Positions 1 through 23,467 of a stretch of DNA of 23,467 nt are shown piece after piece. The DNA is from a virus, in the IMG/VR virus record IMGVR_UViG_3300046804_002805, positions 1-23,467 of that record. One strand, 5' to 3'. The notes under the pieces are model-generated. The model saw nothing but the letters and a program-made list of their open reading frames with translations, searched no databases and was not told the origin of the DNA. The translations under genes were made by a program, and so were the position numbers. Positions within the stretch are counted from its first letter, which is position 1. Each line of letters starts with the position of its first letter.

Positions 1-21
1 CTAAAAATTCAGATTAATAAT

Positions 22-57
22 TTATTAACGTTGCAAATTAAGCAACTTAGTTAATAA
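22..57. repeat. AT-rich imperfect inverted repeat upstream of the first gene
   Basis: TTATTAA (22-28) pairs with TTAATAA (51-57), and GTTGC (30-34) pairs with GCAAC (42-46) around a 7-nt loop. The two stem segments are separated by an asymmetric bulge (c against ttag). There is no T-tract right after it, so it is a poor terminator. It lies just upstream of a sigma70-like promoter and could be a regulatory or mRNA 3'-end structure of a gene outside the window. No ORF is visible in bases 1-133. Confidence 0.35.
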
Positions 58-68
58 AATGTTAACCG

Positions 69-97
69 TTGACTTTAACCCCGGGTTCCTGTATTAT
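69..97 (+). promoter_or_regulatory. sigma70-like promoter for the AAA+ ATPase gene
   Basis: A -35 TTGACT (69-74) and a -10 TATTAT (92-97) are separated by exactly 17 nt. The predicted start near 104 leaves a leader of about 30 nt containing an AAGGAG ribosome binding site (121-126), 7 nt before the ATG at 134. This is a normal leader, unlike the other two sigma70-like promoters in the window. Confidence 0.6.
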
Positions 98-133
98 TAA
101 GAAATAAACTAATAACTACCAAGGAGCCTAACT

Positions 134-1156
134 ATGAAACCCATTGTGGAAATTATTGCTGGCAGCTATCGCGATCAAGACTGTACTGGTATGCAGTTTG
201 AACTAAAACAGCCCTTTACCAACACAGGCAAAAACGCATTTATTGCTGTCAAAAATGATGGACAGATTCCCGGCGGTCCAAAAGTGATCCGCATTAATGT
301 TAAAGGTCCTATGGACTATCAATTTACAAATGGTAATTTTGTTGTAGAAGACAACACCAAGCCCACACAGGCTGCACCAGCTGAGACAGACCAAGAAGCA
401 ATAGCTCGTATTCGCGAACGTTTTGAAATCCTGCACGAAATGACCAAGGCTGCTACTAACGGCGACATTCGTGCTATGATTGTAAGTGGTCCTCCTGGTG
501 TTGGTAAGAGCTTTGGTGTTGAGCAAGAAATTGAAAAAGCCCAACTTATAGATCAACTTGCTGGACGTCGCCTACGTGCAGAGGTAGTAAAAGGCAGTGC
601 CAGCCCAATTGGTCTGTATCAAACTCTCTACAAGTATTCAGATTCGAACTGTGTTATCGTGTTTGATGATTGCGACAGTATCCTACTAGACGACGTCGCA
701 CTTAACTTGCTTAAAGGTGCTCTGGATTCCGGTAAGAAGCGCAAGATCAGCTGGTTGAGCGAGAGCCGTGTACTCAAGGACGAGGGTATCCCCTCAACCT
801 TTGATTTTAAAGGCAGTGTTATCTTTATCACTAACCTTAAGTTTGACAAGATGAAATCGCAAAAACTGCGTGATCACTTGGATGCACTGCAATCACGTTG
901 CCACTATCTGGATCTTACCCTGGATACTCAGCGTGACAAAATCCTGCGTATTAAGCAGATTGCAGGTGACGGTGTATTGTTTGATGGTTATGATTTCAGC
1001 AAAGATGAACAGGAAGAAATCATTGAGTATATGGATGAAACCAAGGACAATCTGCGCGAACTAAGTCTGCGTATGGCTCTCAAGATTGCTGACCTCCGCA
1101 AGAGCTTCCCTAATAAATGGAAGGCAATGGCTAATACTACCTGTGTCAAGGTATAA
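134..1156 (+). CDS. AAA+ family ATPase of T4-like phage type
   Basis: This 340-aa protein has a Walker A motif GPPGVGKS (residues 119-126), a Walker B segment VIVFDDCD (about 174-181) and a sensor-1-like strand ending in a polar Asn, VIFITN (about 229-234). That order is diagnostic of AAA+ ATPases. Residues 1-80 form a separate N-terminal domain without a recognised motif, joined by a Pro/Ala-rich linker (about 77-84). The start is fixed by AAGGAG 7 nt upstream and a good promoter. It heads a three-gene unit with two small proteins and comes before the helicase operon, which fits a DNA-transaction or remodelling role, but the substrate is unknown. It is not gp44: the clamp-loader SRC motif is not seen. 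AAA+ assignment is secure; the cellular role is open. Confidence 0.85.
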   Translation: MKPIVEIIAGSYRDQDCTGMQFELKQPFTNTGKNAFIAVKNDGQIPGGPKVIRINVKGPMDYQFTNGNFVVEDNTKPTQAAPAETDQEAIARIRERFEILHEMTKAATNGDIRAMIVSGPPGVGKSFGVEQEIEKAQLIDQLAGRRLRAEVVKGSASPIGLYQTLYKYSDSNCVIVFDDCDSILLDDVALNLLKGALDSGKKRKISWLSESRVLKDEGIPSTFDFKGSVIFITNLKFDKMKSQKLRDHLDALQSRCHYLDLTLDTQRDKILRIKQIAGDGVLFDGYDFSKDEQEEIIEYMDETKDNLRELSLRMALKIADLRKSFPNKWKAMANTTCVKV

Positions 1157-1157
1157 T

Positions 1158-1355
1158 ATGGCAACAGATTCTCTTTTGTTAACAAAAGAACAAATAAAAA
1201 AGATGGCCCAGCTTGTGGAACGATTTCCTGAGATAGATGATTATACTCTGGAAATAGATAACAGCTCGGGTATTGGGCCAAGCTACACAATTAAGTTTTC
1301 TTTATATCTGGACGATGATTTTAGGGTAGATATTACAGATGTCACAACCTGGTAA
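1158..1355 (+). CDS. Small conserved phage protein, function unknown
   Basis: This is a 65-aa acidic protein. The start chosen is ATG 1158, one base after the TAA of the ATPase gene, with AAGG (about 1149-1152) upstream. A longer in-frame reading from 1086 would overlap the ATPase by 71 nt and is unlikely. The second half has an alternating strand pattern (YTLEIDNSSGIGPSYTIKF, then VDITDVTTW) that suggests a small beta-rich fold. From memory, similar small proteins with an IDNSSGIGPS-type core occur in T4-like cyanophages, where they are uncharacterised. It overlaps the next gene by 17 nt and is probably co-transcribed with the ATPase. No enzymatic residues are recognisable. Confidence 0.7.
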   Translation: MATDSLLLTKEQIKKMAQLVERFPEIDDYTLEIDNSSGIGPSYTIKFSLYLDDDFRVDITDVTTW

Positions 1356-1530
1356 AATATCGAGAGACAGATTGGATCAAATCCTAATGTCTATGCTAGG
1401 CAGCAAGGATCTAGTAGAACGTTGGTGGACCACGCCCAATAGGGCTTTTGAAATGCAACCGCCTGAACTAGCTGATCCTGCATTAGTAAAAGATTATATC
1501 ATCTGGCACGCCTACTGTGCGGGTGGTTAG
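1339..1530 (+). CDS. Small protein with a WWxxPNRAF motif, weakly like the MbcA/ParS/Xre antitoxin C-terminal domain
   Basis: This 63-aa protein starts at ATG 1339, overlapping the previous gene by 17 nt. The centre reads VERWWTTPNRAFEMQPPEL. That spacing resembles the DUF2384 domain (W-L-x-T-P-N-x-A-L-x-G-x-T-P-x-E-L) of Xre/MbcA/ParS antitoxins. The glycines are missing, and the upstream helix-turn-helix of real antitoxins is absent. No toxin gene (RES/ParT-type ADP-ribosyltransferase) is next to it, so a toxin-antitoxin role is not supported. It is the last gene before a structured region and a terminator. It is treated as a conserved small phage protein of unknown function; the domain resemblance is tentative. 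Confidence 0.6.
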   Translation: MSQPGKISRDRLDQILMSMLGSKDLVERWWTTPNRAFEMQPPELADPALVKDYIIWHAYCAGG

Positions 1531-1590
1531 GTTTCAGACCTAAAGGTCTGGGTCTGCTGATTTTCAGTTAGCTCCTGCGGCGGACCTTAC
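1531..1590 (+). ncRNA. Structured non-coding region (candidate small RNA or 3'-UTR structure)
   Basis: Between the stop at 1530 and the terminator at 1591 there are two consecutive stem-loops. CAGACC (1535-1540) pairs with GGTCTG (1545-1550) across a TAAA tetraloop. GGTCTGC (1551-1557) pairs with GCGGACC (1580-1586) with one G-U pair. A further CTGA-TTT-TCAG hairpin (1557-1567) could form inside the second element or compete with it. The region is clearly more GC-rich than its surroundings and ends in an intrinsic terminator, as small RNAs do. No tRNA cloverleaf is present. Expression is not shown. Confidence 0.35.
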
Positions 1591-1622
1591 AAACCCTGTC
1601 TAAATTAGACAGGGTTTTTTTT
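1591..1622 (+). terminator. Rho-independent terminator
   Basis: The 13-nt arms AAACCCTGTCTAA (1591-1603) and TTAGACAGGGTTT (1605-1617) are perfectly complementary. A run of eight T (1615-1622) follows. It ends the ATPase operon. The last T residues double as the first bases of the next promoter's -35 box. Confidence 0.92.
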
Positions 1623-1649
1623 GACTTGTAAATCTAGATGTTGTATAAT
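1621..1649 (+). promoter_or_regulatory. Strong sigma70-like promoter for the HARP-like/uvsW operon, predicted leaderless
   Basis: A -35 TTGACT (1621-1626), a 17-nt spacer and a perfect -10 TATAAT (1644-1649). Only GAATT separates the -10 box from the ATG at 1655, so the expected transcription start falls on or next to the A of the start codon. No Shine-Dalgarno sequence fits in the remaining space. Confidence 0.75.
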
Positions 1650-1654
1650 GAATT

Positions 1655-2737
1655 ATGAAAAATACATTTCCCTACGTTGAGCATTATATCGAATTTTTGG
1701 GCGGGTATCGTGATGCCAGCGGCGCACTCTACGGTCTGTTCAATCAACAGCAACCTCCCATAAATCTGGCCCGGTACGACGTTAATATTGTTGAGAGCCT
1801 AGCTTGTCAGACTTCGGAAACAAAACTAGGTTACACTGACCGTCAGGCTGATCTAGCTAGGAAACTGGTCAGCAAGTACAAAAAACAATTAAGTAACCTA
1901 CCTACTCCTATAATTGCCCCAGGACTGGAAGAAACTCTAGATTACAGAATGCCCATACGTCAGATTGATCGTAGACGTAGAGTTTTCATAGAACAAGATA
2001 AATTTATTTTAAAGTTTCCCTTTGACAGCGAACTAATCAACGCTCTTAAGAAACAACTCAAAGAAGGTCAAGGCACAGGTAAATGGAACGACGAGGAAAA
2101 GACCTGGGCCCTTGGTATGACTGAAAGTACTCTTAACTGGATCTTGGCTGTCAAAGACATATATAACTTTGAGACTAGTGATGACATAGATAAACTAGCA
2201 CAGGCTATGCTAGAACGCGAACGCACACCCTACAAACTAGAACTTAGACTAGTAAATGATAAACTAGTGATTACTAATGCTGCCACTAGTCTAATAGAAT
2301 ATATAAACGAAAACCTAGGAGGGCTAGACTTGAATAATCTAGTTAGGTTGGTGGATTATAGCAGTGTGCTAGGCTACTCTGTGGATACTAGCCTAGTAGA
2401 AAGATTAAATATTGACAAGGAGTTTATACCCTGGTTAGTCAATAAAACAATCAAGCTTGATAAAGACCTAGAAGAAGCACAGGCACTTGACAAAGTTATA
2501 GAATATGCTAGACTGACTAATAGATTGCCAGTGTATCTTTACCAAGGACAGACCAAGATTAAAAAGAACACAGATGGTAAAGACTTGGTCTACCTGGACA
2601 GAGATAGCGAAGCCACTATAGAGCCTAGATTGCTAGTTACTACCACTACCTTTATGATAGGCCACAAACGTGCTCGTTGGTTACAGAGCGCAGAAAAGAT
2701 TGCCATAATAAACAATGCAAGCCACACTACAGATTAA
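1655..2737 (+). CDS. Conserved T4-like phage protein with a HARP-like segment, upstream partner of UvsW
   Basis: This is a 360-aa protein. Residues 111-170 show a hydrophobic/aromatic pattern (FIxxDKFxLKFPFDSELI, then GKWNDEEKTWAL) resembling HARP/substrate-recognition domains that bind branched DNA in SMARCAL1-type annealing helicases. In those, F-x-(Y/F)-x-x-x-L-I-x-x-(L/F)-K precedes an acidic turn and a W. The protein has no ATPase motif, so it would be an accessory protein. Its 3' end overlaps uvsW by 23 nt, so the two are co-translated. It is the first gene after a strong promoter and appears to be translated from a leaderless start, with no Shine-Dalgarno sequence. The DNA is unusually rich in CTA leucine codons and CTAG tetramers. 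From memory, homologues of this length occur in T4-like cyanophages without a function. CDS certain, domain call tentative. Confidence 0.75.
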   Translation: MKNTFPYVEHYIEFLGGYRDASGALYGLFNQQQPPINLARYDVNIVESLACQTSETKLGYTDRQADLARKLVSKYKKQLSNLPTPIIAPGLEETLDYRMPIRQIDRRRRVFIEQDKFILKFPFDSELINALKKQLKEGQGTGKWNDEEKTWALGMTESTLNWILAVKDIYNFETSDDIDKLAQAMLERERTPYKLELRLVNDKLVITNAATSLIEYINENLGGLDLNNLVRLVDYSSVLGYSVDTSLVERLNIDKEFIPWLVNKTIKLDKDLEEAQALDKVIEYARLTNRLPVYLYQGQTKIKKNTDGKDLVYLDRDSEATIEPRLLVTTTTFMIGHKRARWLQSAEKIAIINNASHTTD

Positions 2738-4226
2738 CGACGAAGTAAATGTAAAAATACAGGGACTAGATCTTAAACATAGAAAATATCTTTCGGACAA
2801 GTACAAGTTCGAAATTCCCGGTGCCAGGTATCTCCCTGTGGTACGTCTAGGACGCTGGGATGGCAAGGTAAGTTATTTTCAGTTAGGTGGCACTACCTAC
2901 ATTAACTTACTGCCCGAGATACTGCCCTATCTAGATGATCAGGGCTATGATATTGAAATCAATGACACTAGAGAATACAATACTAAGTTCAACTTTCCCA
3001 GATTTGATAGTGATACCTTTGCCAACAAAACCTGGCCTCAGGGTCATCCACAGGCCGGACAGCCCATAACCTTCCGCGACTATCAAGTAGAAATAATCAA
3101 TAACTTTTTAGAAAATCCACAGAGTGTTCAGGAGATAGCTACAGGTGCTGGCAAGACCTTGATCACTGCTGCTCTCAGTAAGACGGTGGAATCGCAAGGG
3201 CGCAGCATTGTCATTGTGCCCAATAAAAGTCTAGTAGCACAGACCGAGGCAGATTACATTAATCTAGGTCTTGATGTAGGAGTCTATTACGGAGAAAGAA
3301 AAGAACTAGCACACAGGCACGTTATCTGTACCTGGCAGAGTATCAATGTTCTAATTAAAAATAGTCAGGGTAGAAATGCTGAAGACGAACCAGCGAGCCT
3401 TAGGTTACTTAAAGATCCCAAAGACTATCTAATAGATGATCTAGCACAAGATGTTGTTTTAGTTATGGTTGATGAAGTACATCAAGCTAAAGCAGAAGTC
3501 CTCAAACAACTTCTTTCTGGTGTTTTTAGTCGTGTGCCTCTACGCTGGGGACTGACTGGTACTATACCCAAAGAAGATTTCGCTCGTGTAAGTATTCTAT
3601 GTACACTGGGGCCAGTGGTGGGTCGTCTTAGTGCAAGTGAGCTACAGGAAGCAGGGCATCTAGCTGACTGCCACGTGAATATATTACAATTACAGGATTA
3701 CGCAGAGTATTCGGATTATAAATCCGAACTAAATTATCTTACTACTGATACAGCTCGTATTAAATTTTTGTCTGAATTAATCAATAACATAAAAGACACT
3801 GGCAATAGTCTTGTATTAGTGGACAGAATAGAATCCGGCCGGGGAATAGTGGAAGCACTAAATATGCTGACCCCTGATTCAGCAGTGTTTGTTTCAGGAT
3901 CCACTAAATCTAAAACTCGACAAGCTGAATATGATGAAATTGCGACTGCTACTAACAAGATTATTGTGGCGACTTATGGTGTGGCCGCTGTGGGTATTAA
4001 TATCCCTCGTATTTTTAATCTGGTTCTTCTGGAACCCGGAAAGAGCTTTGTACGTGTTATACAGAGTATTGGGCGAGGCATTAGACGAGCTGAGGACAAA
4101 GACTTCGTCCAAATCTGGGACTTGACCAGCAGTTGTAGATTTGCCAAACGCCATCTAACACAACGTAAAAAGTTTTACACTGAAGCTAACTACCCCTATA
4201 CCTTTGAAAGAGTGGAATGGAAATAG
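2715..4226 (+). CDS. uvsW: UvsW-type superfamily 2 DNA helicase (recombination/fork remodelling)
   Basis: This 503-aa helicase has a complete set of SF2 motifs: Q-motif-like region FRDYQVEII (about 120-128), motif I ATGAGKT (142-148), motif II DEVH (253-256), motif III LTGTIP (280-285), and motif VI QSIGRGIRR (450-458). Its length matches T4 UvsW. The first ~100 residues, with GARYLPVVRLGRWDGKV and a LLPEILPYLD stretch, match the N-terminal substrate-binding domain position of UvsW. In T4, UvsW unwinds R-loops, branch-migrates and regresses forks, and helps switch from origin- to recombination-dependent replication. Here it is translationally linked to the HARP-like protein upstream. A generic SF2 helicase is the only alternative. 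Confidence 0.92.
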   Translation: MQATLQINDEVNVKIQGLDLKHRKYLSDKYKFEIPGARYLPVVRLGRWDGKVSYFQLGGTTYINLLPEILPYLDDQGYDIEINDTREYNTKFNFPRFDSDTFANKTWPQGHPQAGQPITFRDYQVEIINNFLENPQSVQEIATGAGKTLITAALSKTVESQGRSIVIVPNKSLVAQTEADYINLGLDVGVYYGERKELAHRHVICTWQSINVLIKNSQGRNAEDEPASLRLLKDPKDYLIDDLAQDVVLVMVDEVHQAKAEVLKQLLSGVFSRVPLRWGLTGTIPKEDFARVSILCTLGPVVGRLSASELQEAGHLADCHVNILQLQDYAEYSDYKSELNYLTTDTARIKFLSELINNIKDTGNSLVLVDRIESGRGIVEALNMLTPDSAVFVSGSTKSKTRQAEYDEIATATNKIIVATYGVAAVGINIPRIFNLVLLEPGKSFVRVIQSIGRGIRRAEDKDFVQIWDLTSSCRFAKRHLTQRKKFYTEANYPYTFERVEWK

Positions 4227-4260
4227 CTCTTTTAAATTTAAGCAATACACGGAGAATAAT

Positions 4261-4767
4261 TTGAGAATATTACAACTAGACACTAATGCAGCCTACAGCC
4301 TTAATGAAATACCTGAAGAAATTGATGATGTAAGATTCTGTGTTCTAGATAATTCTGATCCTCGTAATCCCGATTATTATTATATTCCGCTAATTTTTCT
4401 AGAAAGTTTTAATGCACCAGCTCTGGTGCTTCGTATAGGCGAGAATGAAATAAAAATGCCAGTTGACTGGCAGATATTAATTGGCGAACCTGATCTGGGA
4501 GATCTAGAAGTTGTGCCTCTAACTAGTATAAACGATCGAGGATTTAGCGTGTTTACCTTCAATCCCATCAAGAGTTTTAGGCCGGAATTTAAACCAGTAG
4601 AAGTAATGGATATCTATCAGGATGTAAAATGGTATTTTCCTAAACTTAAACCTGGACAGATGTTGGCAGTGCCCTTGGAAACTGGTGTGGAAAGTCCACT
4701 CTGTGCTTTCTTTGTCAAGGATATAAGTAGGCAGAGTGAGATCGTTAATTATAGTAAGGTATGGTGA
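4261..4767 (+). CDS. Conserved T4-like phage protein, function unknown (TTG start)
   Basis: This is a 168-aa acidic protein if read from TTG 4261, which has GGAG (4251-4254) 6 nt upstream. The alternative ATG at 4204 lies inside uvsW, has no ribosome binding site, and would add 19 residues of low quality. The body is beta-rich, with segments such as YIPLIFLESFNAPALVLRIG, EVVPLTSINDRGF and VKWYFPKLKPGQML. From memory, a family with the same DRGF and WYFPKLK blocks occurs in T4-like cyanophages and is uncharacterised. There are no Walker, nuclease or metal motifs. It sits between uvsW and a run of small genes, so a replication/recombination context is likely. Not recognised further. Confidence 0.75.
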   Translation: MRILQLDTNAAYSLNEIPEEIDDVRFCVLDNSDPRNPDYYYIPLIFLESFNAPALVLRIGENEIKMPVDWQILIGEPDLGDLEVVPLTSINDRGFSVFTFNPIKSFRPEFKPVEVMDIYQDVKWYFPKLKPGQMLAVPLETGVESPLCAFFVKDISRQSEIVNYSKVW

Positions 4768-4768
4768 T

Positions 4769-4924
4769 ATGAGTAAACTAAGCGAACAGGAATGGCTAGA
4801 ACGTGTACGTAAAGCTTCTGAACAATATACTTTATCTTTAACTGACGAGGAAGCAAAATATAATTCAGCTAGAGATTTTGTTAGATGGTTATACGAGCAA
4901 TGGGGCTATGAATACCGTGGGTAG
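4769..4924 (+). CDS. Small acidic helical protein, function unknown
   Basis: This 51-aa protein is read from ATG 4769, one base after the TGA of the previous gene. A longer reading from 4736 lies inside that gene and is rejected. The sequence is helical and rich in Glu, Tyr and Trp, with SARDFVRWLYEQWG in the second half. It overlaps the next gene by 17 nt. Its position in an unbroken series of overlapping genes supports that it is translated. No homologue is recognised. Confidence 0.55.
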   Translation: MSKLSEQEWLERVRKASEQYTLSLTDEEAKYNSARDFVRWLYEQWGYEYRG

Positions 4925-5168
4925 TCTTAAACCGGGTGTCACTTACATTTATGAACGAGTGGGTGGGAGAACCTATGCTCGTGAGATGGGTTCCAAGGAG
5001 CGTGTACTAATAGGTGAAGAATACGCACTAAAAATTAATCGCCGAAGAATGGAACTTACTGACGAATGGATGCCTATATTAGAACAAGCAGACACCAATC
5101 CTGCTTTACAAGAAGCATTGGATCGTGTTAAAGTAATATATGAACTTACAAGGCAACACAACACCTGA
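4908..5168 (+). CDS. Small conserved phage protein, function unknown
   Basis: This 86-aa protein starts at ATG 4908, preceded by a GGGG run; a longer reading from 4878 is less likely. The N-terminal half contains LKPGVTYIYERVGGRTYARE, a beta-hairpin-like block, and the C-terminal half is helical (NPALQEALDRVKVIYELTR). From memory, T4-like cyanophages carry small proteins with the same GVTYIYER...TYARE start and a helical tail, all of unknown function. It overlaps the preceding gene by 17 nt and the following one by 29 nt. No catalytic motif is visible. Confidence 0.65.
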   Translation: MNTVGSLKPGVTYIYERVGGRTYAREMGSKERVLIGEEYALKINRRRMELTDEWMPILEQADTNPALQEALDRVKVIYELTRQHNT

Positions 5169-5415
5169 TAGTCTGGTCACTGACTTTTGGGATTATCGTC
5201 TAGAACGTGACAAATTTTGGACTAGGCTACGTATTTTTCGAGAGGATGCAGTCAAACAAGATCCTGATCTAGAAAATTTAACCAAACTGCAAGTCTTGTT
5301 AGAACAAAATTATGGTGTCAGGATACATTTAAATGATGCAGGATATATTCTACCTAGTTATGACATCGTGGACGAAGCAAGCTTTACTATGTTTCTATTA
5401 AAATATGACCGATAA
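5140..5415 (+). CDS. Small phage protein, member of a possible FxLK/RW-tailed family
   Basis: This is a 91-aa protein from ATG 5140, overlapping its neighbours by 29 and 11 nt. It has an N-terminal aromatic helix (TDFWDYRLERDKFWTRLRIF), a central NYGVRIHLNDAGY and the tail DEASFTMFLLKYDR. The tail resembles those of the two small proteins encoded at 6563-6796 (FATMFALRW) and 6797-7066 (LAVFILKW), which suggests related or convergently similar small proteins. Function unknown. Start choice is moderately certain because no clear ribosome binding site is present. Confidence 0.6.
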   Translation: MNLQGNTTPDSLVTDFWDYRLERDKFWTRLRIFREDAVKQDPDLENLTKLQVLLEQNYGVRIHLNDAGYILPSYDIVDEASFTMFLLKYDR

Positions 5416-5875
5416 ATTAAGTATACAAAATGAAATGCGTCAGTTCGATTCCAAGAACAGAGATTTCTGGGACGAACTCACAGATGAGGAGCGGAAAAAG
5501 TTTAGCCCTTTTCTAATGATACGCTGGGGTGCTGGAGTAGAAGGCGGCGCAGATATGCAGGAATGGTATATACGTGCTGTCAATGAAAGACTTAATCATA
5601 ACTTCTTTGAGTTAAGTAAACATCCTAAATTACAATGGCTACTAGCAACCACAGTTAGCCCGGGACTGGGCTCACAACGGCACTACTGGCAGTCCACAAA
5701 AAAACGTGAAGGCACCACCAACAGTAAACTAGTAAAATTCTTGGCTAATCTTCGTCCTGATTTAAAACAAGATGATGTTGAATTGTTGGCGTCGCTCAAT
5801 GACATTAAAACTGTAAAAGAATGGGCTAGAAATGCAGGCTACTCAGAACAGGACATTAAACGCGAACTTGGCTGA
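5405..5875 (+). CDS. 62: Probable clamp-loader small subunit, gp62-like
   Basis: This 156-aa protein starts at ATG 5405, 11 nt inside the upstream gene. It contains FWDELTDEERKKFSPFLMIRW near the start, then a helical middle, then HPKLQWLLATTVSPG, QRHYW and a Lys-rich stretch (KKREGTTNSKLVKFLANL). From memory, this block order (Y/F-W/Y-D-x-L-x-x-x-E-K-K-x-F-x-P-[FY]-x-L-M-R, then LLW, then a Lys-rich tail) matches the short gp62 proteins annotated in T4-like cyanophages. They are shorter than the 187-aa T4 gp62. With gp44, gp62 loads the gp45 clamp; neither partner is in this window. The assignment is by pattern only and could be wrong. A conserved hypothetical is the fallback. Confidence 0.5.
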   Translation: MTDKLSIQNEMRQFDSKNRDFWDELTDEERKKFSPFLMIRWGAGVEGGADMQEWYIRAVNERLNHNFFELSKHPKLQWLLATTVSPGLGSQRHYWQSTKKREGTTNSKLVKFLANLRPDLKQDDVELLASLNDIKTVKEWARNAGYSEQDIKRELG

Positions 5876-6566
5876 TTTTAAATGTAAGTATTGTGATAAA
5901 GTATTTCGCCGCGAAAGCTCTTTAGCGGCACATCTGTGTGAGAAAAAACGTCGCTGGCAGCAACAAAATGAACAGGGAGTACAAATTGGATATAATGCCT
6001 ACTTACAATTTTATGAAACGACTCAGGGATCAGCTCGTCTTAAAACCTATCAGGACTTTGTGGACAGTCCTTTCTATCTGGCTTTTGTACGTTACGGCAG
6101 ATATCTGGTTGGCGTTCGTGCTGTTAATGCTAATAGCTTTACAACTTGGTTATTAAAAAATAATAAAAAACTAGATCATTGGTGTAAAGATAGTTTTTAT
6201 GAAGAATGGTTGCGGGAATATTTAAGAAAAGAAAACCCCAGAGATGCTCTGGAGCGAGCTATCAAGGAGATGCAGGATTATGCAGAAAAACTTAGACTGG
6301 ATGGAACGGACTCTCTTGGCGATTATAGTAATTATTTCCGTCACGCTAACACTAATCGTGTCTGCTACCATATTACTACCGGTCGTATTAGCCCTTGGGT
6401 TCTTTACAATTGTGATAGTGGTCTGGGCTTTCTTGACACTCTTAGCCCAGAGCAAGTACTTTTGGTTATGCCTTATATTGACCCTGATTACTGGAATCGT
6501 CGTTTCAAGGAATACCTGGCTGACACTGAGTGGGCTAGGTTAATATTGACTCAAGCTGGCCTATGA
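5832..6566 (+). CDS. C2H2 zinc-finger protein, T4-like phage family, function unknown
   Basis: This is a 244-aa protein with an N-terminal finger. Residues 16-38 read FKCKYCDKVFRRESSLAAHLC, where the two Cys of CKYC, the His of AAHLC and the following Cys form a C2HC/C2H2-type site. About 200 residues without a known motif follow (NRVCYHITTG, SPWVLYN, DPDYWNRRFKEY). The finger suggests nucleic-acid or protein binding. ATG 5832 lies 44 nt inside the gp62-like gene. TTG 5868 is an alternative start that would still keep the finger. From memory, this finger-plus-body architecture is conserved in T4-like cyanophages beside replication genes, and no role is known. An accidental hydrophobic reading frame overlaps the second half in another frame. 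Confidence 0.75.
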   Translation: MQATQNRTLNANLADFKCKYCDKVFRRESSLAAHLCEKKRRWQQQNEQGVQIGYNAYLQFYETTQGSARLKTYQDFVDSPFYLAFVRYGRYLVGVRAVNANSFTTWLLKNNKKLDHWCKDSFYEEWLREYLRKENPRDALERAIKEMQDYAEKLRLDGTDSLGDYSNYFRHANTNRVCYHITTGRISPWVLYNCDSGLGFLDTLSPEQVLLVMPYIDPDYWNRRFKEYLADTEWARLILTQAGL

Positions 6567-6796
6567 TATTATTTGTACTAGATTTAACTAGGGAATCTAG
6601 TACTAGACAGGAACTAGGTTGGCGTGCCACCCTAGGTATAGAAATTAGTCGTTGGTGCCGTGATCTAGGATTAGAACGCGACGTTGACTATGACTGGGCC
6701 TTGATGTCTGCTAAAAATGAATTGCATTTTAGGTTCTGGGGTGAAGATCCAGCCTTCGCCACTATGTTTGCACTACGCTGGGCGGAATATCTCTAA
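6563..6796 (+). CDS. Small phage protein with a FxLRW tail, function unknown
   Basis: This 77-aa protein starts at ATG 6563, whose first bases overlap the TGA of the zinc-finger gene (ATGA). It has a hydrophobic start (ILFVLDLT), a middle helix with ISRWCRDLGLERDVDYDW, and the tail FRFWGEDPAFATMFALRWAEYL. The tail resembles those of the genes at 5140 and 6797. It looks like a small globular alpha/beta protein, possibly ferredoxin-like, with no signal or TM segment. Function unknown. Confidence 0.6.
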   Translation: MILFVLDLTRESSTRQELGWRATLGIEISRWCRDLGLERDVDYDWALMSAKNELHFRFWGEDPAFATMFALRWAEYL

Positions 6797-7066
6797 ATGT
6801 TTTATACTACAGATGTTATAACAAACTTTGTGAAAAATCCTAAAAGACTTTATAAAATTGACTGGGTAAGAGACCTAGAGTTGTGTCTACATAATCCCTA
6901 CGACAGCACTGACCTAGCCTATTATTATTATCATACGGAACAGGAACTAGATGAAATTAATTCCTGGGTTGAAGAAAATAACCTAGGCCAACGAACGTTT
7001 ATTAATCGATGGCGTCTACGAGACGACCTAGCACTTGCAGTGTTTATACTTAAATGGATCAAATGA
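6797..7066 (+). CDS. Small phage protein, function unknown
   Basis: This 89-aa protein starts at ATG 6797, directly after the TAA of the previous gene. It is Tyr- and acid-rich (LAYYYYHTEQELDEINSW) and ends LRDDLALAVFILKWIK, similar in pattern to the tails of the proteins at 5140 and 6563. It overlaps the DnaE-like gene by 13 nt, so co-translation is likely. No motif or family is recognised. Confidence 0.6.
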   Translation: MFYTTDVITNFVKNPKRLYKIDWVRDLELCLHNPYDSTDLAYYYYHTEQELDEINSWVEENNLGQRTFINRWRLRDDLALAVFILKWIK

Positions 7067-7632
7067 AATTTACATCTGATATTGATATTGATTTTGCAGA
7101 TAGGTCCAAGATACTAGAGCTTATTAAACACACACCTGCAAAACTCGAGGATGGGCAACGTCACGCCAGTGGTGTCTATGTTACTGAAATCCCTGTTGAT
7201 CCCTATACAGGGTTGGCCAGTCTTGATTACAAAACGGCAGAAGAACTAGGATATCTTAAATTAGATTTTTTGAATGTCAGTGTTTATAATCTTGTTCGAG
7301 ACCCTGAGCATCTAAAACAGTTAATGGCACAAGAACCTGCCTGGCATCGCCTCTATGAACAAGATTTTTGCGCAAAACTAATACATCTAGGTAATCATTA
7401 CAAAACACTTATAGAAATGCCCGAAGCAGTAAACAGTATACCCAGACTGGCAATGTTTTTGAGTGTGATAAGGCCAGCTAAACGTCATTTAATTGGCAAG
7501 CCCTGGGCTGAAGTAGCACAGACTATCTGGAATCGCCCCGAGGACGGTGGTTATTATTTTAAGAAAAGCCACGCCGTTGCCTATGCACATCTAGTGGCAG
7601 TTCATATGAATCTACTAGACTCTACGAACTAG
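7054..7632 (+). CDS. Miniature DnaE-like protein (Pol III alpha palm fragment family)
   Basis: This 192-aa protein has blocks that follow those of bacterial DNA polymerase III alpha in order. DIDIDFADR (9-17) corresponds to the DnaE P-D-x-D-x-D-F active-site strand, RHASGVYV (36-43) to the RHAAGV block, and YLKLDFLNV (67-75) to K-F-D-F-L-G-L with the third catalytic Asp. IRPAKRHLIGK (139-149) and FKKSHAVAYAHLV (169-181) follow as the conserved RP and N/K-K-S-H-A-x-A-Y-A blocks. Full DnaE is over 1100 aa, so PHP, most of the fingers, beta-binding and OB domains are absent. The three acidic residues (D11, D13, D71) appear conserved. From memory, similar ~200-aa proteins exist in T4-like cyanophages without a function. 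It closes the early operon and converges on the minus-strand gene with an 18-nt overlap. Confidence 0.8.
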   Translation: MDQMKFTSDIDIDFADRSKILELIKHTPAKLEDGQRHASGVYVTEIPVDPYTGLASLDYKTAEELGYLKLDFLNVSVYNLVRDPEHLKQLMAQEPAWHRLYEQDFCAKLIHLGNHYKTLIEMPEAVNSIPRLAMFLSVIRPAKRHLIGKPWAEVAQTIWNRPEDGGYYFKKSHAVAYAHLVAVHMNLLDSTN

Positions 7633-8007
7633 TATTATACTTCTACGTTTACTTTTCCTAAGGATTGTTTCTTTTAGGCTAATAGCGGGGCCGTATTTGA
7701 GAGCTACGTCCTTGCTGTTGAATGTTTTTAATGTGTATCTAAACTGGTACCAGTCAGATTTTAAAAATATGTTTATGGGCACAAGTCTATTACTTTCCCA
7801 CCACCAGGTCTCTCCCATCTCTAGAAAAGCCATTTTTTCCTGATCAGTTTTTAAAGCGCCAAAATCGTAGATGCTAGTAATAACATCGTCCAGATTCTGG
7901 ACTATGCCAATGTACTCGTTGCCCCCGTAAGTTAAAAAGCTTAAAAAAGGATGATCTTTTAATATATTTTGGTGATCTGGTAGTGTCATCGTATTAAAAA
8001 TGCTCAT
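7615..8007 (-). CDS. Lone reverse-strand conserved phage protein, function unknown
   Basis: This 130-aa protein reads leftwards from ATG 8007. It overlaps the 3' end of the DnaE-like gene by 18 nt. It contains GGNEYIGIVQN, TSIYDFG, an acidic-aromatic stretch EMGETWWWESN, IPINIFLKSDWYQFRYTLKTF, NSKDV, and a basic tail (RKSKRRSI). This pattern argues that it is real coding sequence, and from memory it is shared by small proteins of T4-like cyanophages. It is the only supported minus-strand gene in the window. A CTAAATA late-type box abuts its start codon, so it may be a late gene, and its transcript would run antisense into the early operon. Function unknown. Confidence 0.8.
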   Translation of the reverse strand: MSIFNTMTLPDHQNILKDHPFLSFLTYGGNEYIGIVQNLDDVITSIYDFGALKTDQEKMAFLEMGETWWWESNRLVPINIFLKSDWYQFRYTLKTFNSKDVALKYGPAISLKETILRKSKRRSIILVRRV

Positions 8008-8008
8008 T

Positions 8009-8015
8009 TATTTAG
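8009..8015 (-). promoter_or_regulatory. Late-type box directly before the reverse gene
   Basis: Read on the minus strand the sequence is CTAAATA followed by one A and then the ATG at 8007. The same box precedes plus-strand late genes at 15792 and 21189, but there with 18-24 nt between box and ATG. Here the spacing would force a leaderless transcript, or the box may be fortuitous. Confidence 0.4.
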
Positions 8016-8052
8016 TGTTCTGGTAGTGTGCTGACGCCAAATGTCCAAATAA

Positions 8053-8067
8053 CTAAATATATAAATA
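8053..8067 (+). promoter_or_regulatory. Late promoter (tandem CTAAATA and TATAAATA boxes)
   Basis: CTAAATA (8053-8059) is followed at once by a perfect T4 late box TATAAATA (8060-8067). T4 late promoters are recognised by gp55/gp33 sigma-like factors and start about 6 nt after the box. The ATG is at 8072, so the predicted 5' leader is 0 to about 6 nt. No Shine-Dalgarno sequence is present. Confidence 0.75.
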
Positions 8068-8071
8068 CAAG

Positions 8072-8512
8072 ATGCAACAAATAACCAGTTACATCTATAA
8101 TAATAGAATCACGGTGGTCTACGACACCGATCTTTCTACAACTGTAAGGAACAGACAAGTGTACACTAGAACAGTGGATATATACCCCGAGGTGGATAAT
8201 CCCATACAGATACGTTTTTTGAATCAGGATCAGAAACCCACAGTTTTATCCAACGTCACTGTTCGTCTAGATGTAATTGATGATTATGTGGGCGCAAACA
8301 GTAATGTAGTTCTAAGTCGCACTGCCACTGCTATAAACGCAGCAGCGGGGTTATGGACATTAACTATAACTAGTGCCAATGTAGCAGGGCTAGACAGAAG
8401 TACCTACAATTATATGATTAAAATTGATAACGGTTCAGCTAATACCGCAGCCTACACTGATGATAATTTTGGCGCCCACGGACAGATAAGAGTCCATAAC
8501 AATACAAAATAA
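8072..8512 (+). CDS. Virion-associated beta-sandwich protein (fibre/baseplate-like)
   Basis: This 146-aa protein is the first gene after the late promoter. It is beta-rich, with a block PIQIRFLNQDQKPTVLSNVTVRLDVID (about 48-74), then AAGLWTLTIT and YNYMIKIDNG. This layout resembles the N-terminal domain of phage baseplate upper/receptor-binding proteins (BppU-like: I-x-F-x-x-Q-D-G-x-P-x-x-L-x-G-x-x-V). The late promoter, absence of catalytic motifs and the fibre gene two positions downstream support a structural role in tail, neck or fibre. Only 2 nt separate its stop from the next gene. Structural role likely; exact part unknown. Confidence 0.65.
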   Translation: MQQITSYIYNNRITVVYDTDLSTTVRNRQVYTRTVDIYPEVDNPIQIRFLNQDQKPTVLSNVTVRLDVIDDYVGANSNVVLSRTATAINAAAGLWTLTITSANVAGLDRSTYNYMIKIDNGSANTAAYTDDNFGAHGQIRVHNNTK

Positions 8513-8514
8513 TT

Positions 8515-8739
8515 ATGGCTGCTAACGGGATCAGTACTTTATCTAGCAAGGAAGATAGACAAGTTGCAAAACTTGACCTAGCTCAGATCGACCGCCAGGC
8601 TGGAGGGAATGTACTTGCTCCTGCTTATAGAGCTAGAAACAATTATGATATAACACAGTTACCCACTCAGTACAGTGGTAATACGGTTGTAAATAACCCC
8701 AACACTGGAGGTTTAATTAATGGAAGACCCTGGGTATGA
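8515..8739 (+). CDS. Small virion-associated protein
   Basis: This is a 74-aa polar protein, Gly/Asn/Gln-rich in its second half (QYSGNTVVNNPNTGGLINGR). The start at ATG 8515 comes 2 nt after the upstream stop, and the stop overlaps the next gene by 4 nt (ATGA). It has no signal peptide or TM segment. Between two likely structural genes under a late promoter, it is probably a minor virion component or a fibre assembly partner. No family is recognised. Confidence 0.6.
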   Translation: MAANGISTLSSKEDRQVAKLDLAQIDRQAGGNVLAPAYRARNNYDITQLPTQYSGNTVVNNPNTGGLINGRPWV

Positions 8740-10361
8740 GTGATAGTAATAAATTAGCAAACGTTGATTATAGATTAAAAAATCTTACTAATGCTCTTTA
8801 TCTAACTAATGACGATGACGTTGCGCTTCGCACTGGTATAGAGGGCAACATAGTGATTAGCGGTAATGTAAATGTTCCGGGAAATGTTAACGTAGACTCC
8901 GCACATATAACAGAAGTGGGAACTAGTGGTATACTTACTACACCATATCTTCCTGTAGGCGGTAACGTAGCTATAACCAATAATGTAACAGTGGTAGATG
9001 GTGGCGGGAGTATCACTGTGGATGGTAATGTAACTGCCACAGTCTCAGGCAATGTTAATATTGGAACTTTACCTGAAGTAGAAATTAAAAACGATACAGG
9101 CAACCCTATAGCTATTAGTAAAAACACTACCACTAATAGTGAATCTAACCCCATCTGGGTTAAAGGTACTAGTGACACAAGTTTCTTTAGTCCTGTACAG
9201 AGTGATGCCTTTGGTAGACTGCGTATTAGCAATCCTTTTACATTGTTTGATGGGGCAATGCGCTACAATGATAATGAGTTTAAATGGAATCAGAAAGATA
9301 CTGCGGGAGGTACGAGTTCTTTCCTAGCTAACGAAAGTAGTGTACTTATGTCAGTGTCCTCCAATGGCGATGAAAGTATAAGACAAAGTAAACAAGTATT
9401 TGCCTACCAACCTGGTAAAAGCTTACTAACCCTTGTAACTTTTGCAGCTACCACACCCACAGTGGGATTAAGACAGCGTGTGGGATATTTTGGAGCACAA
9501 AATGGCGTCTATCTAGAACTTGATGGCACCACGGTCAATATGGTTATAAGAAAGTTTACCTCAGGTACCGTAGACGATACATCAGAAAAGATAGCTAGAT
9601 CCAGCTGGAATGGAGACAAACTAGATGGCACTGGGCCCAGCGGAATAACTTTAAACTTCAGTAAATCCCAAATATGGTGGTGTGATGTAGAATGGCTAGG
9701 TGTGGGGTCAGTAAGAACAGGATTTGTTGTAAATGGTCAGTTTATAATCTGTCACACTTTCCATCACGCTAATGTACTAGATAAAGTTTATATGACCACT
9801 GCCTGTTTACCCGTGCGATATGAAATAACAAGTACAGGTGCAGCAGGTAATCTAAGAGCTATTTGTAGTACAGTTATATCAGAAGGTGGATATAGTAATA
9901 GAAGCCTTCCAAGAGCAAAAAGTACAGCACTTACCGGACGTAATTTATCAGATACAGAGTTTAGGCCTTTGATTTGTATTAGGTTAAAAAGTGGTAATAT
10001 AGATTCAATTGTGACCCCTAGTAAATTTGATCTTTATGGGTTACAGCAGGCAGCCTTTATATATAGAGTTATTTTAAATCCCACACTCACAGGGGCATCC
10101 TGGGTAAGTGCTGATACCAATAGTCGTGTTGAATATGACATTAGTAGCAATGCTCTTTCAGGTGGCACTGTAATTAACGAGGGCATTTTTGTAGGATCAA
10201 ATAAAGGTGGTGCAGCCTCTGTAAGTTCTAACGAAATAGATTTTTCACAACAACTAGGTAGAACTATTGATGGGGTCAGTGATATCTATTGTATTGCTGC
10301 TATTGCAACCACAAATAACGATGACGCAGTGGCTAGTCTGAGCTGGCAGGAACATATTTAA
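8736..10361 (+). CDS. Tail-fibre-like virion structural protein
   Basis: This 541-aa protein has an N-terminal region (about 34-110) made of short GNV/GNVN-type beta repeats (GNIVISGNVNVPGNVNV, SGNVNIGTLPEVEI). Repeats of this kind are typical of trimeric beta-helical phage fibres. The rest is a beta-rich, Ser/Thr/Asn/Gly-rich body of about 400 residues with few charged clusters (DAFGRLRISNPFTLFDGAMRY, RVGYFGAQNGVYLEL, FRPLICIRLK). From memory, a structural protein with the DAFGRLRVSNP...LFD block is common in marine phages. It starts at ATGA overlapping the preceding stop. It is transcribed from the late promoter at 8053. Fibre, collar or appendage protein; receptor binding is plausible but unproven. 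Confidence 0.75.
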   Translation: MSDSNKLANVDYRLKNLTNALYLTNDDDVALRTGIEGNIVISGNVNVPGNVNVDSAHITEVGTSGILTTPYLPVGGNVAITNNVTVVDGGGSITVDGNVTATVSGNVNIGTLPEVEIKNDTGNPIAISKNTTTNSESNPIWVKGTSDTSFFSPVQSDAFGRLRISNPFTLFDGAMRYNDNEFKWNQKDTAGGTSSFLANESSVLMSVSSNGDESIRQSKQVFAYQPGKSLLTLVTFAATTPTVGLRQRVGYFGAQNGVYLELDGTTVNMVIRKFTSGTVDDTSEKIARSSWNGDKLDGTGPSGITLNFSKSQIWWCDVEWLGVGSVRTGFVVNGQFIICHTFHHANVLDKVYMTTACLPVRYEITSTGAAGNLRAICSTVISEGGYSNRSLPRAKSTALTGRNLSDTEFRPLICIRLKSGNIDSIVTPSKFDLYGLQQAAFIYRVILNPTLTGASWVSADTNSRVEYDISSNALSGGTVINEGIFVGSNKGGAASVSSNEIDFSQQLGRTIDGVSDIYCIAAIATTNNDDAVASLSWQEHI

Positions 10362-10383
10362 CCATATTCCTTACTCTAAAGTC

Positions 10384-10412
10384 TTGCTAAATCAACCTAA
10401 CTAGTGTAGAAT
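10384..10412 (+). promoter_or_regulatory. sigma70-like promoter for the primase/helicase pair, predicted leaderless
   Basis: A -35 TTGCTA (10384-10389), a 17-nt spacer and a -10 TAGAAT (10407-10412). ATG 10420 begins 8 nt after the -10 box, so the leader would be 0-3 nt. There is no purine-rich ribosome binding site before the ATG. The promoter separates an early-type unit from late structural genes on both sides. Confidence 0.6.
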
Positions 10413-10419
10413 ATACACT

Positions 10420-11487
10420 ATGTATTCTGCCATTCAGGACTATGTCCTACAACATCTTCCTTTTAGAAAAAAAACCAGCCAGAGTGGCTGGATAAGCTTT
10501 GATGCTCCTTGCTGTGTGTATCGTGGAGAAAGTGCAGATACACGCAGTCGCGGTGGTATAAAAACCACTCCGGAAGGTGGCGTCAGTTATCATTGTTTTA
10601 ACTGTTCTTACACAGCCAGCTACCAGCCTGGCAGATCTCTTAGTTATAAATTTAGAAGATTACTTAAATGGTTGGGCACAGATGATCTAGAAATACAACG
10701 TCTTGCAATAGAAGCAACTAGATATCGTAGCTTAATTGATCCCAGCGCACTCGCAGTGCAAGAAGAAAATACTGCCATAACTTTTGAGTCAAGAGAACTT
10801 CCCGAGCAGTCCAGGGACATTGTAGAACTAGCCACACATTATACTCTCGCAGACTATAAACATATACCCGAAGAGTACCACAGTGTGGTAAAGTATATAA
10901 TGGATGACCGCAAGATAGATACAAGTAAATATAACTTCCGGTGGACTCCTGAAGTAGCTTATAATCTACATAAACGTGTGATTATTCCTTTTTACTATCA
11001 GGGAAATATAGTGGGCTACACAGCTCGCGCTGTAATAGATGATGTAAAGCCCAAGTATAGAAGTAGCCATCCAGCAGATTTTGTTTTTAACCTGGATAGA
11101 CAGACAGCGGATAAAAAATTTGTCATAGTCTGTGAAGGACCTTTTGATGCTATGAGTATAGATGGTGTGGCAATATTGACCAATGAAGTAAGTAAACAGC
11201 AGGCTGAACTTATAGAAAATCTAGAAAGAGAAATCATCGTAGTTCCTGATTTTGATGTCAAGCCTCATCCCAAGTCCGGCAAAAAAATCTGGGCTGGACA
11301 ACGATTAGTGGACCAAGCCCTTGAACTAGGTTGGTCAGTAAGTTTCCCAGTCTGGCGGGAAACCTGCAAGGATATAAATGAAGCGGTTGTAAAATATGGT
11401 CAGCTATTTGTACTCAAGTCCATACTGGATGCTTGTGAAACAAGTAGAATTAAAATAGAATTACTAAAACGTGGAGTAGTGCATTAA
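10420..11487 (+). CDS. 61: DNA primase, T4 gp61-like
   Basis: This 355-aa protein is similar in length to T4 gp61 (342 aa). An N-terminal zinc-binding region holds CC (31-32) and HCFNC (58-62), framing a GGVSYHC strand. A TOPRIM fold follows with motif EGPFDAMSIDG (239-249) and the acidic PDFDV (276-280). A KPxxxSGKKIWxGQ stretch follows. In T4, gp61 makes pentaribonucleotide primers on the lagging strand and sits on the gp41 helicase hexamer. Its gene is fused head-to-tail with the helicase gene here by a TAATG overlap, consistent with stoichiometric co-expression. One Cys of the usual four-Cys zinc site is not obvious by eye, because CC is followed by a charged spacer. High confidence for primase. 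Confidence 0.9.
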   Translation: MYSAIQDYVLQHLPFRKKTSQSGWISFDAPCCVYRGESADTRSRGGIKTTPEGGVSYHCFNCSYTASYQPGRSLSYKFRRLLKWLGTDDLEIQRLAIEATRYRSLIDPSALAVQEENTAITFESRELPEQSRDIVELATHYTLADYKHIPEEYHSVVKYIMDDRKIDTSKYNFRWTPEVAYNLHKRVIIPFYYQGNIVGYTARAVIDDVKPKYRSSHPADFVFNLDRQTADKKFVIVCEGPFDAMSIDGVAILTNEVSKQQAELIENLEREIIVVPDFDVKPHPKSGKKIWAGQRLVDQALELGWSVSFPVWRETCKDINEAVVKYGQLFVLKSILDACETSRIKIELLKRGVVH

Positions 11488-12902
11488 TGGCAAAAGATTA
11501 TAATACAGAAACACAGAAGTTATTTTTAGAAATAATGATCACTGATCCTGAAATGTATGTCAGGATTCAGAATATCTACAATAATGAAAACTTTGATCGA
11601 GCTCTTAAGGATGCGGCTAAATTTATCAGCCAGCATAGTAACGATTATAAAAGTTTACCTAGTAGAGAACAAGTACAGGCAGTGACCGGCGTTGAGCTAA
11701 GAGTCATTGACAATCTTGATGATGGTACTAGAGAATGGTTCCTAAAGGAGTTTGAAGGCTTTAGTCGTCGACGTGAACTGGAACGTGCTATCTTGAAATC
11801 TGCAGATATGATAGAAAAGGGCGAGTATGATCCCGTGGAAAACATTATCAAAAATGCAGTGCAGATTGGACTTACCCGAGATATGGGCACAGACTACTTT
11901 GCCAATCCCAGTGAACGTATTAATAGATACTTTAACAGTGGCGGACAGGTCAGCACAGGATGGCCACAACTAGATAAAGTACTCTATGGTGGATTTAGTC
12001 GAGGAGAGCTTAACATATTTGCCGGTGGGTCAGGATCAGGTAAATCACTGGTTATGATGAACATAGCTCTAAGCTGGCTACAGATGGGACTGAGTGGTGT
12101 CTATATCAGTCTAGAACTTAGTGAAGAGCTTTGTGGCTTGAGAACAGATGCTATGTTAACTGGTACAAGTACCAAGGACATACGTCGAGACGTAGAAAAC
12201 ACAGAACTTAAAATTAGGCTGGTGAGTAAAAAGTCTGGTAAGTATCGCATCAAGGCACTGCCCGCACAAAGCAACATCAACGATATAAGAAGTTTCCTCA
12301 AGGAATATCAGATACAGACTGGCAACGCAGTGGACTTTGTGATGATCGACTATTTAGATTTGTTGATGCCAGTAAGTGCTAAGGTCAGTCCCAATGACTT
12401 GTTTATTAAAGACAAGTATGTATCTGAAGAATTGCGCAACCTAGCCAAGGAACTTAATGTACTAATGGTCACAGCAAGTCAGCTAAACCGTAGTGCTGTG
12501 GAAGAAGTAGAATTTGACCACAGTCATATTTCGGGTGGTATCAGTAAAATTAACACAGCAGATAATGTATTTGGTATTTTTACTAGTCGTCAGATGCGCG
12601 AGCGAGGCCGTTACCAGATACAGTGTATGAAGAGTCGTAGTAGTACAGGGGTGGGTATGAAGATAGATCTTGATTATAATATTGAAACAATGCGTATCAC
12701 TGATCCCGGGGAAGACGCTGGACCAGGTACATTGAAACCACAGGTTGGCAGTATTATGGATCAGATCAAGGCCAAGACCAACGTGGAATCTCGAGATAGT
12801 TCCAGTGCAGACGACGATAGTGGTAGCAAGGATCTTGGAGAAGCACAGAGTACCAAGCTTAAACAAATGCTGGCCAGTCTTAAAACTTCCAAAACCCTAT
12901 AA
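11487..12902 (+). CDS. 41: Replicative DNA helicase, T4 gp41-like (DnaB family)
   Basis: This 471-aa protein matches the gp41 length (475 aa). The helical N-terminal domain (1-130) leads into a RecA-like core: STGWPQLDKVLYGGFSRGEL (156-174), Walker A GGSGSGKS (180-187), YISLELSEE (207-214), Walker B FVMIDYLDLL (284-293), and the ASQLNRS sensor and SGGISK blocks towards the C-terminus. It unwinds DNA 5'-3' on the lagging strand and activates the primase encoded immediately upstream (one-base overlap). The C-terminal tail (about 440-471) is acidic and then basic, usual for protein contacts. Two nt after its stop a CATAAATA late box begins the next unit. Confidence 0.95.
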   Translation: MAKDYNTETQKLFLEIMITDPEMYVRIQNIYNNENFDRALKDAAKFISQHSNDYKSLPSREQVQAVTGVELRVIDNLDDGTREWFLKEFEGFSRRRELERAILKSADMIEKGEYDPVENIIKNAVQIGLTRDMGTDYFANPSERINRYFNSGGQVSTGWPQLDKVLYGGFSRGELNIFAGGSGSGKSLVMMNIALSWLQMGLSGVYISLELSEELCGLRTDAMLTGTSTKDIRRDVENTELKIRLVSKKSGKYRIKALPAQSNINDIRSFLKEYQIQTGNAVDFVMIDYLDLLMPVSAKVSPNDLFIKDKYVSEELRNLAKELNVLMVTASQLNRSAVEEVEFDHSHISGGISKINTADNVFGIFTSRQMRERGRYQIQCMKSRSSTGVGMKIDLDYNIETMRITDPGEDAGPGTLKPQVGSIMDQIKAKTNVESRDSSSADDDSGSKDLGEAQSTKLKQMLASLKTSKTL

Positions 12903-12904
12903 AA

Positions 12905-12912
12905 CATAAATA
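12905..12912 (+). promoter_or_regulatory. Late-type promoter box CATAAATA
   Basis: CATAAATA lies 2 nt after the gp41 stop. It is followed at 12923-12926 by GGAG and the TTG start at 12933. It differs by one base from the T4 late consensus TATAAATA. It would start a late unit running from 12933 to about 15260. Confidence 0.6.
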
Positions 12913-12932
12913 TTACTAATCCGGAGCTGATC

Positions 12933-13223
12933 TTGCAAAAACGCACACGTAGTATACTAGAGGAACTAGATAGCATTCGTCGAGAGCGAGATAGGGAAAG
13001 TCTAGTAGAAAGCCGCGCCAATCACGTAATACAGGGCGCAATTAATCTTATAGGTTTTATAAGAGAGAACTACGATGCTGAACAAGCGGATGAGTTAGAG
13101 CGTAGACTTTTAAACAGTATTAGATCCCAGGATCTAAGTAAGTTCAGCCGTGGTGTTAAACGAATACAAAATGAAAATAAAAGAAATAATCCTAGAGAAG
13201 ACCACAGCAACACCACTGGGTAG
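12933..13223 (+). CDS. Conserved small helical phage protein (TTG start)
   Basis: This is a 96-aa, strongly charged helical protein. The start is TTG 12933 with a CCGGAG ribosome binding site 6 nt upstream; no ATG is near. Blocks: RSILEELDSIRRERDRESLVESRANHVIQ, INLIGFIRENYDAEQADELERRLLNSIRS. From memory, the same VESRAN and NYDAExAxELERRLLNSIRS blocks occur in a small T4-like cyanophage family of unknown function. It follows a late box directly and precedes likely head proteins, so a virion or morphogenesis role is plausible. Its last 53 nt overlap the next gene. Not recognised further. Confidence 0.75.
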   Translation: MQKRTRSILEELDSIRRERDRESLVESRANHVIQGAINLIGFIRENYDAEQADELERRLLNSIRSQDLSKFSRGVKRIQNENKRNNPREDHSNTTG

Positions 13224-13890
13224 TTTAAAAAATCAACCCGGATTCGCTCAGGGTTTTATATCTGGTCTAGTGCCTGGCGCAGATCAGGCCTTTCAGACCT
13301 CCCGTAGGAACAGAATAGCTACAGCGTCGCCCTACACTGACGCTCCCACCACCACCTCTGCTAATGCTAGTAGTAGTACAAGCAACATAAGTCCTGAATA
13401 TCAAAAAGCACAACAGCAGGCGCAGCAGTTGGCACAACGTGCAGCAGCCTATAAGCCAGCTAAACTAGGTCAGGTAAATCCTCGCCAGGATCAAGATAAT
13501 ACCTATGATGTTAGTTTTGCTGATGGTACAAGAGGTATTGTACGAGTGGGTTACAAAGACGAGCAGGGACGAGATGTTCCAAGTAGAATAAGCACAATAG
13601 ATCCTAACACTAAAAAACCCTATAGTTATAGTTACGATAATACAACTAGAGAGTGGCGCTATGTGGGTGGTGGACCACTTACTGATCCTGAAGAAATTAA
13701 TAATTTAAACTCTATAATTCAAACTGTTGGTCAGCAGGCACAACAGATAAACACTCAGGCAGCAGCACAACAAAAACGTGCTGCTAACCTTCAAAGAGCT
13801 AGACAAAATAGAAAACAAAAAATAGCTGGTAAACAAGGCACATCTACCACAGCAGCACCAGCAACTGCTCCAGAACAAGGAACACCATAA
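13171..13890 (+). CDS. Gln/Ala-rich probable internal head protein with capsid-targeting-like N-terminus
   Basis: This is 239 aa if ATG 13171 is used. A longer reading from ATG 13150 adds seven residues, but the shorter one places MKIKEIILE at the N-terminus. That matches the pattern of the T4 capsid-targeting sequence (MKTYQEFIAE), which the prohead protease gp21 cleaves after an I-x-E type site. A low-complexity Ser/Thr/Ala stretch follows (about 50-75), then QQAQQLAQRAAA, a central beta domain (TYDVSFADGTRGIVRVGYKD, 110-130) and a Q/A/R-rich coiled tail (about 190-225). No catalytic motif. Late promoter upstream. Packaging in the head is an inference from the N-terminus and context. Confidence 0.65.
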   Translation: MKIKEIILEKTTATPLGSLKNQPGFAQGFISGLVPGADQAFQTSRRNRIATASPYTDAPTTTSANASSSTSNISPEYQKAQQQAQQLAQRAAAYKPAKLGQVNPRQDQDNTYDVSFADGTRGIVRVGYKDEQGRDVPSRISTIDPNTKKPYSYSYDNTTREWRYVGGGPLTDPEEINNLNSIIQTVGQQAQQINTQAAAQQKRAANLQRARQNRKQKIAGKQGTSTTAAPATAPEQGTP

Positions 13891-13892
13891 CA

Positions 13893-15260
13893 ATGCGACT
13901 TTTTGAAATTAAAAATACACAACCTACTTGGAGACGCCTCAACGAGTCTGACGAGAAAGCAACACACTTAGAACATCTTGAAGATGAAATTTTTAACAAG
14001 GGTTATGTGGGTGCTCTAGAAGCTTTCAACTACATAGAAGGTCTAAAACAGATGTTGACCAAGGAAGGCACAGGAGAAAATACTCGTGTTACTGTTAAGT
14101 GGGACGGTAGTCCAGCCATACACTGTGGTATAGATCCAGAAGACAATACATTTTTTATAGGTACAAAAAGTGTTTTTAGTAAGGCTGCTAAACTTTGTAA
14201 AAGCAACAAAGATATAGATAACTGGTATGGGGATGTTCCTGAACTTGCAGCTACACTCAAAGCTTGTTTGCAGTATCTTCCCAAGCTAGGTATCAAGGAT
14301 GTTATTAAAGGCGATCTATTGTTTGTGCGTGGTACTAATAGAGATCTAGTAGAACAAGAAATTAATGGAAGACGTTATCTAACCTTTACACCTAACACTA
14401 TTACCTATGCAGTGGATATGGAAAATCAGGCCGCCCTGGCAAAACAGATGCAGGCAGCTAAACTGGGTATTGTGTTCCATACAGTCTACCAGTGGACTCC
14501 ACCTACTCCAGAAGATCAACAGGAAAGACAGGAGCAAGGGAAAGAACCCCTAAGTGATACTCCCAATCTACCTGATATGAAGGCGCATTTTAGATTTAAT
14601 CCAAGCAGCCTAGAACACATACGTGATGTCTGGTGGGACGATGCCTATTACGAAGATATGACAGGTATTGCCACACTAACACCGCAGGAAGCTCGCCGTG
14701 TGGAATCACAGCTTAATCGTGTTGCTGTAATTTTTAGCAAGGTTGACCCTGCAGTATTTGATAGATTCCTTGGTGCAGGAAATAATAAAACCAGCGATTT
14801 TGTTACCTATATTAAACCTTTTATCAACACCAAGGTACAGCAGGGCGAAACACAGGTGGGAAGTGCTATAGAGTTCTTAAAGGAATTCCAGGACTATGTA
14901 GAACAAAAAATGCAAGCAGAAATAGCCAAACTTAAAGGCGGGCCTGAAAGTCAAGCAGCACAGGATAGACTGGAACGTGTGGAAGCTATCAAAAAGTTTA
15001 TAGCAGATAATAGTAACACATTATTAAGCATACTAGCACTGTATAAAAAAGCAGTGGAGTTGAAGTTGTTTTTTGTAAAGAAACTACAGATGATAGAAAG
15101 CACTGTGGGGACATTTATCAAAACGGAAAGCGGCTATAAAGTAACCAAGCCCGAGGGATTTGTGGCTGTAGGCGGCGATGGCCAGGTAGTTAAACTTATT
15201 GATCGTCTGGAATTTAGCAGAGAGAATTTCCAGAAAAGTCGCAATAGAAATCCTGCCTAA
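13893..15260 (+). CDS. Putative KxDG nucleotidyltransferase (DNA/RNA ligase-like) of T4-like phages
   Basis: This 455-aa protein shows several elements of covalent nucleotidyltransferases in order. VTVKWDGSPAI (66-76) has the motif I K-x-D-G with candidate nucleotidyl-lysine K69. FFIGTKSVF (87-95) sits like motif III. VIKGDLLF (137-144) resembles motif IV. PEGFVAV (420-426) followed at 432-435 by VVKL resembles motif V, E-G-x-V-x-K. The insert between motifs IV and V (about 150-410) is long and largely helical, unlike compact ligases. From memory, a conserved cyanophage family of unknown function (possibly the one catalogued as DUF6267) has the same KWDGSPA block. The N-terminus MRLFEI fits the capsid-targeting pattern of its neighbours, so the enzyme may be packaged. 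Activity is unproven. Confidence 0.7.
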   Translation: MRLFEIKNTQPTWRRLNESDEKATHLEHLEDEIFNKGYVGALEAFNYIEGLKQMLTKEGTGENTRVTVKWDGSPAIHCGIDPEDNTFFIGTKSVFSKAAKLCKSNKDIDNWYGDVPELAATLKACLQYLPKLGIKDVIKGDLLFVRGTNRDLVEQEINGRRYLTFTPNTITYAVDMENQAALAKQMQAAKLGIVFHTVYQWTPPTPEDQQERQEQGKEPLSDTPNLPDMKAHFRFNPSSLEHIRDVWWDDAYYEDMTGIATLTPQEARRVESQLNRVAVIFSKVDPAVFDRFLGAGNNKTSDFVTYIKPFINTKVQQGETQVGSAIEFLKEFQDYVEQKMQAEIAKLKGGPESQAAQDRLERVEAIKKFIADNSNTLLSILALYKKAVELKLFFVKKLQMIESTVGTFIKTESGYKVTKPEGFVAVGGDGQVVKLIDRLEFSRENFQKSRNRNPA

Positions 15261-15284
15261 TTCCAAGATAATTAATACATTTGG

Positions 15285-15292
15285 TATAAATA
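15285..15292 (+). promoter_or_regulatory. Late promoter TATAAATA
   Basis: A perfect T4 late box lies 41 nt before ATG 15334. The expected start near 15298 would put a GC-rich hairpin at the very 5' end of the message. Confidence 0.75.
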
Positions 15293-15298
15293 ATGATA

Positions 15299-15311
15299 TG
15301 CGCAGTGCGCA
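15299..15311 (+). promoter_or_regulatory. 5'-end hairpin of the late transcript
   Basis: TGCGC (15299-15303) and GCGCA (15307-15311) form a short GC stem with an AGT loop at the predicted mRNA 5' end. Stems at this place often protect abundant messages from RNase E-type decay. An AAGGAA ribosome binding site (15321-15326) lies downstream of it, unpaired. Confidence 0.45.
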
Positions 15312-15333
15312 GAATTTTTAAAGGAACAAGAAA

Positions 15334-15717
15334 ATGCCAGTATTTACAAGAACCAATGGTGGTGCTAGTCCAGTAACTAACACAGCTAATGCAGCCATTA
15401 GCAATCAAGACTCACAAGCAGTTATTATCTCTACCGGTATCGGTAAGCCAGTTCAGGCTTTTGGTGTTAATGCTAATGCAAGTATTGCTACAGCATTTGG
15501 CGCAGGCGAAGCAATTGAAGTTGCACTAAGAGCTATCTCTAGTCGCGCTACTATCCTAGCCTATCAGGTAGACAGCCCTCTACTAAGTGTATTAGTAGAA
15601 GAAAGTGATTGGACAACCAGCACTCTACAGTCCAACATTAATGCAGCACTAACAGGTGCAAGTATTAATATTTCTACTACTGTAACCAACGTAGGTATGA
15701 AACTACAACTTTCCTAA
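15334..15717 (+). CDS. Small virion structural protein, probably abundant
   Basis: This 127-aa protein has no Cys or His, is Ala/Thr/Ser/Asn-rich and is predicted to be beta-rich (QAVIISTGIGKPVQAFGV, ATILAYQVDSPLLSVLVEE, ISTTVTNVGMKLQLS). It is the only gene between its own late promoter (15285) and a strong terminator (15743). It has a good ribosome binding site (AAGGAA, 7 nt spacing) and a 5' hairpin. This isolated, strongly equipped unit is typical of an abundantly made virion part such as a capsid decoration, tail or fibre subunit. No family is recognised and no signal peptide is seen. Structural role is inferred from composition and transcription signals. Confidence 0.7.
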   Translation: MPVFTRTNGGASPVTNTANAAISNQDSQAVIISTGIGKPVQAFGVNANASIATAFGAGEAIEVALRAISSRATILAYQVDSPLLSVLVEESDWTTSTLQSNINAALTGASINISTTVTNVGMKLQLS

Positions 15718-15742
15718 TATCTAGGTAAGTATAAAAGAAGTC

Positions 15743-15773
15743 AAATAAGGCAACCTAGGTTGCCTTATTTTTT
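15743..15773 (+). terminator. Rho-independent terminator, perfect 28-bp palindrome
   Basis: Left arm AAATAAGGCAACCT (15743-15756) and right arm AGGTTGCCTTATTT (15757-15770) are exact reverse complements. Six T in a row (15768-15773) follow on the plus strand, and AAATAA on the left could serve the minus strand. It closes the unit of the gene at 15334. Confidence 0.93.
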
Positions 15774-15791
15774 ACTAAAATTTTGCAGTTA

Positions 15792-15798
15792 CTAAATA
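15792..15798 (+). promoter_or_regulatory. Late-type promoter box CTAAATA
   Basis: CTAAATA(C) lies 24 nt before ATG 15823, just after a strong terminator. The identical CTAAATAC occurs before the fibre gene at 21214. The following genes to 17938 overlap one another and must depend on it or on read-through. Confidence 0.6.
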
Positions 15799-15822
15799 CA
15801 GGGTCAGTAAAATATTAATAAA

Positions 15823-16083
15823 ATGAGCTCTACAGACATAGAAAAAGAAAACCTAGAAGCGCACGTTGAACTCTGCGCTGAACGTTATAAGCAACTGGAA
15901 AGCAGAATTGCGGGAATAGACAAACGTTTGGAAAACGTAGAAGAACATCTGGTGGCTATACGTGATACTATTTCACACAAATCCAGTAATACTGATAAAC
16001 AGTTCATAACGATTGGCACAAGTGTACTGGGCATCTTACTAACAGCAGTAATAGGACTTTTAGTACATCTAGCCACCAAATGA
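15823..16083 (+). CDS. Tail-anchored coiled-coil membrane protein, XhlA-like topology
   Basis: This 86-aa protein has an N-terminal amphipathic coiled coil (about 5-50, with heptad-like LESRIAGIDKRLENVEEHL) and a single C-terminal transmembrane segment (about 62-83, FITIGTSVLGILLTAVIGLL) with a short basic end. Coiled coil followed by a C-terminal anchor is the topology of XhlA-type haemolysin/holin helper proteins and of some small phage membrane proteins. It has no signal peptide. It is the first gene of a late unit after a terminator. A lysis-accessory or envelope function is possible, but no endolysin is nearby. Function open. Confidence 0.65.
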   Translation: MSSTDIEKENLEAHVELCAERYKQLESRIAGIDKRLENVEEHLVAIRDTISHKSSNTDKQFITIGTSVLGILLTAVIGLLVHLATK

Positions 16084-16325
16084 AAATAACTGAAATCCTT
16101 AAAGCCAATACAAAATTGCACGTAGCTCTCAACAACGAAGAAGCAGAGCTACTCAAGGAACTTAGAACCAAGGAATCAATTTTAAAGTCAGATCTGTCGG
16201 AGAGACAACAGTTGATAGCCAATCAACTTGTAAATAAAGATCTACTATTGAGAATCAATGACAACAACCAAATCATTTACAAACAACCAACTAGGGCAGA
16301 TCATAATAGATCTAGCACTAGATAA
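16080..16325 (+). CDS. Small helical protein with capsid-targeting-like N-terminus
   Basis: This 81-aa protein starts at ATG 16080, overlapping the previous stop by 4 nt (ATGA). It is highly helical and Glu/Lys-rich (LNNEEAELLKELRTKESILKSDL). The N-terminus MKITEILK fits the M-(K/R)-(I/L)-x-E-(I/L/F) pattern shared with four neighbouring late proteins, although no I-x-E cleavage site follows directly. The last 23 residues are read through the start of the next gene (68-nt overlap). A head-associated role is suggested only by context. Confidence 0.6.
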   Translation: MKITEILKANTKLHVALNNEEAELLKELRTKESILKSDLSERQQLIANQLVNKDLLLRINDNNQIIYKQPTRADHNRSSTR

Positions 16326-16782
16326 AATAAAAAACTGGACCAAGCAAGAGTATAGACGTATAAGATCACGGTCCCGTGTACCACTTTGCATAGAAATAAA
16401 CAAAAATACCTGGACTATAGGCAATTTTGTAATAAGACATCAAGGCACTCATATCTACCGTGTGGATACAACAGGGGTTAAAGTGCATATTTTTTACAGT
16501 AGGGCCGCTGCAATTTTCTACTGTGCTCTGACTACACTAAATCAGTTTAGACTAGCTGATAAGATACTTTATGCAGATCAGGAAACTGCTAGACGCTACG
16601 AAGATACAGAATTTTATAGAGAAAAGCTAAACAATAGAACAACAAATCTAGATGATTTTAAAAAGCTGCTTTATACTACTAGATATCACGAATCCAAGCT
16701 TTCACTAGCTAATGCTAAACGAGAACTGGAAGAAAGTTTGGAAAGTGCTAAATACATTAAAATCTGGGAAGACCTATTATGA
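16258..16782 (+). CDS. Conserved phage protein, function unknown
   Basis: This is a 174-aa basic protein. ATG 16258 lies 68 nt inside the upstream gene; no better start is visible downstream. N-terminal half: LDKIKNWTKQEYRRIRSRSR, then a beta pair (CIEINKNTWTIGNFVIRHQG, YRVDTTGVKVHIFYSRAAAIFYC). C-terminal half: helices (ETARRYEDTEFYREKL, HESKLSLANAKRELEESLESAKYI). This could be a small alpha/beta core with a helical arm. It ends in an ATGA overlap with the next gene. No catalytic residues are recognised. From its place between suspected head proteins it is probably morphogenetic. Confidence 0.65.
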   Translation: MTTTKSFTNNQLGQIIIDLALDKIKNWTKQEYRRIRSRSRVPLCIEINKNTWTIGNFVIRHQGTHIYRVDTTGVKVHIFYSRAAAIFYCALTTLNQFRLADKILYADQETARRYEDTEFYREKLNNRTTNLDDFKKLLYTTRYHESKLSLANAKRELEESLESAKYIKIWEDLL

Positions 16783-17450
16783 ACTTAAAAGAACTAACAC
16801 CACAAAAAACCAAGAAATTAAACCGCGTGATGGAAAGCCGTTTCGGGTTTAAAATTGACTACGATAAACTAGACTACGCCAAGGCCCAGCGTCTCAAGCT
16901 AGCCCTGGACGAGGGCCTAGACCGCATACGTCGCAGTGCTGCTATACACAGCGCCGAACGTGATCCTCAGTATATGGAAATGCTTATGGTTCGTGAAGGA
17001 CTTACAGAGTGGATCAAACAACAGGATGTGCTACTAGAAGGTGAACTAGAAAGTGCAGAAGCAGTATTAGCAGCCAAGGATATGGTTGATAGTATTCAGG
17101 ATATGATCACAGATGCTAGCAAGATGTTAAATGAGCAATTACCTCCCTTACTAGATACTATTAAGGATCAAATCGGTACAGCTCAGGCTGACGGCTTTAA
17201 GAACAAGGCACAGGAAGCATTAAACAATTTACTTACAGTTTTAAACTCTACAAGAGAGTCATTAGACAGTGGCGCTAGACAATTAGCTGGTGAGGAAGCT
17301 CCTATGAATGAACCACTGGGACCAAGTCCTGAGTCCAGCCCGGAGCCTGAAGTAAGTGACCTAGATCAAGAAGAAGAACCACAAGATGATTTCGCAGCCA
17401 GCGCAGCAGCAGTGGGCGGTAACGAGCCTCTAGGTCGTGAGCGTAGATAA
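16779..17450 (+). CDS. Helical protein with acidic tail, scaffold/prohead-core-like
   Basis: This 223-aa protein begins MNLKEL, the N-terminal pattern of its neighbours. Residues 1-160 are almost purely helical (KLDYAKAQRLKLALDEGL, ELESAEAVLAAKDMVDSIQDMITDASKML). The tail (about 170-223) is Pro/Glu/Asp-rich and disordered (SPESSPEPEVSDLDQEEEPQDD) and ends GRERR. High helix content, acidity and disorder are typical of prohead core or scaffold proteins, though T4 gp22 is not recognisable here. It is coupled on both sides (ATGA upstream, TAATG downstream). Tentative role: head assembly or internal protein. Confidence 0.65.
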   Translation: MNLKELTPQKTKKLNRVMESRFGFKIDYDKLDYAKAQRLKLALDEGLDRIRRSAAIHSAERDPQYMEMLMVREGLTEWIKQQDVLLEGELESAEAVLAAKDMVDSIQDMITDASKMLNEQLPPLLDTIKDQIGTAQADGFKNKAQEALNNLLTVLNSTRESLDSGARQLAGEEAPMNEPLGPSPESSPEPEVSDLDQEEEPQDDFAASAAAVGGNEPLGRERR

Positions 17451-17938
17451 TGCGTCTTAAAGAGTTTGTCAGCGAGCAGGCGCCCTTGGCGCCTCCTGCA
17501 CCCCCTCTTGATATGCAACCAATGGGTTTGGAACAGCCGGGTCAGGCCTCTCCAACGAGTCCAATGAGCAAAGCAGAACTCAAACATAAACAACTTCACA
17601 AACAAGAGCTCGCTAAAAAAGATATGCCTGCTGTGGCAGCTCTAGCACAGATTCAGCAAAGAATTATAAAAAATAAAATGGAACCCAGAATGGACATTGA
17701 TGCCGTTCTGGATCAACTGGGCAATGCCCTACGCACTGATAGTTTTACTGCTGATGCGTTAAGGGATCTAAATGACAGAAATCCCGCTGTAAAAAATGTA
17801 GTCAAAAATATTGAACCAGACACGGTTACATTCAAAACCAATGATACTGACAATCTATCTAGTGCTAATATGCCAGATAATTCTCAGCAAACTGTCAGTG
17901 CAATGGCCAACAAAGCAGTAAAACGTAGACAAAAATAA
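17450..17938 (+). CDS. Probable internal head protein with capsid-targeting-like N-terminus
   Basis: This is a 162-aa protein. Its N-terminus MRLKEFVSEQ matches the T4 capsid-targeting sequence MKTYQEFIAE(A) best of all neighbours: basic residue 2, E-F, hydrophobic, small residue, E. Gp21-like cleavage after VSE would remove 9 residues. A Pro/Ala-rich linker (10-40) leads to a Lys-rich helix (ELKHKQLHKQELAKKD), a helical pair (AALAQIQQRIIKNKM, DIDAVLDQLGNALR), and a polar C-terminus ending KRRQK. Small, basic and low-complexity proteins with such a tag are typical internal proteins injected with DNA. It is the last gene before the isc operon. Inferred role. Confidence 0.6.
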   Translation: MRLKEFVSEQAPLAPPAPPLDMQPMGLEQPGQASPTSPMSKAELKHKQLHKQELAKKDMPAVAALAQIQQRIIKNKMEPRMDIDAVLDQLGNALRTDSFTADALRDLNDRNPAVKNVVKNIEPDTVTFKTNDTDNLSSANMPDNSQQTVSAMANKAVKRRQK

Positions 17939-17960
17939 AAACACTCTTTTTACTTTACAA

Positions 17961-17987
17961 TAGGCCCAAAATAGTATAGACTAGGCC
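17961..17987 (+). repeat. Direct repeat TAGGCC(C)AAA upstream of iscU, candidate operator
   Basis: TAGGCCCAAA (17961-17970) and TAGGCCAAA (17982-17990) are repeated exactly 21 bp apart, two helical turns. Between them lies TATAGA (17975-17980), a possible -10 box, with TTTACA (17954-17959) as a possible -35, although that spacer is only 15 nt. The arrangement suggests a dimeric regulator site over a promoter. It does not match the IscR consensus by eye. Confidence 0.35.
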
Positions 17988-18012
17988 AAAGTTTCAGCGA
18001 CTCATTTTTACA

Positions 18013-18019
18013 TTAAATA
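18013..18019 (+). promoter_or_regulatory. Late-like box TTAAATA before iscU
   Basis: TTAAATA(T) lies 19 nt before the iscU ATG, the same spacing as the late box before the fibre gene at 21214 (18 nt). A strong ribosome binding site, AGGAG (18027-18031), sits 6 nt before the ATG at 18038. The box differs from the late consensus at its first base, so it is a weak call. Confidence 0.4.
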
Positions 18020-18037
18020 TAGATATAGGAGACAAGA

Positions 18038-18424
18038 ATGGCATATTCGGATCAGGTAGTAGATCATTACGAAAATCCAAGAAATGTAGGTAAATTAGAT
18101 AAAAATGACCCAGCAGTGGGAACTGGTCTAGTAGGCGCACCTGCCTGTGGAGATGTTTTACAATTGCAAATTAAGGTAGAAGATGACATTATTACAGATG
18201 CCAAATTTAAGACTTATGGTTGCGGTTCAGCGATCGCATCTTCGTCGCTTGTCACTACGTGGCTTAAAGGAAAGAGTATTAACGAGGCGGCAGCGATTAA
18301 GAATACCGATATTGCGGAAGAACTCGCGTTACCTCCAGTCAAAATCCACTGTTCCATATTGGCGGAAGATGCAATTAAAGCGGCCCTAGCAGACTATAAA
18401 AGTAAACATTTAGCAGATCAATGA
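18038..18424 (+). CDS. iscU: Fe-S cluster assembly scaffold protein IscU
   Basis: This 128-aa protein is full-length and close to bacterial IscU. All ligand residues are present: C37 in GAPACGD (with D39), C62 in YGCGSAIASSS, and H104-C105 in KIHCSILAEDAI. The HscA-binding motif LPPVK (98-102) is intact. IscU builds [2Fe-2S]/[4Fe-4S] clusters from sulfur supplied by IscS and passes them on with HscA/HscB help. None of these partners is in the window, so it should work with host IscS and chaperones. It has a strong AGGAG site. Its stop overlaps the radical SAM start (ATGA). The second half uses GCG/TCG codons far more than its neighbours, hinting at recent acquisition from a host. Proteobacterial origin is likely. 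Confidence 0.96.
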   Translation: MAYSDQVVDHYENPRNVGKLDKNDPAVGTGLVGAPACGDVLQLQIKVEDDIITDAKFKTYGCGSAIASSSLVTTWLKGKSINEAAAIKNTDIAEELALPPVKIHCSILAEDAIKAALADYKSKHLADQ

Positions 18425-20148
18425 TAAAAGTTTTATTTTATCATAAAGTAGCAGTATTTGCAGCTTCTTTTGATTTTGATTATTTCAGAGACGGTATACA
18501 GACTGTTTATCCATCTCTAGCCAGTGTATATCTTAAAACGCACTTGGAACTTAACAATCCAGATTTAGCTAATAAGGTAGAATGGTTATTGCCTATACAG
18601 TTTGAAAAAAACAATCAAGAACTAATAGACATAATAAACAAAGAAAAACCTGATCTATTTTGCACAGGCCATTATATTTGGAATCACGATAGTATTATGG
18701 AACAATTAGAGGCTATTAAGCCTCATATTCCTTCACAAACTAAAATAGTTGTGGGGGGACCGCATATAGATGTTGCACAAAATCCAGATTTTTTTACAAA
18801 ATATCCTTTTGTTGACTATGCTATCTATGCTTCCGGCGAAAATGCTTTTGCTGACTTAGTTAATAGTATTGTAAACGATAAAAAATTAATAGCATTTAAT
18901 GTTTCTAATCTTGCGTGGTTTGATAAGGAAAAAAATAAACAGATAGTCGCAGAATGGAAATATGTTCCACAGAATAAAACAAGTCCCTATTTGTATAATC
19001 GAGATTATTTTTCTAGAATAATAAAAGATATTTTCCAACAGGGTTACGAAGTAAGTATGCCCTACGAACTCACACGAGGCTGCCCCTACGCTTGTACTTT
19101 TTGTGACTGGAACTCAGGGTTTACTAACAAAACTACTAGACGCAAAGGCAGCTATCAGGATGAAATAGATTTATTCCAGGAACTAGGAATCAAAAATATA
19201 TTATTATCAGATGCCAACGTGGGACAATACGAGGAAGATATAGATCTAGTAAAATATATTCTTGAAAAAAATACCAAGGAAAATGCAGGTTTCAAAGTAG
19301 ACGGCAATTTTGCTAAACTTAAAAAAGACAATGTGTTAAAGATGTTTCATATTATTGCTAGAATTAACACAAACAATTTTACTGAATCTACTGGACTTGG
19401 TTTTATGTTAGCAGTTCAGGATATCAATAAAGAGGTGCTTAAAAACATCGATAGACCTGATGTAGGCTGGGACGATCATTTAAAGATGGCCTACGAACTG
19501 CGAGAGTCATATCCCCAAATACAAACCAAGGTACAAGTAATTCAAGGCCTACCGGGACAAACTAAAGAAAGCTGGAGAGCTACACTTGCAGAAATAGCTA
19601 GACATAATATTGTACTTCAGCCCTTTTTACATTCTTTGTTACCTAGCAGTCCAGCTTATATGAATCCGGAATATGCTGCTAAATGGAAACCTACCTATAG
19701 CGATAGTATAAGATACAGTGCAGACCATAAGTACTTCCGTGGCACATTTATGTCCTCTTGTGTATCTTTTTCTGAATCAGATATGGTAGAAATGTCGGTT
19801 ATTACACAATTTTATGTTACACTTACTACCTTCAAGTTTTTATATCAATATTTAAATTTTGATTTTGAAAAAATTGTTACAGCTTTTACTAAAACCAAAT
19901 ATTATCACGGGTTAAGAGAAAACCTATATACTAATTGGAAAGAAAAAGACAGTTATTACTACACTGTAGATTTAGATTTAAATAATAAAATATATTCGGC
20001 TTGTGAATATGGTTATGCTGCCAGTCACTGGGCGTTTGCAGATAGCATTACTAAACTAGTTTTGGAAAATGTTGACAAAACACAAAGAACAAACTTTTTT
20101 AAAAACGGTAGAAAAAGTAGAATTATTAAAATTCCGGAGTATGCATAA
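18421..20148 (+). CDS. B12-binding-domain-type radical SAM protein
   Basis: This is a 575-aa protein. The N-terminal part (about 1-150) looks like a Rossmann B12-binding fold of the class B type: PDLFCTGHYIWN, KIVVGGPHIDV, then YPFVDYAIYASGENAF. It lacks the DxHxxG lower-ligand motif. The radical SAM core starts with C221-x3-C225-x2-C228 in RGCPYACTFCDW, the [4Fe-4S]/SAM site, followed by the NILLSDANVG and VIQGLPGQTKESW strands typical of the barrel. A C-terminal region of about 150 aa is unassigned. Close in layout to methyltransferase or oxidoreductase subfamilies (YgiQ/MiaB-like relatives); substrate unknown. It is translationally locked between iscU (ATGA) and iscA (TAATG), so it is the obvious client for their clusters. 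Codons are AT-rich, unlike the 3' half of iscU. Confidence 0.88.
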   Translation: MIKVLFYHKVAVFAASFDFDYFRDGIQTVYPSLASVYLKTHLELNNPDLANKVEWLLPIQFEKNNQELIDIINKEKPDLFCTGHYIWNHDSIMEQLEAIKPHIPSQTKIVVGGPHIDVAQNPDFFTKYPFVDYAIYASGENAFADLVNSIVNDKKLIAFNVSNLAWFDKEKNKQIVAEWKYVPQNKTSPYLYNRDYFSRIIKDIFQQGYEVSMPYELTRGCPYACTFCDWNSGFTNKTTRRKGSYQDEIDLFQELGIKNILLSDANVGQYEEDIDLVKYILEKNTKENAGFKVDGNFAKLKKDNVLKMFHIIARINTNNFTESTGLGFMLAVQDINKEVLKNIDRPDVGWDDHLKMAYELRESYPQIQTKVQVIQGLPGQTKESWRATLAEIARHNIVLQPFLHSLLPSSPAYMNPEYAAKWKPTYSDSIRYSADHKYFRGTFMSSCVSFSESDMVEMSVITQFYVTLTTFKFLYQYLNFDFEKIVTAFTKTKYYHGLRENLYTNWKEKDSYYYTVDLDLNNKIYSACEYGYAASHWAFADSITKLVLENVDKTQRTNFFKNGRKSRIIKIPEYA

Positions 20149-20474
20149 TGGTTACACTTACAGATACAGCAGCAAAAAAAGTAAAACAGCAAATAGAAAA
20201 ACGTGGTCGCGGTCAGGGAATTATGATTGGTGTAAGGACCACGGGCTGTTCCGGACTAGCCTATAAACTTGAATATGTTGATAATGTTCCTGATTCAAAT
20301 GAATGGACAACCTACGATTCTAATGGTGTAAAAGTCTGGATTAGCGGCAAAGATTTGCCTTACATCAATGGACTTACAATGGATTACCGACGCCAAGGCC
20401 TTAATGAAGGTTTTGAGTTTGTTAATCCCAACGAACGTGATCGCTGCGGTTGCGGAGAAAGTTTCAGAGTTTAA
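20148..20474 (+). CDS. iscA: A-type Fe-S carrier protein IscA
   Basis: This 108-aa protein is family length. The three invariant cysteines are C34 (TTGCSGL), C100 and C102 (CGCGESF). The HesB/IscA/SufA fold is plain from LTDTAAKKVKQQI through GVRTTGCSGLAYKLEY to the C-terminal CGCGxSF. A-type carriers take clusters from IscU-type scaffolds and insert [4Fe-4S] clusters into targets such as radical SAM enzymes. The start ATG shares a base with the TAA of the radical SAM gene, and GGAG (20136-20139) is 8 nt upstream. Similar HesB/IscA genes are known from T4-like cyanophages. SufA or ErpA subtype cannot be excluded; IscA is preferred because iscU is beside it. Confidence 0.92.
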   Translation: MVTLTDTAAKKVKQQIEKRGRGQGIMIGVRTTGCSGLAYKLEYVDNVPDSNEWTTYDSNGVKVWISGKDLPYINGLTMDYRRQGLNEGFEFVNPNERDRCGCGESFRV

Positions 20475-21185
20475 ATGATTACTCAACGATACGACTATAA
20501 AACTCTTACTAGACGATTTGAGGACGGCAAGCGACACTATTGCTTGCCTGACGGCAAGGCTGTCCCCAGTGTCACTACTATTCTCGCTGCTACTACACCA
20601 GCAGAAAAAAAGCAAGTCCTGGCTGACTGGAAAGCGCGAGTAGGTGAGAAACAAGCACAGGCTATTACCACCGAAGCAGCCAGCCGTGGCACTCGTATGC
20701 ACACCTATCTAGAACGTTATATACGTGATGACGATCTCGGAGAATTACCTACTAATCCCTTTGCCCAGCCCAGCTGGTTTATGGCTGCCGAAGTAATTCT
20801 TCAAGGACTAGGTAATGTTACTGAATACTGGGGTAGCGAAGTGCCAGTGTATTACAGTGGACTCTATGCCGGCACCACAGACTGTATTGGACTGTGGAAA
20901 GGTAAGCCTGCTATTATGGACTTTAAACAAACTAATAAACCCAAGAAGCGAGAATGGATAGATGATTATTTTATTCAGCTAGTCGCCTACGCAGAGGCAC
21001 ACAATAATACTCACGGCACTGATATAAAGTCTGGGGTTATATTGATGTGTGCTCGCCCTGAGCAATTACCTGATGGCAGTTATGCTACTCCACAGTATCA
21101 GGAGTTTGAACTGACCCCGGCTGATTATGCTTACTGGCAAGATCAGTGGCTACGTAGAGTAGAACTTTACTACCTAACTGCCTAA
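20475..21185 (+). CDS. PD-(D/E)XK nuclease, RecB/Cas4-like
   Basis: This 236-aa protein carries the RecB-family nuclease series. RGTRMHTYLE (71-80) has the leading His, GTTDCIGLW (133-141) holds the motif II Asp (D136), IMDFKQTNK (147-155) holds the D-x-K catalytic pair (D149, K151), and FIQLVAYAEAHN (166-177) is the Q-x-x-x-Y motif. There is no four-Cys Fe-S site like that of Cas4/AddB, so it is not a direct client of the iscU/iscA products. It begins immediately after the iscA stop with no gap, so it belongs to the same operon. T4-like cyanophages have similar exonuclease-type proteins. Likely an exonuclease in recombination or host DNA degradation. Confidence 0.85.
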   Translation: MITQRYDYKTLTRRFEDGKRHYCLPDGKAVPSVTTILAATTPAEKKQVLADWKARVGEKQAQAITTEAASRGTRMHTYLERYIRDDDLGELPTNPFAQPSWFMAAEVILQGLGNVTEYWGSEVPVYYSGLYAGTTDCIGLWKGKPAIMDFKQTNKPKKREWIDDYFIQLVAYAEAHNNTHGTDIKSGVILMCARPEQLPDGSYATPQYQEFELTPADYAYWQDQWLRRVELYYLTA

Positions 21186-21188
21186 CTG

Positions 21189-21195
21189 CTAAATA
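21189..21195 (+). promoter_or_regulatory. Late promoter box CTAAATA
   Basis: CTAAATA(C) lies 18 nt before ATG 21214, with TAGGAG (21201-21206) as ribosome binding site, 7 nt from the start. It is the same box as at 15792. Confidence 0.65.
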
Positions 21196-21213
21196 CGAAA
21201 TAGGAGCAGGTAT

Positions 21214-21918
21214 ATGGCAATTGTACAAATTTCTCAAATAAAACATCGTAGAGGCACAGGAAGCCCACCACAACTAGCCAGTGCTGAGCTAGGTTTCAGT
21301 GTAGATACACAAAGATTATATATAGGTAATGGCACCCTTGCAGAAGGTGCTCCAGTAATTGGAGTTACAGAAATTGTCACAGAGGCAAGTTTTGCCACTT
21401 TCATTGCAGAAAGTCTTTCTGGTGTTTATGAAGTTATAAAATTAACTATTCCTCCAAATAAGTACAAAAATCTTCCTTCTAGCAACACTGATCCTGCTAC
21501 TCTAGAAACTATACCTTTCGTTTTATATCCTTTGACTGAAGCTGAGCCCACTACCTACATAAGATATCAATTAAGAACAACAGGTGGTTACAGCAGGTCA
21601 GGAGTGGCTACCATAAGTTATAAAGAAAATGCTAGATCAGGTACAAATGATGCTAATCTAGATGATTATGATAGTAGTATCAATGATGACTACATTTCCG
21701 ATGGTGAACCGTCTCCATCAAGTAGCCTTTTGAACTTTAATGTTGATGTTAGAACGTTTGATGATGGTATAGAATATGCTACTATTAGATTTGAAAATAG
21801 AAGCAGTGAAGATGTTGAATTGTACTATTATATGAATAGTATGTTTTACACGCCAGATAATTTACTTAAAACACCTGGTAATGAATCTGGCACAGGCTAC
21901 GAAGCTCAATCTTTATAA
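21214..21918 (+). CDS. Virion structural protein with fibre-type N-terminal motif
   Basis: This 234-aa protein begins with a common phage fibre/appendage signature: QIKHRRGT followed by PPQLASAELGFSVDTQRLYIGNG (about 18-41). It resembles the R-R-G-x...L-x-x-G-E-L-G-F-x-x-D-T-x-x-L-Y-I-G-N module of tail fibre and neck appendage proteins of many phages. The remainder is polar and beta-rich with an acidic Ser/Asp linker (TNDANLDDYDSSINDDYIS), ending in RTFDDGIEYATIRFENRS. No enzymatic residues. It has a late promoter and strong ribosome binding site. Probably a fibre, appendage or baseplate-associated virion part. Confidence 0.75.
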   Translation: MAIVQISQIKHRRGTGSPPQLASAELGFSVDTQRLYIGNGTLAEGAPVIGVTEIVTEASFATFIAESLSGVYEVIKLTIPPNKYKNLPSSNTDPATLETIPFVLYPLTEAEPTTYIRYQLRTTGGYSRSGVATISYKENARSGTNDANLDDYDSSINDDYISDGEPSPSSSLLNFNVDVRTFDDGIEYATIRFENRSSEDVELYYYMNSMFYTPDNLLKTPGNESGTGYEAQSL

Positions 21919-21940
21919 TTATTAAAAAACTCCTTACTCG

Positions 21941-22393
21941 ATGTGGAATTTGAAGCCCGACGAGAGACTTCGCTTTTGGCAAAGTTTCAGATCTAGAATA
22001 TCAAGTTTAGACAAGGAACAGGCCATCAAGGAAATCTCTCACCTTTGGAGTTATTGTCCTTTTGTTAAGTACTACCTTACCACAGATAATGTCAAAAATT
22101 GGCCTGATCCCTGGGAATTAATTTATGATAATGAGTACTGTAATCTTGCAATAGCTCTAGGAATAGTGTATACTTATTACCTAAGCGACCACGGCCAGAA
22201 CAGTATGATAGATATCAGAATTTTTAAAAATAGATCTAGCGGAGAGCAATTTAACACCGTGTTCATTGATGATGGAAAATATGTGCTTAATTTAGTTCAC
22301 GACACTGTAGTAAATAAAAAACACATCGAATCAGACCTACAGCTTGTCAGAACTATCGACTCTGCCGAGCTAGAGCTTAAACATATAATATAA
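21941..22393 (+). CDS. Conserved T4-like phage protein upstream of nrdA, function unknown
   Basis: This is a 150-aa protein. Blocks: WNLKPDERLRFWQSFR at the start, HLWSYCPFVKYYLTTDN, WPDPWELIYDNEYCNLAIALGIVYTYYLSDH, and YVLNLVHDTVV. From memory, a small protein with the WPDPWxLI and ALGIVYTxYL blocks is conserved in T4-like cyanophages without a known role. The ATG at 21941 has no Shine-Dalgarno sequence. It could be an adaptor or assembly protein; nothing in the sequence settles this. Only 19 nt separate it from nrdA. Confidence 0.75.
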   Translation: MWNLKPDERLRFWQSFRSRISSLDKEQAIKEISHLWSYCPFVKYYLTTDNVKNWPDPWELIYDNEYCNLAIALGIVYTYYLSDHGQNSMIDIRIFKNRSSGEQFNTVFIDDGKYVLNLVHDTVVNKKHIESDLQLVRTIDSAELELKHII

Positions 22394-22412
22394 TAAAAAC
22401 TGGACTCAAATT

Positions 22413-23467
22413 ATGCAAATTCAAGTAACAAAAAGAGATGGAACTAAAGAACCCCTAATGTTAGAAAAATGGCAGACACAGATTGCCAAGGTCTGTAGTG
22501 GCACTGCTGATGTCAGCCAATCAATGATCGAAATTACAGCACAGCCTCATTTTTACGACGGCATCACTACACGTGAGATAGATGAAATTACTCTACGTGC
22601 CATAGTAAATCTTATTGATGTAGAAAATAATCCTGACCTAGGTCACGTAAACTATCAATACGTGGCGGGTAAACAGCGCCTTAGTATGTTGCGCAAGGAT
22701 GTCTATGGCCAATATACTGTGCCCAGGCTATACGAAATTATAAAAAAGAATGTAGCAGTGGGACTTTATACTCCTGAACTTCTTGAGTGGTACACTGAAG
22801 AAGAATGGAACAAGATGGACGAGTTTATCGACCATAACAAAGACGAGCAATACAGTTATGCTGCCATTGAACAGCTAATAGAAAAATATCTGGTGCGTAA
22901 TCGCAGCACCAAGGAAATTTACGAAACGCCACAGGTTAGATATATGGTGGCAGCCGCCACGGTCTTTCATAAAGAAGAACCGCAGACTGCTCGTATGCGT
23001 TACATTAAGGAATATTATAATGCTGCTAGTGATGGTCTTTTTACTCTTGCTACTCCTGTCCTTGCTGGTCTTGGCACTCCGACTAAACAATTTTCTAGTT
23101 GCGTTCTTATTAGGTCTGATGATGATTTGGACAGTATATTCGCTAGCGGCGAGATGATGGCCAAGTATGCCAGCAAACGTGCAGGCATCGGCTTGGAGAT
23201 AGGACGTCTACGTCCACTAGGTAGTCCCATACGTGGTGGCGAAATTATGCATACAGGAATGATTCCATTCCTTAAAAAGTGGTTCGGTGATCTACGTAGT
23301 TGCTCACAGGGAGGTATTCGTAATGCTAGTGCTACTGTTTTCTATCCTATTTGGCATCATCAGTTTGATGATCTTATTGTGCTTAAAAATAATCAGGGTA
23401 CAGATGAGACAAGGGTCCGTCATATGGACTATGGAGTGGTTCTCAGTGCGTTCTTCTGGCGCAGATT
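22413..23467 (+). CDS. nrdA: Ribonucleoside-diphosphate reductase, large subunit (class I), 5' part
   Basis: The gene runs off the window; about 351 codons are visible. The N-terminus (IQVTKRDGTKEPLMLEKW) is an ATP-cone, the allosteric dATP/ATP domain. The catalytic barrel follows (FTLATPVLAGLGTPTKQFSSC), with the first redox cysteine at C230 in QFSSCVLI, then MMAKYASKRAGIGLEIGRLR. Class I NrdA makes dNDPs from NDPs with NrdB, expected downstream. ATG 22413 has no strong ribosome binding site. Its radical needs NrdB's di-iron centre rather than an Fe-S cluster, so iscU/iscA upstream do not serve it directly. T4-like phages commonly carry nrdA. Confidence 0.95.
   Translation, partial: MQIQVTKRDGTKEPLMLEKWQTQIAKVCSGTADVSQSMIEITAQPHFYDGITTREIDEITLRAIVNLIDVENNPDLGHVNYQYVAGKQRLSMLRKDVYGQYTVPRLYEIIKKNVAVGLYTPELLEWYTEEEWNKMDEFIDHNKDEQYSYAAIEQLIEKYLVRNRSTKEIYETPQVRYMVAAATVFHKEEPQTARMRYIKEYYNAASDGLFTLATPVLAGLGTPTKQFSSCVLIRSDDDLDSIFASGEMMAKYASKRAGIGLEIGRLRPLGSPIRGGEIMHTGMIPFLKKWFGDLRSCSQGGIRNASATVFYPIWHHQFDDLIVLKNNQGTDETRVRHMDYGVVLSAFFWRR

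Follow-up and report, generated by a model that had tools for sequence, protein, structure and literature searches.

Which kind of enzyme is encoded by the open reading frame beginning with MRLFEI in this stretch of viral DNA (23,467 nucleotides, in the following called the window), and is it carried in the phage head? The sequence-only reading had suggested a ligase-like nucleotidyltransferase that travels in the capsid and is injected with the genome. We followed up both parts of this suggestion computationally, by family and motif conservation, fold comparison, the N-terminal sequences of homologues and genomic neighbourhood.

The family and its distribution

The frame is a bona fide open reading frame for 455 residues, and residues 24-449 of its product match the Pfam family DUF6267 (PF19782) with 316 bits, the gathering cut-off being 27 bits (Table 1). 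The protein is placed by PHROGs in phrog_455, and function is not assigned in either resource. Neither NCBIfam nor PADLOC provided a name, and DUF6267 was not found as a name in any paper in a literature search.

By tblastn the family occurs in 461 phage records, T4-like nearly throughout, with hosts including Synechococcus, Prochlorococcus, Pelagibacter, Methylophilales and Stenotrophomonas. In IMG/VR it was found in at least 585 stretches. A further 28 contigs with the gene come from assemblies of bacteria or archaea, mainly metagenome bins, and are probably phage sequence. As a minor observation, the frame is broken into S-PM2p138 and S-PM2p139 in one record of phage S-PM2 (AJ630128; L022:7983-9762), and the match is unbroken in the other (LN828717).

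Table 1. Features of the DUF6267 gene and of its surroundings. Positions are those of the window unless a locus prefix is given; a slash marks the predicted cleavage site; G002 is a contig from the same phage that is longer than the window.
Feature	Position	Strand	Basis
DUF6267 protein, 455 aa, predicted ligase-like covalent nucleotidyltransferase	13893..15260	+	PF19782 E 5.5e-94; AlphaFold2 pLDDT 87.5, pTM 0.84
Putative capsid-targeting propeptide, residues 1-18, MRLFEIKNTQPTWRRLNE/S	13893..13946	+	[LI]xE here in 89/100 unique homologue N-termini; pLDDT below 50; weak without own clade in training
Family signature HLEHLED, residues 25-31	13965..13985	+	H25, H28, E30, D31 85/85
Motif I KWDGSPA, residues 69-75; K69 predicted nucleotidylated lysine	14097..14117	+	K69, D71, G72, P74 85/85
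Motif Ia FFIGTKSVF, residues 87-95	14151..14177	+	K92 85/85; placed by order and strand position
Motif III KGDLLF, residues 139-144	14307..14324	+	G140, D141 85/85
Motif IIIa-like GIVFHTVY, residues 192-199	14466..14489	+	G192, H196, T197, Y199 85/85
Helical insert, residues 264-404, interval IIIa-IV	14682..15104	+	Model secondary structure; far shorter in S-RIM2-type form
Motif IV PEGFVAV, residues 420-426	15150..15170	+	E421, G422, V424 85/85; on T4 Rnl1 E227
Motif V KLIDR, residues 434-438	15192..15206	+	K434, R438 85/85; K434 on T4 Rnl1 K240
Upstream gene, CTS-like N-terminus MKIKEIILE/K	13171..13890	+	4th of 110 genes in G002, independent matrix
Downstream gene, CTS-like N-terminus MRLKEFVSE/Q	17450..17938	+	3rd of 110 genes in G002, independent matrix
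Probable virion structural protein	16779..17450	+	phrog_14154, head and packaging, E 1.5e-11
gp41-like replicative helicase, two genes upstream of DUF6267	11487..12902	+	DnaB_C E 1.1e-20; phrog_19 E 2.9e-70
Divergent PD-(D/E)xK-looking genes just upstream of DUF6267, other phages	L024:6929-7987, L025:7058-7975, L026:4654-5802, L061:4246-4983		By eye

Catalytic motifs

Conservation was read from an alignment of 85 diverse DUF6267 members and from a second alignment of 57 sequences led by the 298-residue form of phage S-RIM2. In the first alignment H25, H28, E30, D31, K69, D71, G72, P74, F88, K92, G140, D141, N168, G192, H196, T197, Y199, E421, G422, V424, K434 and R438 are invariant in 85 of 85 sequences. 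In the second the motif lysines and the aspartate, histidine, glutamate and arginine positions are invariant again, and the equivalent of K69 is kept in 57 of 57 sequences. The conservation of K69, which the sequence-only reading had named as a check on its proposal, is thereby confirmed in both alignments. KWDGSPA, FFIGTKSVF, KGDLLF, PEGFVAV and VVKL are all present in the frame as claimed, and the proposed motif series stands in its substance and order. Its labels shift to I, Ia, III and IV-V: FFIGTKSVF is motif Ia and not III, KGDLLF is motif III, and PEGFVAV...VVKL comprises motifs IV and V.

The closest link to a known enzyme arises from T4 RNA ligase 1 (Rnl1, PF09511). An hhalign comparison with its relatives gave a sole aligned segment, EGFVAVGGDGQVVKL with EGYVAVMKDGSHFKI, which pairs E421 with Rnl1 E227 and K434 with Rnl1 K240 at a spacing of 13 residues in both proteins, and none of 150 column shuffles reached this score. 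Against relatives of T4 Rnl2 hhalign found no alignment. DUF6267 has its motifs in the order found in Rnl1 and the RNA/DNA ligase superfamily (I, Ia, III, IIIa, IV, V), and EGYVAV..DG...K of Rnl1 is matched at identical spacing. The family differs from known ligases in that motif III has D where E is usual, a proline follows KxDG[AS], and motif V has a single lysine: its KxK is absent from the 85 homologues, the second position being V, I or N, and R438 is invariant there instead. Further differences are a helical region of about 140 residues inserted after motif IIIa and before motif IV, the invariant N-terminal motif HLEHxED, the N-terminal targeting signal described below, and the lack of any significant match to a ligase family at the sequence level.

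Fold and ligase families

The AlphaFold2 model of the window protein is confident, and its motif I lysine terminates the strand formed by residues 65-69. A PDB search with this full-length model was dominated by carbonic-anhydrase noise, and its weak matches included Naegleria RNA ligase and T4 Rnl2; in a viral library an Agrobacterium phage RNA ligase followed behind the members of DUF6267 itself at a probability of 0.97. Since the helical insert confused the full-length search, the natural short form of the S-RIM2 type was folded instead (pLDDT 91.1, pTM 0.85). Every one of the best 12 PDB matches of this short form is a DNA or RNA ligase (Thermococcus, TbREL1, LIG3, LIG1, Naegleria), and each is weak when taken singly (E 0.07-0.58; best match E 0.074, probability 0.47), with low TM-scores of 0.17-0.24 for the leading ones. 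T4 Rnl2, capping enzymes and the NAD+ ligase domain appear lower down the list, and no match in the PDB fold search reached E <= 0.001. The fold evidence for a ligase class comes from the uniformity of matches of which each one is weak.

On the level of sequence profiles known ligases were not reached from DUF6267, and phmmer together with two profile searches of the PDB gave nothing credible. The comparison with ligase families that the sequence-only reading had recommended, carried out with 85 members against PF01068, PF09414, PF09511 and PF01653, gave no match above the cut-off: the Pfam scan returned a single weak PF09511 match (E 0.017), and PF01068, PF09414 and PF01653 were not among the 25 families listed. 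The models contain no OB-like beta-rich domain after motif V, where just a helix follows, and no nucleic-acid-binding domain is evident in them. The invariant motifs and the fold matches nevertheless support the ligase-type class proposed from the sequence, and judged from conservation and models DUF6267 is very probably a ligase-type enzyme.

A capsid-targeting signal in the family

In phage T4, internal proteins with a capsid-targeting signal (CTS) are packaged, clipped and ejected; residues 1-10 of IPIII suffice for targeting and packaging, and the prohead protease gp21 cleaves after L/I-X-E (PMC9026906). N-termini of this kind are found in DUF6267, for instance MKFTEFLTE/A, MNFTQFLTE/S and MHSFKQYLNE/E, directly before the conserved HLEHLED. 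While one must keep in mind that the counts overstate independence because the homologues share ancestry, [LI]xE occurs in 89 of 100 unique N-termini, compared to about 8% expected from composition, and the residue after E is A, S or G in 72% of them.

A matrix of 10 positions was made from these N-termini and applied to T4 proteins and to the DUF6267 protein of phage DLP6, all of which lie outside the training set. Among 122 T4 proteins it ranks IPIII first and IPII second and places six gp21 substrates within the top nine (hypergeometric p 4e-6). The DLP6 protein scores first of 216 genes. A short N-terminal propeptide with a gp21-type [LI]xE end is common to DUF6267 and to T4 IPI, IPII, IPIII and Alt; the mature part distinguishes them, being a ligase-like enzyme in DUF6267 compared to the small internal proteins and the ADP-ribosyltransferase Alt of T4.

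The signal is present in most members outside the cyanophages and absent from the cyanophage members. As most relatives outside the cyanophages are tagged, the enzyme may be injected with the viral DNA. Homologues of gp21 (S77 prohead protease) and gp23 were found in DLP6, in HTVC008M and on G004, the contig of L061. They were not found on the near-relative contigs G001, G002, G003 and G005, and the portal gp20 was likewise not found on G002, G003 and G005, so that the head module may lie off these contigs. On the basis of the N-terminal sequences we consider it quite likely that DUF6267 is packaged in much of the family.

The signal of the window protein

The putative propeptide of the window protein ends in LNE/S, which has the [L/I]-x-E form and precedes the mature domain. 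It is the sole segment of the model with pLDDT <50, and this segment stops exactly at LNE/S. The N-terminus of the window clade (MKLFEIK...LLTE/S) is a divergent and longer form. A matrix trained without this clade did not recognise the window protein (1.7 bits, 32nd of 110 genes in G002), and relatives ranked 10th of 222 and 5th of 185. With a matrix made from the window clade alone, the best T4 match is IPI, whose propeptide is about equally long and which the window tag resembles most.

As the independent matrix misses its N-terminus, the packaging claim for the window protein rests on homology and on its neighbours. The genes at 13171-13890 and 17450-17938 rank 4th and 3rd of 110 by the independent matrix, which bears out the earlier suspicion of a shared N-terminal pattern around the gene. 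Capsid carriage, as originally proposed for this protein, thus gains a T4-type targeting and cleavage signal family-wide and is weaker for the window protein, whose own tag is divergent; that this protein is packaged appears somewhat likely from its sequence context.

Comparison with virion proteomes

The virion proteomes consulted do not list a DUF6267 protein as detected, and for a phage with a CTS-bearing member no virion proteome was found. A comparison could be made with cyanophage S-CREM2. Its published virion list (PMC10665884) includes a SAM hydrolase, an APH/ChoK kinase and a cytidylyltransferase, whose N-termini, taken from the published gene coordinates, are MKDFDSFLEE, MKRFDAFLTEE and MKNFSSFLTEA, respectively. 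A Cas9-like protein on the list would fit the CTS only from an internal start. The DUF6267 protein of S-CREM2 (gp87, 58890-59777) is untagged and is absent from the virion table. The authors of that study caution that virion-listed proteins of this kind could be carry-over.

Across the S-CREM2 genome, a Fisher test for association between the CTS and detection in virions was not significant at most thresholds (p 0.05-0.30 by matrix at three thresholds, 0.07-0.12 by pattern), and it is weak because most virion proteins are structural and without CTS and because mechanical start calls miss some genes. The comparison of the cargo enzymes is therefore descriptive, and the correspondence between tag and virion in this phage is no more than suggestive. 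Virions of S-SM1 were likewise found to contain a member of the cytidylyltransferase family T4-GC190 (PMC3037559).

These results bear on the possibility that, with the enzyme class correctly assigned, the [LI]xE pattern arose for a reason other than packaging and the protein works in the infected cell. The common ancestry of the N-termini, the failure of the independent matrix on the window protein and the genome-wide S-CREM2 test, not significant at most thresholds, would all fit this view. It is harder to reconcile with a matrix that singles out the internal proteins among 122 T4 proteins, with the named S-CREM2 virion enzymes that bear the same N-terminus, and with a tag that, in the model of the window protein, ends exactly where the ordered domain is predicted to start. 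We give it a minor chance.

A cytoplasmic role in cyanophages

An unpackaged replication or repair DNA ligase that substitutes for T4 gp30 in the cytoplasm is unlikely as an account of DUF6267. In Syn1, S-RIM2, HTVC008M, S-CREM2, S-PM2 and S-CAM7 the DUF6267 gene is present and no ligase of PF01068, PF09414 or PF01653 was found. In cyanophages the gene is surrounded by gp43, uvsX, gp41 and, at a greater distance, gp61; in HTVC008M it comes after the first three of these. The cyanophage forms are without CTS. Because no DNA or RNA ligase is recognisable in these six marine phage genomes and several of them have the gene inside or close to the replication cluster, DUF6267 may be a cytoplasmic ligase in cyanophages. 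In DLP6, G003 and G005, however, a canonical DNA ligase coexists with DUF6267, and this speaks for a distinct role of the tagged protein. The CTS on most members outside the cyanophages and the helix in place of an OB-like domain after motif V also speak against such a ligase. Both roles could be true, in different lineages.

Partner genes

A CTP_transf-like protein is encoded up to 5 kb downstream of DUF6267 in 19 of 50 loci with a short CTS, in 6 of 7 loci without CTS and in 0 of 15 loci of the window clade; on G005, a contig of this clade, it is encoded elsewhere and not beside DUF6267. The partner has weak similarity to NMNAT. Its cytidylyltransferase-like domain often adjoins DUF6267 or is fused to it, and phrog_455 covers both domains. 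The BFVD match from S-PM2, of 591 residues, carries the annotation cytidyltransferase-like and is probably such a fusion.

Where DUF6267 has no tag the partner is sometimes tagged (MKKFSAFLTE/A in S-RIM2). On G004 a CTP_transf-like protein of 900 residues (67289-69991) starting with MKFRDFLRE/Q lies 7 kb downstream of DUF6267; by eye it also has a P-loop kinase domain. In HTVC008M a Zeta_toxin/AAA_33 kinase with a weaker match to a phage polynucleotide kinase family is found two genes downstream (L024:9724-10386). The cytidylyltransferase-like cyanophage virion proteins of T4-GC190, phrog_3041 and phrog_395 have this neighbourhood in common with DUF6267, are sometimes fused to it and often carry the same CTS; they were detected in virions of S-SM1 and S-CREM2. 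They differ in their CTP_transf-like fold and in their active site with a TxGH motif. In other phages the genes immediately before DUF6267 resemble PD-(D/E)xK nucleases by eye; no family match, Pfam included, supports this reading, and it was rejected.

That DUF6267 is a covalent nucleotidyltransferase which does not join nucleic acids, and for instance modifies a host protein or small molecule with a nucleotide or acts in an NAD-linked reaction with the NMNAT/cytidylyltransferase-like partner, is quite improbable: the recurrent, weakly NMNAT-like neighbour or fusion partner, the incomplete motif V, the lack of an evident nucleic-acid-binding domain and the example of Alt, a packaged T4 enzyme that modifies a host protein (PMC9026906), would agree with it, but the leading fold matches are polynucleotide ligases without exception and the polynucleotide kinase match of the HTVC008M neighbour favours end repair.

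Proposed function

On balance we lean towards DUF6267 being a divergent ligase-type covalent nucleotidyltransferase that many T4-like phages use as an ejected head protein. Beyond the family, motifs, fold class and CTS-like signal, which the computation shows, we infer the following course from packaging, cleavage and ejection to catalysis and substrate. The T4-type CTS at the N-terminus would direct the enzyme into the prohead core, where the prohead protease may cut it after [L/I]-x-E, in the window protein at LNE/S. The mature enzyme, starting just before HLEHLED, would then enter the cell alongside the DNA, and K69 would be nucleotidylated inside the infected cell. Most likely the enzyme would seal broken nucleic-acid ends ahead of any phage gene expression. 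As substrate, RNA cut by host defence nucleases is our first guess; in second place come nicks in the incoming DNA or its ends.

A family present in hundreds of T4-like phages is thus given a function that can be tested and a probable active site. The T4 signal, established for a few proteins of coliphages, is extended to a family of enzymes from many phages. If the enzyme is injected, sealing or repair would be available prior to phage gene expression, which is relevant to host defences that cleave tRNA or DNA as the phage enters. Ejected proteins and ligase-like enzymes are both already known in kind; new would be the combination of the tag of T4 ejected proteins with a ligase-like enzyme. 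The CTS could also be used to predict ejected proteins in uncultured phages. It is a doubtful but conceivable extension that T4-like phages carry a head-packaged nucleic-acid end-repair kit against host nucleases, injected at time zero. Its components would be DUF6267, the cytidylyltransferase/NMNAT-like partner and, in some cases, a zeta-toxin/polynucleotide-kinase-like P-loop kinase, the majority of them bearing a CTS of their own.

Additional observations

A late-type promoter over the DUF6267 gene, as claimed earlier, was not recovered: exact T4-late-type TATAAATA occurs in the window only at 8060-8067 and 15285-15292, just upstream of the open reading frames at 8072 and 15334, and these 2 matches are at chance level (2.9 expected).

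In S-CREM2 (OR473000, 3837-13331, and L338:14609-15469) several virion-detected non-structural proteins, small hypotheticals included, begin with a T4 IPIII-like CTS, of which the parts of PMC10665884 consulted make no mention. Near the terminase gene of G002 (73493-76567) several short genes start with MKTFKSYLTE/S, MKINEIITE/A and MKIREIVRE/S and are, by these N-termini, candidates for further packaged proteins. Within the window, a phage protein of phrog_11058 (5832-6566; function not assigned) has an N-terminal C2H2 zinc-finger match (E 1e-5), and IscU-like, radical-SAM-like and IscA/HesB-like proteins, recognised by eye, follow consecutively at 18038-20474, a possible phage Fe-S cassette.
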